This document shows positions 1 to 64,000 of a stretch of DNA of 64,000 bases, piece after piece. The position numbers were made by a program, and so were the translations under genes. The stretch comes from a virus: the IMG/VR virus record IMGVR_UViG_3300017991_000001, positions 62,001-126,000 of that record; one strand, 5' to 3'. The notes under the pieces are model-generated. The model was not told the origin of the DNA, ran no database searches, and was given only the letters and a program-made list of their open reading frames with translations. How positions within the stretch are numbered: the first letter of the stretch is position 1; each line of letters opens with the position of its first letter.

Positions 1-19
1 TCAACGTCTAGGAGAAACA

Positions 20-598
20 ATGATCGACAACTGGCTGATGATCTGCGTGCCCAGGACGGCGAGCACCTCGCTGTCCAAGATGCTGGGCCTGCGCGTGGAC
101 GGAGGGGCCGGCGAGTATGCCGAGAACCGCTACTTCGGGCACATGCCCGCGTCCATGCTGCGGCCCCGCTTCGGTGAGAAGTGGGACGAGATGTTCACGT
201 TCGGGTTTGTGCGCAACCCGTGGGACCGGCTGGTCAGCATCGCCGCGCGGGTCAACCCGCAGGCGCTGGCGAACAAGGACACGTTCTACGCGTGGATGAC
301 CACGGGCTGCCAGGGGCAGGGCGGCGATACGCCGTTCGCCACCGGCGGCACGCCGATCACGCGGCCGTGCAGCGAGTTCCTGCTGCCGTGCAAGTACGTG
401 GGGAAGTACGAGACGCTGGCCTATGACACGACGGTCATCTGCCGCGCGCTGGGGCTGGAGAAGGTGCCGCAGTGGCGCCACGACGAGCAGTGTGAGCATA
501 AGCCCTATGTGGATTACTACCACCAGGACGCCCGTGAATGGGTGAGGTGGTACTACCACGCGGACATCGTGAACTTCGGGTACCGGTACGGAGGCTGA
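20..598 (+). CDS. PAPS-dependent sulfotransferase-like protein
   Basis: A 192-residue protein with the two signature blocks of the sulfotransferase fold. The 5'-phosphosulfate loop is PRTASTS (residues 11-17) and the 3'-phosphate block is FVRNPWDRLVS (63-73). Such enzymes move sulfate from PAPS to a carbohydrate or other hydroxyl acceptor; the acceptor here cannot be read. The ATG follows a GGAGAAACA ribosome site. It is shorter than typical bacterial members, so it is a minimal domain. With the glycosyltransferases elsewhere in the window, a role in surface or virion glycan decoration is plausible but inferred. Confidence 0.8.
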   Translation: MIDNWLMICVPRTASTSLSKMLGLRVDGGAGEYAENRYFGHMPASMLRPRFGEKWDEMFTFGFVRNPWDRLVSIAARVNPQALANKDTFYAWMTTGCQGQGGDTPFATGGTPITRPCSEFLLPCKYVGKYETLAYDTTVICRALGLEKVPQWRHDEQCEHKPYVDYYHQDAREWVRWYYHADIVNFGYRYGG

Positions 599-599
599 A

Positions 600-944
600 A
601 TGGGGAAGAAGATCGAGCAAGCGACCTGTTGCGGGAGAACCGTTGAGTTCCGGTTTTGTCCCGTGTGCGGCAAGCTGCACAAGGATCAAGACCCTTTGGT
701 GACACTGCACGCGCATTGCCTGAAGTCTTTGCGCGCTCTCGAGACCAGCAAAGAGACCAACCTTGAGACAATCGCGCGAATAGAGGCGCGCGAGAAGGAA
801 GGAAAAGCGTACCCCCAAGATGGTGAAGAGTTGAAGTGGAGGCGAGAACACACGAAGGGCAGTGACCCCATGATAGCCAAGTGGAAGGGATGGGTTGACG
901 CCCTTTCCGAGGTCATCGCGGTCCGTGAGAAGGAGAACGACTAA
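600..944 (+). CDS. Small protein with N-terminal zinc-ribbon-like cysteines
   Basis: A 114-residue protein. Cysteines early in the chain (ATCCG, then FCPVCGK near 19-24) suggest one small metal-binding knuckle, followed by a charged, probably helical region rich in Lys and Glu. It starts at an ATG one base after the sulfotransferase stop and ends in a TAATG overlap with the next gene, so translation is probably coupled. I do not recognise the family. Confidence 0.7.
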   Translation: MGKKIEQATCCGRTVEFRFCPVCGKLHKDQDPLVTLHAHCLKSLRALETSKETNLETIARIEAREKEGKAYPQDGEELKWRREHTKGSDPMIAKWKGWVDALSEVIAVREKEND

Positions 945-1504
945 TGGCGGGAGTCAAATACACGGTCACTGAGGAGTACGACATGCTCACCATCGAGGGT
1001 GAGCCATATTGCGGTAGGCGCAGGATCGTGGCCAACATCCACGAGCCGAACTCCGACAACCCCGTCGTCGAGCTGAAGCACGCGCTCGGGCTCGACGGGG
1101 TCAAGGAGATCCTCAAGCTCGCCCAGCAGCACAAGCACGGCGGCAAGTTCGAGACCCACATCCTGTGGGGCGACAAGATCAAGGGCGGCCCGAACAAGTA
1201 CGAGTTCAACACGCCCGAGGAGCGCGAGGCGTTCCTGGCGGCGATCTCCGAGGGGGACGGCTGGTTGTCCGGGGAGGAGGTCAACCCCGGCGACTACATC
1301 AACTGCGAGTGCGGCGAGGACAGCGAGCCCTTTCACCGTGAAGAGGGCCAGTGCGACCATTGCGGCCAGTTCTACTGCACGGAATGCGGCGCGAAGACGG
1401 AGATGGCCGGCGACGGCTGGGACGGACTGTGCGGCAACTGTGCGGACAGGGCCGATGACGAGGTGGCGGAGACGGACATATTGGAAGGGAGGGACGTGTC
1501 TTGA
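944..1504 (+). CDS. Protein with C-terminal double zinc ribbon
   Basis: A 186-residue protein. The first 120 residues have no recognisable domain. The C-terminal third carries CECG, CDHCG, CTECG and CGNC, which is enough cysteines for two treble-clef or zinc-ribbon sites. The tail is acidic. The start overlaps the previous stop (TAATG). Function is unknown; nucleic-acid or protein binding through zinc is likely. Confidence 0.75.
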   Translation: MAGVKYTVTEEYDMLTIEGEPYCGRRRIVANIHEPNSDNPVVELKHALGLDGVKEILKLAQQHKHGGKFETHILWGDKIKGGPNKYEFNTPEEREAFLAAISEGDGWLSGEEVNPGDYINCECGEDSEPFHREEGQCDHCGQFYCTECGAKTEMAGDGWDGLCGNCADRADDEVAETDILEGRDVS

Positions 1505-2163
1505 GCGAACCCAGAGCCGACCTGGACGAGTCCCAGCGCCAGATCACGCTGCTGGCGCTGGCCCGGCTGAAGCGTGAGCGCCCGGGCTGGGCTTACGCCA
1601 TCGGCGAGATCGAAGAGAAGCTGGGCGGCCAGCTGAAGTGGCCGCCCTACGAGCCTCACGGGCTCGACACGCAGTCGCAGGTGTTCTTCTACGAGCAGGA
1701 GTTCTACCCCCTGTCGAACTTCTCGGCCTTCTCGGTCAAGTGGCGGGGTGTCCGGTTCGACACTTCCGAGGCCGCGTATCACTACGAGAAGTTCTGCGGA
1801 CCCGGGATGGGGAAGGCGGAGGTTGCCTTGCAGATCGAGGCGGCGTGTTCGGCGCATGAGGCGCTCAAGATCGCGCAGCACTACAAAGCGCGACGCCGTT
1901 CTGACTGGGACGAGGTCAAGGTCGACAAGATGCGCGCGATCCTGCGGGCCAAGTTAGAGCAGCACGAATATGTCCGTCGCAAGCTGCTTGAGACGGGCGA
2001 CCGGGAATTGATCGAGAACTCCTGGCGCGATGACTTCTGGGGTTGGGGGCCCGACTGCGAGGGCCAGAACATGCTTGGCAAGTTGTGGATGGAGCTTCGT
2101 GCTGAGCTTAGGAAGGAGAAGTCCCTGAAAGACGAAGACCTCCCCGACGCCGGGGGGAGTTAG
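1501..2163 (+). CDS. NADAR-domain (YbiA-like) protein
   Basis: A 220-residue protein read from a TTG overlapping the upstream stop. Residues from about 60 onward match the NADAR/YbiA family: FYPLSNFS, SEAAYHYEKF, an internal helical stretch, then ENSWRDDFWGWG and NMLGKLWMELR. NADAR proteins are N-glycosidases acting on riboflavin intermediates or on ADP-ribose derivatives; some remove ADP-ribose from DNA and act as antitoxins to DarT-type enzymes. In a phage this could counter an ADP-ribosylating defence or act on NAD-type metabolites. The fold call is firm; the substrate is not. Confidence 0.85.
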   Translation: MSEPRADLDESQRQITLLALARLKRERPGWAYAIGEIEEKLGGQLKWPPYEPHGLDTQSQVFFYEQEFYPLSNFSAFSVKWRGVRFDTSEAAYHYEKFCGPGMGKAEVALQIEAACSAHEALKIAQHYKARRRSDWDEVKVDKMRAILRAKLEQHEYVRRKLLETGDRELIENSWRDDFWGWGPDCEGQNMLGKLWMELRAELRKEKSLKDEDLPDAGGS

Positions 2164-2317
2164 CGCCGAGGAGGTCTGCGGGGCATGCCCCGGTACGACA
2201 TCGAGTGACAGAGCAACGCGTGTGCCACGCGGATTTACCGATTTCAAAGGACTTGGGCGGGCCACGCTGCACAACCGTGTGCAGCTGCCTGCCCAATCGT
2301 TGTGCAAGGAGAGGCGG
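2164..2317 (+). other. Short non-coding gap
   Basis: A stretch of 154 bases between two genes, large for this window. I see no clear hairpin terminator or promoter. A GTG at 2222 would extend the next gene upstream, but the strong AAGGAG site just before the ATG at 2318 argues against that start. Confidence 0.4.
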
Positions 2318-2665
2318 ATGGTTCCAAAGACGGTTAAGGATCACGGGCTGGTGAATTGCGTGCAGGTGACGCTGTGCCCGGGCAACGGCACGCAGTACGA
2401 GCTGATCTTCTTCGGTCCGCTCATTGGGTCGTTTGACTTCGGCGCCCTCGGGGCGACCGGCGAGGACGACGCACAATGGTACATGGTCACCTGCAGCATC
2501 GGCAGGCGGACCATGCTGCTGAGAGGCAGGGGCGCGTTGGCGCTGGACTACGTGAAGGAAAAGCTGGGCCTGAAGCACGATGACGACGTCGTGCAGGTCA
2601 CCAAGGGTATCGGCGAGTTCCTGGATCGCCCCTACCAGAAACAGGACGGGACATGGTCGGAGTAG
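2318..2665 (+). CDS. Hypothetical phage protein
   Basis: A 115-residue protein. The ATG start is chosen because it follows a strong ribosome-binding site (AAGGAG, six bases upstream); an in-frame GTG 96 bases upstream has none. No known domain was recognised. It overlaps the next gene by 13 bases. Confidence 0.7.
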   Translation: MVPKTVKDHGLVNCVQVTLCPGNGTQYELIFFGPLIGSFDFGALGATGEDDAQWYMVTCSIGRRTMLLRGRGALALDYVKEKLGLKHDDDVVQVTKGIGEFLDRPYQKQDGTWSE

Positions 2666-3120
2666 TCAACTTCACCGGGGCGGACGTGGAGGTGTTCAAC
2701 CGCCACTTCAGGGACCACCGCCTCGGTTTCGAGAGGATGTACCGCCTGCTCAGCTGCTACAAGTGCGGCAGCCCGCTGGGGTATTTCCTGGGCACCAGGG
2801 AGGACAACGACAAGGCGCTCTTCCTGGAGCTGGACTGGTGCCGCACGTTCGGCGGCGCCCACACCCCCAAGAACGGCACCCGCATCAACATCGAGGAGTG
2901 CATGTTCTACGAGGTGGAGAAGTGCCTGTGCGAGGCCTACGGCTCGCGCCCGGCCTTTCGCATCGTGCCCACCCCGATGGCGGGCTTCGCCGCCTTGATG
3001 AACGGCTTCCCCATGACCAAGGCAGCGCTGCTGGAGTTCGACTTGGACGGGTGGGACCTGGGCGAGAAGCTGGATAACCTGAATACGAAAACCGATGCCG
3101 GCATCGAAAAGGAGACGTGA
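2653..3120 (+). CDS. Zinc-ribbon paralogue, outlying member of the 16.7-21.6 kb family
   Basis: A 155-residue protein whose N-terminal half matches the tandem array at 16.7-21.6 kb. It has a helix ending RMYRLLSC, then CYKCGSPLGYF, then a Cys pair further on (KCLCE), and a C-terminal LLEFDLDGWDL that resembles the array's acidic end. It contains an extra loop between the cysteine pairs. Its position 14 kb away suggests an early escape from, or a seed for, the array. Function unknown. Confidence 0.75.
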   Translation: MVGVVNFTGADVEVFNRHFRDHRLGFERMYRLLSCYKCGSPLGYFLGTREDNDKALFLELDWCRTFGGAHTPKNGTRINIEECMFYEVEKCLCEAYGSRPAFRIVPTPMAGFAALMNGFPMTKAALLEFDLDGWDLGEKLDNLNTKTDAGIEKET

Positions 3121-3620
3121 TGATCTACGTGGAAGCACCCAAGTATCGCTTGACCGGGAAGCCCAGGACGATCTTCCTGGCCGGGGGCATCACCAACTGC
3201 CCCGACTGGCAGTCTGCCATGGTCGAATCATTGAATCATAAGCACTGCATGTCCGACGTGATCGTGTTCAACCCGCGCCGGGAGAACTTCCCCATCCACG
3301 ACCCCGAGGCGGCCAATGAGCAGATCAAGTGGGAGCACCACTACCTGTACGGCGTGGACGCCGTGGTGTTCTGGTTCGCGCGGGGCTCGCTCAACCCGAT
3401 CGTGCTCTTCGAGTACGGCAAGGAGTTGGGCCGGCGCGACGGCAAGCACCCCAAGCAGTGGAAGAAACTGTTCGTGGGCTGTGACCCCGAATACGAGCGC
3501 GTTGACGACGTGGTCATTCAGACGCGCCTCCACGAGAAGCAGATGGGCGTGGAGCCGATGCCGATATCGAACAGCCTGGACGGCGTCATCGACCGCATCG
3601 TCGACTGGTGCCAGGAATAG
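3120..3620 (+). CDS. Nucleoside 2-deoxyribosyltransferase-like protein
   Basis: A 166-residue protein. It has the opening of the nucleoside deoxyribosyltransferase / DUF4406 superfamily: IFLAGGITNCPDWQ, then VFNPRR, and a helix with WEHHYL followed by the VFWFARGSLNPIVLFEYG strand-helix unit. Family members exchange bases between deoxynucleosides or hydrolyse nucleotide N-glycosidic bonds. A role in nucleotide salvage or in making modified nucleotides is likely but unproven. The start overlaps the previous stop (GTGATG); the second codon of that pair is taken as start. Confidence 0.75.
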   Translation: MIYVEAPKYRLTGKPRTIFLAGGITNCPDWQSAMVESLNHKHCMSDVIVFNPRRENFPIHDPEAANEQIKWEHHYLYGVDAVVFWFARGSLNPIVLFEYGKELGRRDGKHPKQWKKLFVGCDPEYERVDDVVIQTRLHEKQMGVEPMPISNSLDGVIDRIVDWCQE

Positions 3621-3623
3621 GAC

Positions 3624-3710
3624 GCTTCCCGCGCCGAGCTGCCGCTATACAGGTAAGCGGTGGGTAGGGCAAAATCCTGTGCCGGGTTCGACTCCCCCGG
3701 CGCGGGGAGC
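3624..3710 (+). ncRNA. tRNA-like or pseudoknotted structured RNA
   Basis: An 87-base element in a 106-base gap. Its ends form a 13-bp helix with one G-U pair (3624-3636 with 3698-3710). Inside, CCGCT (3642-3646) pairs with AGCGG (3656-3660). The loop of that hairpin holds ACAGG (3649-3653), complementary to CCTGT (3676-3680), which would make a pseudoknot. GGGTTCGACTCCC at 3684-3696 resembles a tRNA T-arm. I could not fold a proper anticodon arm or D-arm, so this is a decayed tRNA or another structured RNA. Confidence 0.35.
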
Positions 3711-3726
3711 TTAGAGAGGAGGCGAG

Positions 3727-4008
3727 ATGGCCAAGTACAAAAAGAAACCGGTCGTGGTCGAAGCCGTGCAGCTGAGACACGACACGATCATGGAGGTGGT
3801 CAAGTTCGCGGGTGCCGGGAAGTTGACGGAGGGCAAGCCCGAGATCGCCGCCAACCCCGTGAGCGGGGAGGTGGGCATGCTCATCCCCACGCTCGAGGGC
3901 ACGATGACGGCCAACGAGGGTGACTGGATCATCAGGGGCGTGAAGGGGGAGCTTTACCCCTGCAAGCCCGACGTGTTCGACGCCACGTACGAGCCTGTCG
4001 AAGAGTAG
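3727..4008 (+). CDS. Conserved small phage protein (GDWIIRGVKGE type)
   Basis: A 93-residue protein of a type common in tailed phages. The start KYKKKPVVVEAVQL and the C-terminal GDWIIRGVKGELYPCKP followed by an aromatic tail are the diagnostic parts. The function has not, to my knowledge, been assigned. It starts at an ATG after a GAGAGGAGGCG ribosome site, directly downstream of the structured RNA. Confidence 0.85.
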   Translation: MAKYKKKPVVVEAVQLRHDTIMEVVKFAGAGKLTEGKPEIAANPVSGEVGMLIPTLEGTMTANEGDWIIRGVKGELYPCKPDVFDATYEPVEE

Positions 4009-4010
4009 CG

Positions 4011-4475
4011 ATGGGCGACAAGACCCGCGGCACGATGACCGTGCACAGCACGAACGGTGACATCACGATCACCGAGGAGGGCATCCCCGTCAGCCTCTAC
4101 GAGACGTGGCAGATGATGCAGGTGAAGATCCTCTGCTTCGACTTGTGGGAGTACAAGCGCGTCTACGGCAAGCTGGAGGACGAATACGACGTGCTGGACC
4201 TCGGCTACTGGTGGACGACCAGCGACGGGACGCTGGAGTACGAGAAGCCGGACCCGAACTTCCGTGAGGACGTGGCGCCCCCTGGTGAGTGGCTGACGAT
4301 CAAGCAGTTCAACGATGCCTACCTGGGCGGCGACGGCGACGTGCTGTTTATCAGCAAGCTGCGGGGTTGCCTGGACAACAAGAGCATCGTCCAGGTGATC
4401 GACGCGCTCAACAGCGTGTGCCTGCGCTGCTTCAACGGACCCAAGGAGTGCGGGTGTGAAAAGCATGACCCTTAA
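4011..4475 (+). CDS. Hypothetical protein, first of a duplicated pair
   Basis: A 154-residue protein whose C-terminal 60 residues are nearly duplicated in the next gene. Both contain TIKQFNDAYLGGD, a stretch ending in a hydrophobic helix, and a closing Cys cluster (CLRCFN then CGCEK here). The N-terminal parts differ. The cysteines could bind one zinc. No family recognised. Confidence 0.75.
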   Translation: MGDKTRGTMTVHSTNGDITITEEGIPVSLYETWQMMQVKILCFDLWEYKRVYGKLEDEYDVLDLGYWWTTSDGTLEYEKPDPNFREDVAPPGEWLTIKQFNDAYLGGDGDVLFISKLRGCLDNKSIVQVIDALNSVCLRCFNGPKECGCEKHDP

Positions 4476-4959
4476 GCAAGCGAAGAAGATCGTTAAGAAG
4501 TTCAACCCGGGCACGCGCCTGCCGCTGGTCCAGGGCGACTGGTACAGCGACGGCTCCTGCTGGCGGCAGATCATTGAACTGGGCGTGAATGGGCTGGTCT
4601 ACCGATTCAACCACTCCCCACTCGGGGAGCAGTTCGGGATCAAGAAGGAGAGCTTCCTGCGCTGGGCGACGGTGGGCCCGTGCACGCTGGACGAGAGTCG
4701 GTCCTTCGACCTCGCCAGGAAGACCATCGTCGAGGTGACCCAGCGGGAGTACAAGCGCGAGCGGAGAAACTACAGCCGCACGATAAAGCAGTTCAACGAC
4801 GCCTACCTGGGCGGCGACAGGGAGGTGCTGTTCCTGCGCAAGCTGCGGCAGAAGAACGTCGGCAGCGCGGCCATCGCCTGCATGATCGAGGTGATGAACG
4901 AGGTCTGCCTGCACTGCTTCGATAACGGCAAGAAGTGCAACTGCACGAGGGACGAGTGA
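4456..4959 (+). CDS. Hypothetical protein, second of a duplicated pair
   Basis: A 167-residue protein sharing the C-terminal module of its upstream neighbour: TIKQFNDAYLGGD, VLFLRKLR, and CLHCFDNGKKCNC. The GTG start lies inside the previous gene (20-base overlap), behind AAGGAGTGCGG. Local tandem duplication followed by divergence of the N-terminal half is the simplest reading. Function unknown. Confidence 0.75.
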   Translation: MKSMTLKQAKKIVKKFNPGTRLPLVQGDWYSDGSCWRQIIELGVNGLVYRFNHSPLGEQFGIKKESFLRWATVGPCTLDESRSFDLARKTIVEVTQREYKRERRNYSRTIKQFNDAYLGGDREVLFLRKLRQKNVGSAAIACMIEVMNEVCLHCFDNGKKCNCTRDE

Positions 4960-5147
4960 TGAAAGAGTTTCTGCGAGAGAACTGGGCGCTGCTTCTTGCG
5001 CCAACGGTGTTGGCTGCCATTTTTGCGTTCCTGCTGATCCAGCCATACTTCGAGATGCAGACGTACAACAAGTTCAAGTCTCCCGACAAACCGGAGGCGA
5101 CGTACTGGGACGCGATGTTCGCCGAGCTGAGGATACAGGACAAATGA
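4959..5147 (+). CDS. Small single-pass membrane protein
   Basis: A 62-residue protein with one hydrophobic segment (about residues 9-27) after a short charged start, followed by a polar tail. The ATG overlaps the preceding TGA. It could be a membrane-targeted phage peptide; the sequence does not show whether it is a holin or an exclusion protein. Confidence 0.65.
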   Translation: MKEFLRENWALLLAPTVLAAIFAFLLIQPYFEMQTYNKFKSPDKPEATYWDAMFAELRIQDK

Positions 5148-5485
5148 GAGTGATCACGAAGGCTGCGGAGTTCAGCATCTTCGAGCTATTCATCCACGGC
5201 TTCAGCGTGAACTGCCCGGTGGACGATTACGCGCTCGAGGACATTCTGGACGAGCGGTTGCGCGAGCTGGTCAAGGAGACGGATAGCGTCTTGGAGGTGA
5301 GGGTCGTCTCGCCCGCCGAGAGCGGGCTCAGGCGTTGGTCGGTGCGGTGGCGGGAGCCCGTGCACGAGAAGTGGCAGCGCTGCGAGCACCGCGTCTACAA
5401 GGTCTCCCAGTTCAAGAAGTGGGTGCCCAAGGAGATCGTGGAGGCGATGGAACAAATGGACGAAGAAACAATGGAGGTGCATTAG
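5144..5485 (+). CDS. Hypothetical protein
   Basis: A 113-residue protein, mixed alpha/beta in composition with an acidic C-terminus rich in Glu and Met. The ATG overlaps the previous TGA (ATGA), and the stop overlaps the GTG of the next gene (TAGTG). No domain recognised. Confidence 0.65.
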   Translation: MRVITKAAEFSIFELFIHGFSVNCPVDDYALEDILDERLRELVKETDSVLEVRVVSPAESGLRRWSVRWREPVHEKWQRCEHRVYKVSQFKKWVPKEIVEAMEQMDEETMEVH

Positions 5486-5907
5486 TGGTAGAGATTGGCA
5501 ACGCTTTCGATAAGGCAACGAACACGCCCTGCCCGGTCTGCTTGAAGCTGGCCAAGAAGGGCATGATACCGCCGCGCACGGTGATGCCGCTGCCGGAGTT
5601 CCCGGCAAGGCGGCGCGAGACTGACGAGCCATGCTGTGTCGACTGCCAGGCTGCCGACACGGTGATGGCTATTGGTGGACACCCGATGTTCGAGGGGGCG
5701 CGCGTGGCCACGGCCAGCGAGCGCCTTGAGGGGCTGTTGCTGCCGAAAGGCATGATGGAACGGTTTGGCTTGTGCCAGATGGGGCTGCTGAAGCCCTGTT
5801 CCGTGGAGGACCTGGCGAATCACCTGGTCTTCCTGGAACTCAACGAGCTTCCGAACGCGGCCTGCTGTCACCCCGAAGAGGAGTGGGATAACTTTGCCAA
5901 CGCTTGA
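5485..5907 (+). CDS. Cysteine-rich hypothetical protein
   Basis: A 140-residue protein starting at a GTG that shares a base with the upstream TAG. It carries CPVCLK near the N-terminus and CCVDCQ near residue 50, together enough for a zinc site, plus a CC pair near the C-terminus. Family unknown. Confidence 0.65.
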   Translation: MVEIGNAFDKATNTPCPVCLKLAKKGMIPPRTVMPLPEFPARRRETDEPCCVDCQAADTVMAIGGHPMFEGARVATASERLEGLLLPKGMMERFGLCQMGLLKPCSVEDLANHLVFLELNELPNAACCHPEEEWDNFANA

Positions 5908-6220
5908 GGGTTTCACGATCAAGGAGTACCACGGCGGCGAGGTGATGGTCAAGAAGGGCGATGACTTCTTCGCCGCCACCAGCGAGGACGACGTGAAGCC
6001 GGGCGCCGAGATCTACGTGATGGGGCTGTTCGGTGAGCGGCGCAAGCTGACGGTCGACGACAGGGTGGGCGATACGGAGACGTGGGCGGCCTACGAGAAC
6101 GCGGAGGAGAAGTCCGGCCTGGGCGCCTTCCTGAAGTGGGCGCCCGACGACAGGGAGTGCTGGGTGGCCAGCTCCCTGTTCAGCGCGGACGGTATCAAGA
6201 GGTTGGAAATCGAGCCGTGA
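5894..6220 (+). CDS. Hypothetical protein
   Basis: A 108-residue acidic protein. The best start is a TTG at 5894 behind GAGGAG, overlapping the previous gene by 14 bases; there is no nearby in-frame ATG. No recognised domain. Confidence 0.6.
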   Translation: MPTLEGFTIKEYHGGEVMVKKGDDFFAATSEDDVKPGAEIYVMGLFGERRKLTVDDRVGDTETWAAYENAEEKSGLGAFLKWAPDDRECWVASSLFSADGIKRLEIEP

Positions 6221-6999
6221 AGTACACGACCGACCTGCCCCGCGAAGTGCTGATGGACCGTGCCGAGCAGACGCGGCGCCACTACGGGCCGCAGTACACG
6301 GACATCTTCTTCAAGTTCACCTGTGAGAAGTGTGGTGAGCGTTGCACGCTGGAGACGGCCAACCAGCTCCCTGAGAAGGGCGTGTGCCACAAATGCGGTC
6401 ACCATACGGAGATCGTCGAAGGCGGGTTCCTGATCGCCAAGAAGGTGCCGCACGAGAAGGGCAAGCCGCTCGTGCGGCACGTCAACATGAACCACGTGCC
6501 GCGGGTGGTGGACATCCTGGCGGGCACCTGCCCGTTCAGGGCGATCGTGGAGCGCACGGACGCCTATGAGGCCATTTCAGCTTTTGTTGATTTGATGCCT
6601 AAACTGGCTGAAGACGAGAGAGCGGGGAAGCCGTTAAAAGGACACCCACGCACTCATGATGTCATGCGCGACATGCGAGTAAGAGTTTTGATTTTGCTTT
6701 CAGAAGGAAGAAGTAAATGGCTTGCCGCCCTTCTTGTTGCTTACGGCATCGTGTTTGACGAGAGATACGGTCCTACAAATAGGGCAGCTATGCTGGATAA
6801 CTTCAATAGCATCCTGCACTACTTCCCCGTCAAGCTGTTCAACGAGGCGGAGGCGCAGGCGCGCGAGATATACGGCGACCCGGCCCACCCGATCATCCGC
6901 TGCATCAAGCAGGAGCGGTACCGGCGGGCGGGTTTCATCAAGGACTGGGAGTTCCTGCTCGACGACCAGGGCAACCAGGTCATACACGTGGATGAGTGA
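6217..6999 (+). CDS. Hypothetical zinc-ribbon protein with AT-rich central patch
   Basis: A 260-residue protein starting at a GTG overlapping the previous stop (GTGA). An N-terminal zinc ribbon is clear: CEKCGERC, then CHKCGHH. The rest is helical and unassigned. Bases about 6568-6800, in the middle of the gene, are clearly AT-richer (TTTTGTTGATTTG, GAGTTTTGATTTTGC) and use A/T-ending codons, while both flanks are strongly GC-rich. The reading frame continues through, so this looks like a recombined segment from a lower-GC relative. Confidence 0.75.
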   Translation: MKYTTDLPREVLMDRAEQTRRHYGPQYTDIFFKFTCEKCGERCTLETANQLPEKGVCHKCGHHTEIVEGGFLIAKKVPHEKGKPLVRHVNMNHVPRVVDILAGTCPFRAIVERTDAYEAISAFVDLMPKLAEDERAGKPLKGHPRTHDVMRDMRVRVLILLSEGRSKWLAALLVAYGIVFDERYGPTNRAAMLDNFNSILHYFPVKLFNEAEAQAREIYGDPAHPIIRCIKQERYRRAGFIKDWEFLLDDQGNQVIHVDE

Positions 7000-7490
7000 T
7001 GGCTAAGACGAAGAAAAAGAAAAAGAAGACGGAGAGGCCGGACACCGTCTGGGACAAGCTCCTGGACGACGCCGTGCTGGACGTCGTGGCCGGCGCGAGG
7101 GGCAGGAAGTACAAGGAGGACGCGTACGAGAACATCAACACCGCCGTCATGGACGTGGAGACGGTCGTACGCGACATGTCGCGCAGGCTCAAGGAGCGCA
7201 GCGGGCTGGCGTTGCGGGTGCGCAGGGAGAACGCGTCCAGCACGGACGCGTCCATGCACCTGCTGATCATCGACCCGGAGACACAGGGCATCATCGAGCG
7301 CGCGGCCACCCTGGTGGTCACCGCGAGCGCCATGGGGCAGGTGGCCGTGTACCAGACCGGCGGCCGGTCCTGTGAGAGCATCGCCATCTCGGACATGGAG
7401 AACATCCTGGCCGAGATGCTTCTTTCAGTAGGTTCCCCATTGAGAGAGTTCGTGATATGGAAGCTCAACCAGCAACAGAAGAACGCGTGA
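6999..7490 (+). CDS. Hypothetical protein, first of a duplicated pair
   Basis: A 163-residue protein with a Lys-rich N-terminus, then WDKLLDDAVLDVVAG. The C-terminus is LREFVIWKLNQQ. Both ends have counterparts in the next gene (RPFADLMLSVVAGLKG and MKEYLVWRLQRM), as does a middle segment (DMSRRLKERSGLALR versus DISNRLFNECQWSLR). Function unknown. Confidence 0.75.
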   Translation: MAKTKKKKKKTERPDTVWDKLLDDAVLDVVAGARGRKYKEDAYENINTAVMDVETVVRDMSRRLKERSGLALRVRRENASSTDASMHLLIIDPETQGIIERAATLVVTASAMGQVAVYQTGGRSCESIAISDMENILAEMLLSVGSPLREFVIWKLNQQQKNA

Positions 7491-8017
7491 ACGATTACTG
7501 GGACAGGCCCTTCGCCGACCTGATGTTGAGCGTGGTGGCCGGGTTGAAGGGCAAGCGCCCGCGGGTCAAGAAGACCGAGAACTGGAGGTTCAAGGACGAC
7601 ACGCTCAAGCAGTGCGTGGGCGACATCTCCAACCGCCTGTTCAACGAGTGTCAGTGGAGCCTGCGGATGGAGGAGAACATCATGCGCAGGCGCGAGCCGC
7701 CGAACGGCGGCAGCGAGTTCATCGAGGACGGCGTGACGCGGTACAACCTGGTGCTCATCAACGAGTACCTGGCCATCATCAGCACGTTGCTGAGGGTGTC
7801 GTTCAGTGCGGGTGACAACCTGTTCTACATCACCCCGTTTTACTCCAAGCGCAAGACCGTCAAGGCGGAGCTGGGTGCGCTGCCGCAGGTGCTGGCGGAG
7901 ACGCTGATCGGCGAGCACGGTGTGATGAAGGAGTACCTCGTGTGGCGGCTGCAGCGCATGCAGCGCATCCAGAACAGGAAGGATAACCATGAAGATAAAG
8001 CCGGGCAAACTGGGTAA
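7487..8017 (+). CDS. Hypothetical protein, second of a duplicated pair
   Basis: A 176-residue paralogue of its upstream neighbour. The GTG that overlaps the upstream stop (GTGA) is preferred over an ATG at 7457 because this junction type is the rule in the window. Conserved landmarks are the N-terminal VVAG helix, the DISNRL helix and the terminal WRLQRM helix. Confidence 0.75.
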   Translation: MNDYWDRPFADLMLSVVAGLKGKRPRVKKTENWRFKDDTLKQCVGDISNRLFNECQWSLRMEENIMRRREPPNGGSEFIEDGVTRYNLVLINEYLAIISTLLRVSFSAGDNLFYITPFYSKRKTVKAELGALPQVLAETLIGEHGVMKEYLVWRLQRMQRIQNRKDNHEDKAGQTG

Positions 8018-8261
8018 GACGAAGGCGATCTTCGAGCGCAGGCTTAAGATCCTGTGGCTGTTGACTTACGACGAGACGCGCTGGCGCGTGCCCATGGACG
8101 TGGGCGGCACCGACAGCAGTCATCACAGCAAGGACCTGACCCGGATGGTGAAATTGGGCCTGGTGGACCGCAAGCACTTCCAGGTCGGTTTCTCCGGCGG
8201 GCACTGGCGCTATCGCATCAACGGCGTCGGGCTGATGTTTCTGAGGGCACACAAGAAATGA
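7989..8261 (+). CDS. Small winged-helix-like protein
   Basis: A 90-residue protein that looks like one winged-helix unit: RRLKILWLLTYDETRW, then DLTRMVKLGLVDRKHF and GGHWRYRINGVGLMFL as the wing and final strand. This arrangement is typical of transcription-factor and marker-type helix-turn-helix domains, so DNA binding is likely. The same unit recurs at the C-terminus of the next gene. Confidence 0.65.
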   Translation: MKIKPGKLGKTKAIFERRLKILWLLTYDETRWRVPMDVGGTDSSHHSKDLTRMVKLGLVDRKHFQVGFSGGHWRYRINGVGLMFLRAHKK

Positions 8262-8809
8262 GTGATCGCGTTTGGGACAGTGCTGAAGAAGTGGATTTCA
8301 AGGTGGTGAGCTTCCCGTACAGCCACGCGGAGCCGTTGGGCGGCCCCGAGGAGCCCACTTCCGGCGGGGTGGCGTTCAGCGTGTTGTCGGACTACACGAT
8401 GCACGTGCAACCGGTTGACGTGTTCAACGGTTATCTTCTGAAGAGGTGCCTCGTGCTGCCCGGACACCCGGCCACGCTCAGGAAGCTCGCCAAGGTGTTG
8501 ACCGATCAGGCGCTCAAGATCGAGACGGACGAGCTGACCAGGGGCGCGCCGTTGAAGCGTTCCAACGTGTTCGGGAACGTCGATTTGGGCAAGACCCGGC
8601 TGGTCAGGATGCGGCGGTTCGACTTGCTGGCGCACCTGGCAAGAGGTTGGCGCCATATAGGCTCGGACCGGAAGCGGGACATGCGTTGCCTCAGCAAGCT
8701 GGGCTTCGTCGAGAGCAGGTCAGGTCGTGACGCCAACGGGCGTTATCAATGGCGAGCCTCGAAGAAGGGGCGTGCGTTTCTCAAGCGATGGGGTGTCGAT
8801 GCCGATTAG
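8258..8809 (+). CDS. Fusion of ADQLTKG-type module with winged helix
   Basis: A 183-residue protein joining two modules found separately in this window. Residues about 65-105 (ATLRKLAKVLTDQALKIETDELTRGA) match the five-gene family at 36.8-38.3 kb. The C-terminal 65 residues (RRFDLLAHLARGW, DMRCLSKLGFVESR, GRYQWRASKKGRAFL) match the winged-helix unit of the preceding gene. ATGA start overlap. The fusion suggests the two families work in the same process. Confidence 0.75.
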   Translation: MSDRVWDSAEEVDFKVVSFPYSHAEPLGGPEEPTSGGVAFSVLSDYTMHVQPVDVFNGYLLKRCLVLPGHPATLRKLAKVLTDQALKIETDELTRGAPLKRSNVFGNVDLGKTRLVRMRRFDLLAHLARGWRHIGSDRKRDMRCLSKLGFVESRSGRDANGRYQWRASKKGRAFLKRWGVDAD

Positions 8810-9017
8810 CGAAGAGGAAAAGAGACGCAGGGAGATCGTGGCGAAGTGGCTGGACGTACCGCTCCCGCCCGAGCCGACGGAGGAGGAGAAGAAGGCCTAC
8901 GAGCGCGAGTGGAAGCGTAGGCGCCGGAACCCGCTGGGACGCAGGAAGTACTGGGCGCGTTCCAGCGCGGGGGTGCACCTGAACAACACCTTCATCTACG
9001 GAGACGGGCGATGTTAG
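8799..9017 (+). CDS. Small basic protein
   Basis: A 72-residue, highly charged protein with EEEKKAYEREWKRRRRNP in its middle. Probably a helical, nucleic-acid-binding or structural peptide. The ATG at 8799 overlaps the upstream gene by 11 bases; a GTG two codons earlier is an alternative start. Confidence 0.6.
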   Translation: MPISEEEKRRREIVAKWLDVPLPPEPTEEEKKAYEREWKRRRRNPLGRRKYWARSSAGVHLNNTFIYGDGRC

Positions 9018-9394
9018 CGATAATGGACGGGTTTTTGGGCAGCGGCGGATTTCAGGACGGCAAGCAGGGACACATCCAAATGCCGGACGCATTGATGGGG
9101 CTGTTCTCCGACACGGGCAAGGTGGCCGTGGGGGCGATGTCCAGAGAGACGTGGACCTCGATGCTGCATTCCAGGTTGAAACTCCATGGGCTGAAAAAGT
9201 TCATGGAGCTGCTGAGCGAACATACGGCCCCCGTTTTTGGTGACGAGATCCTGGCAATGTTCAGGGAGATGGGGACGCTCGCCAAGGAAGGGGACAGGGA
9301 GTCGTTGAATCGTTGCGCCGACCTCATCAAGGACATTTGGGAAATGACGGACATGTTCAACGAAAAGAACTTCACACGCATAGGGGAAGAGTGA
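9011..9394 (+). CDS. Hypothetical protein
   Basis: A 127-residue, mostly helical protein with no cysteine-rich motifs and no recognisable domain. ATG start inside the previous gene's last codons. Confidence 0.65.
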   Translation: MLAIMDGFLGSGGFQDGKQGHIQMPDALMGLFSDTGKVAVGAMSRETWTSMLHSRLKLHGLKKFMELLSEHTAPVFGDEILAMFREMGTLAKEGDRESLNRCADLIKDIWEMTDMFNEKNFTRIGEE

Positions 9395-9636
9395 TGCCCG
9401 GACCCGTGTCCGACAGCTACGACCCCGAGTGGGGTACGTCATCGAACGCCGACGACATACGGTTGGCGCTGAAGCACATGCATAAGAGATTGGGCGAGGT
9501 GATCGGCGGCCCGCCACACTTCATCCTGGACGTGGTTCATCGGGAAGAGCCGGGTCCGCCGATCACCGAAACGTTCACCGAGCAGGAGTGGCGCATCCTG
9601 CGCTTCGCCTGCGAGCGTGCGAGTGAGAACTTGTGA
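9394..9636 (+). CDS. Hypothetical protein
   Basis: An 80-residue protein starting at an ATG overlapping the previous stop (TGATG). The C-terminal stretch TEQEWRILRFACERA is probably helical. No function can be assigned. Confidence 0.6.
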   Translation: MPGPVSDSYDPEWGTSSNADDIRLALKHMHKRLGEVIGGPPHFILDVVHREEPGPPITETFTEQEWRILRFACERASENL

Positions 9637-9977
9637 TCGACCTGCGTAGGTACCCGGCGCTGTGGGGCAACTACCCCATACAGAAGGGGCCGTTCAAAGA
9701 TCCTGACTGGGACGTGTCGGCCAACACGGCGCTGTTCCTGTATCTGAGCGAGCTGCACACCTTCGATCCCGTGACGGACTTCATGTGCTTCGAGGACCTG
9801 CGGGAGATGCTGAAGCGGGAGCCGGGCGACGACTTCTTCCAATTGAGGTGGGTCGACAAGTTCGAGGGTGTGGCCAGCGAGATGGTGCGGGCCGAGCGCT
9901 TCAGGCGGGGCGTGCAGGCCGTGGATTGGGTGTTGAAGCTGGAGGACGGGCAGATACGCGTGGAGGTGACGACATGA
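9633..9977 (+). CDS. Hypothetical protein
   Basis: A 114-residue protein with a GTG start overlapping the previous TGA. Aromatic-rich N-terminus (YPALWGNYPI) and mixed alpha/beta composition. Not recognised. Confidence 0.65.
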   Translation: MIDLRRYPALWGNYPIQKGPFKDPDWDVSANTALFLYLSELHTFDPVTDFMCFEDLREMLKREPGDDFFQLRWVDKFEGVASEMVRAERFRRGVQAVDWVLKLEDGQIRVEVTT

Positions 9978-10291
9978 GCCTGAAGTTGAGCCATAGCAGC
10001 GACGCTTCGCACACCATCACGGCGAAGACGTGGACGGCCGACCACGTGATGTTGTTCTCGAAAGAGCTGTCGAGCAGTCACGGGATCGAGATCGACATGC
10101 GCGACTTCTGCGAGCTGGTGCTGTACGTGCTGACCAATACGGATCTCGACCCCATGGACCCGCGGGTCAGGCTGGTCAACCTCATCCGGGAGATGAAGAT
10201 CGTGGAGGGCCACAACGGCGAGGGTACGGGGAGGTTTGCCTGTGTTCAAGGCTGCGCTGTGGATGCAGAAGAAGGGCACGTCCGAGGCTGA
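9974..10291 (+). CDS. Hypothetical protein
   Basis: A 105-residue protein with ATGA overlap. Its last 17 codons overlap the start of the next gene in another frame, so that C-terminal tail is probably not conserved. No domain recognised. Confidence 0.6.
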   Translation: MSLKLSHSSDASHTITAKTWTADHVMLFSKELSSSHGIEIDMRDFCELVLYVLTNTDLDPMDPRVRLVNLIREMKIVEGHNGEGTGRFACVQGCAVDAEEGHVRG

Positions 10292-10715
10292 CAAGCTGGC
10301 TGACGCCGTGGTGCTGGAGGTGGGCGAGCCCAATGACCCCGTGCTCATCAACGAGCGGTTCGGGTGGGACGACAAGTGGGCTGTGGTGCGCGTTATCCCT
10401 GGCTATGACGACAGGATTAGCCACATCGAGCAAAACTACTGGGGCGTTCCGTACAACGTGAACCACGACTGGCTGGCCGTGGACGCCTACCTGAAGGTTA
10501 GGAGAGCGAAGGATATGGAGGAGATGTTTCCGCGCCCGCAGTTCACGGGGACGTGGGTGTGGGGACCCGACGACCGATGTAGTGGCAAGCGGCTGTTGGT
10601 CTTCCGCGACCGATGGATCACGACCGTGGATTCCACCAATTTGTTCGACTTCAACGGCCGCGCGTACTTCATACCGGGGAGAAGCTCATGTTCAGATGTT
10701 CCCGAGTCACCCTGA
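10242..10715 (+). CDS. Hypothetical protein, first of a duplicated pair
   Basis: A 157-residue protein starting at a GTG seven bases after GGGGAGG. The segment VVLEVGEPNDPVLINERFGW is echoed in the next gene (IVLEEGDPDDPVVLYELFKW), as are later YDDR / YDRAEV and WLAVD / WLAARQD blocks, which marks the two as paralogues. Function unknown. Confidence 0.7.
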   Translation: MFKAALWMQKKGTSEADKLADAVVLEVGEPNDPVLINERFGWDDKWAVVRVIPGYDDRISHIEQNYWGVPYNVNHDWLAVDAYLKVRRAKDMEEMFPRPQFTGTWVWGPDDRCSGKRLLVFRDRWITTVDSTNLFDFNGRAYFIPGRSSCSDVPESP

Positions 10716-11242
10716 GCGAAGGCTACAAGGAGGTCGCGCGCACGGAGTGGCCCATGATCGTGCTGGAGGAGGGCGACCCGGACGACCCCGTGGTGCTGTA
10801 CGAGCTGTTCAAGTGGCACGAGGACAACATCCTCTACCGGCTGGTCGACATAGACAGGGTCTATGACCGGGCCGAGGTGCGCGTCGATGCGCCCATGGGC
10901 CGCCCGATTTCCATGCGCTGGCTGGCCGCGCGGCAGGACCGCAGGCTGGACGCCGACCTGGCGGACGGACACAAGCCGATGGTCAGTTTCGACGGACAGC
11001 TGCTGGTGCCGTCCGAGACCAGCTCGAACGGGGAGAAGGACACGTTCCCCGTGGAGGGCAACATCATGATCTATACGGCCTACTACGTTCAGCCGATGGA
11101 TGTTACGGGCACGTCGGGGTCGACGGGGTTGCAGCCGGGTTGGACGACGAATCGTCCGCCGAGGAAGTTAAACAAGCCGCCCAAGATGGGCATGGTCGAA
11201 CACCGTTACAAGAACTACAGGAGACTGCGTGGGAACCATTAG
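10688..11242 (+). CDS. Hypothetical protein, second of a duplicated pair
   Basis: A 184-residue paralogue of the preceding gene (EEGDPDDPVVL block near residues 25-35) with a longer C-terminal region ending in a basic, Pro- and Lys-rich tail. ATG after GGGGAGAAGCTC. Function unknown. Confidence 0.7.
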   Translation: MFRCSRVTLSEGYKEVARTEWPMIVLEEGDPDDPVVLYELFKWHEDNILYRLVDIDRVYDRAEVRVDAPMGRPISMRWLAARQDRRLDADLADGHKPMVSFDGQLLVPSETSSNGEKDTFPVEGNIMIYTAYYVQPMDVTGTSGSTGLQPGWTTNRPPRKLNKPPKMGMVEHRYKNYRRLRGNH

Positions 11243-11423
11243 CATCTGGGGACGTTACCTGGACAACGAGCCGGAGAAGGTCGACTTCGCGCATAGCAAG
11301 AGCGGGGCCGAGTACCTGGCGGCGGAATACAAGCTGGCCTTCGGGCGGGACTGGAAGGTCTGGGCAGGCAGAAAGGACCAGGAGCCGAAAGATGAGCCGA
11401 AGTCCGATTACACTCGCGTCTGA
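11229..11423 (+). CDS. Small hypothetical protein
   Basis: A 64-residue protein with a GTG start inside the preceding gene. Aromatic and charged, with no recognised motif. Confidence 0.55.
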   Translation: MGTISIWGRYLDNEPEKVDFAHSKSGAEYLAAEYKLAFGRDWKVWAGRKDQEPKDEPKSDYTRV

Positions 11424-11697
11424 GGCGTACATGCTGTTGAAGAACCCGCAGATGGACGGGAGCCACGTGCCCAAGGCGCGTGAGCGGATACGCGAGCTGC
11501 AGGACGAGCTTCGCAAGCAGGATGATTTCTTCCTTACGGTCTACCGTGACAGCGGTGGCAACGTGCAGGTGCACGCCGCCCCGGAGGTGGAGTGGGAGGA
11601 GTTCAGGGAGGCGAGCCACCTCGACGAGGAGGACATCCTCTTCCAGTTCGAGATCGAGGGGCAGATCACCGGAGAGCCCAAGGTGACGAACTACTGA
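11392..11697 (+). CDS. Hypothetical acidic protein
   Basis: A 101-residue protein starting at an ATG ten bases after GGAG. A helical, charged middle (KARERIRELQDELRKQ) and an acidic C-terminal half. Its stop overlaps the next ATG (TGATGA). Confidence 0.6.
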   Translation: MSRSPITLASEAYMLLKNPQMDGSHVPKARERIRELQDELRKQDDFFLTVYRDSGGNVQVHAAPEVEWEEFREASHLDEEDILFQFEIEGQITGEPKVTNY

Positions 11698-12200
11698 TGA
11701 AAGATCGGACAGCTAGACACCGGACGAAGATATCGACACCCGTGGAGCGCTTGGTGGATGCGCGGCTTATTCTTCCAGCCGCTGACGGGTGGAACCCTCC
11801 CGACGTGATCTTGGATTACGGTTGCGGGTACGGGACCGACGCGTATTTCCTGCACGCAGATAGGTGGGACCCTTGCTACTTTCCCGATAGGGGGCCACTG
11901 AAAGACGAGCATTACAACGTAGTGTTGTGCACCTACGTCCTGAACATCCTACCTACGAAAGCAGAGCGACAAGCGGTACTCGATGACGTTTGCAGGTTGC
12001 TGCACCCTATTTTGGGCTGGGCGTACGTGACCGTGCGACGGGACGTAAAAGGTTGGCACCGCTCGTGGCGGGGCTGGCAGGGCAACGTCCAGATACCCGA
12101 GGGCGAGTGGACGGCCCGAAGTCTGTGGAAGACAGGCTGGTACGAAACGTACGAGATCACCAAGACTCCGGTGCCGGCATCGAAAAGGAGGAAGCGTTGA
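11697..12200 (+). CDS. SAM-dependent methyltransferase (class I)
   Basis: A 167-residue protein with methyltransferase motif I as VILDYGCGYGTD (residues about 36-47), then a short acidic strand and VVLCTYVLNILP as motif IV with the following helix. This is typical of small class I methyltransferases annotated in phages. The target is unknown. Translation is coupled to the upstream gene. Confidence 0.8.
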   Translation: MKDRTARHRTKISTPVERLVDARLILPAADGWNPPDVILDYGCGYGTDAYFLHADRWDPCYFPDRGPLKDEHYNVVLCTYVLNILPTKAERQAVLDDVCRLLHPILGWAYVTVRRDVKGWHRSWRGWQGNVQIPEGEWTARSLWKTGWYETYEITKTPVPASKRRKR

Positions 12201-12445
12201 AGAATCAAGGCATATGTCTGGACTACCCGGTGACCCGGGACGAAGTCATCAAGGTGCGGCTGGTGGACGCCAAGCGCGTGTCCGTGTTCACGGACGCCGC
12301 CGTGCTGCGTATCTGCCCCGAGGCCCGCATCTCCGTGATGGGCCACAAGGGCGAGTGTCTGGCCAGCTTTCCCTGGCGGGAGGTGAAGGATGCCGGGGTG
12401 GTCATGATCCCGAAGGAAAAGGAAGGCGATGTCATACGAACCTGA
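12197..12445 (+). CDS. Small hypothetical protein
   Basis: An 82-residue protein starting at TTG overlapping the methyltransferase stop, behind a strong AAAAGGAGG site. Beta-rich composition (VIKVRLVDAKRVSVFTDAAVL), perhaps a small barrel. Function unknown. Confidence 0.65.
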   Translation: MKNQGICLDYPVTRDEVIKVRLVDAKRVSVFTDAAVLRICPEARISVMGHKGECLASFPWREVKDAGVVMIPKEKEGDVIRT

Positions 12446-13199
12446 GCCTCAGGAGTGGACGGAGAAGTTTCCGTTCTCGCAGGAGTTGCAGGTGATCGAC
12501 GCGCCCAGCTACAGGAAGTGGCTGGCCGAGGTGTGCCCGCAGATGAAGGGCGTCAAGCCGCTGCCGGGCCCGAAGATCTGTAAGGAAGGCATACCCATAG
12601 GCAAGTTCCGCTTCGGTGTGATGGAAATGAAGACACACCGCATGGGCAGCCCGTGGGAGGGGATGGGCATCCCGCTGCAGCTTTGTTCCGGCAAGCTGAG
12701 GAAGATGCGCAGCACGCTGTCGATCGCGCAGGGCCGAAAGCGCGGCGAGGTTGCGTTCACGGGGCCGGTGAAGATCCCCGTGCTGCACGACGAGTTCGGG
12801 AACGTGTGGATGTCCCTGACACCGATGGAGGTCATCACGCAGCGTGCCGGCGTGCGCAAGGCGAAGGGGCGCGTGCTGATGGGCGGACTGGGCATGGGCT
12901 GGCTGGCCCGCAAGGTCTGCGAGAAGAAGACGGTCAAGAGCCTGGTCGTGCACGAGAAGGACAAGGACGTGGCCAACTTCTTCGGGGAGCAGCTCGTCCG
13001 CGACTTTGGCAGGAAGATCAACATCTTCGTCAAGGACGTCTATGCCGGGATGAACGGCAACACGAGGAAGTTCGATACGGTCCTGATGGACATCTGGTCG
13101 GACTTCCACGGAGCGGAGTACGACCACAAGTTCACAGAGTTGGTCAAGACCCATCCCCGCGTTTGGGGCTGGGGCTATCACCCGGAGAGGAGCTGGTAA
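12429..13199 (+). CDS. SAM-dependent methyltransferase, spermidine-synthase-like
   Basis: A 256-residue protein. The second half holds a Rossmann-type SAM site: RVLMGGLGMGWLARKV (motif I), SLVVHEKDKDVANFF (acidic residue after beta 2) and KFDTVLMDIWSDFHG (motif IV). This order resembles the spermidine-synthase branch. The N-terminal 130 residues may form the small beta domain of that family. The substrate cannot be read. Confidence 0.7.
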   Translation: MSYEPEPQEWTEKFPFSQELQVIDAPSYRKWLAEVCPQMKGVKPLPGPKICKEGIPIGKFRFGVMEMKTHRMGSPWEGMGIPLQLCSGKLRKMRSTLSIAQGRKRGEVAFTGPVKIPVLHDEFGNVWMSLTPMEVITQRAGVRKAKGRVLMGGLGMGWLARKVCEKKTVKSLVVHEKDKDVANFFGEQLVRDFGRKINIFVKDVYAGMNGNTRKFDTVLMDIWSDFHGAEYDHKFTELVKTHPRVWGWGYHPERSW

Positions 13200-13660
13200 T
13201 GGGAGCTGATCTTTGCGGGTACCTCGTCGAGGGCCCTGTTTCTCTAGACCCACAGAAGGTACTCAACGCCATCAACCTGTTCACGCAGGTGCGGCAGAGG
13301 GCAGACGGCGTGCTGACGGATGGAGCGGACGCAAAAACCGTCTCCGAGATCCTTCGCGATCGAGGGGAGGGCGCGCGCTACTCCTCGTTGATATTCGGCG
13401 ATCCGACCGAAGCGCAGCTTGACCTGCTTGAGCAGGTGGTGGATGCGGGACCAGACTTCGTCAACGAGTTCGTGGGGCTGTGGGAAGGCAAGATCGTGCG
13501 GCGCGACTTCTCGTGCCGGCGCTCGGCGTCGGACGCGGACGTTCAGCTGGCCTTCGCGGGCGAGCGTTCAGGTGGAGATGGGCCAGAGCCCAGTTCGGCC
13601 TGGTGGATGTTCATGGTCGCCGACGTAACCGGCGTATTGGAAGCACTGGAGATCGCTTGA
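13199..13660 (+). CDS. Hypothetical protein
   Basis: A 153-residue protein with a helical first half and a C-terminus rich in Trp and Met. TAATG start overlap and TGATG exit overlap. I do not recognise it. Confidence 0.65.
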   Translation: MGADLCGYLVEGPVSLDPQKVLNAINLFTQVRQRADGVLTDGADAKTVSEILRDRGEGARYSSLIFGDPTEAQLDLLEQVVDAGPDFVNEFVGLWEGKIVRRDFSCRRSASDADVQLAFAGERSGGDGPEPSSAWWMFMVADVTGVLEALEIA

Positions 13661-13833
13661 TGGACTACGAAGCGCTCGCGAGAGCCGACGAGGCCCGGCG
13701 CATCGAGGAGGAGAGGGCCGCCAAGGCCAAGGCCGAGGCGTCCCGCTGTCCGTACTGCGGGGCGTGTCACGGCCACCACGTGGCCAACTGCGACGAGCTC
13801 AAGGCCATGGCCAGGAAGAGGTCGCGCACATGA
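13660..13833 (+). CDS. Small zinc-knuckle protein
   Basis: A 57-residue protein: a charged helix (EARRIEEERAAKAKAEA) followed by CPYCGACHGHHVANC, which can hold one zinc. Probably a nucleic-acid or protein adaptor. Confidence 0.65.
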   Translation: MDYEALARADEARRIEEERAAKAKAEASRCPYCGACHGHHVANCDELKAMARKRSRT

Positions 13834-14402
13834 TCACGATCAAGCCGATGGAATGTGCACAGATCGCAGACCCGGACAAGTTCGCCAACATCGTGCTTCA
13901 CGACACCCCCAGCCTGCCCGGCAAGGGGTGGTGCCTGCTCGCCGTCCTGTGGGAGGAGCGGGTCGAGCGCGAGACGGGCGACGCGGTCGTGTACCTGCCG
14001 CCCTACCAGAAGGACGGCTGCAGCTACAGCGCGACGCTGGAGAAGGAAGCCAACGTGCAGCATGTCTACAAGGTCATGCGGCCCATGTTTCTGATGGGTC
14101 AGCTGACCGAGCCTGCCTTCGAGGAGCTACGGAACGAAGTCTCGGAGTCGAAGGACCGGATCAACGAAATGATGCGGGACCTGGACGACGCCAAAAGGGA
14201 CCTGAAGAAAGTGTCTGAGGAGCTCGAGAAGGTCAGCAAGCGTCGCGACGAGCTGAACGAACACGCGAACAAGAGCCTGGCGCTCCAGAAGCACGCGGAG
14301 AACGAGTGCAAGAACGTGAAGGTTAAGCTGGACATCCTGAAGCAGGAGATCGGGGCCGCGCGCTGGCGCGAGATATTCGGCGAGGAGGTGAAGGATGCCT
14401 GA
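13830..14402 (+). CDS. Protein with long coiled coil
   Basis: A 190-residue protein. Residues 1-95 are a globular, unassigned part. Residues about 100-175 form a heptad-rich coiled coil with many Lys and Glu. Likely an oligomer. Starts with an ATG overlapping the stop of the preceding zinc-knuckle gene (ATGA). Confidence 0.65.
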   Translation: MITIKPMECAQIADPDKFANIVLHDTPSLPGKGWCLLAVLWEERVERETGDAVVYLPPYQKDGCSYSATLEKEANVQHVYKVMRPMFLMGQLTEPAFEELRNEVSESKDRINEMMRDLDDAKRDLKKVSEELEKVSKRRDELNEHANKSLALQKHAENECKNVKVKLDILKQEIGAARWREIFGEEVKDA

Positions 14403-14637
14403 CATTCCCGCGTTGAGGGAAGGCGACAAGAACAACTTCGCGATGCTGGAGAAGGCCGCCGAGCTGGGCGACCTGTCCCTGGTGTCGAGCATACGTAAAA
14501 GCGACGGTGCGCAGGTCGCTTTGGTGTGTGCCATGTCCGTGGAGGAAGAGGACGGCGAGCAGTTTTTCCGGCCGGTGCCGCTGGCCGTAATGATCGAGGG
14601 CAACCCCTACGAGGACTTCGAGGACCCAACCCAATGA
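14395..14637 (+). CDS. Small conserved phage protein
   Basis: An 80-residue protein with the pattern DKNNFAMLEKAAELGDL, QVALVCAMS, PVPLAVMIEGNPYE. Proteins with this VPLAVMIEGNPYE ending recur in phages with no known function. Confidence 0.7.
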   Translation: MPDIPALREGDKNNFAMLEKAAELGDLSLVSSIRKSDGAQVALVCAMSVEEEDGEQFFRPVPLAVMIEGNPYEDFEDPTQ

Positions 14638-14837
14638 CCGTACTGGAGATGACCGAGAGGTTGAAGGAGCTGCCGCCGGACATGACGGTGTGCCTGGCGG
14701 ACTGGAACGAGGGCTACCTTGCACCCAGCGAACCGCAGGCCGAGATCGTCAAGGTCCAGCAGGGGCAGTACATGGTGAAGAAGAACGGAAAGCTGCAGAT
14801 TCTCTCCGGCGAGTTCGTGCAGATCGGTGAGGTATGA
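14634..14837 (+). CDS. Small hypothetical protein
   Basis: A 67-residue protein with ATGA overlap at its start and exit. LKELPPDMTVCLADWNEGY is the most distinctive part. Unknown function. Confidence 0.6.
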   Translation: MTVLEMTERLKELPPDMTVCLADWNEGYLAPSEPQAEIVKVQQGQYMVKKNGKLQILSGEFVQIGEV

Positions 14838-15226
14838 TCAACAACCTTGATGGCTACATAGGCGGGGGCGGGGCGCTGCCCAACCCCCGCCTGGAGCTCG
14901 AGATCGACCTCGAGACCGGGCGCATGTCGCTGGAGAGTTCCAAGGAGGCGATCAAGTCGATCTCCAACCCGGCCTACGTCAAGTACGGGGTCATCACGCT
15001 GGCGGAGTGGCGCGCGACGGCGCTGGCGACCATGTCTCAGGTGGGCGACGGCGCCTTCTTCCAGGAGTTCATCGAGCACGCGAAGAACATGATGGAGGGG
15101 GAGGGGGCGAAGGCGGAGATGGACCGTCTTCTCGAGGACACGGCCCGGTTCAGGGCCGCCGGGCTGTCGCCCGAGCAGCTCCTGGACAACATAATCAAGA
15201 GCGACGTCGGAGGACTACTCTTTTGA
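14834..15226 (+). CDS. Hypothetical protein
   Basis: A 130-residue protein with a Gly-rich start (YIGGGGALPNPRLEL) and a helical C-terminal half. No domain recognised. Confidence 0.65.
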   Translation: MINNLDGYIGGGGALPNPRLELEIDLETGRMSLESSKEAIKSISNPAYVKYGVITLAEWRATALATMSQVGDGAFFQEFIEHAKNMMEGEGAKAEMDRLLEDTARFRAAGLSPEQLLDNIIKSDVGGLLF

Positions 15227-15429
15227 TGGATGACGCGACGTACATGCAGGTGGTGTTGAACTTCACGCTGTTCGCGATCGGTATGATCGCGGGCATGCTC
15301 TTCGGCAAGCACATGTTCTACAGGCCGCCCCACAAACACAAGTTCTCGGAGTGGGCGCCGATAGAGCACCCCTCCGCGGAGCGGTTCTACTGGGACTGCG
15401 GCCACAGGGAAAGGAAGCGAATCGACTGA
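15226..15429 (+). CDS. Small membrane protein
   Basis: A 67-residue protein with one strongly hydrophobic segment (about residues 8-27, LNFTLFAIGMIAGMLFG), followed by a His-, Pro- and Arg-rich cytoplasmic-type tail. The role is unknown. Confidence 0.65.
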   Translation: MDDATYMQVVLNFTLFAIGMIAGMLFGKHMFYRPPHKHKFSEWAPIEHPSAERFYWDCGHRERKRID

Positions 15430-15935
15430 TGGGTGCATACTTCACAATCAGCGGGGAGTTTATTACCCGCACGAAGGCGACCAAGCGCGGCACGCAGGAC
15501 GCCGTGGTCAACTGCTTCGACGAGGTCTGGCTCAGGTGCAATCTGGACCGGTACGTGTCTGTGGAGCGGCACGGCAAATACCGGCAGAAGGTCACGATCG
15601 AGATGGACTACGTGACCATCCGGCACTCCGATGCGGACGACATCATGAGGGGCTGGTTGAAGTGCTGTGAGATGATCATGGACCAGAAGGACATGGCCAA
15701 GGCCTCCGCCCGCTACTCGGGCGACGAGGGCGATACGGAGTACACGTTGCGGGCGGGCAAGCGGTACCTGGTGCTCAACTCCCGGATCGACGTGCTCAAC
15801 GGCAAGATCAAGGAGCTAGAGAAGGAGCGCGACAAGCTGGTCAAGGAACGGTCCGTCACGCACGTGGACGAGTTCCACGGTTCCATCGTGGACGACGAGG
15901 ACGAGACGGAGATGGAGATGACGGATGGCGAGTAA
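15429..15935 (+). CDS. Hypothetical protein
   Basis: A 168-residue protein. The first 90 residues are mixed alpha/beta. A helical segment with coiled-coil character (LNGKIKELEKERDKLVKE) and an acidic tail follow. TGATG start overlap. Confidence 0.65.
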   Translation: MGAYFTISGEFITRTKATKRGTQDAVVNCFDEVWLRCNLDRYVSVERHGKYRQKVTIEMDYVTIRHSDADDIMRGWLKCCEMIMDQKDMAKASARYSGDEGDTEYTLRAGKRYLVLNSRIDVLNGKIKELEKERDKLVKERSVTHVDEFHGSIVDDEDETEMEMTDGE

Positions 15936-16089
15936 ACGTTGGAAGGTACGCAGGAGCGTCTGGCCGTATCCCGACGGGTACGCGGTCTACGACGCGAAGG
16001 CGAAAGTGGTTCTCGATTCAGGGTTGTCTCACGAGGAGGCACAAACCTTGTGCGACCGGATGAACGAGGAAGAGCGCGATGGCGAGTAA
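15925..16089 (+). CDS. Small phage protein (KRWKVRRSVWPYPDGYAV type)
   Basis: A 54-residue protein. The start KRWKVRR, then WPYPDGYAVYD and a helix with SHEEAQTLCDRMN, form a pattern familiar from small phage proteins of unknown function. The next gene starts inside its last codons. Confidence 0.7.
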   Translation: MASKRWKVRRSVWPYPDGYAVYDAKAKVVLDSGLSHEEAQTLCDRMNEEERDGE

Positions 16090-16414
16090 GGGTTTCAAGC
16101 TGCTGCCGCCCAAGCCCGGCGTCTGCCAGGAGTGCGCGGTGGACCACAAGCCGGGCGAGCCGCACAACCCGGGCAGCATGTACTACCAGTATAAGTTCCA
16201 CGGGGAGCACGGGCGCTGGCCCACCTGGAAGGACGCCATCGCCCACTGTGAGCCCGAGCTGCGCGAGGCGCTCAAGGAGGAGCTGATCCTCATGCAGGTC
16301 TGGGACCCCAAGTGGGACCAGCCCGAAGGCGAGGTGCCGGACGTGATGCCGGCCAACGACGGTTCGATCGGGACCGTGACAATCGTGTCGACGGAGGACA
16401 AAGAGGATGACTGA
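16079..16414 (+). CDS. Conserved small phage protein (YYQYKFHGEHGRWPTW type)
   Basis: A 111-residue protein with a recurrent phage pattern: CQECAVDHKPGEPHN, then YYQYKFHGEHGRWPTWKDA and a conserved AIAHC. The cysteines and histidines suggest a metal site. The C-terminal third is low-complexity and acidic. Confidence 0.75.
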   Translation: MASKGFKLLPPKPGVCQECAVDHKPGEPHNPGSMYYQYKFHGEHGRWPTWKDAIAHCEPELREALKEELILMQVWDPKWDQPEGEVPDVMPANDGSIGTVTIVSTEDKEDD

Positions 16415-16694
16415 CGGCGACGGTACGCCGGCCAGCGCGCTGGCCGACGAGCTGGTTGCGAAGTTCGTGTTCGAGCCTGACGGCAAGGGCGACTTCCACT
16501 GCGAGACGGGGGAGCATTACCTGGCGGATAAAGTTGCCCGGCATATGGGGACCGACGCCGACCTTGTCGAGTCGTTCGCGAACATCTTCTTCAACCGCGT
16601 CATGGAGCGGTTCATGGAGCCACACTCCGAGCTGCACGCCAAGTGCCTGAAGCTGGTGGAGGAAATGAAGGAGAAGGAGGATGCCGACAATTAG
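16407..16694 (+). CDS. Hypothetical protein
   Basis: A 95-residue acidic protein, mostly helical. Its final codons contain the GAGGAAATGAAGGAGAAGGAGG ribosome site for the first gene of the zinc-ribbon array. Confidence 0.6.
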   Translation: MTDGDGTPASALADELVAKFVFEPDGKGDFHCETGEHYLADKVARHMGTDADLVESFANIFFNRVMERFMEPHSELHAKCLKLVEEMKEKEDADN

Positions 16695-17040
16695 CATGAG
16701 GGCTGCCGGGCCCGGTACGTTGCGGGAGCACCCCATCGTACAGCACTTCCTGAAGCATTACCGTTCGCCGCATTTCTATACGCTGAGGACGTGCACGCGC
16801 TGCGATTATCAGATCGGGTATTTCGTCGACGAGAACGATCGCCTGTTCTACGACAGCGGCTGTGAGTGCACCTACCACAACGGCCCGAACATCGAGCCGC
16901 GCAGTTGGGAGATGCTGGTGGAGTACTTCCGTGCGCACCAGCCGGAGATGGACCTGCTGCTGGCCCTGAACATCGACCGGGCCGGCAACGACAATCCGAT
17001 TGCGGAGGATGACGAACCCGAAGGGGAAGACGATGAATGA
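16681..17040 (+). CDS. Zinc-ribbon array member 1
   Basis: A 119-residue member of the 13-gene tandem family. Shared layout: an amphipathic helix (VQHFLKHY), then CTRCDYQIGYF, a second Cys pair (CEC), a helix around a Trp, and the hydrophobic MDLLLALNID close. The array consensus is C-x2-C ... G-(Y/F) ... C-x-C ... W ... (L/M)(D/L)-h-D-h-h-D/E. The four cysteines predict one zinc. This copy has a longer acidic tail. Confidence 0.75.
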   Translation: MPTISMRAAGPGTLREHPIVQHFLKHYRSPHFYTLRTCTRCDYQIGYFVDENDRLFYDSGCECTYHNGPNIEPRSWEMLVEYFRAHQPEMDLLLALNIDRAGNDNPIAEDDEPEGEDDE

Positions 17041-17251
17041 CGACGTCTGCTGGCTGGTCACCGTGCTTCACGACGGGCGATTGCTCAAATGCGCCGTGAA
17101 GTTCAAGCGCGACAGCGTGCCCGGCGACATGGTCAGGTATCCTACGGAGTGGCGCACGGAGGTCGGAGAGAGGCTGTTGCCCGAGCACGTCAGGTCCGCG
17201 GGTCCGATCGTGGCCGTCGAGGAGATCTTCGAGGTGCACGTGCGTGGATGA
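17033..17251 (+). CDS. Small hypothetical protein inside the zinc-ribbon array
   Basis: A 72-residue beta-rich protein (CWLVTVLHDGRLLKCAVKF) that is not a family member and splits array members 1 and 2. ATG after GGGGAAGACG. Unknown function. Confidence 0.6.
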   Translation: MNDDVCWLVTVLHDGRLLKCAVKFKRDSVPGDMVRYPTEWRTEVGERLLPEHVRSAGPIVAVEEIFEVHVRG

Positions 17252-17633
17252 CAAGATGAGGGCGGTCTTGAGCTACATTGAGGAGCGCGTCGCTTCCAGG
17301 AACCTGGAAGAGGAAGTGGAGTGGTTCAAGAGGCGCCAACGGGCGGCCGAGATGGTTCCGGCGCTGAAGGACTTGCTGGTCAGGGAGGAGGCGTGGCTGT
17401 ATCGCGTGACTGGCTGTACGGCCTGCTATAGCCACTGCAAGTTTCACATTCCCAGCCTCCGCAGGAAAGAGGAGCCTTCCCTGTTCGCGAGTTTGTGCAA
17501 CTGTCACCAGTCCAACCTCATTGTGCTGGGATGGGAGGAGGTGGCGATGTTCTTCCTGAACCACCCCGGGCTGCTGGACCTGTACACGGCGTTCCAGATG
17601 GACGCCGTGGACGTAGAGGAAGCGAATGTCTGA
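17244..17633 (+). CDS. Zinc-ribbon array member 2
   Basis: A 129-residue family member starting at GTG. It has a longer helical N-terminus, CTACYSHC, a second pair in CNCHQ, then LDLYTAFQMDAVDVEEA. The final acidic codons GTAGAGGAAGCG supply the ribosome site of member 3. Confidence 0.75.
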   Translation: MDDKMRAVLSYIEERVASRNLEEEVEWFKRRQRAAEMVPALKDLLVREEAWLYRVTGCTACYSHCKFHIPSLRRKEEPSLFASLCNCHQSNLIVLGWEEVAMFFLNHPGLLDLYTAFQMDAVDVEEANV

Positions 17634-18057
17634 CCACTTGAAGAGTTTGCCGTGGTGGGAAGTTGAGCGGCTTTCACGGAAGTTGAGCGTAATGGCGCGG
17701 CGCCACTTCTCGGCGCACCGCCAGGGACGGCTCTACGCGCTCGAGCGTTGCAAGGAGTGTGGGGTGGCCGGAAAGGGGTGGTACATTGCCCTGAACGGGG
17801 AGCCGGTTTACCAGGACCGGTGTTTCTGTACGTTGAAGGGGGAGCGCAAGGACGACGTACATCGGGCGATGTGGGCCCACGTGGGCGATTTCCTGCTCCG
17901 GCACCCGCACCTGGCGGACATGCTGTTCGCGTTCGACATGGACGCCGTGGAAGTGGAGGAAGCCGATGTTTGCTCCGAAGCACAGCGGGTCCCCGAGGCG
18001 GCGGGGGCGGCCCAAGTTCGAGAAGATCATCACGCCCAAGTTCACCAAGGACGTTGA
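17626..18057 (+). CDS. Zinc-ribbon array member 3
   Basis: A 143-residue member with CKECGVAGKGWY, CFC and LADMLFAFDMDAVEVEEAD. Its frame continues 30 codons past the family end and runs under the start of member 4. The extension is Gln/His-rich and unlike the family, so it is probably read-through left by loss of the ancestral stop. Confidence 0.7.
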   Translation: MSDHLKSLPWWEVERLSRKLSVMARRHFSAHRQGRLYALERCKECGVAGKGWYIALNGEPVYQDRCFCTLKGERKDDVHRAMWAHVGDFLLRHPHLADMLFAFDMDAVEVEEADVCSEAQRVPEAAGAAQVREDHHAQVHQGR

Positions 18058-18418
18058 GGAGCTCAAGAAGTGGGACACGGACATACGGGATATCCTCACG
18101 GACGACTCGATCATCCGTCAGTTCAGGGCCGAGGACCTGGCTCCGAGACTGCGGGAGCATTTCGAGAAGCACCGCCTTAGGCGTCTTTACCGCACGCACC
18201 GGTGCCCGCGCTGCAACGTGGCCGTCGGGTTCTTCCTGCCGGCCAAGGGCGAGCAACTGCGGGCGTCGTTGCGTTGCCATTGCGTGCTGAAGGGGGCACG
18301 TGACAAGTCGGCGCCGACCACGTTCGCGAACCTGGCCGATTTGCTGTTGGATCACAAGCGCGAGCTGGATGCGCTGCTGGCTTTCGACATGGACCTGATT
18401 GATCTGGAGGAAGCGTGA
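17966..18418 (+). CDS. Zinc-ribbon array member 4
   Basis: A 150-residue member with a basic N-terminal extension (RRRGRPKFEK, AT-hook-like Arg-Gly-Arg-Pro) absent from most copies. Then LREHFEKHRLRRLYRTHRC, CPRCNVAVGFF, CHC and LDALLAFDMDLIDLEEA. The GRP tract suggests nucleic-acid contact. GAGGAAGC before the next GTG is also its C-terminal coding sequence. Confidence 0.75.
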   Translation: MFAPKHSGSPRRRGRPKFEKIITPKFTKDVEELKKWDTDIRDILTDDSIIRQFRAEDLAPRLREHFEKHRLRRLYRTHRCPRCNVAVGFFLPAKGEQLRASLRCHCVLKGARDKSAPTTFANLADLLLDHKRELDALLAFDMDLIDLEEA

Positions 18419-18762
18419 GCGTTCTGAAACGAATGCATGACAACGAGGGTGTGATAAACGCCCGGTGGGAGCTGGTCGACGCCCTGGTGAACCACTTCTA
18501 TCTTCATCGCGTGGACAACATGTACAGGACCGGCCGGTGCTCGTGCGGACAGCCCTACGGCTACGTGATGAATTCGCACGGACAGCTGAACTTCAAGGAG
18601 AGTTGCGTGTGCAACGAGAGCCCGATACGGGCCATGAAGAAGGTGCTCGCCCACACCTGGAGCGACCTGGCGGCCCTGCTCTACGGGAAGCAGCAAGAGC
18701 TGTCGATGCTGTTCGACTTTGACATGGACCTGCTTGATCTCAAGGAGGGCAACGGCGATTAG
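18415..18762 (+). CDS. Zinc-ribbon array member 5
   Basis: A 115-residue, near-consensus member: VDNMYRTGRCSCGQPYGY, CVC, and LSMLFDFDMDLLDLKE. It keeps a C-x-C first pair instead of C-x2-C. GTGA overlap with member 4. Confidence 0.75.
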   Translation: MSVLKRMHDNEGVINARWELVDALVNHFYLHRVDNMYRTGRCSCGQPYGYVMNSHGQLNFKESCVCNESPIRAMKKVLAHTWSDLAALLYGKQQELSMLFDFDMDLLDLKEGNGD

Positions 18763-19072
18763 CCTGGTACGCGAGAAGTGGCGTGTGTCCCAGTTGTTGA
18801 AGGCGCATTTCGAGAAGCACCGGGTGAACAGGATGTACCGCGTGGGGCGGTGCGAGAAGTGCCGGAAGCCATACGGGTATCTGCTCACCACCCACGCGCT
18901 GTTGTTCCTGGAGCGGTGCAAATGCTGCCAGAACAAGCGCCGGGCCGCGAGGACGAAGTATGCGCACAGTTTCGTGTGGATGGCCGGGGAGATGATGAGC
19001 AAGAAACGGGAGCTGTCGATGTTGCTCGACTTCGACATGGACCTGCTTGATCTGGAGGACGAAGGGCGTTGA
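18759..19072 (+). CDS. Zinc-ribbon array member 6, probable ATT start
   Basis: A roughly 104-residue member with VNRMYRVGRCEKCRKPYGY, CKCC and LLDFDMDLLDLEDE. There is no ATG, GTG or TTG at the expected place. Alignment with member 7 (MSSVSKDGW against ISLVREKW) places the start at ATT 18759, which overlaps the upstream TAG (ATTAG) and lies nine bases after AAGGAGG. The next normal start is GTG 18783, which would cut the first helix. Confidence 0.65.
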
Positions 19073-19416
19073 GCAGCGTAAGCAAGGATGGTTGGGACCT
19101 GGCGTTCAAGCTGTTGAGGCACTTCCACGCTCACAGGATGAACAGGATGTACCGCACGGGCCGTTGCGACGCATGCAATTCTCCTTACGGGTATGTTCTG
19201 GAGGAGAAGAAGGAGAACGGCAAGCGGTGGAACTTGTTCTTCCGCGAGACTTGCGAGTGCTGGCGCGACGGGTTGCGCCTGGGCCGGAAGGGTATGGTGC
19301 ACAGCTGGTTCGACATCGCCAACGAGCTGCAGGACAGGGAACAGGAGCTTCACATGCTGTTCGACTACGACTTGGACCTGGTGGATCTGCAAGATGGCAC
19401 GCTTTCGCGAGCCTGA
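19069..19416 (+). CDS. Zinc-ribbon array member 7
   Basis: A 115-residue member starting at TTG: MNRMYRTGRCDACNSPYGY, CECW, then LHMLFDYDLDLVDLQD. Closest in sequence to members 5 and 6, so these three are the youngest duplicates. Confidence 0.75.
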   Translation: MSSVSKDGWDLAFKLLRHFHAHRMNRMYRTGRCDACNSPYGYVLEEKKENGKRWNLFFRETCECWRDGLRLGRKGMVHSWFDIANELQDREQELHMLFDYDLDLVDLQDGTLSRA

Positions 19417-19771
19417 CAAGTGGCAGGTGGGTGTACAGCTCTGCGCTCACAGCATGGAGCATTGTCTGAAGGGCCGTTTCTACCGATGGCGCCGGTGCGA
19501 GGACTGCGGGGAACCGATCGGGGTGTGGCTGCACTCCTGCTTCGACCCGAAGTACAGGGACGAGTGTACGTGTGATGTCGGGGCGGCCCGCCGCCTTACG
19601 ATCGGGAATAAGATGCTGTGGGGCGAGGTGGCGGAGGTGATCATGCGCACCCCGGCTGCGATCGACGCCTTCCTGGCGTATGACCTGGACATTCTGGACT
19701 TGGAGGAGGGCTGTGAAACAAACCGAGCTGACGCGCGGCTTGAACACGCTGCACAGCGACAAGACGTATAG
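19394..19771 (+). CDS. Zinc-ribbon array member 8
   Basis: A 125-residue member: FYRWRRCEDCGEPIGVW, CTC, DAFLAYDLDILDLEEG. About 19 codons past the family end overlap member 9 in another frame and are probably not constrained. Confidence 0.7.
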   Translation: MARFREPDKWQVGVQLCAHSMEHCLKGRFYRWRRCEDCGEPIGVWLHSCFDPKYRDECTCDVGAARRLTIGNKMLWGEVAEVIMRTPAAIDAFLAYDLDILDLEEGCETNRADARLEHAAQRQDV

Positions 19772-20171
19772 GCAGACCTCAACTTGGGAATTGAGGCCGG
19801 AAGGTACGGCTAAGCGCGCGACGCGGATTCTGCGTGTGCGGGATTACTTCATCCACAACTACACGCACCGTTCGCGGGTTTTCATGCGGGACGTCAAGGC
19901 CCGCTCGTTCAAGCGCCGTTGCGTCAACTGCGGCGCCATACTGTACGTCTTCGTCTACAGGGCGTTCCCGTACATGGTGGGTTGCTATCACGGCAATGCG
20001 AAGGAGTTCGACAAGATCCCGGGCATCAAGTATGGGCGCTTGTATCGTCTCTTTTGGGAGCAGGTGGGTCGCTGGCTTGAGGACGACAAGTTCTTCGATC
20101 TGTTGCTGCTGGCGGGTACCGATCCGGTGGACCTGGAAGACGATGGCGCTGAAACCACCGACGTCGTGTGA
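19713..20171 (+). CDS. Zinc-ribbon array member 9
   Basis: A 152-residue member with a GTG start behind GGAGGAGGG. It has a longer N-terminus, RCVNCGAILYVFVY, GCYHG in place of the C-x-C second pair (Cys plus His ligand), and FDLLLLAGTDPVDLEDD. Resembles member 11, which has the same CYHG variant. Confidence 0.75.
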   Translation: MKQTELTRGLNTLHSDKTYRQTSTWELRPEGTAKRATRILRVRDYFIHNYTHRSRVFMRDVKARSFKRRCVNCGAILYVFVYRAFPYMVGCYHGNAKEFDKIPGIKYGRLYRLFWEQVGRWLEDDKFFDLLLLAGTDPVDLEDDGAETTDVV

Positions 20172-20478
20172 CGTCTTCACGATGCGCGTGCGGGATAGTT
20201 TCATGGCACGTCGCATGGATGGTCGCGTGTTCCGCACACGGCGCTGTCGGCGCTGCAAAGAGGCAGTGGGCTTCTTCGTGTACCCGGCCGAGCCCTTTGA
20301 GGTCGTGGCACCGCAGCTTCACTTTCGTCCTTGCCAGTGCGGAGGGGCGAAGCAGAACTGGCCTGTGTTATGGGAGGCGCTGTCCGCGTGGGCATCGAAG
20401 AACCCGAAGGCGTGGGACTTGTTTCTGGCGTTCGACATGGACATGCTGGATCTGGCGGATGCCGACGTCAAAGGCTGA
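20143..20478 (+). CDS. Zinc-ribbon array member 10
   Basis: A 111-residue member: VFRTRRCRRCKEAVGFFVY, CQC, AWDLFLAFDMDMLDLADAD. The ATG overlaps member 9 by 29 bases, and GAAGAC upstream is its weak ribosome site. Confidence 0.75.
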   Translation: MALKPPTSCDVFTMRVRDSFMARRMDGRVFRTRRCRRCKEAVGFFVYPAEPFEVVAPQLHFRPCQCGGAKQNWPVLWEALSAWASKNPKAWDLFLAFDMDMLDLADADVKG

Positions 20479-20896
20479 CATCACGCGCGAGCTGCGCAGG
20501 CTGATGCGGGACGCATCGAGGTATGGACGCTACTACATGGAGCACCACCTCTCGGAGAACGAGACCTTTCTCAAGGTGGCGCAGTACTTCTACAGCCACT
20601 TCGAGTTCAGCAGTTTGCATCGCAAGGTGATCCTGAGGGACGTGAAGCGCAGGTCCTACCGGACCGACCGCTGCGAGATCTGCGGTGAGCCGGCCTACTG
20701 GTTCATCTACGGCGGGGTGCTGTTCGCGTTCCGGTGCTACCACGGCGACCGCAAGCGCCACCCGTCCAAAGGGGGCGGGCACGTGTACAAGGAGCGGTGG
20801 CGGTGTATTTGGCGTTATCTGGAGGACGACAGGGTGCGGGACATGCTGTTGTCGTTCGGGATCGACCAGGCGGAGTTGGAAGATGGCGCTGACTAA
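20459..20896 (+). CDS. Zinc-ribbon array member 11
   Basis: A 145-residue member with a charged N-terminal helix, RTDRCEICGEPAYWFIY, the CYHGD variant second pair, and VRDMLLSFGIDQAELEDG. With member 9 it forms a sub-clade with Cys/His ligation. Confidence 0.75.
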   Translation: MPTSKADITRELRRLMRDASRYGRYYMEHHLSENETFLKVAQYFYSHFEFSSLHRKVILRDVKRRSYRTDRCEICGEPAYWFIYGGVLFAFRCYHGDRKRHPSKGGGHVYKERWRCIWRYLEDDRVRDMLLSFGIDQAELEDGAD

Positions 20897-21314
20897 CGAA
20901 CCCTCGACGTGGGAGCTTGGCGAGGCAGACTGGTGGTTCGACAAGCGGGATCTGGAGAACGACCCGCTCCTGCGGTATTTCGTCGAACACTACGACATAT
21001 GGCACCCGGCGATGCCGCCCGCGGACCTGGTCGGGCGGTCGTACCGCATTCTCATCTGTACCCGGTGCGGCGAAGTTCATCGCTGGTTCGTCTTCCAGGA
21101 GAGGACGCTTTGGCGGTACGGGTGCAAGTGCAGCTCGCCGAATCAGGCGTTTCGGGCGTTTCGGGAGCGCCTGACGACGCTGAGGAACTACTTCGAGGCG
21201 AACCCGCGGCTGACGGACCTGCTGCTGGGTTTCGGGATCGATGCCGTGGAGGCGAACGGAGGGGAACGCGAGGATGTTCTCGGATCAGCAGATAGCAGGC
21301 AGCTCCTTCATTAG
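20883..21314 (+). CDS. Zinc-ribbon array member 12
   Basis: A 143-residue member: PLLRYFVEHY, YRILICTRCGEVHRWFVF, CKC, LTDLLLGFGIDAVEANGG. Like member 1 in its opening helix. The last 14 codons overlap member 13. Confidence 0.75.
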   Translation: MALTNEPSTWELGEADWWFDKRDLENDPLLRYFVEHYDIWHPAMPPADLVGRSYRILICTRCGEVHRWFVFQERTLWRYGCKCSSPNQAFRAFRERLTTLRNYFEANPRLTDLLLGFGIDAVEANGGEREDVLGSADSRQLLH

Positions 21315-21642
21315 GACCTACAAGGACAACCCCATCTTCCGACACTTCATGAAGCACTACATCTACGGCGGCAGAATCAGCCCGAAGAGGTCGTATCGGC
21401 TGGCGCGTTGTCCGGGGTGCAAATGTTGCAGGGGTTGGGTGGTCAACGTTCACGGGCACGCCTTCTACTACGCGTGCAGATGCTGGAACATAAAGAACGA
21501 ACTCGTGAACGAGTCCTGGGATTACATATTCAGGATCTTCGACCACAACCCGCCGCTCAAGGACTTTCTGTTGGCGTTCGGGATGGACGCCGTGGCCGTG
21601 GAGGAGATGCATGAAACTTCGGACACCGAGGTAAAGGGATAA
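21274..21642 (+). CDS. Zinc-ribbon array member 13
   Basis: A 122-residue last member: PIFRHFMKHY, RLARCPGCKCCRGWVV, CRCW, KDFLLAFGMDAVAVEE. It has an additional CKCC between the usual pairs. The array ends here with a TAATG overlap into an HNH-like gene. Confidence 0.75.
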   Translation: MFSDQQIAGSSFIRTYKDNPIFRHFMKHYIYGGRISPKRSYRLARCPGCKCCRGWVVNVHGHAFYYACRCWNIKNELVNESWDYIFRIFDHNPPLKDFLLAFGMDAVAVEEMHETSDTEVKG

Positions 21643-21983
21643 TGGGCAAGCACCGCTACAACCGACCCACGCGCCTCCCCGTACTGACCGGGGACGCGTT
21701 CTTGCGCAGGCGGCTCTCCATCGAGCCGCACTGCCATTGGTGCAGGAGGAAGGTCTTCAACCCGCGCAACAAGGCGCAGGTGGATGCGGCCCTCGTGGCC
21801 GCGGTGGACTACAAGGACCCCCGGGGCGACTCCGACGACGAGCGCAACTGCGTGCTCGTCTGTACGGAGTGTAAGGAGGCCCGGTCCAAGCTGGACCAGT
21901 CTGCCTTCGGGAAACGTATCCAGAGTCTGCGAGCAAACCATGCCGAAAAAGAAGAAGAAGGCAGCAGCAGCGCAGGAGAGTAA
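21642..21983 (+). CDS. HNH-like zinc-fold protein, possibly inactive
   Basis: A 113-residue protein with the frame of a small HNH endonuclease: CHWCRRKVF, a central AAVDYKDP where a catalytic DH or EH pair would normally sit, then ERNCVLVCTECKEARS. The two C-x2-C pairs of a zinc-bound treble clef are present. The general-base His is not where expected, so it may bind DNA without cutting. Confidence 0.6.
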   Translation: MGKHRYNRPTRLPVLTGDAFLRRRLSIEPHCHWCRRKVFNPRNKAQVDAALVAAVDYKDPRGDSDDERNCVLVCTECKEARSKLDQSAFGKRIQSLRANHAEKEEEGSSSAGE

Positions 21984-22266
21984 GAACCCCAACGAGAACT
22001 GTCTCGAAGGCAGACGCTGTCCGAAGTGCGGCAGCTACGGCCCGTTCACGGTGCTCACCCAGCAGTGGGTGACGCTCACCGACGACGGGACCGACGATCC
22101 CCCCAAGGATCATGGCGACGTTGAATACGACGAGGACGCGCCCGCCAGCTGTCAGGGCTGGCCGGCCGCGAGCGAGGACGAGCCCGTCCAGTTCGCGGAG
22201 GAGTGCGACTTCGAGGGAAAGTGGGGCGATTTTCGCGACAAGGAGGTCAGTGATGCCTCCACGTGA
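21941..22266 (+). CDS. Hypothetical protein with Lys-rich start
   Basis: A 108-residue protein beginning with a PKKKKK tract, followed by CPKCGSYG and an acidic C-terminal part with two further cysteines. The ATG lies 43 bases inside the previous gene. Possibly a single zinc site. Unknown role. Confidence 0.65.
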
Positions 22267-23053
22267 GAACCCGTGCTACCTGAAGCTCTACGGGGGCAAC
22301 CCGCACCCCGACAAGACGGATGAGAACCACACGGTCCTGCTGGGCCCGATCACCGACCTGTCGGCCAACAGCCACAGCGTTGAAGTCCGCATGGGTAACA
22401 ACGGCCTGTGCGAGATCTGGTACGACCGCGGCAGGCTGTTCTACGACCGGCACTGGTACCTCGGGTTCGAGGTCATCAGCGAGCTGGCGGCGGCCAGGAG
22501 CACGCTGAGCGTGCAGCCACTGTCGCAGGAGATGGCGGCGCCGCCGAACGACCGCACCAAGCACCCGAATGACACGCACGCCGACAAGCGGCTGATCATG
22601 ATGGTGGGGCTGCCGTGTTCGGGTAAGAGCACGATAGCGAGCAACCTGTCCAAGCACTTCTTCGCCCCGATCGTGTGCCCGGACATCGTGCGCTGGTGCA
22701 TGCACGGGGAGCGAAGCAACAAGCGCATGGAGCCGATGGTATGGTCATGTGTGCATACCATGGTGGAGTCCCTGTTCAGGGTGGGGCACAACTATGTCAT
22801 TCTGGACGCCGTCAACACGATGCGTTGGCACCGTGACCAGTGGAAGGACGATCGCTGGAAGCGCGTCTACATGGTGATGCCGGTCAGCGCCGAGAGGTGC
22901 ATGCGGCGAGCCAAGACGTGTAACGACATCGTGATACAGCCCGTGATCGAGCGTATGGCGGCCACCATGGAGGCGTTGGAGGAAGACGAGAAGGACGATC
23001 CCGAGTTCCAGAGGACGCTGGACTCTTTTCTGGAGGCGGCCGAAAGGCTGTAG
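22253..23053 (+). CDS. P-loop kinase, polynucleotide-kinase-like
   Basis: A 266-residue protein. Residues about 1-110 are a beta-rich region of unknown fold. The C-terminal half is an AAA_33-type kinase: Walker A VGLPCSGKST, then CPDIVRW, VILDAVNTMRWHRDQW (Walker B and lid start), and SAERCMRRAK as the Arg-containing lid. This is the layout of T4-type polynucleotide 5'-kinase domains, used in RNA or DNA repair. No phosphatase domain is fused. ATG behind AAGGAGGTCAG. Confidence 0.8.
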   Translation: MPPRENPCYLKLYGGNPHPDKTDENHTVLLGPITDLSANSHSVEVRMGNNGLCEIWYDRGRLFYDRHWYLGFEVISELAAARSTLSVQPLSQEMAAPPNDRTKHPNDTHADKRLIMMVGLPCSGKSTIASNLSKHFFAPIVCPDIVRWCMHGERSNKRMEPMVWSCVHTMVESLFRVGHNYVILDAVNTMRWHRDQWKDDRWKRVYMVMPVSAERCMRRAKTCNDIVIQPVIERMAATMEALEEDEKDDPEFQRTLDSFLEAAERL

Positions 23054-23084
23054 TGGGCCGGTCAGGCGTCAAGCATGAAAACAT

Positions 23085-23546
23085 GTGCAAGGTCTTTACG
23101 GAAAACTTTTCCCACGGTACTCTTCGGCGGGGGATGGGGAGGTGTGCTTGGATTTGGCCACCTTTGCTTCCGCACTGCTGTTGGCACTTGGAGAGTTGGG
23201 CGCCATCCGCATTGACGGGTCCAGGGCTCTCGAACGCGGTTTGAATGCCGCTTTTCGTGAGGCTCGCCGTCGTCGCCTCAGGATCAGAATTTCCTCCCTT
23301 TCACAGATGAATGCCGCCGTGGTTGCCGACCTCTGGGAACGCAACAAGTTGGCGGAGTGGTGTAAGGTCAGCTACTGCTGGCGCTTGTGCAACATACGCC
23401 CGGAAAGCCGGCTGCGCGACATTCAGTTCTGTCATCTCATCAGGGACTCCGAGATCAGGGAAGACGTGAGAGCCACTGCAGTTGCGTTCCTGACCGAGGT
23501 CTACGCTCCGCAAGCGTCGGTGCTGGTAGGCAGTTTTCAGGATTGA
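23085..23546 (+). CDS. Hypothetical protein, start uncertain
   Basis: A reading frame of 153 residues from GTG 23085, or 134 from GTG 23142 (behind GGGGATGGGGAG). Helical, Arg- and Leu-rich middle (LNAAFREARRRRLRIRIS). Base composition is lower in GC than the flanks. No domain recognised. A 63-codon frame at 23053-23244 overlaps its start and is the competing reading. Confidence 0.5.
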   Translation: MQGLYGKLFPRYSSAGDGEVCLDLATFASALLLALGELGAIRIDGSRALERGLNAAFREARRRRLRIRISSLSQMNAAVVADLWERNKLAEWCKVSYCWRLCNIRPESRLRDIQFCHLIRDSEIREDVRATAVAFLTEVYAPQASVLVGSFQD

Positions 23547-23756
23547 GTTCCCTTGTGTCTGATGTTAATATTAAAGTGTTCAATGTGCAGTAGAACAACT
23601 TTTGCGTCAGGCAGTGGGGGGAGCGCGTTCGGGGAGACCTCAACCCCTCCGAGGTCTCTCCGGCGCGCGCCATACTACCTAAAAAACACGCCTACCTGCG
23701 GTACCATTTCCTAAGCTCGAGCCTGAAGCTCATAGCTCTCGCGAAAGGAGAGATCG
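23547..23756 (+). promoter_or_regulatory. Intergenic region with palindrome and hairpin
   Basis: A stretch of 210 bases, AT-rich at first, with the perfect palindrome TTAATATTAA. An 11-bp hairpin follows (23631-23641 with 23651-23661, one G-U pair, nine-base loop), without a T-run. It probably holds the terminator of the long + strand block and the promoter of the small gene at 23757; no convincing -35/-10 pair was found. Confidence 0.45.
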
Positions 23757-23933
23757 ATGCCGCAAGACACAAGCGACAAGAAGTCATTGGGTTACCGCAT
23801 CGACGAGACGATCCACCGTTTCGTCATGTGGGCCACAAAGGACGATACGGTCCTGTTCGTGGTTTGGTCCGCGTTCGCGGCCGTCTGTGTCGTTCACAGA
23901 GCCTGTTACGGCTTTTGGCCGTGGCAATCCTGA
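23757..23933 (+). CDS. 58-residue single-pass membrane peptide
   Basis: An ATG eight bases after AAAGGAGAG opens a 58-residue frame: polar, charged first 29 residues, then a hydrophobic segment (VLFVVWSAFAAVCVV) and a short aromatic tail ending WPWQS. It sits alone between a hairpin and a double terminator at the strand switch. A stand-alone small membrane gene; role unknown. Confidence 0.65.
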   Translation: MPQDTSDKKSLGYRIDETIHRFVMWATKDDTVLFVVWSAFAAVCVVHRACYGFWPWQS

Positions 23934-23940
23934 CCTGTGC

Positions 23941-23961
23941 GGCGCCCCTGTGCGGGGCGCC
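23941..23961. terminator. Hairpin terminator at the strand switch
   Basis: A perfect 8-bp GC hairpin: GGCGCCCC, loop TGTGC, GGGGCGCC. It begins eight bases after the stop of the 58-residue gene and separates it from the convergent minus-strand gene. No T-run follows on the + strand. Confidence 0.6.
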
Positions 23962-23978
23962 GGTCGGAGGTAACACTC

Positions 23979-24015
23979 CGGTGCCCTGAGAAGGGCGCCG
24001 GGCATCACGCTTTTT
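23979..24015 (+). terminator. Second hairpin with T-run
   Basis: CGGTGCCC (23979-23986) pairs with GGGCGCCG (23993-24000) through one G-U pair, with a TGAGAA loop. TTTTT follows at 24011-24015. With the previous hairpin it forms a double terminator where convergent transcription meets. Confidence 0.5.
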
Positions 24016-24021
24016 CCTTTG

Positions 24022-25368
24022 CTATTCGGTAAGTTCGCGCAGGGTGGCCAGGCCGCCGTAGCCCAGGCCGCCTGCCAGGCTCGAGCGTAGCGCGGCCAGT
24101 GGTATGGTGGTCTGCCCTTGGAGGTCGGAGACCATGCGGTGGCTGCGTACGGCCGAGATCGGGTCGAAGAGGCCGCCCAGCTGCGGGGACTGGTGGACCA
24201 GCCCGGAGAAGCCTTCGGGGTTGGTCTCAATGATGCGGGCCTTGCCCTTCGGCGTGATGGCCACGTCGAAGCTGAAGGCACGGTTCTTGACGTATTTCGG
24301 CTTGATGCCCTTGGCTTTGCCGAGGGCCTTCTCGACGGCGCGCTCCGCGGTGCGGAAGTAGCCGGGCCGCTGGCCGGCCAGGACGCTGAGCTCCGACAGG
24401 CCGCCGAAACGGTGAGCGGTGGAGCCCGGCAGGACCTTGTTGCCGATGGCGTGCACGCGCAGTTCCAGGTTGGCGGGCTGCCCCGTGGTGGCCATGATCG
24501 CCGCCTCGTCGACGGGGCCGAGCTTGCCGATGGGGAAGCGCTTCTGAATCATCAGGCCCCTGCGGCCTTTGCGCTTCATCATCTCTTTCATCATTTCGCG
24601 GGCGTGCAGGCCCGGGATGCGCTGCCGCAGGATCACCTGCTCGTCTTCGGGCAGCTTCAAGAGCCTTTTGTAGGTGATGTTCTCGGGGCGGCCAAGGAAC
24701 TTGTCCATGATGGTGCGTTGCACCTTCAGGCGGCTTTTCGGGTTGAGGGCCAGCGCCCCGGCCAGGATCTCCCGCAGGTCGTCCTTCTCGGTGATCAGCG
24801 TGCCGGCCGTTTGCGACTCGTCGGTGCCCTTCATGATCCACTTCTTGCCGAGCTTCTTGTCCAGGTGCTTCTGCAGTTCGGTGGCCCGGCGCATGGGGTC
24901 CTTGATCTTGAAGATGCGCCTGGGGAGTTCGTCGCCCAGGATGGTTTTGGGATACAGGTCCGGTACGGCCTTGCCGAAGATCTTGGACTCCATCCGCTTG
25001 GACTCGATGCCCGGGATCTCCTTACCGAAGCCGATGTTGCCTCCGCGCACCCGGCTCTTGGTGAACTGGGTCTCCGAGATCGGCGAGAAGAAGACTTCCT
25101 TGAGTTGCTTGGACTTGGCGGACGTGGGCATGCCGCGCGCCCTGGAGCCGTACTGTAGGTAGTTGAGCAGGTCCGAGTCGTAGGCTTCCCCCTTGGGCAC
25201 TTCGCGGGCCAGGCCCTTTTCCCTGATCTTACGAGCCAGGCGGTTGCCCATTGAACCGGCGCGTATGCGGCGTGCCAGCAGGAAGGTGATGATGGCCGGC
25301 AGACCGATGGCGCCCGCGGTCATCCACGGGCTTTCGATCAGTTCATCGTTCTCTCGAGGTTTAGCCAT
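24022..25368 (-). CDS. ATP-grasp-fold protein with N-terminal membrane segment
   Basis: A 448-residue protein, the only convincing minus-strand gene in the window. A hydrophobic stretch (residues about 14-30, AIGLPAIITFLLA) follows a short polar start. The C-terminal half resembles ATP-grasp ligases: LMIQKRFPIGK, LELRVHAIGNKVLPG, a central helix region, then FSFDVAITPKGKARIIETNPEG, where the Asp and Glu-x-Asn metal ligands are expected. ATP-grasp enzymes form amide or thioester bonds on peptides or metabolites. Membrane tethering is unusual. Its start codon overlaps that of the divergent gene. Confidence 0.65.
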   Translation of the reverse strand: MAKPRENDELIESPWMTAGAIGLPAIITFLLARRIRAGSMGNRLARKIREKGLAREVPKGEAYDSDLLNYLQYGSRARGMPTSAKSKQLKEVFFSPISETQFTKSRVRGGNIGFGKEIPGIESKRMESKIFGKAVPDLYPKTILGDELPRRIFKIKDPMRRATELQKHLDKKLGKKWIMKGTDESQTAGTLITEKDDLREILAGALALNPKSRLKVQRTIMDKFLGRPENITYKRLLKLPEDEQVILRQRIPGLHAREMMKEMMKRKGRRGLMIQKRFPIGKLGPVDEAAIMATTGQPANLELRVHAIGNKVLPGSTAHRFGGLSELSVLAGQRPGYFRTAERAVEKALGKAKGIKPKYVKNRAFSFDVAITPKGKARIIETNPEGFSGLVHQSPQLGGLFDPISAVRSHRMVSDLQGQTTIPLAALRSSLAGGLGYGGLATLRELTE

Positions 25369-25912
25369 GGAAGATGTTAAAGTCCTCAACAAGCGCGTGC
25401 GCGCGCAGTTACGCAGGCTCGGAGTGAAGCTGCCGCGCGGTGAACCCGACGTTTCACGGGTCGCCCGCAAGTGGCACCCCCTCGACTATATTTGTTCCTG
25501 GTACGAGGGTCAAGACGGAGAGCACGCCATTAACGTCAAGGCGTTGGGCGGGATGTGGCTGATGCGCCACGAATACGGGCACTACCTGGTGGAGAAATAC
25601 GACCTGGCGAAGCAGAAGTCCTACAAGAACACCTTCAAGAACGGGCCGCTCTACGCGGAAGGTTTGGGCTACGATGTCGGCGTGGTCTTCCTGCGAGCGA
25701 CGGACGTTGTGCTGCGCAAGGGCGCCAAGATCAGCCCGCCGAAGGGCCACCCGACATTCTATGCGTTGCTTGGCGGCGAAGAGTGTTTCTGCGAGTGCGT
25801 GGCGCTGCTGCTATCCAACCGCTGCGATTACCGCAAGGCTGCCGACGGTGACATGTGGCTGGAGAACCGCCTGATCATCACGAGGCTGCTTCTTGAACAG
25901 CACTGTCGCTAA
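25367..25912 (+). CDS. HEXXH zincin-like protein
   Basis: A 181-residue protein with MRHEYGHYLVEKYD; the HEYGH pair (H68, E69, H72) is a zinc-protease signature. A glutamate in GGEECFCECVALLL, about 80 residues on, could be the third ligand. The frame starts at ATG 25367, inside CCATGG, where it overlaps the opposite-strand start. Ribosome sites on both strands are weak. Probably a small metalloprotease-like protein; activity is unproven. Confidence 0.65.
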   Translation: MEDVKVLNKRVRAQLRRLGVKLPRGEPDVSRVARKWHPLDYICSWYEGQDGEHAINVKALGGMWLMRHEYGHYLVEKYDLAKQKSYKNTFKNGPLYAEGLGYDVGVVFLRATDVVLRKGAKISPPKGHPTFYALLGGEECFCECVALLLSNRCDYRKAADGDMWLENRLIITRLLLEQHCR

Positions 25913-25913
25913 G

Positions 25914-25944
25914 TTGTGGATAGAATCGAGAAAGATGATATAAA
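25914..25944 (+). promoter_or_regulatory. Candidate sigma-70-type promoter
   Basis: TTGTGG at 25914-25919, then 17 bases, GATATA at 25937-25942 (also readable as TATAAA at 25939-25944). It lies in an AT-rich gap before the glycan module, 25 bases upstream of the first ATG. Confidence 0.4.
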
Positions 25945-25968
25945 GCGTGAACTACGAGGAGGGGTGCA

Positions 25969-26673
25969 ATGCAGGTTGATCTCGACGCAGCCGAAGACTT
26001 CAAACACCCAGACCGACTCCAGGCGTTCGTCAAGGGCATCCGCAGGACCGCGCTCTCCTTCAAGGCGTTCAAGGCCAAGATCGAGCCGCTGCTGTTCGAG
26101 GACGAGGATCTCATGTCCGATCACGAGTCGGACCTCCTCCCCGAGTACTACTACTGCAAGTACCTGATCGCCCACGTGCTGCATCCAAAGAAGATCGTGG
26201 AGATCGGCATCCGTGCGGGGCTCTCGGCCTGGACGTTCACGCTGGCCAGCGGGGCGATACAGTACACGGGCTACGATACCTACGCGGAGACGGCCGAGTG
26301 CCGTCCGCTGGCGGAGCGGCGCCTGTTGGCCTACAAGCGTTTCGACATCATCGTGGCCGACTCGCAGCGGCTGGTTAAGGTGCCCAAGGCCGACCTCTAC
26401 CACGTGGACGGCCTGCACACGCGTGCCGGCACCTATGGCGACCTGTGCCTGTGCTACGACCACGCGCCGGACGGGGCGGCGATCCTGGTGGACGATGTGA
26501 TGTGCGGCCCCCACGTGATCGCCGGCGTGTACGACTTCGTACGGGACCGGGGGTGTTACCCGATCTTCTTCAAGGATCTGAGGGGGGAGGCGCTCTTCTT
26601 CAAGCACGCGCCCCACCCCTCCAGGATGTTCATGCTGCAGAGCACGTTTCCGCAGCAGTACATAGGAGTATAG
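25969..26673 (+). CDS. SAM-dependent methyltransferase (Methyltransf_24-like)
   Basis: A 234-residue protein with motif I IVEIGIRAGLSAWTF, then YTGYDTY (acidic end of beta 2), DIIVADS, and YHVDGLHTRAGTYGDL as the catalytic-side strand plus helix, then ILVDDVMCGPHV. The Methyltransf_24 subfamily often acts on sugars or glycolipids. First gene of the glycan module, behind GGAGGGGTGCA. Confidence 0.75.
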   Translation: MQVDLDAAEDFKHPDRLQAFVKGIRRTALSFKAFKAKIEPLLFEDEDLMSDHESDLLPEYYYCKYLIAHVLHPKKIVEIGIRAGLSAWTFTLASGAIQYTGYDTYAETAECRPLAERRLLAYKRFDIIVADSQRLVKVPKADLYHVDGLHTRAGTYGDLCLCYDHAPDGAAILVDDVMCGPHVIAGVYDFVRDRGCYPIFFKDLRGEALFFKHAPHPSRMFMLQSTFPQQYIGV

Positions 26674-26675
26674 CG

Positions 26676-27554
26676 ATGCTCAAGTTCCATGTGCCCGCAG
26701 GCATCGGCGACATTTCCTGGTGCTACTCGAAGGTGGAGGAACTGTCCAAGCAGCGGCAGGTCGGCTTCATCGTGTGCGGGGACCAGCCGCGGCGCAGCCA
26801 TCCCTACGTGAACATCCTGCCGCGGATCGTCAACCTGGGGTACAGCAAGCTTTCCTACGTGCCGCACATCGAGCCCAACCTGCTGCCGCCGAAGGACACC
26901 AATCTGGCCGAACTGAAGAACGGGACGTACTACCTGGGCCTGAACCCCTGGCTGGAGGCCGGGCATCCGCTGCACGAAGCCTTTCCGATGCAGGCAACGA
27001 ATTATCACTACGAGCTCCACCTCCCGCATCCCGACACGCTGCCGGCGGCGCGCATGCTGCGCAGCCTGCCCCAGAAGAAGATCGGGTTCTACTGCAGCTC
27101 CAACCGACACCGCCCGGACCTGGGCATGTGGACGGTGCAGCAGTGGGTGGCGTTCCTGGAGATGGTCAAGGCTTTCCACGAGAACTCGGTCTTCGTGGCC
27201 ATCGGCGCCCCGTACGACGACAAGACGGCGCAGGTGGCCGACGAGCTGGCCAAGAGGCACAGCGTCTACCGGTACCTCAACCAGCCGCCCTGTCAGAGCT
27301 TCCGCCTCATGGAAACGCTCAGCTACTTCTTTGCCTTTCCAAGCGGGCTGGGGATAATGGCGGACGTCCTGCGGGTTCCCTGCATGATGTGGTACTGGGC
27401 CAACCTGGCCGAGTGGGGGCACATGGGTGGCCTGTTCACCTCGTACGCCGACCCCGAGACATTGGCCAGCGGGCAGCATATCGTGGCGCCTTACGCGTCC
27501 GTGGATGAGTCGTTCAAGTTGTTCGCGGAGAAGGGAGCAAGGCATTTCAGATGA
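26676..27554 (+). CDS. GT9/heptosyltransferase-like glycosyltransferase
   Basis: A 292-residue GT-B-like protein. It opens with FHVPAGIGDISWCYSK, similar to the N-terminal loop of GT9 heptosyltransferases. KKIGFYCSSNRHRPDLGMW marks the start of the second domain, and SYFFAFPSGLGIMADVLRVPCM is the donor-binding Gly-rich loop. Probably transfers a sugar in a surface or virion glycan; donor and acceptor are unknown. Confidence 0.65.
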   Translation: MLKFHVPAGIGDISWCYSKVEELSKQRQVGFIVCGDQPRRSHPYVNILPRIVNLGYSKLSYVPHIEPNLLPPKDTNLAELKNGTYYLGLNPWLEAGHPLHEAFPMQATNYHYELHLPHPDTLPAARMLRSLPQKKIGFYCSSNRHRPDLGMWTVQQWVAFLEMVKAFHENSVFVAIGAPYDDKTAQVADELAKRHSVYRYLNQPPCQSFRLMETLSYFFAFPSGLGIMADVLRVPCMMWYWANLAEWGHMGGLFTSYADPETLASGQHIVAPYASVDESFKLFAEKGARHFR

Positions 27555-28369
27555 AGACGCTGGTTGCCGGTCCTTGGGTGGGGGAGTTCGGCTGGGAGTT
27601 GATCTCCTGGCAGGCCTGGGTGCGCATACGCTCGCAGGGGTACAAGCAGGTTGTGGTCAGCGCGCCGGCAGGACACGAGGCCCTCTACGATACGGCTACC
27701 GTGTTCGTGCCCCACACCATGTCCGGCAAGAAGGATTGCTGGCGTCTGCTGACCCCGAACCCTTCCGAGCAGGCACGCGTCGAACAGGAACTCTCCAAGT
27801 ACAGGGGCGACCGCATGCGTCCCGGCGGCTACGTCAAGCCCGAGCACCAGCAGTTCGTGAAGCTGGGCGACAAGAAGCGCGTGAACGCCGAGGACCGCTA
27901 TGACGTGCTGATCCACATTCGCGGCCCGGTGGGCAAGCGCTCCTACCACGCCTGGAACCCGCATGACGCAGCCGCCGTGGTCAAGGGCCTGGCCGGCATG
28001 CGCGTCGGCTGCATCGGCACCGAGGCGCCCGCCGTGGACGGGGCCGACGACCTCCGCAACCTGCCGCTCAACCGACTCTGTGATCTCATCGCCGCGGCAC
28101 AACTGGTGATCTCGCCGGCCAGCGGGCCGGCTCTTCTTTCTGGACTGTGCGGCACGCCGTACCTGTGCTGGACCGATGGCGGCTACCGCAGTGCCGTCAG
28201 GGAGAACGACGACAAACGCACGCGCGGGTCCTGGAACCCGCTGGGCACCCCCTGCAAGGTGCTGATCAGGAAGGACTGGAAGCCCGACCCCAACCTGCTG
28301 GTCAAGCACGCGGAGGAGATGCTGATACGTAAGAGGAGAGAAAGTGATGCCGCAATGCCCCGTCTGTGA
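27551..28369 (+). CDS. GT9-like glycosyltransferase
   Basis: A 272-residue protein with AGPWVGEFGWELISWQAW at the N-terminus, a pattern seen in GT9-like proteins of phages and bacteria. VISPASGPALLSGLCGTPYLCW is the conserved C-terminal donor-side segment. Overlaps the preceding gene by four bases. Likely second of three related transferases here. Confidence 0.65.
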   Translation: MKTLVAGPWVGEFGWELISWQAWVRIRSQGYKQVVVSAPAGHEALYDTATVFVPHTMSGKKDCWRLLTPNPSEQARVEQELSKYRGDRMRPGGYVKPEHQQFVKLGDKKRVNAEDRYDVLIHIRGPVGKRSYHAWNPHDAAAVVKGLAGMRVGCIGTEAPAVDGADDLRNLPLNRLCDLIAAAQLVISPASGPALLSGLCGTPYLCWTDGGYRSAVRENDDKRTRGSWNPLGTPCKVLIRKDWKPDPNLLVKHAEEMLIRKRRESDAAMPRL

Positions 28370-28991
28370 CGACACCGCCGGCGACTGCGGGAGCGAGCTG
28401 TTCCGCTGCCCCGCATGCGACCACATCTTCCAGTACCCCGCCGAGGTGGAGTGCATCTACGACAAGGAGTACGTGGCCACCCGCTACGACGTCTACGAGA
28501 CGACGCCGCTGATGAACCACCTGCGGCTGGGTTTCGTGAAGGGCTTCGTGAGTGGGGGCAGGCTCCTGGACGTGGGCTACGGTAACGGGTCTTTCCTGAA
28601 GCTGGCAGGCAAGAACGGCTTCGACATCTACGGCAAGGACGTGCACGGGGCCGACTACGGCATCCGTGAGGTGGAGCTGTCCGACTTCGCGTGGGAGCTG
28701 GTGACGTTCTTCGACTCGCTCGAGCACTTCCCCGATCTCACCCCGGCGCGCGAGATGCGTGCCAGGTACGTGATCGTGTCCATACCCTACAGACCCGATA
28801 CGTTCCCGGCCGACCTGGGCTGGAAGCACTACCGACCCGGGGAACACCTCCACTACTTCACGGTGGAGTCGCTGGCGGCCTTCTTTAGCCACATGGAGCT
28901 GATCAGGATATCGACGCTGGAGGACGCTGTGAGAGGCATGCGGGAAGGTTTGCCCAACATCGTCACCTGCGTCTTCAAACTAAAAGAATGA
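28347..28991 (+). CDS. Zinc-ribbon SAM methyltransferase (Methyltransf_23-like)
   Basis: A 214-residue protein: an N-terminal zinc ribbon (CPVCDD, CPACDH) followed by a Methyltransf_23-like domain with LLDVGYGNGSFL and a short DSLEHFPDL motif IV. Zinc-ribbon plus methyltransferase fusions are common among sugar C-methyltransferases in antibiotic and glycan clusters. GTG/ATG start behind AAGAGGAGAG. Confidence 0.75.
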   Translation: MPQCPVCDDTAGDCGSELFRCPACDHIFQYPAEVECIYDKEYVATRYDVYETTPLMNHLRLGFVKGFVSGGRLLDVGYGNGSFLKLAGKNGFDIYGKDVHGADYGIREVELSDFAWELVTFFDSLEHFPDLTPAREMRARYVIVSIPYRPDTFPADLGWKHYRPGEHLHYFTVESLAAFFSHMELIRISTLEDAVRGMREGLPNIVTCVFKLKE

Positions 28992-29881
28992 GGCTACACA
29001 TCCTTGGGCCGCGCCAAGACCGGCCCGCGTATTTCGACATGGCTTGCCGTTGCAAGCCGCACAAGGCCCGCTGGTACGGGGGCGGGTTCCGCATGGGCGA
29101 CCGGGCCGCGGCCTACGTCTACCTGTCGGAGTGGCGCCACCACAATCCCAACCGCAAGCTGATCGTGCTGGACAACGTCGGCTTGCCGGGCACGTTTCCC
29201 GAGATGAGCGCGGACTGGCTTTTTGCCGGCATCGCGGACGAGGCGTACGTCGCTTGCGGGCCGTCCAGCCCGATACCCGTTCCGCGCGGTGAGCGGCTCT
29301 ACACGCAGTCGCTGTGGCTGACGTGGCGGCAGCTAAGGATGAGGCATGACAAGCTGCCCAAGCCCGCGATCAGGCCCGACAGGGAGGCATTGCAGACTAC
29401 GTCCCGCTGGTCCGAAACGATCAATCTGCCCCCGTTCTACGTGACGTTGCAGCCGCTTTACGACGCCAAGTACGAGGGTTTCCGCAATCAGTCGATCGAG
29501 TGGTGGCAGGAGGTGTGCACGTCTCTCAACCGGCGTGGTATACCCGTGCTGGTGCTGGACTGCTTCACTTCGGCTTTTCCCATACCTGAAGGCTGCTACC
29601 CGCAACTGAAGTGGCCGGCCAAGACAACGATCATGTACAGCATGGCGCTCGTCTCCAACGCCTGCGTCCACGTGGGCGGACAGACGGGCCTGACGTTGTG
29701 GTCGGCGATCTTCGGCGTGCCCACCGTGGCCGCCTACAAGCACTGGGGCATCATGGACCACAGGGACGCCCGACCCATACCGTTTGGCGCTCCCGTCGAG
29801 CCTGCCGATCTGCGTGGACCGCCTGATGCGGTGGCTCAGAAAGTAGAGAAACTGTTCTATACCAAAGCGGTCCGGGCGTAG
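28988..29881 (+). CDS. GT9-like glycosyltransferase
   Basis: A 297-residue protein. The C-terminal part (IMYSMALVSNACVHVGGQTGLTL, then FGVPTVAAYKHWGI) matches the donor-binding region of GT9 transferases. The N-terminal part (YVYLSEWRHHNPNRKLIVLDN) fits the acceptor domain. Together with the two upstream GT9-like genes it suggests at least three linked sugar transfers. Confidence 0.65.
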   Translation: MRLHILGPRQDRPAYFDMACRCKPHKARWYGGGFRMGDRAAAYVYLSEWRHHNPNRKLIVLDNVGLPGTFPEMSADWLFAGIADEAYVACGPSSPIPVPRGERLYTQSLWLTWRQLRMRHDKLPKPAIRPDREALQTTSRWSETINLPPFYVTLQPLYDAKYEGFRNQSIEWWQEVCTSLNRRGIPVLVLDCFTSAFPIPEGCYPQLKWPAKTTIMYSMALVSNACVHVGGQTGLTLWSAIFGVPTVAAYKHWGIMDHRDARPIPFGAPVEPADLRGPPDAVAQKVEKLFYTKAVRA

Positions 29882-29907
29882 GTACAATCCGCGAGAGGAG
29901 ACGCATC
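29882..29907 (+). promoter_or_regulatory. Possible promoter before the metacaspase gene
   Basis: TACAAT and a GAGAGGAG ribosome site lie in the 26-base gap before the metacaspase gene. The -35 region is poor, so only a weak or activator-dependent promoter is proposed. Confidence 0.3.
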
Positions 29908-30957
29908 ATGCTGGTCAAGATGTATCCGCAGGAGAAGGGCCTGACGTTTGGCCTGAACAAGTACCCGGGCGCCGAGCTGCGCGGCTGCGTCAACGATTCA
30001 GAGGACATGGCCAACGAGCAGGTCAGGGCCTACGACTGGGACCCCGGCAATATCCGGCTCTTGACCGACTTCCGCTGCACGCGTAAGGAGATGTTCAAGC
30101 GGCTGGAGTGGCTGGTGGACGTGAAGAAGGGTGATCGTGTCTTCTTCCACCAGAGCGGGCATGGCGTGCAGTTTCCCTCCCGCTCCTACAGCGGCGAGCC
30201 CGATGGCCTGCTCGAGGCGTTCTGCCCGATCGACTTCGCGTGGTGTCTGGACGGGATGGTGACCGACAAGGACTACGTGGAGTTCTTCAGCCGCATCCCC
30301 AGAGGGGTTGAGTTCACCTGGGTGAACGACTCCTGCCACTCGGGCGACCTGACCCGGGCGCAGCCCGGCAACCCGCACGGCCCAACGATCGTCCCGCGGT
30401 CCTATCCCGTCCCCGAGGACATCGCCTGGCGGCACAAGGGCCTGAAGACCCGCAACATCAAGAGCATGGAGCGGGCCATGGTCTGCGGGAAGATGGACGT
30501 GGGTTTCGTGAGTGCCTCACGCTCCGATCAAACAGCAGCCGACACCTTTGTCAACGGACGCCCCTGCGGGGCGCTCACGCATTACTTCCTCCAGACATTG
30601 CGAGGAAATCGCCAGCTCCCGCTCGAAACGGTGGTGAGCATGACGAGGGACACGTTGCGGGCGCAGGGTTATACCCAGGAGCCGCAGGCCGAAGGCCGGC
30701 GCGTGGACAAGCCGTTCATGATAAACAGGGCGGTTCCCGGTGCGCCCGGTGCTGTAGGTTGCATCAGCCAAACAGGGCCAACCGGTCCGGTCGAGGAGCA
30801 GGTGGGCGTTACCCACGCTTCCACCCCCGAGTCTCACTTAGATCCGGTCGGACCGGGCGGTGTGACCGGCGTTATGGGTCCGGCTGGGACCTACTTGCTG
30901 CCTTTCGACAAGGAAGGCGCGCAGAACGTCTGTCCGCACTGCGGGAAGACAAAATGA
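29908..30957 (+). CDS. Metacaspase (caspase-like peptidase C14)
   Basis: A 349-residue protein. The p20-type caspase domain is intact: FGLNKYPGAELRGCVND, then FFHQSGHGVQF with catalytic His85, and WVNDSCHSGDL with catalytic Cys143. Such enzymes cleave after Arg or Lys. The last 100 residues hold short Gly-rich, collagen-like GPTGP and GPGG runs and end with a CPHCG zinc-type motif, so the protein could sit in an extracellular or virion structure. In bacteria the family acts in stress and antiviral death; a phage copy is unusual. Confidence 0.85.
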   Translation: MLVKMYPQEKGLTFGLNKYPGAELRGCVNDSEDMANEQVRAYDWDPGNIRLLTDFRCTRKEMFKRLEWLVDVKKGDRVFFHQSGHGVQFPSRSYSGEPDGLLEAFCPIDFAWCLDGMVTDKDYVEFFSRIPRGVEFTWVNDSCHSGDLTRAQPGNPHGPTIVPRSYPVPEDIAWRHKGLKTRNIKSMERAMVCGKMDVGFVSASRSDQTAADTFVNGRPCGALTHYFLQTLRGNRQLPLETVVSMTRDTLRAQGYTQEPQAEGRRVDKPFMINRAVPGAPGAVGCISQTGPTGPVEEQVGVTHASTPESHLDPVGPGGVTGVMGPAGTYLLPFDKEGAQNVCPHCGKTK

Positions 30958-31073
30958 AGAACGGTTCCAAGAAGGCCCTCTATGCCCTGCTGGCCATAGG
31001 GCTCGTGCTGCTGATCTTCGGCGTGGTGCTCTTCGCCCACGTGGCGTTCCGGTTCATGCTTGAAACGAGGTGA
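30954..31073 (+). CDS. 39-residue membrane peptide
   Basis: A 39-residue frame starting in an ATGA overlap with the metacaspase stop. It is one hydrophobic helix (ALYALLAIGLVLLIFGVVLF) with basic residues before and after. The coupling suggests translation in step with the protease gene. Function unknown. Confidence 0.55.
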   Translation: MKNGSKKALYALLAIGLVLLIFGVVLFAHVAFRFMLETR

Positions 31074-31076
31074 GTC

Positions 31077-32003
31077 ATGGCTTGGATCATCAGTGCTGTC
31101 CTCTTCCTGTGTTGGGGCGCCTACATCGGCCGCCACGACGGGAGCGCCGACTCGGGCGGCCTCAAGCATCTCCTCTATCGCATCTGGCGTCGCCTGGCCT
31201 TCTGGGCCGGCGACGTCAGGTTCTGGTGGGAGTGGTACTTCGGGTTCATCCCGCTACCGCGGTTCTCTTGGGCGCACCATGAGTACGCCATCACCTACGA
31301 GACCCTGCTTGATGCCTGTAAGCGCTTGCAGCCAGGCGACATCATGCTGGCCACCAAGAAGGGCTACATCTTCTCCAACTCGGCAATCCCGGGGTGTTTC
31401 AAGCACGCCGGCATCATCGTGCAAGGCCCCGACTCCGCGAGGGTGCAACCGGTAGACCCCCCTGACAGGCCGTTTTCGACCCCCGACCTCGCGAGGGTGC
31501 AACTCGTTGAGGCGATCTCCGAGGGCGTGGTCAGGCGCCACCCCCTGTGGGCCCGGGGCGACCTGATGATCTTCCTCAGGCCCAAGCACGCGCAGGACAA
31601 GGACCGGGAGAAGGCCGTTGAGATCGCCCACGCCATCGTCGGCTGCAAGTACGACGCCTCCTTCAAGTTCAACATGGAGGAGGAGCTGAAGCTGCTGGCC
31701 GAGCAGGAGGAGAGCCCGCTGGTCGAGAACGTGGAGGAGCTGCACCGTTCCATGCGGAACCTCCGCTCCGAGTACGATATGTCCTTCAGCTGCACGGAGG
31801 TTGTGGCGACGGCCTGGTGGCATATGCGCAAGCGGTTGGGGATCGCCCGCAAGAAGGTCAGGGGCAGGTTGTGCATCACGGCCGACCAATTTTTAAACAG
31901 GGACTTCAAGGTCGTGTGGACAAATGTTACAGTGGGGCAGGCTGAGAAGGCCGGCCTTGGTGAAGAGGGGGTTCGGGAGCTGAAAGCGTACTGGAACGAA
32001 TAA
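31077..32003 (+). CDS. Membrane-anchored YiiX/NlpC-P60-like papain-fold protein
   Basis: A 308-residue protein with an N-terminal membrane segment (residues 3-17), then a permuted NlpC/P60 domain: LQPGDIMLA, FKHAGIIV with His110, and FSCTEVV with Cys239, the order found in the YiiX/YaeF group. These enzymes act on lipids or peptides. A 23-base near-perfect repeat, 54 bases apart (31427-31449 and 31481-31503), has duplicated an 18-residue loop segment in frame. Confidence 0.75.
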   Translation: MAWIISAVLFLCWGAYIGRHDGSADSGGLKHLLYRIWRRLAFWAGDVRFWWEWYFGFIPLPRFSWAHHEYAITYETLLDACKRLQPGDIMLATKKGYIFSNSAIPGCFKHAGIIVQGPDSARVQPVDPPDRPFSTPDLARVQLVEAISEGVVRRHPLWARGDLMIFLRPKHAQDKDREKAVEIAHAIVGCKYDASFKFNMEEELKLLAEQEESPLVENVEELHRSMRNLRSEYDMSFSCTEVVATAWWHMRKRLGIARKKVRGRLCITADQFLNRDFKVVWTNVTVGQAEKAGLGEEGVRELKAYWNE

Positions 32004-32449
32004 TGGGCTTCAGAAACATCCACCCAGTCAAGATTGAGAAGAAGTGGGGCCACGAGCTTTGCGTGGTCACCAAGCACCCCGTGGACGGACCGGCCGGCTA
32101 CTCGGGTAAGATCCTCACACTCGACTACGGCTGGCAGTGCTCGATCCACTATCACGTGCACAAGACGGAGACGTTCTTCGTGCTGGAGGGGAAGCTGGTC
32201 CTTGAGCTTTACGACCTGAAGGCGTCCTTCGTCAAGACGGCGCCCCCCAGGAACCCCTCCATGGACGATGTCCGGTTGGCGATCTCGACGGTGCTGGAAC
32301 CGGGACAAGGCATGACGCTGGACCCGCTGACGCCGCACCGCTTCTGGACCGTGACGCTGGACGGATGCAAGTTCGTGGAGTTTTCCACGCCCGACGACCC
32401 GTCGGACAGTTACCGCATCACGACATCGGGACCGAAAGATGCAAAGTAA
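32003..32449 (+). CDS. Cupin, phosphomannose-isomerase-like
   Basis: A 148-residue single-domain cupin. WGHE near residue 16, then IHYHVHKTETFFVLEGKL with the His-Glu metal set, and LDPLTPHRFW in the second cupin motif. Similar domains are mannose-6-phosphate isomerases or sugar-nucleotide cupins, which fits the upstream glycan module. One-base overlap with the previous stop. Confidence 0.75.
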   Translation: MGFRNIHPVKIEKKWGHELCVVTKHPVDGPAGYSGKILTLDYGWQCSIHYHVHKTETFFVLEGKLVLELYDLKASFVKTAPPRNPSMDDVRLAISTVLEPGQGMTLDPLTPHRFWTVTLDGCKFVEFSTPDDPSDSYRITTSGPKDAK

Positions 32450-32660
32450 GATGCCGTACATCCTGAAGTTCCACTCACCCCGCGACGGTGTGCTGTCCAC
32501 CACGCACATCGACGCGGAGGACGACCCGGACGCCATGGACCAGGCGCTGGAGCGTATCAACAGACGTACCGCGGAAGGCCTGGAGGGGGATCACGTACTG
32601 ATCGGACCAGGGGGCCGCAAACTCAAACTCGATCTTGTCGGCTGCGCGCCGGCGGACTGA
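32439..32660 (+). CDS. Small hypothetical protein
   Basis: A 73-residue protein, mixed alpha/beta, with no recognised motif. It overlaps the cupin gene by 11 bases. Confidence 0.6.
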   Translation: MQSKMPYILKFHSPRDGVLSTTHIDAEDDPDAMDQALERINRRTAEGLEGDHVLIGPGGRKLKLDLVGCAPAD

Positions 32661-32679
32661 CCACCACGGAAAATCGAAT

Positions 32680-33279
32680 ATGTCTCGCGACGAGTTTCAG
32701 ATCCTGTTTAACCAGGAGCCAACCGCCCGCGATTACTTTCCAGAGGGGCTCGACGAGAACCCGCTGGACCTGTTCGTCAAGGCGTTGGCGAGCGGGAACT
32801 ACGCGGAGACCGGGTTGTCGGGGCTTCGCCGCAAGGGCACGATTTCGGACCTACCGGCGCACGCCAACGCGACCCAGATTGTAGACTACCAGGACAAGCA
32901 CGGACGGCTGCCCCGCCGCATTTCCAAGACACTGCGCACGGCTGAGGGAGGAAACGTCTTTATTCATGGCTTGTGGTTCTACTCGGCGACGGGCGTGCTG
33001 TGCGACACGTTTTTCCACGCTGCAGGTGAGAAGCACTGGGACGCCAGCTGGGACGAGGAAAGCTTCTTTTGCACGCGTGCTCCAAGGGCGCCTGGCAGAC
33101 ACACGCCGTTCCTGCACTCGGAAGAACATAACACGGAGCGTCCTCCGTTTGCTGTCGCGTGGTGGTGGGAGCGGCTGACGAAGCTGCCGTTGCCGCCGAT
33201 GATGAATTATATGGTGAACAAGGAGCTGACCTTCTCGCAACTGGCCGACTTGCTGACGGTGGGCGCGCCATGGACATAA
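32680..33279 (+). CDS. GVLC array member 1
   Basis: A 199-residue member of the seven-gene tandem family. The family is defined by SATGVLCDTFF (centre), a VAWWWERL-type Trp pair, LP, and a C-terminal FSQLADLLTVGAPW. The LxxGVLCDL core plus a final 'ADLL' helix recalls a widespread phage/bacterial hypothetical family with a LGVLCDL motif. Longest copy, with the most diverged N-terminus. Confidence 0.75.
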   Translation: MSRDEFQILFNQEPTARDYFPEGLDENPLDLFVKALASGNYAETGLSGLRRKGTISDLPAHANATQIVDYQDKHGRLPRRISKTLRTAEGGNVFIHGLWFYSATGVLCDTFFHAAGEKHWDASWDEESFFCTRAPRAPGRHTPFLHSEEHNTERPPFAVAWWWERLTKLPLPPMMNYMVNKELTFSQLADLLTVGAPWT

Positions 33280-33713
33280 AGAAGGACTCGCCCCTGATGG
33301 CGTGGATCAAGGCGCTGGGTGACGACAGCTACATCACGCAGTGGAAGGATTACGGCTACCACCCGCCCCAGCTGCGGACCGTGATCTACGAGCCGTCGGG
33401 GACGGGCAAGGAGGCGACACACATCCTCTGGTCGCCGATGGGCGTCCTGGCCGACGCGTTCGTGCAGCGGCACTGCAAGGCGCCGCTGTACTCGATGTGG
33501 GTCGACCGTTGGATGCGGGTCAGCCCCGTGGGCGGCCCGCACCTGTCCTTTGACGAGGCGTGGCCGCTGCCCTGGCCCATCGAGACGTGGTGGAAGAACT
33601 GGCATGCCGACCTTCCTTTCAAGAAAGTAGGGGACTACATGTTTGAACCGCAAGCGAACTTCCGGCAGTTGGCCGACCTGTTGGCTGTGGGGGCACCGTG
33701 GGTGAGCCACTAG
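33270..33713 (+). CDS. GVLC array member 2
   Basis: A 147-residue member: SPMGVLADAFV (Cys replaced by Ala), IETWWKNWHADLPF, and FRQLADLLAVGAPW. Its ATG is contained in the codons for the C-terminal Pro-Trp of member 1 (GCGCCATGG). Confidence 0.75.
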   Translation: MDIKKDSPLMAWIKALGDDSYITQWKDYGYHPPQLRTVIYEPSGTGKEATHILWSPMGVLADAFVQRHCKAPLYSMWVDRWMRVSPVGGPHLSFDEAWPLPWPIETWWKNWHADLPFKKVGDYMFEPQANFRQLADLLAVGAPWVSH

Positions 33714-34219
33714 AGTCGTGGATACTCAGCCTGTCGACCAAGGAGTACGAGCAGGAGATGGATTCCCCCATGCTGCGGCGCATCTACAGGGAGGCTGTCG
33801 CCACGAGCGACAACGTGTGCTACCGGGGCCAGCTGCTGAAGAAGGGCGAGAAGATTGTGATCCCGGACAACATTGATCGGGTCGGCGACTCGGCTTTCTG
33901 GGATATGCAGAGGCATCTGGTGACGCTCGGCAAGGTCATCAAGTTCACGGCTTCCGGCGTGCTGTGCCAGCAGTGCCTGAAGTACGCGCCGATGCCGACG
34001 CGCGGCGGCATGTGGGACGGGCTCGAGTTCAGCTGTAAGGGACTCTTCTGTCAGGAGTCGCCGCATCTGCATATGTGGCCGCTGCCATGTGTGGTGCGGG
34101 CCTGGTGGAGCGACTACGAGGATCTGCCGCTGGAGCCGCTGAAACCGTACCTGGAGAACATCAAGATGTCGTTTGACGAGCTGGCTACGCTGTTAGCGGT
34201 GGGCGCGCCATGGGCATGA
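33698..34219 (+). CDS. GVLC array member 3
   Basis: A 173-residue member starting at GTG: TASGVLCQQCL, VRAWWSDYEDLPL, and FDELATLLAVGAPW. It has two additional cysteines near the core (CQQC) that could bind metal. Confidence 0.75.
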   Translation: MGEPLESWILSLSTKEYEQEMDSPMLRRIYREAVATSDNVCYRGQLLKKGEKIVIPDNIDRVGDSAFWDMQRHLVTLGKVIKFTASGVLCQQCLKYAPMPTRGGMWDGLEFSCKGLFCQESPHLHMWPLPCVVRAWWSDYEDLPLEPLKPYLENIKMSFDELATLLAVGAPWA

Positions 34220-34647
34220 CGTATTGGGACTACCAGCCGCTGGGACTCTGGATCGAAGGGCTGCGTAACGTCTACAAGGAGATCGATTACGGTGACGACG
34301 CGCCGCCCGATCGCGTGCCGTTGTACACCGGCCACCCGGCGGAGCACGCTTTGAGCTTGAGGAGGTTTTCACCTGCCGGCGTGTTGTGTGCCCTTCTAAC
34401 CCTAAAGGGGCCGTCGGTGGGCGCGCATATGAGCAACGGGGAATTCAAATGGGTGGAAGGTTGCGCCGACCGGCCCGTCTACCGTACAGCGAAGTGGGCG
34501 GACGAAATGCCGGAGCCCGTCATTGCGTGGTGGCACAAGTCTCACGACGACCTGCCGTTCGAGAAGCTGATGCCGTTCCTGACCGACCCGCACTTGCGGT
34601 TCAAGCCGTTCGCTGACCTTTTGGAGATGCACGCGCCATGGGCGTGA
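34210..34647 (+). CDS. GVLC array member 4
   Basis: A 145-residue member: SPAGVLCALLT, IAWWHKSHDDLPF, and FKPFADLLEMHAPW. The HAPW type of ending, shared with members 5 and 6, defines a sub-group. Confidence 0.75.
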   Translation: MGMTYWDYQPLGLWIEGLRNVYKEIDYGDDAPPDRVPLYTGHPAEHALSLRRFSPAGVLCALLTLKGPSVGAHMSNGEFKWVEGCADRPVYRTAKWADEMPEPVIAWWHKSHDDLPFEKLMPFLTDPHLRFKPFADLLEMHAPWA

Positions 34648-35288
34648 GAGACGAGATCCTGGAGAAGGTGTTCAAGGGCAGCTCCGAGCAGCACGCGATG
34701 CGCTTGAAGCTGGTGACGCCCATGGAGGTGTGGGTGCAGTCGCTGCGCGGACGGCTTGATAACGAACACCGGACGGTATACGAACAGGCCCACACCACGC
34801 AGCTGCGCACGCGTGGCAGTTTCACCAGAGGCGCGGCCAGCGCGATAGCAGACTTCACGAGGGTCAAGATGAAGGAAGAGGGTTTCTGGCGGAAGATCAT
34901 GCCGCCCACGCCTATCGGCAAGTCCACAACGATGGCGCAGACTACAGTGAAGCAGGCGTACAGGAGCACGCCGAACGTGAACGGTGACGTCTTCGGTTTG
35001 GACATATGGGACTACTCGGCGCTGGGCGTGCTGTGCGACCTGTATCTGCGTTTCGAGCGCCAGCACAGGGGCGACGCCTCGTGGCGGGGTAACGAGTTCC
35101 AGTGGTTGGTCAAGGGCAAGTTGAGGAGATCGAATTCATGCAAGAAGGTTCCCACGCCGGTAAGAATGTGGTGGGAACGGCATCACGGGGAACTTCCGTT
35201 CAGGAACCTGAAGGCCTACCTGCGCAACCCGTATCTGAAGTTCGAACAGTTCGCGGACCTGCTGGAGATGCACGGGCCATGGACCTGA
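34638..35288 (+). CDS. GVLC array member 5
   Basis: A 216-residue member with an N-terminal half about 60 residues longer than its neighbours, then SALGVLCDLYL, VRMWWERHHGELPF, and FEQFADLLEMHGPW. Confidence 0.75.
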   Translation: MGVRDEILEKVFKGSSEQHAMRLKLVTPMEVWVQSLRGRLDNEHRTVYEQAHTTQLRTRGSFTRGAASAIADFTRVKMKEEGFWRKIMPPTPIGKSTTMAQTTVKQAYRSTPNVNGDVFGLDIWDYSALGVLCDLYLRFERQHRGDASWRGNEFQWLVKGKLRRSNSCKKVPTPVRMWWERHHGELPFRNLKAYLRNPYLKFEQFADLLEMHGPWT

Positions 35289-35890
35289 AAGGTTACAAGC
35301 CGCTGCCGCCACTGACGCTGTGGGTGGATGCGCTGCGCAGCAAGGGATATAACCCTACGGACGCGAAGGCGCTCCGCAAGAAACGCAGGATTACGATCGA
35401 CGGCGTCGAGCTCGTCTCGGGCGATAATGTGATGGCCCACGACTCGGGCAAGACGATGTACATACAAGACTGGGCATACTCGCCGATGGGGGTGCTGTGC
35501 GATCTCTACCTGAACTACGTGCCGCTTTCCTACCGGTCCAAATGGCGCTGCGCGTGGAAGGGGCAGTACTTTCGTTGGATGGTCCGTGGCAAGTGGAGCA
35601 GGCAAAAGTCCAGGCATCAGATGCCCACGCCCATCTACGAGTGGTGGAGCAAGCACCACCGCAAGCTGAAGATCGAGCCGCTGAGGCCGTTCCTGAAGGA
35701 CAAGGACCTCAGGTTTGACATGTTTGCGGACCTGCTGGAATTGCACGCGCCGTGGTCGATGGACCCGGCGCTGCTGGGCTACGAAGCTGACCGGCCCAAG
35801 CCTTTGCCTTTTTCCACGTTGCCTCTTGACAGGCATATCCGCGGACCTCGCTTCCGCTGTTTAGAGAAACCCGAGGGAGTAGAGGAGTGA
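35279..35890 (+). CDS. GVLC array member 6
   Basis: A 203-residue member: LWVDALRSKGYNP, SPMGVLCDLYL, IYEWWSKHHRKLK, and FADLLELHAPW, followed by a unique 50-residue C-terminal tail rich in Pro and Arg. The LWVDALRS opening best matches the better-known LGVLCDL family. Confidence 0.75.
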   Translation: MDLKGYKPLPPLTLWVDALRSKGYNPTDAKALRKKRRITIDGVELVSGDNVMAHDSGKTMYIQDWAYSPMGVLCDLYLNYVPLSYRSKWRCAWKGQYFRWMVRGKWSRQKSRHQMPTPIYEWWSKHHRKLKIEPLRPFLKDKDLRFDMFADLLELHAPWSMDPALLGYEADRPKPLPFSTLPLDRHIRGPRFRCLEKPEGVEE

Positions 35891-36351
35891 TCGGGATCGA
35901 TCACCAGGGGCCGTTGCAGTGGTGGTTGAAGGAGATGAAGAAAGGGTACAAGGACCACACCCGACACGGGTACTACAGTCGCCCGCCGCTATGCCGGACT
36001 GTTGAAACCTTTCGGACGTATTCCCCCGGCGGTGTTTTGTGCCAGGCGTACAGCGGCGTTATGGGCACGCATGGGTTCAGCTACGCCTACGAGGGGCATG
36101 GTCGCCTCTACCCGGAATGTGTACCGTTCGTGTGGCGGACCCGGTGCGGCCGTACGTGTGGCAGCATCTTCAGCGTGCCCAAACCGGTGCGCGAGTGGTG
36201 GGCGAGCCACTACTACAGCGAGCTGCCGTTCAGCGCGTTGATCCCCTATCTCGAAGACAAGAACCTTACGATCGACGCCTTCTCGGTGCTCCTGATGACG
36301 GGGGCGCCGTGGCTGGGTTGTGAGGACAAACCGTTGAAAGGATCGAAATGA
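35887..36351 (+). CDS. GVLC array member 7
   Basis: A 154-residue, last member: SPGGVLCQAYS, VREWWASHYYSELPF, and IDAFSVLLMTGAPW, with a short tail. GTG start overlapping member 6. The array closes and a small zinc-binding gene follows in ATGA overlap. Confidence 0.75.
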   Translation: MIGIDHQGPLQWWLKEMKKGYKDHTRHGYYSRPPLCRTVETFRTYSPGGVLCQAYSGVMGTHGFSYAYEGHGRLYPECVPFVWRTRCGRTCGSIFSVPKPVREWWASHYYSELPFSALIPYLEDKNLTIDAFSVLLMTGAPWLGCEDKPLKGSK

Positions 36352-36524
36352 GCGAAGCGGCCAAACGGGCCAGAAGGTTGCGGCAGCAGGGGTTTGACAA
36401 GGCGTTCGTGGACCGGTCGACCGGCGCGGTCTGCGTGCGTTGCAGCCAGTGTGAGGCGCTGGTGATATGCGGGGTGCCCTGCCACGAGAAGGGCTGCCCG
36501 AACGAGGTGAGGGATGACGACTGA
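36348..36524 (+). CDS. Small zinc-binding phage protein
   Basis: A 58-residue protein with CVRCSQCEALVICGVPCHEKGCPN-like cysteine spacing (first pair residues about 29-32, last near 52). This dense Cys/His pattern with a basic N-terminus is a recurring small phage protein of unknown function. The stop overlaps the next ATG. Confidence 0.7.
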   Translation: MSEAAKRARRLRQQGFDKAFVDRSTGAVCVRCSQCEALVICGVPCHEKGCPNEVRDDD

Positions 36525-36792
36525 GGAAGACCTGAAAGAGGCGCTGGCCGGCATGTGCTACCAGTTCGCCTACCGCGGCAAGACGAAAGAGGGCCGCCTG
36601 ACCATCTGGACGGGCGGCCTTTCTGCACTGGAGCTGGCGTTTCAGGAGCTGGGGTGGGAGGACCCTCACCCTTACCCGGAAGGGGAATGCCAGAACGAGG
36701 GCTGCTACAACGAGGCGACCTGCGGGAAGCCTACACCCGAGGGTTACAAGTTCCTGTGTGGGAGCTGCGATGCCAAAAAACACTCTCCGTAG
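36514..36792 (+). CDS. Hypothetical protein with C-terminal zinc motif
   Basis: A 92-residue protein. The C-terminal half carries CQNEGCYNEATCG and CGSCDAKK, a four-Cys zinc site. N-terminal half is helical. Unknown role. Confidence 0.65.
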   Translation: MTTEEDLKEALAGMCYQFAYRGKTKEGRLTIWTGGLSALELAFQELGWEDPHPYPEGECQNEGCYNEATCGKPTPEGYKFLCGSCDAKKHSP

Positions 36793-37060
36793 CGTCAAAA
36801 TCACGTTCGACCGGAAGGATCGCTGCATCGACGAATACGGTGTTTGGGTGTGGTGGTACCGGACTTCTAGCCGCTTTGCTATCCAGCAGGCCGATAGTGA
36901 CAACCACGTCGACCCGGACAGAATGATCGGTATCCCACGTAACCTCCGGGTCCTGAAGGCCCTGATCAAGGAGCTGCAGTGGCACGTGACGGACCTGGAG
37001 GCGGACCAGCTGACAAAGGGGACGCTCGATGGAGATACCACCGATGCCGGCGGCACGTAA
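36770..37060 (+). CDS. ADQLTKG array member 1
   Basis: A 96-residue member of a five-gene tandem family. The defining C-terminal block is LRVLKALIKELQWHVTDLEADQLTKGTL. The N-terminal part is a beta-rich stretch with Trp and Arg. Seen also as a module of the gene at 8258. Function unknown. Confidence 0.75.
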   Translation: MPKNTLRSVKITFDRKDRCIDEYGVWVWWYRTSSRFAIQQADSDNHVDPDRMIGIPRNLRVLKALIKELQWHVTDLEADQLTKGTLDGDTTDAGGT

Positions 37061-37370
37061 GCGCAAGCGCGTGAACTTCGACGTCAAGATCCCCGTAACA
37101 GACAATCATACGGAGGGGGTGATCGGGGGCTTGCGGCTCACCGACTTCCTTGCCGACGAGCACACACCCGTAGGGAAGGTGTGGTTTACGCCCATAGTCA
37201 GGTGGACGTACCCGAGAAGCGGCAAGAAGAGCGAGACGCGCGGAAACATACTGTCGATCCCGCGCGACCCGAAGGCCCTGCGCAAGATCGCGGCGTTTCT
37301 GCTGGACGTGGCCGACGACGCGGAGGCCGATCAACTGACGAAAGGAACACTCGATGCCGAACCAGATTGA
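37029..37370 (+). CDS. ADQLTKG array member 2
   Basis: A 113-residue member: PKALRKIAAFLLDVADDAEADQLTKGTL. Strongly basic first 20 residues. Overlaps member 1 by 32 bases. Confidence 0.75.
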   Translation: MEIPPMPAARKRKRVNFDVKIPVTDNHTEGVIGGLRLTDFLADEHTPVGKVWFTPIVRWTYPRSGKKSETRGNILSIPRDPKALRKIAAFLLDVADDAEADQLTKGTLDAEPD

Positions 37371-37629
37371 GCGGGTGATGTTGCCGCTGACGAGGGACGG
37401 TGAGCCGTTCATGCTCGAAGTGCTGGACGACGAGGCGCGCGAACGGGTGTCTTTCCGTCCGGTCATAATGGACAAGAACACGTACGCGAACTACGACCTC
37501 GAGCGGTACGGCGAGATGGTAACCGTACCGCGGGTTGCGCGCGTGTTGCGCGAGATCGGACAGATCCTGCTGGACAGGGCGACGGACATCGAAGCCGATC
37601 AACTGGCGAAAGGGACACTGGATGACTGA
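37354..37629 (+). CDS. ADQLTKG array member 3
   Basis: A 91-residue member: RVLREIGQILLDRATDIEADQLAKGTL. Close to member 2; probably a recent duplicate. Confidence 0.75.
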   Translation: MPNQIERVMLPLTRDGEPFMLEVLDDEARERVSFRPVIMDKNTYANYDLERYGEMVTVPRVARVLREIGQILLDRATDIEADQLAKGTLDD

Positions 37630-37975
37630 GAGCATACCGTATCCGTACGAGTACAACATAACGGTGGGTGGCATGCTGGTGGACACGTGTCACCGGATGG
37701 TTGGTCTGCCCGGACACTTCGAGGTTCGGATCACGCCGTTTTACAGGGGCGGATCGTACGTTGACCGGGGAAACAACGCGTCGCCGATCACCATCCCTCG
37801 AAAGAAGGAGGTGCTGGAGCGGTTCATCAAGGTGTTCCAGGCGGCGATAACGGACATAGAGGCCGAGGCGCTGGCAAGGGGGTTGGAGGAGATCAGGTTC
37901 GAGCACACCGAGACGGGAATCTGCCGGAAGCGTGACCCCGAGACCGGACAGGAGCTGAGAAGGGAGAGCGGATGA
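37622..37975 (+). CDS. ADQLTKG array member 4
   Basis: A 117-residue member with the block RFIKVFQAAITDIEAEALARGLEE, then a unique polar C-terminal tail of about 30 residues with one Cys. The core Asp-Gln is replaced by Glu-Ala. Confidence 0.7.
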   Translation: MTESIPYPYEYNITVGGMLVDTCHRMVGLPGHFEVRITPFYRGGSYVDRGNNASPITIPRKKEVLERFIKVFQAAITDIEAEALARGLEEIRFEHTETGICRKRDPETGQELRRESG

Positions 37976-38280
37976 CGGATCACGAAAAGAAGGTGCAGGA
38001 CCTGGTTATCGAGTTTCCGCCGAGCTTTGCCGGGTGGTTCAACGCTCGTTCGTGCGGGGTTTGCATCTCTTTCAGGCAAAGAGGCACGAGTCTTCACGAC
38101 ATGACGAGGGAAGACAACGCCGCACCTATGAGGTGTACGAACCCAACCATCGTGTTCCCCAATAATGTCCAGTTCCTGCGCACGCTGAGCGAGGCGCTGG
38201 GGATCGTGGCCGATGACCTGGAAGCCGACAACCTGACCCGGGGCATCGAGGAGGAGAAGGTGAGGGTTTACGCATGGTGA
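37972..38280 (+). CDS. ADQLTKG array member 5
   Basis: A 102-residue member: LRTLSEALGIVADDLEADNLTRGIEE. The N-terminal half is the most diverged of the five, with three cysteines. ATGA overlap. Confidence 0.7.
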   Translation: MTDHEKKVQDLVIEFPPSFAGWFNARSCGVCISFRQRGTSLHDMTREDNAAPMRCTNPTIVFPNNVQFLRTLSEALGIVADDLEADNLTRGIEEEKVRVYAW

Positions 38281-38579
38281 TCGTACCCAAGAGCTATGCC
38301 AAGCATTACTGGGGCAACCTGTGTGAGATCACGCGCTGCCCGAGGGAGGGCTGCGACGGCGACCTGCGTTTCTCCGTAGGTGGCGACGAGAACACGGACT
38401 GGAAGCAGGGGTGCGGCGGCTACGAGGACGCGCCCACGGCCAAGTTTCGGTGTCAGAAGTGCAACCTGGGTATCGTTATCTCGAACCCCAGGTCGTTTCT
38501 GACCAAGAACTGTTTCGATAAGGACGGAAAGCTGAGGAAGCGAGATGATTCACGGACTGGAGATGATAAAGGAGCATAA
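38274..38579 (+). CDS. Zinc-ribbon hypothetical protein
   Basis: A 101-residue protein with CPREGCDGDL, CGGYED and CQKCNLG, a zinc-ribbon arrangement. The tail is basic. Overlaps the next ATG. Confidence 0.65.
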   Translation: MVIVPKSYAKHYWGNLCEITRCPREGCDGDLRFSVGGDENTDWKQGCGGYEDAPTAKFRCQKCNLGIVISNPRSFLTKNCFDKDGKLRKRDDSRTGDDKGA

Positions 38580-39087
38580 GTGGTTCAAGGACCACCAGGT
38601 CACGAGCCACAGCATCGACCGCATCGTCTGGCAGAAGCCAGGCTCGTCGGTCTACCGGGCGGATTACATCCTGCACGGGCCGTTCCTGGCCGTCGTGGGC
38701 GACATGGGCGAGGCCGTCTACCAGTGGTCGGAGAACCTGACGTGGGCGTTCCTGAACGGGCTGAACTTCGGCTACTTCCACAGCAAGTGCCGGGCGAGCC
38801 CCAAGGGGTTCCCCTGGTACGACTGGGACGAGCAGGTGGCCAGGAAACAGGTGGACGAGCTGTTCGACGGCAGCGATTACCTGGACAAGAGCAATCGCGA
38901 CGAGTGCCTGTCCGCCTGCAGCAGCGAGTCGGACTGGCAGATGTTCACGATGGAGAAGGGCTACGAGATGTTGGGCAGCGACTGGTGGGAGCTGAACATC
39001 GGCAAGGTGCCGGCATTGCAGTGCGTGGGGCACTGGTACGGCCTCAAGCTGGCAACAAACTTCACATTGGGGAAAACGGATGGCTAA
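38545..39087 (+). CDS. Hypothetical protein
   Basis: A 180-residue protein rich in Trp, Tyr and Cys with a central acidic helix. No recognised domain. Confidence 0.65.
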   Translation: MIHGLEMIKEHKWFKDHQVTSHSIDRIVWQKPGSSVYRADYILHGPFLAVVGDMGEAVYQWSENLTWAFLNGLNFGYFHSKCRASPKGFPWYDWDEQVARKQVDELFDGSDYLDKSNRDECLSACSSESDWQMFTMEKGYEMLGSDWWELNIGKVPALQCVGHWYGLKLATNFTLGKTDG

Positions 39088-39415
39088 GAGAAGGAAGATC
39101 TGGGTCGTGGAGAGCTGCTGTCACGACGAGGACCAGAAGTTCGCGGATGTCATCGCGGCCGGCTCCAGCGAGGAGGCGGTGCGCGAGGCGAAGCTGTTGC
39201 GCGAGCGTTATGCGGAGGGCTTCGAGGCCTGCACGCTGGCCGAGCACATCAAGTGGCTGAAGCGCGGCCTGAAGGTCTACGAGAAATACGTCGGCAAGCC
39301 GGAGAAGGCGCAGAAGGAGTGGGACGAGTTCCTGAAGCAGGAGGACCCCGAGCTGGTCCGCGACGAGAACGGACGCCTGACACACAAGGAAGACCTGGAG
39401 GACGAGGACGAGTGA
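39080..39415 (+). CDS. Hypothetical protein
   Basis: A 111-residue, highly charged helical protein with an acidic tail. Its stop overlaps the GTG of the next gene. Confidence 0.65.
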   Translation: MAKRRKIWVVESCCHDEDQKFADVIAAGSSEEAVREAKLLRERYAEGFEACTLAEHIKWLKRGLKVYEKYVGKPEKAQKEWDEFLKQEDPELVRDENGRLTHKEDLEDEDE

Positions 39416-39750
39416 CGTACCTCTACCACTTGACCTGGGACATCCGCGTGCCGTCGATCTTGAAGAAGGGACTTATCCCCAACTACCGCCCCAACAAATG
39501 GTCGATGCCAAGGGCGCTCAAGCGTAGCAAGGGGCGGACGTTCCTATGTAAGCACAGTCGCAGGGGGTACTGGTCGTCGGTGTTCGGGGGCGGCTGGGCG
39601 GGGCGTGTCAAGAACGCCACGCTGGTCTGGTTGAAGGTTAACGTCAAGGGCCTGAGGTTAAGGAAGGACAAGGGGACCCTGGAAGGCGATTTCTCGATTA
39701 CAAAGGTGATTCCACCAGAGAGGATCAAACTGGATGCGAGGAGGTCCTAA
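39412..39750 (+). CDS. ADP-ribosyltransferase-like protein
   Basis: A 112-residue protein with the opening YLYHLTWDIRVPSILKKGLIPN, typical of ART-fold and Tpt1-like families, and a closing LEGDFSITKVIPPERIKL, where the Glu and the IPPE turn are characteristic. The His-Tyr-Glu type catalytic set is plausible. Substrate unknown; could be a host-modifying ADP-ribosyltransferase or an inactive relative. Confidence 0.5.
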   Translation: MTYLYHLTWDIRVPSILKKGLIPNYRPNKWSMPRALKRSKGRTFLCKHSRRGYWSSVFGGGWAGRVKNATLVWLKVNVKGLRLRKDKGTLEGDFSITKVIPPERIKLDARRS

Positions 39751-40984
39751 ACCACACTGGCTGTCGTTCATACAGGACGCGCTGCCACTGCTGAAGAAGA
39801 TGACGTCCCTGGACTGGCCCCAGACCTACTGGGAGTCGCTGGAGCACTACGAGGAGCTGGATTACTACTACTTCCAGCGCCTGCCGTTCGTGGGAGGCAT
39901 GGACATGCTCAAGGCCCGGCTGGCCACGCTGGGCATGGCCGAGCGGGACATCGCCGCGCAGGTCCACGTGCTGCAGGAGGAGGCCTACGGGGTCATGTCC
40001 TTCCACAAGCATGAGTGCCGGGTGATCAGGCCCACCGCCGACGCGGTGAGCGCGCTGTGCCGGACCGAGGTGAACGTGCCGCTGGTGGACATCGTGGCGC
40101 CGTACCCGCACGTGTACATCGCCCTGCCCAAGGAGCAGAAGTTGAAGGTCAGGCACTTCCGCGACCCGGACAAGATGGTTGACCTGCAGGGCATGTACGT
40201 CACCTGGGCCCCCACGGGTCAGGCGACGAAGGACGCGCTCGCCGCCAGCGACGAGGTCGTCTTCAAGCGAAACAAGTGGGGCCTGATCGTGCCGGAGCAC
40301 CAGGCCGCCGCCGATGATGAAGTCGTGAAGCCTTCCCCGGAGATGTTCGGGGACTGGGCGTGCCGCGTGCAGGCGGTGGCCTGGGCCGGCCCGGACCAGA
40401 AGCACAACTACACGACCACCTTCTTCAACATGCGGTGGCTGGAAGACACCAAGGAGGAAGCGGAGGGCGCCTACAAGCGCTTCACCGAGCACTGGATGCC
40501 GTCCTACGAGAAGTGTCCGGGCGGGCAGCTGGGCAGCTTCGAGCTCAACGAGCAGCTCTTCCACCTGGTCGCGAACCTGTACCTCTACATGTCGCAGAAG
40601 GGCGACGACGAGGACGTGGTCTGGATGCCGGACGAGGACCGGGAGCGGTACCGCCAGCGCAAGCAGCGCCGCATGGGGTCCAAGCAGCGCCGCAAGCTCA
40701 AGCAGCGCCTGCTCGAGGAGATGCCCACGGATGAGTGGATCGTGGGCCAGAAGTTGAAAGTTGACAAAAGTATCGAAGAGTCCGATACTGGCGAACAACT
40801 TGGGACAGGCAAGAAACACGCGTCTCCGAAGACGCACTGGCGGCGGGCGCACTGGCACGGGTACTGGACCGGACCGAGGCAGGGGCCCCGCAAGAAGGTG
40901 TACAGGCGGGTCGAGCGCGTCCTGATCGTGGGGCGCGGCAAGAAGCCCGACTACACCTTGATCTCGGTGGAGAAGAAGAAATGA
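39734..40984 (+). CDS. Large hypothetical protein
   Basis: A 416-residue protein, one of the largest in the accessory part. Mixed alpha/beta with two segments rich in Arg and Lys at the C-terminus (RRMGSKQRRKLKQR and a basic tail), suggesting nucleic-acid contact. No recognised family. Starts with ATG inside the previous gene. Confidence 0.65.
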   Translation: MRGGPKPHWLSFIQDALPLLKKMTSLDWPQTYWESLEHYEELDYYYFQRLPFVGGMDMLKARLATLGMAERDIAAQVHVLQEEAYGVMSFHKHECRVIRPTADAVSALCRTEVNVPLVDIVAPYPHVYIALPKEQKLKVRHFRDPDKMVDLQGMYVTWAPTGQATKDALAASDEVVFKRNKWGLIVPEHQAAADDEVVKPSPEMFGDWACRVQAVAWAGPDQKHNYTTTFFNMRWLEDTKEEAEGAYKRFTEHWMPSYEKCPGGQLGSFELNEQLFHLVANLYLYMSQKGDDEDVVWMPDEDRERYRQRKQRRMGSKQRRKLKQRLLEEMPTDEWIVGQKLKVDKSIEESDTGEQLGTGKKHASPKTHWRRAHWHGYWTGPRQGPRKKVYRRVERVLIVGRGKKPDYTLISVEKKK

Positions 40985-41292
40985 AAATCTGTGAATTCGT
41001 CGCAGAGCTGATGAGTAACAAGGACGTCCTGCTGAACGGCCACAACGTGCTGGACGAGTCGGTTACCCATACGTGCAACCTGGACGAGAAGGTGTTTGCC
41101 AAGCTCCACCCGGATCAGCAGTGGATGCTGCTCTGCGAGCTTCGGAAGCTCCTGTCCAAGTGCGACCATGCCTACGACGCGGGCCGCGTGGCGCGGGGCG
41201 AGTTGACGGAAGGCGATGTCAACCGCCTCCGCAGCGGCATGGGCGGCGTTGAGGGGAGCGACTTGAGGACGCTTAGGGGACTCGGCGGATGA
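40981..41292 (+). CDS. Hypothetical protein, possible ADQLTKG relative
   Basis: A 103-residue protein. ELRKLLSKCDHAYDAGRVARGELTEGDVNRL loosely resembles the ADQLTKG block, but the match is too weak to include it in that family. ATGA start overlap. Confidence 0.6.
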   Translation: MKICEFVAELMSNKDVLLNGHNVLDESVTHTCNLDEKVFAKLHPDQQWMLLCELRKLLSKCDHAYDAGRVARGELTEGDVNRLRSGMGGVEGSDLRTLRGLGG

Positions 41293-42035
41293 AATCCGAA
41301 GAAATCAGGATCTACGCGTTGCTGTACGGTCCCCACGAGGACCTGCACCGGCGCTTGCTGGACAGCATCGCCAGGAATGTCCCTGAGGACGTGGGGCTCG
41401 ACCTGTGGCTGAACGTCGTGGGCGACGCCACCAAGTACATGGTCAGCGAGTTGGGCGGCGGCCCGCGCAGCGTGCACGTCAACACGAGCGATACAAACGT
41501 GCCGAAGTACGAGGCCATGCGCGAGATGTTCGGGCGGTTGAAGGCGGGCGCGCACCCGGAGGTCAAGTGGCTCGTCTGGTTCGACGACGACGCTCACATC
41601 GAGGGAGAGTACGGTCACTGGTGGATTCACACGACAGGGTGGATCAAGGAGCGCGAGCCCAAGAACGTCTGCTACACGGGCCAGTGCTGGTTCATTGACT
41701 GGAAGGCGGGGCAGGAGCAGTTCATCCGGGAGGCACCCTGGTACAAGGGGCTGCCGGCCAAGATGGTGGGCAACAAGCGCAAGCGGCCGGGCATCGAGTT
41801 CGCGCAGGGGTCGTACTGGTGGCTGAGGCGCGACGTCATGCAGCAGTTGGATTGGCCGGACCCGCGGCTCAAGCACAACGGCGGCGACACCATGCTCGGC
41901 GAAGCGGTTCGCCAACAGGGGTTGCCGTTCCACAAGCTGCCGTGGGACTGTTTCGGCGTGAAGACCAACGACGCACCCCGGCGCGGGCACCACGAGGCGC
42001 CGGCCGGGTGCATCGACAAGAATGCGAGGGCCTGA
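41289..42035 (+). CDS. GT2-like glycosyltransferase
   Basis: A 248-residue protein. WLVWFDDDAHIEG carries the DxD-type metal motif of GT-A transferases, preceded by a strand-helix unit with YEAMREMF and followed by an EFAQGSYWWLRRDVMQQ acceptor region. Probably transfers a sugar; the acceptor is unknown. It lies apart from the main glycan module. Confidence 0.65.
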   Translation: MKSEEIRIYALLYGPHEDLHRRLLDSIARNVPEDVGLDLWLNVVGDATKYMVSELGGGPRSVHVNTSDTNVPKYEAMREMFGRLKAGAHPEVKWLVWFDDDAHIEGEYGHWWIHTTGWIKEREPKNVCYTGQCWFIDWKAGQEQFIREAPWYKGLPAKMVGNKRKRPGIEFAQGSYWWLRRDVMQQLDWPDPRLKHNGGDTMLGEAVRQQGLPFHKLPWDCFGVKTNDAPRRGHHEAPAGCIDKNARA

Positions 42036-42421
42036 TGTTAGTGGAGATGAGACTGACGGTCGAAGTGGAAAGTGCCGGTAAGAAGAAGGGCGACACGGAG
42101 GATTACATACAGCTGCACAGGCAGCTGGAGATGGAGGTCATACCTTCAAGAGGTGACATCCTTTATTCGGAGCATGATTTGGTACTCCGGGTCAAGGAGG
42201 TGCGCCACTACATAGACAGATCTCCCCCCTTGATTGAGTTGGATCTGGAGGAGGACGAAGCGCCTGTTCAACCAGATCGTCTTGATTTGGAGGCACTTCG
42301 GCAAGGGTGGATGTCTTTCATGTGGAAGCACGGGTGGGTGGTGGACCTGGACGACTCGCTTTTACCTAGAAGAGGCGACATGTGGTTACTGCTAGAGCCC
42401 TTTAAGAGAAAAGAGAGATAA
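42035..42421 (+). CDS. Hypothetical protein
   Basis: A 128-residue protein, lower in GC than most neighbours. Mixed alpha/beta; no domain recognised. Ends five bases before the tmRNA gene, so the tmRNA is probably processed from a read-through transcript. Confidence 0.65.
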   Translation: MLVEMRLTVEVESAGKKKGDTEDYIQLHRQLEMEVIPSRGDILYSEHDLVLRVKEVRHYIDRSPPLIELDLEEDEAPVQPDRLDLEALRQGWMSFMWKHGWVVDLDDSLLPRRGDMWLLLEPFKRKER

Positions 42422-42425
42422 CGCT

Positions 42426-42790
42426 GGGCCCGATTTAGATTCGACGGCGGGTACGGAGGATGTGGCAGCACGCCGCGGTTGATCGGTTGGCCGCGTTATC
42501 AAGCCGATCACACAATCAAATGCCAAGACGAAAGTCGTGGCCGGCGACTTCGGCGCAAGCCGGGTCGCCCTCGCTGCTTAACCGACAGCGGGTGAAGGTG
42601 CCCGTACTCCTGGTCCCCAGGTAAGAACGGGAAGGTCCAAAGGGGGATGGCAGCGGGGAAGACTGCTGACGGCAACCAAAGGCTGCTGACGGGGCCGCCG
42701 GGTCCTGGGAAAGACCGAACCCGGATAAGCGTGTAGAGACCCCTTCCGAAGTTCCGGCGGACTTGGGTGCAAATCCCAACGGGTCCACCA
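42426..42790 (+). ncRNA. ssrA: tmRNA (transfer-messenger RNA)
   Basis: A complete one-piece tmRNA of 365 bases. The tRNA-like ends pair as GGGCCCG (42426-42432) with CGGGTCC (42780-42786), one G-U. They are followed by discriminator A and encoded CCA. ATTCGACGG near the 5' end and a T-arm TTGGG-TGCAAAT-CCCAA match the family. The tag frame is predicted at 42537-42581, after AAAGTC. Its product is VAGDFGASRVALAA, or without the first Val if GCC is the resume codon. The ALAA end is the usual protease signal. Confidence 0.95.
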
Positions 42791-42809
42791 TTTATAGGAG
42801 TGGATTTTA

Positions 42810-43262
42810 ATGCATGCAGGTGAAGCGTTGTGGACGCTGTACGCTGCGCTGGCGGCCGTTGGCCAGCGCACCCTGAAGGACCCCGGGGCGAACGCCCTGT
42901 TGACGAAGGCGGAGGAGTGCTGCGCCGTACTCGGGCAGCACATCAAGGTCGAGCCGCCCCCGATCGACCAGAAGATGCTCAGGGCGGCGGACCTGGTTGA
43001 GCGGCTGGTGCAGGCGGACGAGGCCGAAAGTAAGGCCAGTACGATTACGGATGGCGCGGCCCGCGAGGCCTTCGACCTGGCGGTCGGCATCCTGGAGGAC
43101 CTGGACGAGCTGCCCGACCGGGCGGAGGAGTTCACGGAGTCCGTGCGGGAGAAGGTTACCAGCATGCGCGACAGCATTGAGAAGTACGACAACGTGACGG
43201 CGCCGATGATGAAGGCGCTGCAGAACATGCGTGGGGGCGTCGACAGGTGGCTGAAGCGATAG
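42810..43262 (+). CDS. Helical hypothetical protein
   Basis: A 150-residue, nearly all-helical protein with heptad-like Leu/Val spacing in its second half. Starts after TATAGGAGTGGATTTTA, just beyond the tmRNA. May be an oligomeric accessory. Confidence 0.65.
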   Translation: MHAGEALWTLYAALAAVGQRTLKDPGANALLTKAEECCAVLGQHIKVEPPPIDQKMLRAADLVERLVQADEAESKASTITDGAAREAFDLAVGILEDLDELPDRAEEFTESVREKVTSMRDSIEKYDNVTAPMMKALQNMRGGVDRWLKR

Positions 43263-43270
43263 GAGAGAAC

Positions 43271-43957
43271 ATGTCGGGTGAAGACAAGGTCCCTTCGGTC
43301 AAGGAACGCATACAGCAGAAGGCTTCGGGCGCGCACAAGACGCCCGAGGAGTTGAAGGCGGAGACGACGCAACGCATCGCCAAGGAGGTGTTCAACGTCG
43401 AATCGCCGATTACGGAGGAACGGCGGATCGCGGCGAACCTGGAACGCGACAAGCTCAAGGCCAAGCAGGCCGGCAAGCTGCAGCTGCTCAACATGAGCGG
43501 CGGCCACCTGGCCAACCTGATCGTCGGGATCTGGACGTTGATGTCGGTCACGGCGGCGGTGGTGGCCATGGTGACGTACTACTTCCTGTTGATTCACATC
43601 GAGGAGGCGCGCAAGGCTGCGCCTGTGCCGGCGAAGCAGGAGCCGGTCGTGGTCAATGTGCCTCCCATGCCGGAAACCAAACCCCCACAACTGTTCGTCT
43701 TCCTGCCTGGTAAAGAGGGCACGAAGACCATCAGGGTGGAGGGCATCAACCCGGCCACCTGGCCGGACGAGGTGCGCATCCGGCTTTCCGACATGGAGGC
43801 GCTGAAGTCGATTTTGAAGGAGCTGAAGCCCCCGGACCCTCCAAAGGCCGCCCCGCCAAAGAAGAAGGCGCGGGCGGCAAAAAGCACACAAGTCCAGAAG
43901 GGTAAGGACGGTAGCGAGTGGCTACCGCCTCCGAGGGACGTGGTTCCGCGGCAGTAG
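43271..43957 (+). CDS. Single-pass membrane protein
   Basis: A 228-residue protein. A charged, helical first 75 residues lead to one transmembrane segment (NLIVGIWTLMSVTAAVVAMV, about residues 82-101). Then comes a Pro-rich linker and a small domain, ending in a Lys- and Pro-rich tail. An envelope-linked role is likely; function unknown. Confidence 0.7.
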   Translation: MSGEDKVPSVKERIQQKASGAHKTPEELKAETTQRIAKEVFNVESPITEERRIAANLERDKLKAKQAGKLQLLNMSGGHLANLIVGIWTLMSVTAAVVAMVTYYFLLIHIEEARKAAPVPAKQEPVVVNVPPMPETKPPQLFVFLPGKEGTKTIRVEGINPATWPDEVRIRLSDMEALKSILKELKPPDPPKAAPPKKKARAAKSTQVQKGKDGSEWLPPPRDVVPRQ

Positions 43958-43959
43958 GC

Positions 43960-43988
43960 TTCACATAACCCACAACATGCAGTACACT
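43960..43988 (+). promoter_or_regulatory. Sigma-70-type promoter for the SelW-like gene
   Basis: TTCACA (43960-43965), 17-base spacer, TACACT (43983-43988), followed by TCGGG. The start of transcription would fall at or next to the ATG at 43996, giving an almost leaderless message. The TACACTTCGGG string recurs before the gene at 45819. Confidence 0.55.
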
Positions 43989-43995
43989 TCGGGAC

Positions 43996-44244
43996 ATGGA
44001 CATCGAGATACAGTACTGCGAGTTGTGAGGGGGTCGAGAACACGCCGACCGTGTTGTCGGTGAGATCCGCCGGTACCTGTCGCTGCCCACGAGCATCCTT
44101 GACGTGGGCAAGGGCAAGTTCGAGGTGCTGGTCAATGGCAAGACCATCTTTTCAAAGCAGAAGGCAGGACGGTTTCCGCGTCCCGGCGAGATCGCCAAGA
44201 TCTGTCGGGACACGTTCCGAAATCCGATGCAGGCATCGAAATGA
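43996..44244 (+). CDS. Selenoprotein W-like (SelW/Rdx family), in-frame TGA read as Sec
   Basis: An 82-residue frame interrupted only by TGA at 44026-44028 (residue 11). Translated through, it begins MDIEIQYCEL-U-GG, the exact CxxU redox site (Cys8, Sec11) of selenoprotein W. It goes on with the family's FEVLVNGKTIFSKQKAGRFP core. A hairpin follows the TGA (AACACG/CGTGTT inner stem, five-base loop, GTCGA/TCGGT outer stem; 44033-44061), as in bacterial SECIS elements. SelW proteins are thioredoxin-fold redox enzymes. Stop overlaps the next ATG. Confidence 0.8.
44033..44061 (+). promoter_or_regulatory. Candidate bacterial SECIS hairpin
   Basis: The inner 6-bp stem (44039-44044 with 44050-44055) and outer 5-bp stem (44033-44037 with 44057-44061, two G-U pairs) are separated by a G-G mismatch. 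The apical loop CCGAC lies 17-21 bases after the TGA. Spacing is right for SelB recognition. Known bacterial elements usually carry a G at the start of the loop, which here needs the closing G-C pair to open. Confidence 0.55.
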
Positions 44245-44582
44245 GCATGTCGAAGCCCAACTGGAGCGACCTGAAGCGCCGCCGGCGCATGGGTCGCGCG
44301 CAGCGCTGGAAGTCCGCCGTGAAGCACGTACCGCGGCTGACCGCCTTCTGCGCCGAGCACGGCGTGGAAATGAGATCCGTGGATGGGGGGTATCAGTTCC
44401 GGTTCATGGAGTACGTGATCATCTGGTTCCCGGCGACCAACAAGGTGCTGGTCCAATACCAGTTGCCGGGGCATGAGACCGTTCGATTTGAAGAGAACGG
44501 ACAACACAACAAGCCACGTGTACTAGTGGCACTGGAGGAGATGGTTGACCTCACGAGGCCTAAATGCGTATCGCACGGTTAG
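44241..44582 (+). CDS. Hypothetical protein
   Basis: A 113-residue protein with a very basic N-terminal helix (LKRRRRMGRAQRWK) followed by a beta-rich domain. Starts in an ATGA overlap with the SelW-like stop, so the two may share a message. Confidence 0.65.
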   Translation: MSMSKPNWSDLKRRRRMGRAQRWKSAVKHVPRLTAFCAEHGVEMRSVDGGYQFRFMEYVIIWFPATNKVLVQYQLPGHETVRFEENGQHNKPRVLVALEEMVDLTRPKCVSHG

Positions 44583-44928
44583 TCTGTGCGTGACCGACAG
44601 CGTCTCGTCAGAGTGTCGGTTGTGCCAGTGCCGATCCCGACGAGACGAGCAGCTTGTGGCCCTGGAGCTGTACCCCGGGCCGAGGCTTGAGATCTACTGC
44701 TGTGAGTGTTACGAACACCTCTGGGTGGAAGCGTCTCCACACATGCCGGAGCTGCCTCCGCTGATTCAGTTGGAGACGGAAACTTCGCAGCTACAGGTAC
44801 CGGAGTACCTGGTCAAGGACAACAGCCTGTTCCAGTTGTTCTTTCCGAGCGACCCCATCAACCTGGGCGTCCTCAGGCAGCAGCGCCGCCGCGAACGCGG
44901 CCAGCTCGAAAAGGAGGGTAAGAGGTGA
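44545..44928 (+). CDS. Cysteine-rich hypothetical protein
   Basis: A 127-residue protein best started at TTG 44545 behind GGAGGAGATGG. CRLCQC and CCECYEH form a probable zinc site in the first half. A charged C-terminal helix follows. Its last codons hold the AAGGAGG ribosome site of the lipoprotein gene. Confidence 0.6.
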   Translation: MTSRGLNAYRTVSLCVTDSVSSECRLCQCRSRRDEQLVALELYPGPRLEIYCCECYEHLWVEASPHMPELPPLIQLETETSQLQVPEYLVKDNSLFQLFFPSDPINLGVLRQQRRRERGQLEKEGKR

Positions 44929-45416
44929 TAAGGAACCCGCAGTTTCATCTCGGGGCGTTGTTCATGGTTTTGCTGATGGCCCCGCCCGTACTGACAGGGT
45001 GTTGGGGCAACGGCACCCCGGTCGACACGCCCCAGAAGAGGGCGGAGTTGGCGAAGGACGCCGGAGAGCTGGCGGCGCTGGGCTACCTGGCGATCGACAA
45101 GCCCTCCAACGAGGACGCCGCGAAGATCAAGGAGATCATCGACAAGGTCCGCGGCAGCCTTACGGAGTGGAAGGAGGGCGGCTTCATCACGGCGCTGCCC
45201 GAGCTGGAGGAACTGGCCGACAAGCTCTTCGAGGGGGAGGACAAGAAGGCTCTTCGCATCGGCGCCAAAAAGCTGACGAAGATGCTGCTCGAGGAGCTGG
45301 ACAACCTCTTTGAAAAGAACCCTTCGTGGAAGGACAAGGGCGACGAGGTGGCCACGCTGATCGGGAAGTTTATGGATGGGGCCTCGGACTCGTTCAAGAC
45401 GTACATTGAGTCCTAG
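44925..45416 (+). CDS. Lipoprotein
   Basis: A 163-residue protein with a lipoprotein signal peptide: hydrophobic LGALFMVLLMAPPV and lipobox LTGC, with the lipidated Cys near residue 26. The mature part is acidic and helical. Phage lipoproteins can act as outer spanins or in superinfection exclusion; this one is too long for a typical o-spanin. Last gene before a strong hairpin terminator. Confidence 0.75.
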   Translation: MIRNPQFHLGALFMVLLMAPPVLTGCWGNGTPVDTPQKRAELAKDAGELAALGYLAIDKPSNEDAAKIKEIIDKVRGSLTEWKEGGFITALPELEELADKLFEGEDKKALRIGAKKLTKMLLEELDNLFEKNPSWKDKGDEVATLIGKFMDGASDSFKTYIES

Positions 45417-45482
45417 GTGCACCGCGTTATCGTCATCGTGATCACGGCGACGCCTGTTACTTTGGAAAACCTGAGAATAGAT

Positions 45483-45510
45483 GAGAGGGTGGTCTGGTGA
45501 CCACCCTCTC
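45483..45510 (+). terminator. Rho-independent-type terminator
   Basis: A perfect 12-bp hairpin, GAGAGGGTGGTC (45483-45494) and GACCACCCTCTC (45499-45510), with TGGT loop, then TTCGTT. The strongest terminator in the window, closing the tmRNA-SelW-lipoprotein group. Confidence 0.75.
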
Positions 45511-45528
45511 TTCGTTGGAGGAGACATC

Positions 45529-45759
45529 ATGAACAAATTGCCGCGAGACCGGAACAGGCCTTCCCGCAACCGCACGAAGAGGGTTCACCTGCTTCATGAG
45601 GGGCGCGGGGCGTGCGGCCTCAAACTCAAGGGTCGCCGCAAGGCCATCGCGATCGTGGAAGCGGGCGACATCGAGAAGATCACCTGCCGGAAGTGCCTCG
45701 ATGCCGAGGTGCCGCCCAAGGAGCTTGTGCCCGTCGCGGAGTCACAGCCGGGTCTCTGA
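45529..45759 (+). CDS. Small basic protein
   Basis: A 76-residue protein with RDRNRPSRNRTKR at its start and CGLKLKGRRKAI, then CRKC; probably binds zinc and nucleic acid. Starts 19 bases after the terminator behind GGAGGAG. Confidence 0.6.
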   Translation: MNKLPRDRNRPSRNRTKRVHLLHEGRGACGLKLKGRRKAIAIVEAGDIEKITCRKCLDAEVPPKELVPVAESQPGL

Positions 45760-45770
45760 TCTTTGGGCTT

Positions 45771-45798
45771 GTCAATCGAAGTTCTCGATATACACTTC
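45771..45798 (+). promoter_or_regulatory. Sigma-70-type promoter
   Basis: TTGTCA (45771-45776), 16-base spacer, TACACT (45793-45798), followed by TCGGGG. Same TACACTTCGGG string as before the SelW-like gene. Near the -10 region the 10-base ACTTCGGGGA-type segment is repeated, and the gene starts 20 bases on. Confidence 0.5.
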
Positions 45799-45818
45799 GG
45801 GGAACTTCGGGGGATCTC

Positions 45819-46736
45819 ATGGAACTCTGGGTGATGTACTCGCCGTCGAACCTGGGCGGCCACCAGCTGGTCGGGCAGTTGTCCTCCGCGTTCATGGAGC
45901 GGGAGGAGATCGACAACGTTCTATCCATCCCGGACAACACGCTGCATGAGCACAGGGAGTGGGAGACCCTGCCGGACATGCTGTTGCTGGTCGATGCCAT
46001 CGAGTCCTACATGTCCTGGCGCTTCGCCGTGCCGGGGCGGCCGTGGATCTGCGCGGCCTCGTTCTCCTACGCCGACCTCTACACGCTGTACCGCGGCGGC
46101 GTGCGCCTGAACGAAACGGGCATCAATTACGTTCTGACCAACTGTGCTTCCTACGTGGAGCGCTCCACGGCGACCATGCCGGCCAAGCTGTGCTACCGCC
46201 CCATGACGGAGAAAGGCGGACGGCACGCGGGTCTGCCGACTGTAGGGGCGGTGCTGCCGAACGTGAAGGACCGGGACTTCAGCCTGCTGTTGTGGGTGCG
46301 CGAGAAGCTCATACAGCGAGGCATGCAGTCCCGGTTCAAGGTCTTCCTGCACGCGGATGCCGAGGGGCGGCTGCCCGGGAAGCTGCAGTTCGAGACCTAC
46401 ACGGACGAGCGCAGGCCTTACGGCGACATCGACGTGTATGTTCCGGTGCCGCGCATCACGGATTACCGGTCCGGCGTCATCCCGGCCGAGTTCATCCAGG
46501 CCTGGCACGCGGGCTGCCGCCCGCTCGCCGTTTTTCATCCGAACCTGGAGCCGTTGGGGATTCCGCTTTACGGCTCCCTGTTGGAGATCGAGCAGGACCT
46601 GGACAAGCTGGCGGAGGGCGAGGACCTGACGCCGTACGGCCCGCCCAGCGAGGAGTTCTGCCCGAGTATGGAAACATTTGTCACGGAGGTCATGCAGGGA
46701 CGTGAACGATGGGAACGAGACCGAGTCGCCCATTAA
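45819..46736 (+). CDS. Hypothetical protein
   Basis: A 305-residue protein, globular and mixed alpha/beta, with a Tyr/Trp-rich middle (YMSWRFAV, YADLYTLY). The ATG follows the promoter above. No domain recognised. First gene of the block leading to nucleic-acid enzymes. Confidence 0.7.
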   Translation: MELWVMYSPSNLGGHQLVGQLSSAFMEREEIDNVLSIPDNTLHEHREWETLPDMLLLVDAIESYMSWRFAVPGRPWICAASFSYADLYTLYRGGVRLNETGINYVLTNCASYVERSTATMPAKLCYRPMTEKGGRHAGLPTVGAVLPNVKDRDFSLLLWVREKLIQRGMQSRFKVFLHADAEGRLPGKLQFETYTDERRPYGDIDVYVPVPRITDYRSGVIPAEFIQAWHAGCRPLAVFHPNLEPLGIPLYGSLLEIEQDLDKLAEGEDLTPYGPPSEEFCPSMETFVTEVMQGRERWERDRVAH

Positions 46737-47565
46737 GGGTGCGGTATTCAGGCTGACGGATGTCGTGGCGAGGTTCGAGAGGCTGTTGACCCTCTCGGCG
46801 GGTTTCAAGGGGGAGCGGCTGCAGGGTGCCATACTGGCCGACTTCGCCAAGATCGTGTGCAGGGGACTCAGGCTGTACGACGAGGCAAGGGAACGGGCCC
46901 ACGCGGCACTGACCCTGTACAGCGGCCGGGTCCTCGATTGGGCGTTTTACATCGACTTGTGCTGGCTAATGGCGGCCGGGTACCCCCGGTTCAAGAAAGG
47001 GCTGGAGATACGCAACAAGTTTTCGGACGCCGGCAGCCGGTGGGTCGGCATCCAGGTCACGGACGTGCGGCCGGCCCCGCGCAGCAAGCACGGCACGAAC
47101 AGGGCGGAGGTCCACTTCCGCATACTGACGGGAATCTTCTGCGGGCTGAAGTTCACCCAGTGGATGCCGCACGACTACGTGACGAAGATCATGGCGAAGA
47201 CGATGGGCACGCTGCGGTATGCGGGGGCGCAGCCCAAGGAAGTGGTCGGCATGCTGGGCGTGGTGCTGATCGAGCTGAACAGGCGCGGACCGCAGGTCAG
47301 GGACCTGCGCGTGCCAGGCGGCGCCCTGACCTACAACAAGAAGCTGCGCAACAAGCGGGCGGAGCCGTGCATATGGAAGTACCAGTGGCCCTGTCACCTG
47401 TGTCCCATCGGGAACAGCGCCGAAAGCCAGCGATGCAGCAGGGGGACGCACCCCTTCACGTACGAGTACCGGGAGTGCCCGAGCTGCAAGCACAGGACGT
47501 GGTTCGACACGCACAGCAAGTCGGGCGTATGCGTCTCGTGCGGTGAGAAGCGGTCCAAGCGATAG
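46702..47565 (+). CDS. Protein with C-terminal zinc fingers
   Basis: A 287-residue protein best started at GTG 46702. Residues about 225-287 carry CHLCPIG, a spaced Cys-His set (RCSRGTHP), CPSCKHR and CVSCGEK. The CxxCPIG-x-CxRxTHP pattern recurs in phage replication-linked proteins. N-terminal part unassigned. Position just before the exonuclease suggests a replication or recombination role. Confidence 0.65.
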   Translation: MNDGNETESPIKGAVFRLTDVVARFERLLTLSAGFKGERLQGAILADFAKIVCRGLRLYDEARERAHAALTLYSGRVLDWAFYIDLCWLMAAGYPRFKKGLEIRNKFSDAGSRWVGIQVTDVRPAPRSKHGTNRAEVHFRILTGIFCGLKFTQWMPHDYVTKIMAKTMGTLRYAGAQPKEVVGMLGVVLIELNRRGPQVRDLRVPGGALTYNKKLRNKRAEPCIWKYQWPCHLCPIGNSAESQRCSRGTHPFTYEYRECPSCKHRTWFDTHSKSGVCVSCGEKRSKR

Positions 47566-47574
47566 GAGCAGGTC

Positions 47575-48120
47575 ATGCAGATGCGTCCACCAGGCGGCGG
47601 CGACCAGCGCTGGTACAGCCCCGAGAGGGACCTGGCCTACGCGCTGCCGCGTTACTTCCGGCAGGCCATCTTCGTGCGCTTCGGCGGCGAGGATGCCCGC
47701 ACGAAGCGGGACTACGGTCCCTACAACTTCGACCTGGAGGGCGTGACGGAGGAGCAGTTCGGCGAGGCGTGTGTCAAGGTGAGGGAGCTGTTCCTGGCGA
47801 TGCGCGACTGCCAGTTCCCGGACATGGAGGTCTTCCGGGAGCGCCTCAACGAACTGGATGAGAAGGTGCTGGGTCCGCTGTTGTGGCCCATGTTCCTGAT
47901 CATGCTGACGGAGTACCGGGAGTGGTGCGCGCTGGTCTCACCGAAGGACGAGACCGACACCGCGATCGACATGAAACGCATGGAAAGGGTTGTCAACGAT
48001 TTCGTACGCACGATCACCAAGAGGAAGAACCCGCTCTACAGGTTCATCCAGGACCTTGCCTGGATGGCCAGGCGAGCCCTCTCGAGGGGAAAGAAAGACA
48101 ATGAAGCAACTTTTGACTGA
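47575..48120 (+). CDS. Hypothetical protein
   Basis: A 181-residue, helical protein with an aromatic N-terminus (QRWYSPERDLAY) and basic C-terminus. Overlaps the exonuclease gene by 20 bases. Role unknown. Confidence 0.7.
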   Translation: MQMRPPGGGDQRWYSPERDLAYALPRYFRQAIFVRFGGEDARTKRDYGPYNFDLEGVTEEQFGEACVKVRELFLAMRDCQFPDMEVFRERLNELDEKVLGPLLWPMFLIMLTEYREWCALVSPKDETDTAIDMKRMERVVNDFVRTITKRKNPLYRFIQDLAWMARRALSRGKKDNEATFD

Positions 48121-48802
48121 GATCGCCTCCAGATGCCCGGGCGGGAAACTGCCCGAGTCCTACCTGGTCTTCGACACCGAGACCAGCGGGGTGAATCCGA
48201 CGAAGGACAAGATCCTTCAATACGGGTTCGGCGTCGTCAAGGAGGGCCAGCTGGTGGACCACTTCTCCATACTGGTCAACCGGCCGGGCTTGAAGATCGC
48301 GCCGGGCGCCGTGGCCGTGCACGGCATCAGCGAGGAAAAGATGGCCGCGGAGGGCATGGACGCCGAGGCGGCCTTCAACGAGGTGCTGTCGACCTTCCAG
48401 GCCTATCGCTGCGCCGAGCAGATGTTCGTCGGGCACAACATGATCGCGTTCGACGCGGAGCTGTTCGAGAACGAGTCCCGCCATTGGGGCAAGGAGTTCC
48501 GCTTCGGGGAGAACGAGATCTTCGACACGGGCATGGTGGTGAAGGCCGCCCAGTTGGGGATGTACTTCGACCAGCGCGACTCGATCCGCTCCTGGGCCCG
48601 CAAGGTCAGCGAGGTCAGGGCGCGGGGCGTGTACTGGTCGCTGGACCGGCACTGCTTCTCGGCGTTCAAGCTGTCGAAGTTCGGGCTCGACAAGGAAGCG
48701 GCCCACGACGCCGGTGAGGACTGCCAGCTGACCCACTTCCTCGTGAAGCGCTTCAAGGAGAAGCTGGAGGAGCTCATCCCCGAAGAGGAGATCCCGTTTT
48801 GA
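48101..48802 (+). CDS. DnaQ-like 3'-5' exonuclease (DEDDh)
   Basis: A 233-residue protein with the full DEDDh set: YLVFDTETSG (Asp25, Glu27), VGHNMIAFDAELF, and AHDAGEDCQ with the final His and Asp. This is the fold of polymerase III epsilon and of RNase T. It probably degrades single-stranded DNA or RNA ends during replication or recombination. ATGA junction with the next gene. Confidence 0.85.
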   Translation: MKQLLTEIASRCPGGKLPESYLVFDTETSGVNPTKDKILQYGFGVVKEGQLVDHFSILVNRPGLKIAPGAVAVHGISEEKMAAEGMDAEAAFNEVLSTFQAYRCAEQMFVGHNMIAFDAELFENESRHWGKEFRFGENEIFDTGMVVKAAQLGMYFDQRDSIRSWARKVSEVRARGVYWSLDRHCFSAFKLSKFGLDKEAAHDAGEDCQLTHFLVKRFKEKLEELIPEEEIPF

Positions 48803-49413
48803 GCAAACCGATCAGGGCCATAGGGGTCGACGCGGGTTTTCGCAAGACGGGCGTGGCCCTGTTCGACCTGCGCCCCAAGGGCGATGTGCTTGTCGCGGCG
48901 GACACGCTCGTCACCTCGAAGGAGACGGCGTCCGACCGGTTGAACGACGACGTGGATGCGTGTTGGAACCTCTACACCAACATCGAGACGTTCATGATCA
49001 AGTACGAGCCGAGCGCCGCTTTCATTGAGATGCCTCACGGCGGCGCGCAGGGTGCGCGGGCGAACCGCTGCATGGGCATGGCGACGGCCGTGATGGCGTC
49101 CCTGTTCAACGCGGTCGGCATGCCCTACGAGATGTTTGCGCCGACGGAGGTGGAGAAGGCGCTGGGCGTCTTCCTGACGAACAAGCAGGCACGCGAGATG
49201 GGCATCCCCAAGGGGAAGACGGGCAAGCACAAGAAGGACCGCCTGAAGAGCATCGTGCTGGCCGAGTTCCCCGACTTCGACGGTTGGCCCAAGGCGGTCA
49301 CACGGGCGGAGGACGCCTACGACGCGGCGGCCGTCTTCCACGCCGCGCGCTTCCGCGGCAGCGAACTATACCTGAAACTAAGGAGGAAAGTCAGTGGCGG
49401 ACAAGCCGGTTGA
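48799..49413 (+). CDS. RuvC-like Holliday junction resolvase
   Basis: A 204-residue RuvC-fold protein: AIGVDAGFRKTGVAL with catalytic Asp11, AAFIEMPHGG with Glu77, and a closing EDAYDAAAVFHAAR with the last acidic pair. This is the family that cuts four-way junctions in phage recombination or packaging. TTGAGC start in the TGAGC overlap. Confidence 0.8.
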   Translation: MSKPIRAIGVDAGFRKTGVALFDLRPKGDVLVAADTLVTSKETASDRLNDDVDACWNLYTNIETFMIKYEPSAAFIEMPHGGAQGARANRCMGMATAVMASLFNAVGMPYEMFAPTEVEKALGVFLTNKQAREMGIPKGKTGKHKKDRLKSIVLAEFPDFDGWPKAVTRAEDAYDAAAVFHAARFRGSELYLKLRRKVSGGQAG

Positions 49414-50560
49414 TCCCAAGAAGCAGTTCCTGCAGGCCGAGCACGACGCGATGCTGGAGAAGATCCGGCAGTCGAAGGGGCAGGAGTCCTCGCCCCTGCT
49501 CGGGCCCGACGGCCAGCCCATTGTCAAGGACAAGGACGGCAAGCCCAAACCCGAAGGGATCGTGACGCCCGGTGAGATGGGCGCGCCGGCCAGCCAGGAG
49601 GAGTTCGACGAGCTGCTCGCCAAGCAGCGCCAGCAGGAGCGTGAGAAACGCGATGCGCTGGGCAAGCAGCTGCAGAAGGCGTTCGAGGACAACAAGGAGT
49701 TCGGGCTGGTGGCCGGGCATCTCCTGACGGCGTACCGGCTGCTGTTCTGGCTGATGAGCGAGGCGATGACCCACGAGGGCGTCACCAAGGACATGATCAA
49801 CCACCTCAGCGACTCCTGCCGGGCGAGCGCCATGAACCAGGGGTACAGCCTGCAGGAGCTGATCGGCACGATCCGCGGCAACCTGGTGCCCATGCTGAAC
49901 GGCCGCATGCAGTACTACAGCCGCAAGCAAAAGGCCCGCCAGGCCAAGATCAAGCAGATCGAGAAGCGCATCGGCGCCAAAGGCGTGGCGCTGCCGTGCC
50001 TTTCCATGGAGCGGATGTTCAAGGACAAGGACGGCAACCTGTCCGGTTTCCGCCCCGGGAGCATCATGCTCGTTCACGGCTCGCCCCTGGCAATCACCTA
50101 CGCGTTGGCGGCGTGTGCGAAGTCGCATAAGGAGAAGAACAACGGCGAGTCGTGGTTCCTGCAGCGCGTCAACGAGAAGGACGAGCACGACTACATCACG
50201 TTCATGCCGTGCAAGTGGTGGAAGCACAAGGCTCAGAGCTACAAGGAGCTGGAGGAGACACTCGAGCCGATCCGCAAGAGCGGAGCGGTGCTGGTGTTGA
50301 TCGACCAGCTTGATCTGCTGCACCCGCACGACGGGACGCTGCAGAGTCAGTCCAGGGCAGGGGCCAAGGCGCTGGGGAACCTTTACCAGTGGGCCACGGA
50401 GAATTGTGTGTGCTTCATCATCGGTGACGTGGTCGGCGACGACGTCACCGTGCCGCCCGAGGCGTACAGCCCGCTACCGCATCTGCCGGTGGCCCTCCGT
50501 AACGTGGAGGGGGAGCAGAAGCTCGTGATCGGTAACGACGTAATGGACATCGACCTATGA
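49394..50560 (+). CDS. RecA/DnaB-like ATPase with degraded Walker A
   Basis: A 388-residue protein. A charged N-terminus and helical middle precede a RecA-like core: GSIMLVHGSPLAITYALA, where the nucleotide-binding loop has GSPLAIT in place of GxxGKT. Then AVLVLIDQLDLL is the Walker-B strand. The missing Lys predicts lost or altered ATP binding. Probably a clamp-type or accessory relative of a helicase or recombinase. GTG start after AGGAGGAAAGTCA. Confidence 0.6.
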   Translation: MADKPVDPKKQFLQAEHDAMLEKIRQSKGQESSPLLGPDGQPIVKDKDGKPKPEGIVTPGEMGAPASQEEFDELLAKQRQQEREKRDALGKQLQKAFEDNKEFGLVAGHLLTAYRLLFWLMSEAMTHEGVTKDMINHLSDSCRASAMNQGYSLQELIGTIRGNLVPMLNGRMQYYSRKQKARQAKIKQIEKRIGAKGVALPCLSMERMFKDKDGNLSGFRPGSIMLVHGSPLAITYALAACAKSHKEKNNGESWFLQRVNEKDEHDYITFMPCKWWKHKAQSYKELEETLEPIRKSGAVLVLIDQLDLLHPHDGTLQSQSRAGAKALGNLYQWATENCVCFIIGDVVGDDVTVPPEAYSPLPHLPVALRNVEGEQKLVIGNDVMDIDL

Positions 50561-51138
50561 AGATCAAGTTGGGATGTGTCGGCTACACCACCCAGATCAG
50601 GGAGGACTGGGAGCAGTTCGCTCCCGAGATCACGCCCCCGTCCAACTACAAGGACAAGGCGAAGATCGCGAAGTACGTTGAAGACGCCAGGATGAAGCAG
50701 CTGAACACGGCGGATACGACGCCGCTGTTGTGTGAGTTCCGCGAAGTCTGCGCGGTTAACGAGAAGGGGGAATGCGTGGAGCTGATGACGGGGACCCGTA
50801 TGGCCTATCTGGGTCAGTTCACGCACATTGCCGTGATAGGGGCGTCGTTGATGCGGCACCTGCTCATGCGCGAGCAAATCGAGCACGGCAGGAAATTGGA
50901 CGCGGGGCAACTGTGGAACATCATGAGCCTGCGTACAGGCTATCCGTTTCTGGCGGGCGGTAGTACGGGGAAGGACATTTTCGACCCCGTGCACGCACTC
51001 ACCTGCACGAGCACGCTGGACGATCATCTGGACAGCGTGGCAAAGGCGTACGGATACAAGCACGGCACCCTTACGGCGACGGATCGGGCGGTATTCGCGT
51101 ACCATCTTTGCAAGCTCATGGGGATTGCCGATGGATGA
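50557..51138 (+). CDS. Hypothetical protein
   Basis: A 193-residue, helical protein with ATGA start overlap. It contains THIAVIGASLMRHLL and a central Gly-rich loop. Not recognised. Confidence 0.65.
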   Translation: MKIKLGCVGYTTQIREDWEQFAPEITPPSNYKDKAKIAKYVEDARMKQLNTADTTPLLCEFREVCAVNEKGECVELMTGTRMAYLGQFTHIAVIGASLMRHLLMREQIEHGRKLDAGQLWNIMSLRTGYPFLAGGSTGKDIFDPVHALTCTSTLDDHLDSVAKAYGYKHGTLTATDRAVFAYHLCKLMGIADG

Positions 51139-51766
51139 TCGACTCGTCAGGCCTGCGCCTGACTTCCAATTCGCGGAGTCGTTCAAGGACCTGGAGCGTC
51201 AGGGGTTCGTCCCCTGCGCTCTGGGTCCGGTCTACGTCTACGCGGAAGTGAAGGAGAGCATCCCGGACCGCTTTGCCATGGAGGACATACCTGGCAAGCC
51301 GTCCGAGATGCGGGGCATGGAGCTGCGCCTGGAGCGGCCCATCCTGTCCCACTGCATGGACTGGAACTACATGCTCAACATCATCGACGGTGACAGCTTC
51401 CCGTACTTCAAGCAGTGGCTGCTGTCGCAGCAGTTCGTCAACCGCGAGAAACGCTGCTTCTACGTGGTCCGGCACTTCAAGGTGCCGGTAAAGGACCCTA
51501 TTGCTTTAGCTCTCGGCAAGTCCGTGGACACGGCGCTGGACGTCTTCACGCTGAGCGGTTTTTCGGGGTTGCTCAAGCCGGTGATCTCCACCCTGCCGGC
51601 GACCTACACGGGCACCAAGGACCCCAAGGAGCTGTCCCCGCGGGACGAGGTGGCCAAGCGGGTGGACGCGGTCGTGCCAGACTTCGTGGTGCTCAAGGTC
51701 GCCTCGCCCGAGGACGAGGTGATCGACCTGGGCAAGGCCGCGCTGGAGATCGTGGACAATGCGTAG
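51131..51766 (+). CDS. Hypothetical protein
   Basis: A 211-residue protein with mixed alpha/beta composition. ATG at 51131 is chosen over TTG 51125. SFPYFKQWLLSQQFVNREKR is the most distinctive part. Unknown function. Confidence 0.65.
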   Translation: MDDRLVRPAPDFQFAESFKDLERQGFVPCALGPVYVYAEVKESIPDRFAMEDIPGKPSEMRGMELRLERPILSHCMDWNYMLNIIDGDSFPYFKQWLLSQQFVNREKRCFYVVRHFKVPVKDPIALALGKSVDTALDVFTLSGFSGLLKPVISTLPATYTGTKDPKELSPRDEVAKRVDAVVPDFVVLKVASPEDEVIDLGKAALEIVDNA

Positions 51767-51992
51767 GCTGAAGATTATTTCGGACGGCACACCCGAAGGT
51801 ACGCGCCTGGTCGACAGTGTGACGTCGGAGGATTTGAAGTTGCCCATTAAGAGCATTGTGTGGCGGTTTGACGTGGAGAGTTTCCCAACCGCGGAAGTGA
51901 CGCTGTTGTGTCCTCTGGCTACGTTGGTGGCGGATACCGTCATAGGAGGCCCGGATGGACCGGTCGAAAACAAAGGTGGCAGTGATCGGTGA
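51759..51992 (+). CDS. Small hypothetical protein
   Basis: A 77-residue beta-rich protein (AEVTLLCPLATLVAD). Its last 38 bases overlap the heptose-kinase gene. Confidence 0.6.
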   Translation: MRRLKIISDGTPEGTRLVDSVTSEDLKLPIKSIVWRFDVESFPTAEVTLLCPLATLVADTVIGGPDGPVENKGGSDR

Positions 51993-52938
51993 CGTGATGC
52001 TGGACGTGCACATCCACTGTGACGTGACGGGCATCTCCCCCGAAGACGACATCGCCCCCAAGCTGCGCATCCGCGAGGAGACCTTGCGGCCCGGCGGAGC
52101 CGGCAACGTGGCCCTCAACCTGAAGAGCCTGGGCCTGATCGACGAGGTCTACCTCTTCGGGTTGGTCGGTGCCGACGAGGAGGGCGACATGCTCAAGGGC
52201 GCCGTTGACGGCGCCTGCATCAATTTCATGGAGCTCGTCGACACCCGGCCCACCACCGTCAAGACCCGCTACCTGACCCAGCGCGGGCGGCACCTGTGCC
52301 GGGTGGACCGCGAGTCCGTTTTTCCCGTGACGGGCCACGAGCGCAACGCGTTGGAGAAGGCCATCATGAGCCACGGCCCGTACGACATGTTCGTGATCTC
52401 AGACTACGGCAAGGGCGTGGTCACGGACGGACTGATGGAGGGGTTGCGGGAGCGCAGCGGGGAGTCCCTGCCCATCGTGGTCGACCCCAAGGGGGACGAC
52501 TTCACCAAGTACGGCGAGGTGTACGCGGTCACCCCCAATATCAAGGAGTTCCTGGGCATCATGCGGAACCGCGCCGCGGACGTCTGGAACCTGAAGTGCG
52601 CGGCCCAGAACATCGTCATCACCCGCGGCGAGGAGGGCTGCCAGCTTCTGCGCACGGACGACAGGCAGCTCTTTCAGGGCGCATACACGGGTGACCCCGT
52701 CAAGAACACCTTCCCCTCCCGGGCCCGCGAGGTGGGTGACCCCACCGGCTGCGGGGACTCCTTCGTGGCGGGGCTGGTCAGCTCGCTGGTGGTGCATACG
52801 CAGCATCCCAAGCACGAGAGGCTGCAGCAGGCCTGCCGCTTCGCCAACGCGGTGGGGGCCTGCGCCTACGACCACCAGGGGGCCCGGTCGGTCACGCTGG
52901 ATGAGGTGCAGAAAGAGTTCGAGACGTTCAACTACTAG
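51955..52938 (+). CDS. PfkB-family kinase, heptose-7-phosphate kinase (RfaE/HldE kinase domain)-like
   Basis: A 327-residue protein matching the kinase half of HldE across its length. VIGDVMLDVHIH and the ISPEDDIAP turn open it, RPGGAGNVALNLKSLG binds the sugar, SDYGKGVV and VVDPKGDDFTKYG follow, and DPTGCGDSFVAGL supplies the anion hole and catalytic Asp. HldE phosphorylates D-glycero-D-manno-heptose-7-phosphate in ADP-heptose synthesis. The cytidylyl/adenylyl half is missing. Either the phage relies on host enzymes or acts on another sugar. Confidence 0.8.
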   Translation: MDRSKTKVAVIGDVMLDVHIHCDVTGISPEDDIAPKLRIREETLRPGGAGNVALNLKSLGLIDEVYLFGLVGADEEGDMLKGAVDGACINFMELVDTRPTTVKTRYLTQRGRHLCRVDRESVFPVTGHERNALEKAIMSHGPYDMFVISDYGKGVVTDGLMEGLRERSGESLPIVVDPKGDDFTKYGEVYAVTPNIKEFLGIMRNRAADVWNLKCAAQNIVITRGEEGCQLLRTDDRQLFQGAYTGDPVKNTFPSRAREVGDPTGCGDSFVAGLVSSLVVHTQHPKHERLQQACRFANAVGACAYDHQGARSVTLDEVQKEFETFNY

Positions 52939-52946
52939 GAGGTTCC

Positions 52947-53207
52947 ATGAAGCTCAAGATCAAGCTGCCGTCCTCGCTGGACGCCACGGACATTTCGTTC
53001 GACGACCAGTCCAACGAGATCTCGATGAACCTGGTTTTCTACGGGGACGGGAAGGAAAGCGTGGGCGGCGTGGTCCGCACCACCGATGAGGCCGACGAGA
53101 CGCTCTTTCGGGGCATCGTCAAGATCAGCGGCCAAACGGCCAAAGTGTCCGTCGTGGACCGCACGAAGCAGGTGAAGCCGCTCATTGAGAGGAAAAAGAA
53201 AGGCTAA
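52947..53207 (+). CDS. Small hypothetical protein
   Basis: An 86-residue beta-rich protein (KLKIKLPSSL start, VVRTTDEAD) with a basic tail, after TAGGAGG. Unknown function. Confidence 0.65.
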   Translation: MKLKIKLPSSLDATDISFDDQSNEISMNLVFYGDGKESVGGVVRTTDEADETLFRGIVKISGQTAKVSVVDRTKQVKPLIERKKKG

Positions 53208-53251
53208 AATACGCCCGCGGGCGCGTTACAATACCCTGTCTGGACATTGCC

Positions 53252-53686
53252 ATGCCCTCACAGATTTTGATCAAGACATTCATCGACACCAAGCCGGCCG
53301 AGCTCGACCGGAAGGTGAACGCATGGGTGCTCGACGCGAGCGTACGCCTGCTCGAGGTCAAGGTCACTCCCATCTTATGGGAGTCTCAGCATCAGTTCGC
53401 CTTCACCGCACTCTACGAGTCGCGTGATGAGCGAAAGGCGCAGCCTCCGCCCGAGGGGTCCTCCGCGCCCACCGTGCCGGCCTTCGTGAACCTAGAAGGT
53501 CAGGAGCGGTCTGCTGAATGCATGGCGGGTATCTTCGGCGTGCCCGAGGGTTGGAAGCTGTCCCCGACGGACGGGGAGGCGGCACCGGTGGTCTGTCTGA
53601 GTCCGGACTGTGACCTGGCGCCGTATAGCGAACTCTTTGGAAACGTAGAGGAGCATACCTATGAGCGAGGAGAAAGCTCCCGCTGA
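53252..53686 (+). CDS. Hypothetical protein
   Basis: A 144-residue protein. The start ILIKTFIDTKPAELDRKVNAW and VKVTPILWESQHQFAFTALYES resemble a small bacterial/phage family of unknown role. TACAAT upstream may be a -10 element. Confidence 0.65.
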   Translation: MPSQILIKTFIDTKPAELDRKVNAWVLDASVRLLEVKVTPILWESQHQFAFTALYESRDERKAQPPPEGSSAPTVPAFVNLEGQERSAECMAGIFGVPEGWKLSPTDGEAAPVVCLSPDCDLAPYSELFGNVEEHTYERGESSR

Positions 53687-54029
53687 AACCCCTCCGGCGT
53701 CGTCGGAGGACACGCCTCCGCCCCCGGCGGACGGCAAGTTCCACTTCCTGGTCGTGCCCGAGAAGGGCGAGGACCAGACACCAAAGTGGGAAACGTCTTC
53801 CACCCTGGAGGACATGCTTTCCCGCTTGCACACCACGCTGGTGACGTGTGAAGTGGGCTGGGTCTACGTCATCATTGATGGCAAACGGGCCCTCCTTTCA
53901 GCACCTAGGCAGGTGTTTGACCTCCAGCTGCCCGACAAAAACGTCGTGCGGGTGGAACCGAAGGATCAGGCGACATTTCTACAGGACGGCCGCTTCGTCG
54001 CTCTGGTGTCGCCTACGCAGCGTGAATAA
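53661..54029 (+). CDS. Hypothetical protein
   Basis: A 122-residue protein with a Pro-rich first 25 residues and a small beta-rich domain after. Overlaps the previous gene by 26 bases. Unknown function. Confidence 0.65.
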   Translation: MSEEKAPAETPPASSEDTPPPPADGKFHFLVVPEKGEDQTPKWETSSTLEDMLSRLHTTLVTCEVGWVYVIIDGKRALLSAPRQVFDLQLPDKNVVRVEPKDQATFLQDGRFVALVSPTQRE

Positions 54030-54074
54030 TGCTGCGTGCGAACGTGGAGAAGTGTGTTTGGAGGAAACAGCACC

Positions 54075-55679
54075 ATGAACAAACGTGGAAAACGAGTCGG
54101 CGGCCGACCGCGGTTCAAACGCGAGGTCAGTGAGTTGCAGGCACGCATCAGATCCCTTCCAAGTGATGAGGCCATTTTCTCTATCATCGGTCCCAAGAAC
54201 GAGGACATCGTTCCTCTTTCCAGGGCGAAAGCCCTTGTCATCTCCCGCGGGGATTACCCCCGCACCTACGTGCCGCTGCAGCTGCGCGGCATGCTCCCCT
54301 GTGTTGTGTCCCTCTTGCCCGTCGTTTGGGAAGCCATCCAGCGAACGAAGGAAGACGGCAGCATCGAAACCTCCTACAAGGCCCACATCGGCGGGCCCGG
54401 CTGGTACGAGTACCGCAAGGGCAAGCACCACAGCCTGTACGCCCGCGAGCACATTCGCGGCTATCAGCCTTGCGGCACCGAAATCGACCTCTTCGAGACC
54501 GATCCCCGCGAGCCCCGCTGTCCGCGTTGGGGCTTGAAGGACGAGCGCATTTTCCTTCGCTCCAACAAGGTGAAGATCGACCGTGTGGAGCAGCGCGTGC
54601 ACAAGAAGATGGTGCAGCACGCCGGGAGGATGCTGGACCCTATTAAGCTGGAGGACATGCCGGGTTACGACGTGAACGGCTTTGGCGAGCTGCGCATGCC
54701 GGACCTGCTGTTCGTGCCCAGCAAACAGCCCCTTCGCCTTAACTATGACACCATCGATGACGTCGTGCTCACGGCGGTGAACATGGGGTTGTGGGGCGTG
54801 CGCGACCACGACGTCTTCCTTAGGGGTTTGCAGGCGCCACAGCGCGGTGTGGTGACGCGCGAGCAGGGGTCCAACGACTACACGTTCCGCCCGGACGAGG
54901 ACCCCGATGACGATGAGGAAGTGATCTACTATCACCGCCACATCTGCTCGGACGTCGAGCTTCGCTGCCGACAGCTGTTCCACCTTCCGGTCCGCGCGGA
55001 GCTGCGCCCGACCCTCCCGCCTGGTGAGCATCGCGTGGCGCGCGGCCACGTGCTGTACGCGCCGCAGATGCCGGCCGACACGTTCAAGGATGTTGACGCC
55101 CTCAAGAAGTCGGTGGGACAGGGCGTCCTGAACATGTATCGGTTCATTGCCGCACTGACCCGCGCCCGCATGGTGAACAACCTGCCGGCGCTGGACTCGG
55201 ACGTGGCGGTGGGCGGCGGCGAGCCATACCTGGACCTGGACTCCATGATCCCCCGGGTGCAGAAGTTGGTGGGTTCGCCCATCAGCCTGGTGTACCGGCA
55301 GGGCTTCTGGAATGTCAATCTTTCCGACTTCCAGGGCAGGCGCTCCAACCGCTTGCTGTCCGAGGAGCTTCGCGAGGAACGGGCCGTGCGTCGCAAGGCC
55401 CGGGAATCCAAGCTCAAGGAGAAGCCTCTTCCCGAACCGGCGAAGAAGCTCGCCGCGGCGCGTGAGGAGGTCCAGAAGGCAGCGGCCAAGGAGAAGAAGG
55501 CCAAGGAGAAGGCCTACAGTTACACGACCTTCTCGGCGGCAGGGCTGCCCATAGACCAGGGTACGGTGATGGCGTCGGACAAGAAGGAAGCCCGCAAGAA
55601 GGTGCGCGAGCTTCTGCAGGTCGACAAGTTGCCGAAAGGCACTGTCGTGGAGAAGGCCAAGGAAGCAGCGGTTTCCTGA
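54075..55679 (+). CDS. Large phage protein of unknown function
   Basis: A 534-residue protein, second largest in the window. ATG follows GGAGGAAACAGCACC. A globular body with repeated Arg-Pro-rich segments gives way to a Lys/Ala-rich helical C-terminus (KKLAAAREEVQKAAAKEKK) and a small final domain. Position before the portal suggests a morphogenesis role, but no motif supports that. A hairpin terminator follows. Confidence 0.65.
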   Translation: MNKRGKRVGGRPRFKREVSELQARIRSLPSDEAIFSIIGPKNEDIVPLSRAKALVISRGDYPRTYVPLQLRGMLPCVVSLLPVVWEAIQRTKEDGSIETSYKAHIGGPGWYEYRKGKHHSLYAREHIRGYQPCGTEIDLFETDPREPRCPRWGLKDERIFLRSNKVKIDRVEQRVHKKMVQHAGRMLDPIKLEDMPGYDVNGFGELRMPDLLFVPSKQPLRLNYDTIDDVVLTAVNMGLWGVRDHDVFLRGLQAPQRGVVTREQGSNDYTFRPDEDPDDDEEVIYYHRHICSDVELRCRQLFHLPVRAELRPTLPPGEHRVARGHVLYAPQMPADTFKDVDALKKSVGQGVLNMYRFIAALTRARMVNNLPALDSDVAVGGGEPYLDLDSMIPRVQKLVGSPISLVYRQGFWNVNLSDFQGRRSNRLLSEELREERAVRRKARESKLKEKPLPEPAKKLAAAREEVQKAAAKEKKAKEKAYSYTTFSAAGLPIDQGTVMASDKKEARKKVRELLQVDKLPKGTVVEKAKEAAVS

Positions 55680-55700
55680 CGGTGAGGTCGGGAAGCGGGG

Positions 55701-55740
55701 GTTGCGGGCGCTTCGGCGCCCGTGGCCCCTTTCTCTTTAG
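55701..55740 (+). terminator. UUCG-loop terminator
   Basis: CGGGCGC-TTCG-GCGCCCG hairpin (55705-55722), extendable by an outer GGGG/CCCC pairing, followed by a T-rich stretch TTTCTCTTT. Ends the 54.0 kb gene transcript. Confidence 0.7.
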
Positions 55741-55751
55741 CTATCAGCCAG

Positions 55752-55757
55752 TATGAT
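55752..55757 (+). promoter_or_regulatory. Possible -10 element
   Basis: TATGAT directly after the terminator and 17 bases before the next start codon. The -35 position is weak. Position supports a promoter for the morphogenesis genes. Confidence 0.35.
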
Positions 55758-55773
55758 ACCCACGGGAGGAACC

Positions 55774-56874
55774 ATGGCTGGCGAAGAAGAAGTGAACGAC
55801 GAATACCGTGACGGCAGACAGAGTCACGGCATGAAGGGCACTGTGGTCCCCAGCGCCCGCAAGGGCGACCGCGAGGACAGCGGCGTGCGCTTCGACCCGC
55901 ACAACCCGCGCTTCGACCACAACATCGTGGTGGTGCGCGAGGACGGAGGGGAAAGCAAGGTCGGCATTTCCGCCGAGACGCAGGAGAAGTTGAAGAATGG
56001 CCTGCGCAAAGGACAGAGGGTGGATTACGACCAGCTCATGGAGAAAGGAAACGCCCCCGTGGAACGCTCCGAGATTCCTCTTACCCGCGAAGCGCCGTCC
56101 GCCGCCATCGACGACAGCGTGCCCGACACCGAGGAGACGCTGAGCATGCCCAGCGTGATCAGGAGTCCCGCACCCGCGCCGGAGCCCGTGCGGCAGGAGG
56201 AACCGGACCCGGAACCCGTACCGGTGGCGGAGCCGGCGCCTGAACCGGAACCGGAGCCACAGAAGCCCGCCGAGCCCATGGAGGCCAACAGGCCCGTCAG
56301 CAAGACTCCGGCGGACCTGGACCTCGAACCGGACCCGTCTCCGGGCCCCGAGCAGCTGTCCAGCTACACGGTCGAGAAGGACGAGGCGTCCGGCAAGTCC
56401 AGGCCCCTGTTGAAGCCCGCGGAGTCACCGGGCGGCGCGGAGTTCGACGACGCGTCCCTCGAGCGCGACGAGGGTTCCGACTTGGGTGAGATGCCGGACA
56501 TTTCGATGCAGGCACCGGAATCCAAGGGCGTGCCGATCAAGAGCCCCAACGTGAACCTGGACAGCGCACCCATGCGGGTGCAGCGCGTCAAAGTCAGGTT
56601 CATAAGCAAGTTGGGGAAGTTGGCGATTCCATACAACCTGGTTTTCCGGTATGGTATGAACCTGGTGTTGATCCAGTACAGCGAGGAGGGCATCTTCTAC
56701 GACCCCCCGCAGGCGACGGACCTGGAGATCGAGGTGTGGTGGCACGGGAGCGTGTTCATCTGTTTCCCGGGCGTCTACTTCGAGTTCCCGGACGGACAAA
56801 CCTCGCAGACCATCTTTTTCATCGACGAGGACAAGACACGTGCCAAGCGAAAAGAGCTCCGAGAAGCCCAGTGA
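55774..56874 (+). CDS. Pro/Glu-rich phage protein
   Basis: A 366-residue protein in three parts: a charged N-terminal 100 residues, a long low-complexity Pro-Glu linker (about 125-185, repeated EP and PEPEP), and a C-terminal beta-rich domain (MRVQRVKVRFISKLGKL to FIDEDKT). Probably a structural or scaffold component just upstream of the portal; the exact role is unknown. Confidence 0.65.
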   Translation: MAGEEEVNDEYRDGRQSHGMKGTVVPSARKGDREDSGVRFDPHNPRFDHNIVVVREDGGESKVGISAETQEKLKNGLRKGQRVDYDQLMEKGNAPVERSEIPLTREAPSAAIDDSVPDTEETLSMPSVIRSPAPAPEPVRQEEPDPEPVPVAEPAPEPEPEPQKPAEPMEANRPVSKTPADLDLEPDPSPGPEQLSSYTVEKDEASGKSRPLLKPAESPGGAEFDDASLERDEGSDLGEMPDISMQAPESKGVPIKSPNVNLDSAPMRVQRVKVRFISKLGKLAIPYNLVFRYGMNLVLIQYSEEGIFYDPPQATDLEIEVWWHGSVFICFPGVYFEFPDGQTSQTIFFIDEDKTRAKRKELREAQ

Positions 56875-57064
56875 AGGCATGGTGAAGAACGGCAACCTGA
56901 AGTCGCCGACCACCCGTTGTGATTTGTGTGGCGCGCCATCTGCCGTTATTCTTCCGAGCGGTAAAGCGCGCTGCCCGGCACACGTCGTCGCGGACAAGAT
57001 GGCCAGTGACGACGAGCCGTTGAAGGGTGCGGGCGAGCGCCTCTCCGGCCAACATGACGCCTGA
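56840..57064 (+). CDS. Small zinc-motif protein
   Basis: A 74-residue protein with CDLCGAPSAVILPSGKARCPAH, a compact Cys-Cys-Cys-His zinc site. Overlaps the preceding gene by 35 bases. Sits directly before the portal gene. Confidence 0.65.
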   Translation: MPSEKSSEKPSEGMVKNGNLKSPTTRCDLCGAPSAVILPSGKARCPAHVVADKMASDDEPLKGAGERLSGQHDA

Positions 57065-57075
57065 AGGAGGTCGCC

Positions 57076-58938
57076 GTGCCGATCGACAACACAGCCGTCT
57101 TCTCGTCCTTTCCCAATGAGCCGTCCGGCTCCAACCAGGCCAACCGCTCCAACCGCTTCAGCGGGGCGTTCCCGGACCCCTACCTGGACTATGCCTCCAC
57201 GCAGATGCCGCGCAGCATGTACGACGTGCTGCGCTGGTGCGAGTACGTGTGGATCACCTACGGCACGTACCGCATGGCCTGCCAGCGCGTGGTCCGGTAC
57301 TTCCTGACCCGCATCGAGCTGACCGACGCCTCGGACGACGAGAAGGAGAAGTTCGAGGACTTCCTCGGCCCCGAGCACCTCAACCTGATGCACGAGTTGG
57401 CCAGCTCCGGCGATAACCGGATGGCTTACGGCAACGACTTCATCTCCATGCACGTGCCGTTCCGCCGGCACCTGAAGTGCCCCAACTGCAAGGCGGAGAG
57501 CCCGTTGAAGGGCATGGCCTACCGTTGGATCGGGTGGCGCTTCGAGTCCAAGTGCAAGAAGTGTAAGTACGAGGGCCGCTTCGAGCGCGTGGACCGCCGG
57601 TCCATCGAGCAGGACAAGCTCAGGATCATCCACTGGCCGGCCCACGAGATCCGCATCCTGCACCACCCCATCACCAACGAGTCGATGTACTTCTGGGAGA
57701 TCCCGCCCACGGTCAGGAGCTTGATCGAGCGGGGCAACGAGTTCTACCTGGAGAAGACGCCTTGGGAGATCATCGAGGCTTGCCGGCAGCGCAAGCTTTT
57801 CCGCTTCAACAAGGACGTGATGTTCCACTTGCGCGACGAGCCCATCTCGGGTGTGCGGGACTATGGCTGGGGCATTCCCCTCATCATGGGGAACTTCAAG
57901 CAGGCCTGGCTCATACAGGTCCTGAAGCGCTACAACGAGGCCATTGCGCTGGACTACATCATCCCGTTCCGAGCGGTGACGCCCAAGCCGGGCACCTCGC
58001 GTGAAGCCGACCCGTTGCTGCACATGAACCTGGGCAACTTCCAGAACAAGGTCCTGGGCATGTTCAGGCAGCACCGCCGCGACCCGACCATGATCCACGC
58101 GCTGCCGTTCCCGGTGGAGATGCAGATGTTGGGCGCGGAGGGCAAGCAGCTCGCGCCTTCGGAGCTGCTGGACGCGGCCACCGACGAGTTTCTCAATGCA
58201 CAGGGGATACCCGCCGAGCTTTACAAGGGCACGCTGCAACTGCAGGCCATGCCCACGGCGCTGCGCTTGTTCGAGCGCACATGGGTGTCACTCATAGATG
58301 GCTTTAACGCGATGATCAATTGGATATTCAGGCGCGTATCCGATTTAATGAACTGGGAGAACTTGAAGGGAAGACTGCAACCGGTCACCATGGCCGACGA
58401 TCTGGAACGGAAGGCCGTCATGCTGCAGCTGGCCGCCGGTCAACAGATCTCCCGCCAAACGGCCCTGGCGCCCTTCGGCATCGATCTGCGCGAGGAAATC
58501 AAGCGCATGTTCGAGGAAGAGGAATACACCCAGGAGCAGATGGCGCGTTTCCAGGAGGAAATGGCGCAGAAGCAGGAACTCCAGCAGACCATGCAAATGG
58601 GTGCTGCCGGCATGCTGCCGCCAGGTGGCGCGGCCATGCCTCCAGGCGCCGCACCAATGCCAGGGGCGCCGCCTCCGGCCATGGGCGCTCCCGCCGCTCC
58701 CGCCGCCGCCGGCCAGCAGGGCGTCTCCATCGACGACCTGTCCATGCAGGCCGAGCAGGAGGCCCACCGTCTCATCTCCATGCCGTATGAGATGAGGAAG
58801 TCCGAGCTGTTGCAGATCAAGCGATCCAACGAGACGCTGCATGCCCTGATCATCTCCAAAATGGACACACTGAGGAATCAGGCCAAGACGCAGGGGGGTC
58901 AAATGTTGCTTCAACAGTCCGCGGGTGCCGCGGCGTGA
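57076..58938 (+). CDS. Portal protein
   Basis: A 620-residue protein, by size and composition a phage portal. It has an N-terminal helical body, a Cys-rich insertion (CPNCKAES, CKKCKYEG near 137-165) forming a zinc finger inside the wing, and a long central domain. Then comes AQGIPAELYKGTLQLQAMPTALR, a typical portal stem region, and an extended Gln/Met/Pro-rich C-terminus (PPGGAAMPPGAAPMPG). GTG start after GAAGGAGG. The zinc insertion is unusual. Confidence 0.7.
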   Translation: MPIDNTAVFSSFPNEPSGSNQANRSNRFSGAFPDPYLDYASTQMPRSMYDVLRWCEYVWITYGTYRMACQRVVRYFLTRIELTDASDDEKEKFEDFLGPEHLNLMHELASSGDNRMAYGNDFISMHVPFRRHLKCPNCKAESPLKGMAYRWIGWRFESKCKKCKYEGRFERVDRRSIEQDKLRIIHWPAHEIRILHHPITNESMYFWEIPPTVRSLIERGNEFYLEKTPWEIIEACRQRKLFRFNKDVMFHLRDEPISGVRDYGWGIPLIMGNFKQAWLIQVLKRYNEAIALDYIIPFRAVTPKPGTSREADPLLHMNLGNFQNKVLGMFRQHRRDPTMIHALPFPVEMQMLGAEGKQLAPSELLDAATDEFLNAQGIPAELYKGTLQLQAMPTALRLFERTWVSLIDGFNAMINWIFRRVSDLMNWENLKGRLQPVTMADDLERKAVMLQLAAGQQISRQTALAPFGIDLREEIKRMFEEEEYTQEQMARFQEEMAQKQELQQTMQMGAAGMLPPGGAAMPPGAAPMPGAPPPAMGAPAAPAAAGQQGVSIDDLSMQAEQEAHRLISMPYEMRKSELLQIKRSNETLHALIISKMDTLRNQAKTQGGQMLLQQSAGAAA

Positions 58939-58950
58939 GGGGAGTTGACA

Positions 58951-59310
58951 ATGGATCAGCAGGTGGACCTTTCCACGGTGCTTTGGATCATCGGTATCTT
59001 CATGACCATCGTCGTGAGCTTGACCGGGGCGGTCTGGGCGCTACTCCTGAAGAATATCGAGCGCGTACGGAATAATGTGGCCGACGCGTTCAATGGTATC
59101 AAGGAGGAGCGCAACCATTGCGACAAGAAGATTGACGAGGTGACCGCGAAGGTGGACGCCGAGCGCAAGGAGCGCACGGACAAGCATGACGCGGCCATGG
59201 AGCGCGTTTTCGGAGAGATCGAGAAGACGAAGGACAAGACGGCGGATCTGGAGGTGACAGTGGCGGGGTTCGGTTCCGTTTACGTGACACGAGCGGAACA
59301 ACAACCATAA
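58951..59310 (+). CDS. Membrane-anchored coiled-coil protein
   Basis: A 119-residue protein: one transmembrane helix (about residues 9-31, VLWIIGIFMTIVVSLTGAVWALL) then a coiled coil and a short end. XhlA-type hemolysin/holin accessory and phage membrane-anchor proteins have this layout. Located directly after the portal and before the CheY-like gene. Confidence 0.65.
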   Translation: MDQQVDLSTVLWIIGIFMTIVVSLTGAVWALLLKNIERVRNNVADAFNGIKEERNHCDKKIDEVTAKVDAERKERTDKHDAAMERVFGEIEKTKDKTADLEVTVAGFGSVYVTRAEQQP

Positions 59311-59321
59311 GGAGTGGGACC

Positions 59322-59687
59322 ATGCGCATACTGGTTGTCGACTCAAACCGGGTGTTCGCGAGGAAGGTGGGCGACTTCCTGGAACAGCACCTGAAGAAGG
59401 TCGAGGTCGACTATGCCACAAACGTGCCGATCCTGCGACGCAGGTTGAGGGTCAACGACTACGACTACATCATCGCCGACATCTTCACGGCTTTCGACGC
59501 CAAGGCCATGCAGGAGGTGCTGAGCGACGTTGACACGCCGATGCTGGTGTGGTCGATCCTCAAGTCGCCGGACCGCATCACGAACGTCTTCAGGGATCAG
59601 CTCGCCAAACGCGTGCTGCCGAAGCCCGACGACGACGCGGGCATCGAAGCGGCCGTGACGTCTGTCATGCTTCAAACTGTTGAATGA
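59322..59687 (+). CDS. CheY-like receiver domain protein
   Basis: A 121-residue stand-alone receiver. RILVVDSNRVFARKV opens it with Asp7, IIADIFTA supplies phosphoacceptor Asp53, MLVWS gives Ser78, and RVLPKPDD gives Lys101, so the phosphorylation set is present. Only one acidic residue is at the metal site instead of two. No output domain is attached. It may hijack host signalling or act as a small structural protein. Confidence 0.8.
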   Translation: MRILVVDSNRVFARKVGDFLEQHLKKVEVDYATNVPILRRRLRVNDYDYIIADIFTAFDAKAMQEVLSDVDTPMLVWSILKSPDRITNVFRDQLAKRVLPKPDDDAGIEAAVTSVMLQTVE

Positions 59688-60298
59688 TGGAAGCGACCTA
59701 CGACCACAACCTGGCCGTCTTCGGCCGCTGGATCGGATTCTGGCGCGACCGTTGGCACAGCAAGGGCGAAGCCTACAGCGGCGGCGTCGAGCAGACCCGC
59801 ACCATCGAAGGCATCATCCGAGGCCTTTTCTCCCCCAAGCACTACTACCCGGACGCCATGGACTTCGGCGCTGGCCACGGCCGCTTCTGCGAGCTGATGA
59901 GCCTGTACTGCGGCCACATCTGGGCGGCGGACATCGTGGACGACATGCTGGACTGCTACGGTTCCAAGGCGCCCACGGTCACGCCCATGAAGCTGGAGTG
60001 GCCGGTCAAGCTGCCCCTGCGGGACGACAAGCTGGACCTGCTGTGGGCCTTCTTCACCTTCCAGCACATCGTCGACCCCACCATCTTCCAGCTCACCACC
60101 CAGGAGCTGCGCCGGGTCCTCAAGTCCGGTTCTCGCATCCTGATCATTGACAACGCCGTCGATACGGCCAATCATGTACGTTCCCGCGGCCCCGAGGCAC
60201 TGGGGAAAGCACTGGGCATGAAGCCCGGCTTCACGCAAGTGCGCGTGACCATAGGGAATCCGCATGACCATTGGCTGATCGACGGGGTCAAGGCTTAA
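59684..60298 (+). CDS. SAM-dependent methyltransferase (class I)
   Basis: A 204-residue class I methyltransferase: AMDFGAGHGRFCELM (motif I), AADIVDDMLD (beta 2 acid), LDLLWAFFTFQHI (motif IV) and LRRVLKSGSRILIID. Substrate unknown. Starts in an ATGATG overlap with the receiver gene; ends overlapping the ligase start (TAATG). Confidence 0.8.
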   Translation: MMEATYDHNLAVFGRWIGFWRDRWHSKGEAYSGGVEQTRTIEGIIRGLFSPKHYYPDAMDFGAGHGRFCELMSLYCGHIWAADIVDDMLDCYGSKAPTVTPMKLEWPVKLPLRDDKLDLLWAFFTFQHIVDPTIFQLTTQELRRVLKSGSRILIIDNAVDTANHVRSRGPEALGKALGMKPGFTQVRVTIGNPHDHWLIDGVKA

Positions 60299-61815
60299 TG
60301 CCCAAGGAAGACTTCGCCCCAGGACTACCCGACCCCTCCCGCTTCGGTGAGATACACAAGCTCATCACGGGGAAGGAGCTCCCCTTTGTCATACAGCGGC
60401 ACCTGGCAGAGCGAGCCGGCCCACACTACGACGTCCGATTCGGTACACGTCCAGACGCCCAGGCTCCGCTGGTCTCGTTCGCCACGAAGAAGGACTGGCC
60501 GGGGCCCGGCGGCAAGACGATGCTCTTCCAGCAGCCGCTCCACAGCGGACAGTACGCCGACTTCGAGGGCGAGATCACGCACGGCTACGGCAAGGGCACG
60601 GTCAAGACCCATGAGAAGGGGAAGCTGATCGTCACTCAGGCTGACAAGGACAAGATCAAGTTCGTCCTGGCCCACAAGAAGTTCCCCGAGACCTACACCC
60701 TGATCCGCAAGAGCGGTCCTCCCAGGCCCAAGACCGAGCGCCAGCGTGCCACGCAGGGCGGCTCGTGGCTGTTGATCAACACCACGCCCATGGACGCCGC
60801 GAAGATGCTGGGCGGCGAGCCTGAAGCTGTCGGCCTCAACAAGATGCGTTACACAAAGATCCCGTCCGAGCAGGTGGACAAGGTCTTCAGCAAGGACTAC
60901 CTGGTGCAGGAGAAGGTTGACGGGGCCAGCGCTTTATATCACCTGCTGGCCGACCGGATCGAGGTGTTGTCCTACCGCACGGCCCAGGACGACCGCCCCA
61001 TCATCCACACCTACAGGACCATGGGGCCGGGCGGCGAGAAGGCCGGGGTCAAACTCCCCAAGCGCCTGATCGGGACCATCCTCCGCGGCGAGATCTACGG
61101 CGAGCGGGAGGGCCAGGCCATACCGCCGCAGGAGCTGGGCGGCATCCTCAACGCTTCGACCGTGCGGTCCCTGGAGAAGCAACGCGAGCAGAAGGTCAGG
61201 ATGAAGCACATGCTGTTCGACGTGGTCCGGTTGGGCAAGGACTACGTGCCGCCCGTCTCCGTGGGCGCCGAGGACCGCATGCGGATGCTCAGCGACGTGT
61301 CCAAGTACCTGCCACCGTCTTTCAGCATGCCGGAGACGGCCACCGACCCTGCTGCACAGCGTGACTTATACAAACGTATTACGGGCGGCGAGCACCCGCG
61401 CACGCGTGAGGGGATCATCGCCTGGCCCAAGGAGCCCGGGAAGAAGCCGATCAAGGTCAAGGCCACCCCAGAGGCCGACGTGTGGGTGCAGAAGGTCTTC
61501 CCCGGAGAGAAGAGATTGAAGGGTGTCGGAGCCGGTGGTTTCGAGTATAGTCTGTCACCGGAAGGCCCCGTAACGGGCCGTGTCGGTACAGGGTTTACAG
61601 AAGCCACGCGCAAGGAGATGCTGGAAGATCCAGAGGGGTGGAAGGGCCGCCTGGCCCGCATTCGCTCCCAGGGCCGCTTCCCAAGCGGCGCACACCGTGC
61701 CCCGGCTTTCATTTCGCTGCACGAGGACTATCCTTTGCGCAAGGCGTCCTCGGCGGACCTGGACGCGATACAGGAACTTCTGGACGCCGCGACACGCGCT
61801 TTCATGACGAGGTAG
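60298..61815 (+). CDS. DNA ligase with N-terminal LigD-type 3'-phosphoesterase
   Basis: A 505-residue fusion. Residues 28-160 match the LigD phosphoesterase: FVIQRHLAERAGPHYDVRFG with His35, His43, Asp45 and Arg47, then YADFEGEI and a final WLLIN. Residues from 200 form an ATP-dependent ligase: QEKVDGAS with the adenylated Lys206, GEIYG, MLFDVVRL, EGIIAW and IKVKATPE. This pairs end cleaning with sealing, as in bacterial NHEJ LigD, without the polymerase. Lies among virion genes. Confidence 0.85.
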   Translation: MPKEDFAPGLPDPSRFGEIHKLITGKELPFVIQRHLAERAGPHYDVRFGTRPDAQAPLVSFATKKDWPGPGGKTMLFQQPLHSGQYADFEGEITHGYGKGTVKTHEKGKLIVTQADKDKIKFVLAHKKFPETYTLIRKSGPPRPKTERQRATQGGSWLLINTTPMDAAKMLGGEPEAVGLNKMRYTKIPSEQVDKVFSKDYLVQEKVDGASALYHLLADRIEVLSYRTAQDDRPIIHTYRTMGPGGEKAGVKLPKRLIGTILRGEIYGEREGQAIPPQELGGILNASTVRSLEKQREQKVRMKHMLFDVVRLGKDYVPPVSVGAEDRMRMLSDVSKYLPPSFSMPETATDPAAQRDLYKRITGGEHPRTREGIIAWPKEPGKKPIKVKATPEADVWVQKVFPGEKRLKGVGAGGFEYSLSPEGPVTGRVGTGFTEATRKEMLEDPEGWKGRLARIRSQGRFPSGAHRAPAFISLHEDYPLRKASSADLDAIQELLDAATRAFMTR

Positions 61816-61819
61816 AGCC

Positions 61820-62533
61820 ATGGCCGAAGCAGATCGCGTACGCACCCTGGTCAAGAACCTGACCGACCGCCGGCGGGTCAGCTGGATGCCGCCCAACGGC
61901 CGCGAGATGGGCGACCAGGAGCAGGTCAGTGTGGACGGCGTGCTCGAGAACATCGTCGTGATGGGCATGGACGCTGCGGTCTTCGACCAGTACGTCTACG
62001 ACCTGGCCAACGACCGTGTCGAGATCACCAAGCTGGGCTACGCAGGCGGCGGCGAGGAGGAGACCGAGTCCTTCACCACGGTGGTGGGCGACGGCTCCGA
62101 GACGGTCTTCGACATCGACGCGGGCTTCAACACGGCCAACGCCAGGGTCTTCGTTTACGACACCATCAGCGGCTCCCAGATCACGGCCTACCAGTTCCAG
62201 CTGCAGACGCCCACGACCACCAGCGTGCGGCTGACCTTCAACCCCGCGCCGGCCGCGGGGCAGATCCGGGTCTTCATCTTCAGCCCGAGCACGGCGGAGG
62301 GCGAGACCTACGATTCCGGCGACATCGGCAACGGCGCCGACACTGAATTCGTGCTCGATTTGGGCTTCCCGGCGGCCCTGGCGGACATCTACGTTTTCGA
62401 TGCGCTTGGCGGAGGACCGATCTTCGGATACTCCTTGCAGCGCGCCACGCCCACCCTGAACAGCATCACGGTGGGGTTTTCCCCTGCTCCGGCTTCGGGG
62501 CAGATTCGGCTGTTCGCGTTTGAGCGGTCTTGA
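61820..62533 (+). CDS. Virion protein with two repeated beta domains
   Basis: A 237-residue protein. After an 80-residue start, two copies of a roughly 70-residue beta-rich repeat follow: VGDGSETVFDIDAGF ... NPAPAAGQIRVFIF and IGNGADTEFVLDLGF ... SPAPASGQIRLFAF. A third copy is the next gene. Likely a fibre or baseplate-decoration protein. Confidence 0.7.
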   Translation: MAEADRVRTLVKNLTDRRRVSWMPPNGREMGDQEQVSVDGVLENIVVMGMDAAVFDQYVYDLANDRVEITKLGYAGGGEEETESFTTVVGDGSETVFDIDAGFNTANARVFVYDTISGSQITAYQFQLQTPTTTSVRLTFNPAPAAGQIRVFIFSPSTAEGETYDSGDIGNGADTEFVLDLGFPAALADIYVFDALGGGPIFGYSLQRATPTLNSITVGFSPAPASGQIRLFAFERS

Positions 62534-62581
62534 CCGTAAAGATGCGGGCGCCTATCATGAGGCCGGTACGGAGAAGGGCCC

Positions 62582-62833
62582 ATGGCAAAATCTCAAGGTA
62601 CGTTTGGGAACGGCGCCGACACGCAATTCGACGTCAACGCGGGCTTCAGCACCGCCGTCGTTTGCGTGCGGCTCTTCGACCTTAACCGGGACGGACTTGA
62701 GATCCCGGCTTTCCAGCTGCAAAAGCAGACGCCCACGGCCAACAGTGTAAGGTTCATCTTGACCCCGGCACCGGCGTCAAACTCGATCCAGTACGTGATT
62801 ACGGACGGTACGGAACCGCCAGATCCGGCGTGA
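62582..62833 (+). CDS. Single-copy repeat-domain virion protein
   Basis: An 83-residue protein that is one copy of the repeat of the previous gene (FGNGADTQFDVNAGF ... TPAPASNSIQYVI). Probably arose by splitting or duplication of the repeat. ATG after GAAGGGCCC. Confidence 0.7.
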   Translation: MAKSQGTFGNGADTQFDVNAGFSTAVVCVRLFDLNRDGLEIPAFQLQKQTPTANSVRFILTPAPASNSIQYVITDGTEPPDPA

Positions 62834-62844
62834 GGAGGTAGGTG

Positions 62845-63774
62845 ATGGCTGACACTCCGATGTTCAACCCGATTGACATGCAAAACAATCGGATCAAGAA
62901 CCTGCCCGCTCCCGTCGACGATGACGATCCGTTGCGCAAGGTCGACCAGTCTTCCGGCCCAACCGGGGTTACGGGGGCCACCGGCGCCTCGGGCGCGGCC
63001 GGTACGGACGGCGTGACAGGCGTGACGGGTGCCACCGGCGCGGCCGGTGTTACGGGCGTGACCGGGGTCTCGGGCGCGGCCGGTACGGACGGTGTCACGG
63101 GTGTGACCGGAGCCACAGGCTCCGCAGGGGCTCAGGGTGTGACCGGCGTGACTGGTGCTACAGGTTCCGCCGGGTCAGCGGGAGCGCAAGGCGTGACCGG
63201 CGTGACCGGTGCCACGGGCTCGGCGGGTGCTGCCGGCGCCACGGGTGTGACCGGTGCGCAAGGCGTGACCGGCGTGACCGGTGCGACCGGTCTTGGCGTG
63301 ACCGGCGTGACCGGGGCCACGGGCTCAGCGGGTTCCGTTGGCGCGACAGGCGCCACCGGGGCCACCGGTGCCACAGGACCGGCCATCAACGCCACGGAGT
63401 CCGCAATCGGTTCGGTTGAGCTGGCTACTGAGGCCGAAGCTAAGGCTGGTGCTACAGGCGCTGGTAGTGTGGGTCCGCTGGCCGTACGCCCCATTCATCT
63501 GATGGTATACCGCGACCCGAACTATGGTACGCTTATCGCCCGCGCAAACCTGACACCGCCGGCCTCAACTCCGTATGCCCGAGGCTCCTACGCTGTCGAA
63601 CTTCAGTCTGAGATCAACGCCGACGATCAGGTGGCCTATGGGGCCTATGATGTAGTGGTTGGCAGTCGGAATAAGAGTACCCTCGGCAGTTACGCCAACG
63701 TCGTTCATGGGCGAGCCAATTCCTGCGAGGGCGGTGACAACTTCGTTTTCGGCACGTCAAACAGCATCGGCTAG
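62845..63774 (+). CDS. Collagen-like fibre protein with YadA-type head
   Basis: A 309-residue fibre protein. Residues about 38-175 are collagen-like Gly-x-y repeats ([13 protein letters not shown]), encoded by tandem DNA repeats of GTGACCGGCGTGACC. The C-terminal part ([31 protein letters not shown]) is a left-handed beta-roll of the YadA-head type. This is a typical trimeric host-recognition tip or tail fibre. The start ATG lies seven bases after GAGGAGGTAG. Confidence 0.8.
62956..63384 (+). repeat. Tandem GVTG-coding DNA repeat
   Basis: Degenerate 9-, 18- and 27-base units coding Gly-Val-Thr or Gly-Ala-Thr triplets. They are likely to vary in number by slippage or recombination, which changes fibre length. 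Confidence 0.75.
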
Positions 63775-63799
63775 GTCGGGGTTCACTAGGAGATAGATC

Positions 63800-64000
63800 A
63801 TGGTCATCATTTTCGGTTCCGACATGAACACGATTACGGGACGGTCCAACCAAATCCCGGCGGCCGTGAATCGAAACGCAATCTTGAGCTGTTACAACGT
63901 GTACGCAGCCGGCTCGTACAACTTTCTGGCCAACGTATACGGCTATGTCAAGGTCTCCGGGTCCAACAACGTCATTGCCGCGAGCTACACGTCGAACTCG
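63800..64000 (+). CDS. Beta-roll virion protein, cut by the window end
   Basis: A frame of at least 67 codons, open to the window end, after AGGAGATAGATC. Short NIxGxxN-like turns (SGSNNVIAASYT, TITGRSNQIPAAV) match the YadA-head-like repeats of the preceding gene, so it probably belongs to the same fibre. Confidence 0.65.
   Translation, partial: MVIIFGSDMNTITGRSNQIPAAVNRNAILSCYNVYAAGSYNFLANVYGYVKVSGSNNVIAASYTSNS

Follow-up and report, generated by a model that had tools for sequence, protein, structure and literature searches.

The gene at positions 43996-44244 of the window, a 64,000-nucleotide stretch (positions 62,001 to 126,000) of the IMG/VR record IMGVR_UViG_3300017991_000001, in all likelihood encodes a SelW-like selenoprotein of the Rdx family that is carried by a phage. 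The UGA at 44026 is very probably read as selenocysteine (Sec) by machinery borrowed from the host, so that both Sec insertion and a competent host are predicted. The sequence evidence comprises the protein family, a TGA codon aligned with that of relatives, the register of a bacterial SECIS element, the phage context, and the lack of tRNA-Sec, selB, and selD in the phage. The features of the gene are as follows.

43996-44244, plus strand: selW-like gene, 82 codons with an in-frame TGA (translation, Pfam, coding score, AlphaFold/Foldseek)
44017-44019, plus strand: TGC, Cys8 of the CxxU redox motif, invariant in a 39-row alignment
44026-44028, plus strand: TGA, predicted selenocysteine codon (residue 11), also TGA in bacterial and viral relatives
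44043-44062, plus strand: predicted bacterial SECIS upper stem-loop, in a register common to bacterial and viral relatives
44031-44035/44064-44068, plus strand: possible basal helix GGGTC/GATCC under the SECIS stem-loop, from the minimum-energy fold

The frame opens with the ATG at 43996, upstream of which there is no clear Shine-Dalgarno sequence, and closes with the TGA at 44242-44244; the next gene begins with an ATG at 44241 that overlaps this stop codon. Its readthrough product has 82 residues (MDIEIQYCELUGGREHADRVVGEIRRYLSLPTSILDVGKGKFEVLVNGKTIFSKQKAGRFPRPGEIAKICRDTFRNPMQASK). The original prediction had described this frame as a complete SelW/Rdx protein with CxxU at residues 8-11 and had proposed a family search; its coordinates are exact, the motif residues fall on the TGC and TGA codons listed above, and two family models match above their curated cut-offs. 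Pfam Rdx (PF10262) scores 44 bits (cut-off 22.6; E 2.7e-11) over residues 3-72, spanning the TGA, and TIGR02174 scores 38.6 (cut-off 34.2).

Under the phage's own codon usage, the ten codons 5′ of the TGA score +12.5 bits, and the 71 codons 3′ of it score +30 bits in frame; the other five frames give -16 to -76 bits. The second half had been said to lack a start of its own; an in-frame GTG does exist at 44104 (codon 37), but a product begun there would miss the CxxU, and to that extent the argument holds. The AlphaFold model, built with 39 sequences, has a pLDDT of 87.6, and its top Foldseek match is 2fa8, a SelW-related structure (E 2.8e-6, TM 0.84). As modelled, the product is a thioredoxin-like fold with CxxU after the first strand.

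Among the 79 closest bacterial relatives, read in frame, the aligned codon is TGA in 75 and encodes Cys (TGC/TGT) in the other four. The patterns that found these relatives came from a small alignment in which some sequences were approximate consensuses written by hand; tblastn with the phage SelW protein then confirmed every relative. A selB gene above the curated cut-off is present in 25 of the 26 Sec-type genomes tested versus one of four Cys-type genomes. Viral relatives also align a TGA with that at 44026, although they had themselves been found with a TGA pattern. The SelW tree, with its long branch and few columns, does not allow a host to be assigned.

An ordinary Cys-type ancestor that underwent a TGC-to-TGA change had been offered as the alternative, and it is disfavored because the nearest relatives are Sec-type. 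In its strongest form, it holds that a recent nonsense mutation struck a Cys-type (CxxC) phage Rdx gene, so that the gene is now decaying or makes only a short peptide. Cys-type Rdx relatives do exist, and the two known copies of the phage gene are identical, so selection on it cannot be shown. However, the remaining frame is intact with a normal coding score, and a SECIS-type hairpin lies in exact register behind the TGA, which together with the Sec-type relatives makes a nonsense mutation improbable.

That hairpin is not the one first proposed. The published bSECIS model has a loop of 3-9 nt, a stem of 4-16 bp, a G at the first or second loop position, a spacing of 16-37 nt, and an energy of at most -7.5 kcal/mol (PMC13188914). 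The hairpin at 44033-44061, to which the original prediction had assigned the SECIS role, fails these bacterial rules: its CCGAC loop breaks the loop rule and its register is off, and it is rejected in favor of the overlapping hairpin at 44043-44062, which fits both the model and the relatives. The latter has a 7-bp stem (44043-44049/44056-44062, CGCCGAC/GTCGGTG) and a 6-nt loop (44050-44055, CGTGTT, or CGUGUU in RNA) that begins C-G-U at a spacing of 21 nt, with 22 and 23 nt separating the loop G (44051) and T (44052) from the TGA. Its energy is -10.7 kcal/mol alone and -14.7 kcal/mol with lower pairs. The minimum-energy fold of 44029-44073 reaches -17.4 kcal/mol, and the basal helix at 44031-44068 competes with the rejected hairpin (44034-44060). 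Pairing probabilities on 60 nt are 0.40 for the SECIS hairpin and 0.56 for its competitor. Because the two compete energetically, the comparative register rather than the energy decides between them.

In 73 of 75 bacterial SelW genes and in all 56 distinct viral ones, 22 nt separate the UGA from the loop G, which is usually followed by U. When the register is defined as a loop G after 22 nt, then G or U, with a stem of 7 bp or more, it occurs at 29 of 35,743 codon positions (0.08%) in the phage's own genes and at 11 of 5,966 TGA trinucleotides; the 7-bp threshold is the phage gene's own value, and at 5 bp the background is 0.58%. Arg19, at the loop site, is encoded by CGT, which accounts for 9% of the phage's Arg codons. 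A bSECIS scan near the TGA had been recommended, and the hairpin does satisfy the general model, but so do 59% of the shuffled versions of this GC-rich stretch. The general model is therefore weak evidence here, and only the exact register is significant.

The SECIS-type element also bears on whether the UGA is decoded without Sec, as Trp or Cys or through a near-cognate or suppressor tRNA, in which case such an element would be unnecessary. Stop-codon recoding is not foreign to this phage, which has an amber (CUA) anticodon tRNA; however, no UCA-anticodon tRNA was found in it, and the SelW gene itself stops at TGA, as do many phage genes. Decoding of this kind is even less probable than a nonsense mutation.

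The source record of the selenoprotein gene spans 211,084 bp. Among its PHROG matches are DNA polymerase, SbcC, and a baseplate wedge subunit, along with weak portal and tail sheath matches, on the basis of which the record is assigned to a large contractile-tailed phage. This phage is far from isolated phages, and no close relatives of its DNA polymerase were found in IMG/VR. The only other known copy of this SelW gene lies in IMGVR_UViG_3300017960_000018, which agrees at 100% throughout the 16 kb compared, including the TGA at 44026; this contig may belong to the same population and does not count as independent evidence of selection. The least probable explanation of all is a bacterial origin of the stretch, by misassembly into a virus record or misclassification as one: SelW is mostly a bacterial family and most neighboring genes lack a Pfam family, but phage genes lie in the flanks within the record, the neighbors are alike in strand and codon usage, and the second contig carries the same arrangement of letters over 16 kb.

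Three further features of the phage were observed. A phage-encoded tmRNA precedes the SelW gene by 1.2 kb (42426-42790, plus strand; Rfam 93.6 bits, tag AKTKVVAGDFGASRVALAA). A PfkB-family kinase (51955-52938, plus strand; E 3.4e-30) resembles the heptose kinase HldE/RfaE by eye, hinting at a Gram-negative host. The CUA-anticodon tRNA (61 bits; L004:16106-16180, record position 35106-35180) is a possible amber suppressor, and TAG ends many genes of this phage.

No tRNA-Sec, SelB, or SelD was found in the phage record, and none was found in 44 other viral records, which are mostly fragments. Matches to tRNA-Sec below the cut-off in other viral contigs, 70-82 nt long, were judged to be ordinary tRNAs. 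A phage without these three components would have to use those of its host, as had been foreseen for Sec-tRNA and SelB.

SelW frames across a TGA recur in other viruses. A DNA pattern, YC-x-x-U(TGA)-N-Y-x-P-x-A, run on IMG/VR gave 88 stretches, of which 79 (within L094-L181, e.g. L095, L145, L147, L152, and L167) contain a SelW frame across TGA, encoding 58 distinct proteins, two of them cut by contig ends. The remaining nine are one short chance sequence and not SelW. The Cys form of the pattern (TGC/TGT) returned eight stretches and no SelW, a comparison that is limited because Cys-type Rdx proteins often carry W instead of NY. Protein-pattern scans of IMG/VR missed this class, and a search of IMG/VR with a bacterial SelW alignment gave one chance capsid match (L093). 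The pattern UGG..A..RV, typical of the gene described here, matched only the identical contig and, by chance, one sequence present in two contigs. Plasmids yielded weak Rdx matches only.

In the SECIS stem of these viral genes, 86% of cells are paired versus 64% in shuffles, and the covariation score is 0.529 versus 0.145 (0 of 500 shuffles), with every slid register far lower. Codons after the TGA are under purifying selection, with a median dN/dS of 0.21 over 68 pairs, many of which are not independent. Five of the contigs have both a T4-type portal gene and a PHROG 2 match, which we take to be the terminase, and among the genes flanking viral SelW are UvsX, ribonucleotide reductase, helicases, and DNA polymerase. 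By eye, a glutaredoxin-like frame lies just downstream of one viral SelW gene (L094:7151-7381, plus strand), a single case that fits thiol redox chemistry, and a glutamine-synthetase-like frame (L095:3504-4508, plus strand) adjoins SelW on a 216-kb viral contig with a T4-type portal. A rough tree places the viral genes in about three clusters and this phage's gene apart, among bacteria; its weak support makes any count of acquisitions tentative.

The original prediction had held phage selenoproteins to be rarely if ever described. This agrees with tblastn against INPHARED, where this phage's protein and three marine viral SelW types had no match, but not with the recurrence of such genes in IMG/VR. 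SelW selenoproteins of phages seem to form a recurrent, apparently undescribed class.

A virus-encoded selenoprotein that uses host Sec machinery is known from a poxvirus, the glutathione peroxidase MC066L of molluscum contagiosum. It differs from phage SelW in belonging to a eukaryotic virus and another protein family, with a eukaryotic SECIS in the 3′UTR. In bacteria, SelW-like selenoproteins are well documented, and marine surveys count more of them than of any other family (PMC1088965, PMC2398784), including in the GOS data (PMC2398784). The phage gene shares with bacterial SelW-like genes (PF10262/TIGR02174) the fold, the CxxU, the TGA codon, and the SECIS G-U register, with identity of at most about 43-47% to the relatives found; here, however, the carrier is a phage without tRNA-Sec, SelB, or SelD. 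A later marine survey found few or no viral sequences outside the families it named (PMC9402790). Phages have likewise been connected with selenocysteine through tRNA-Sec genes, reported in Basilisk-like phages (PMC6145125) and huge wastewater phages (PMC10747093). The passages concerned describe the tRNA only and no phage selenoprotein, the reverse of the present case of a selenoprotein gene without tRNA-Sec. No description of a phage selenoprotein was found in the literature searched, most subscription papers lying outside the search.

During infection, host SelB carrying host Sec-tRNA would bind the stem-loop in the phage mRNA, which starts 15 nt after the UGA at 44026. Sec would be inserted at residue 11, yielding an 82-residue thioredoxin-fold protein with CxxU whose probable role in the infected cell is thiol/selenol redox chemistry. 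The phage probably acquired the gene, already in its Sec form, from a Sec-decoding bacterium, in an event separate from the origin of the marine viral SelW genes.

Stop-based gene callers cut such genes at the UGA, and phage selenoproteins have probably been missed for this reason. SelW is likely a recurrent phage-borne gene that was acquired more than once and kept as Sec rather than Cys, which would make some phages dependent on the selenium metabolism of their hosts and would mean that viruses contribute part of the abundant marine SelW selenoproteome now attributed to bacteria. If confirmed, some phages place a selenium-dependent enzyme under the control of host SelB, and marine selenoprotein surveys may include viral genes. 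Phage fitness would then be tied to selenium supply and to hosts with a Sec pathway, offering a cue for host prediction.
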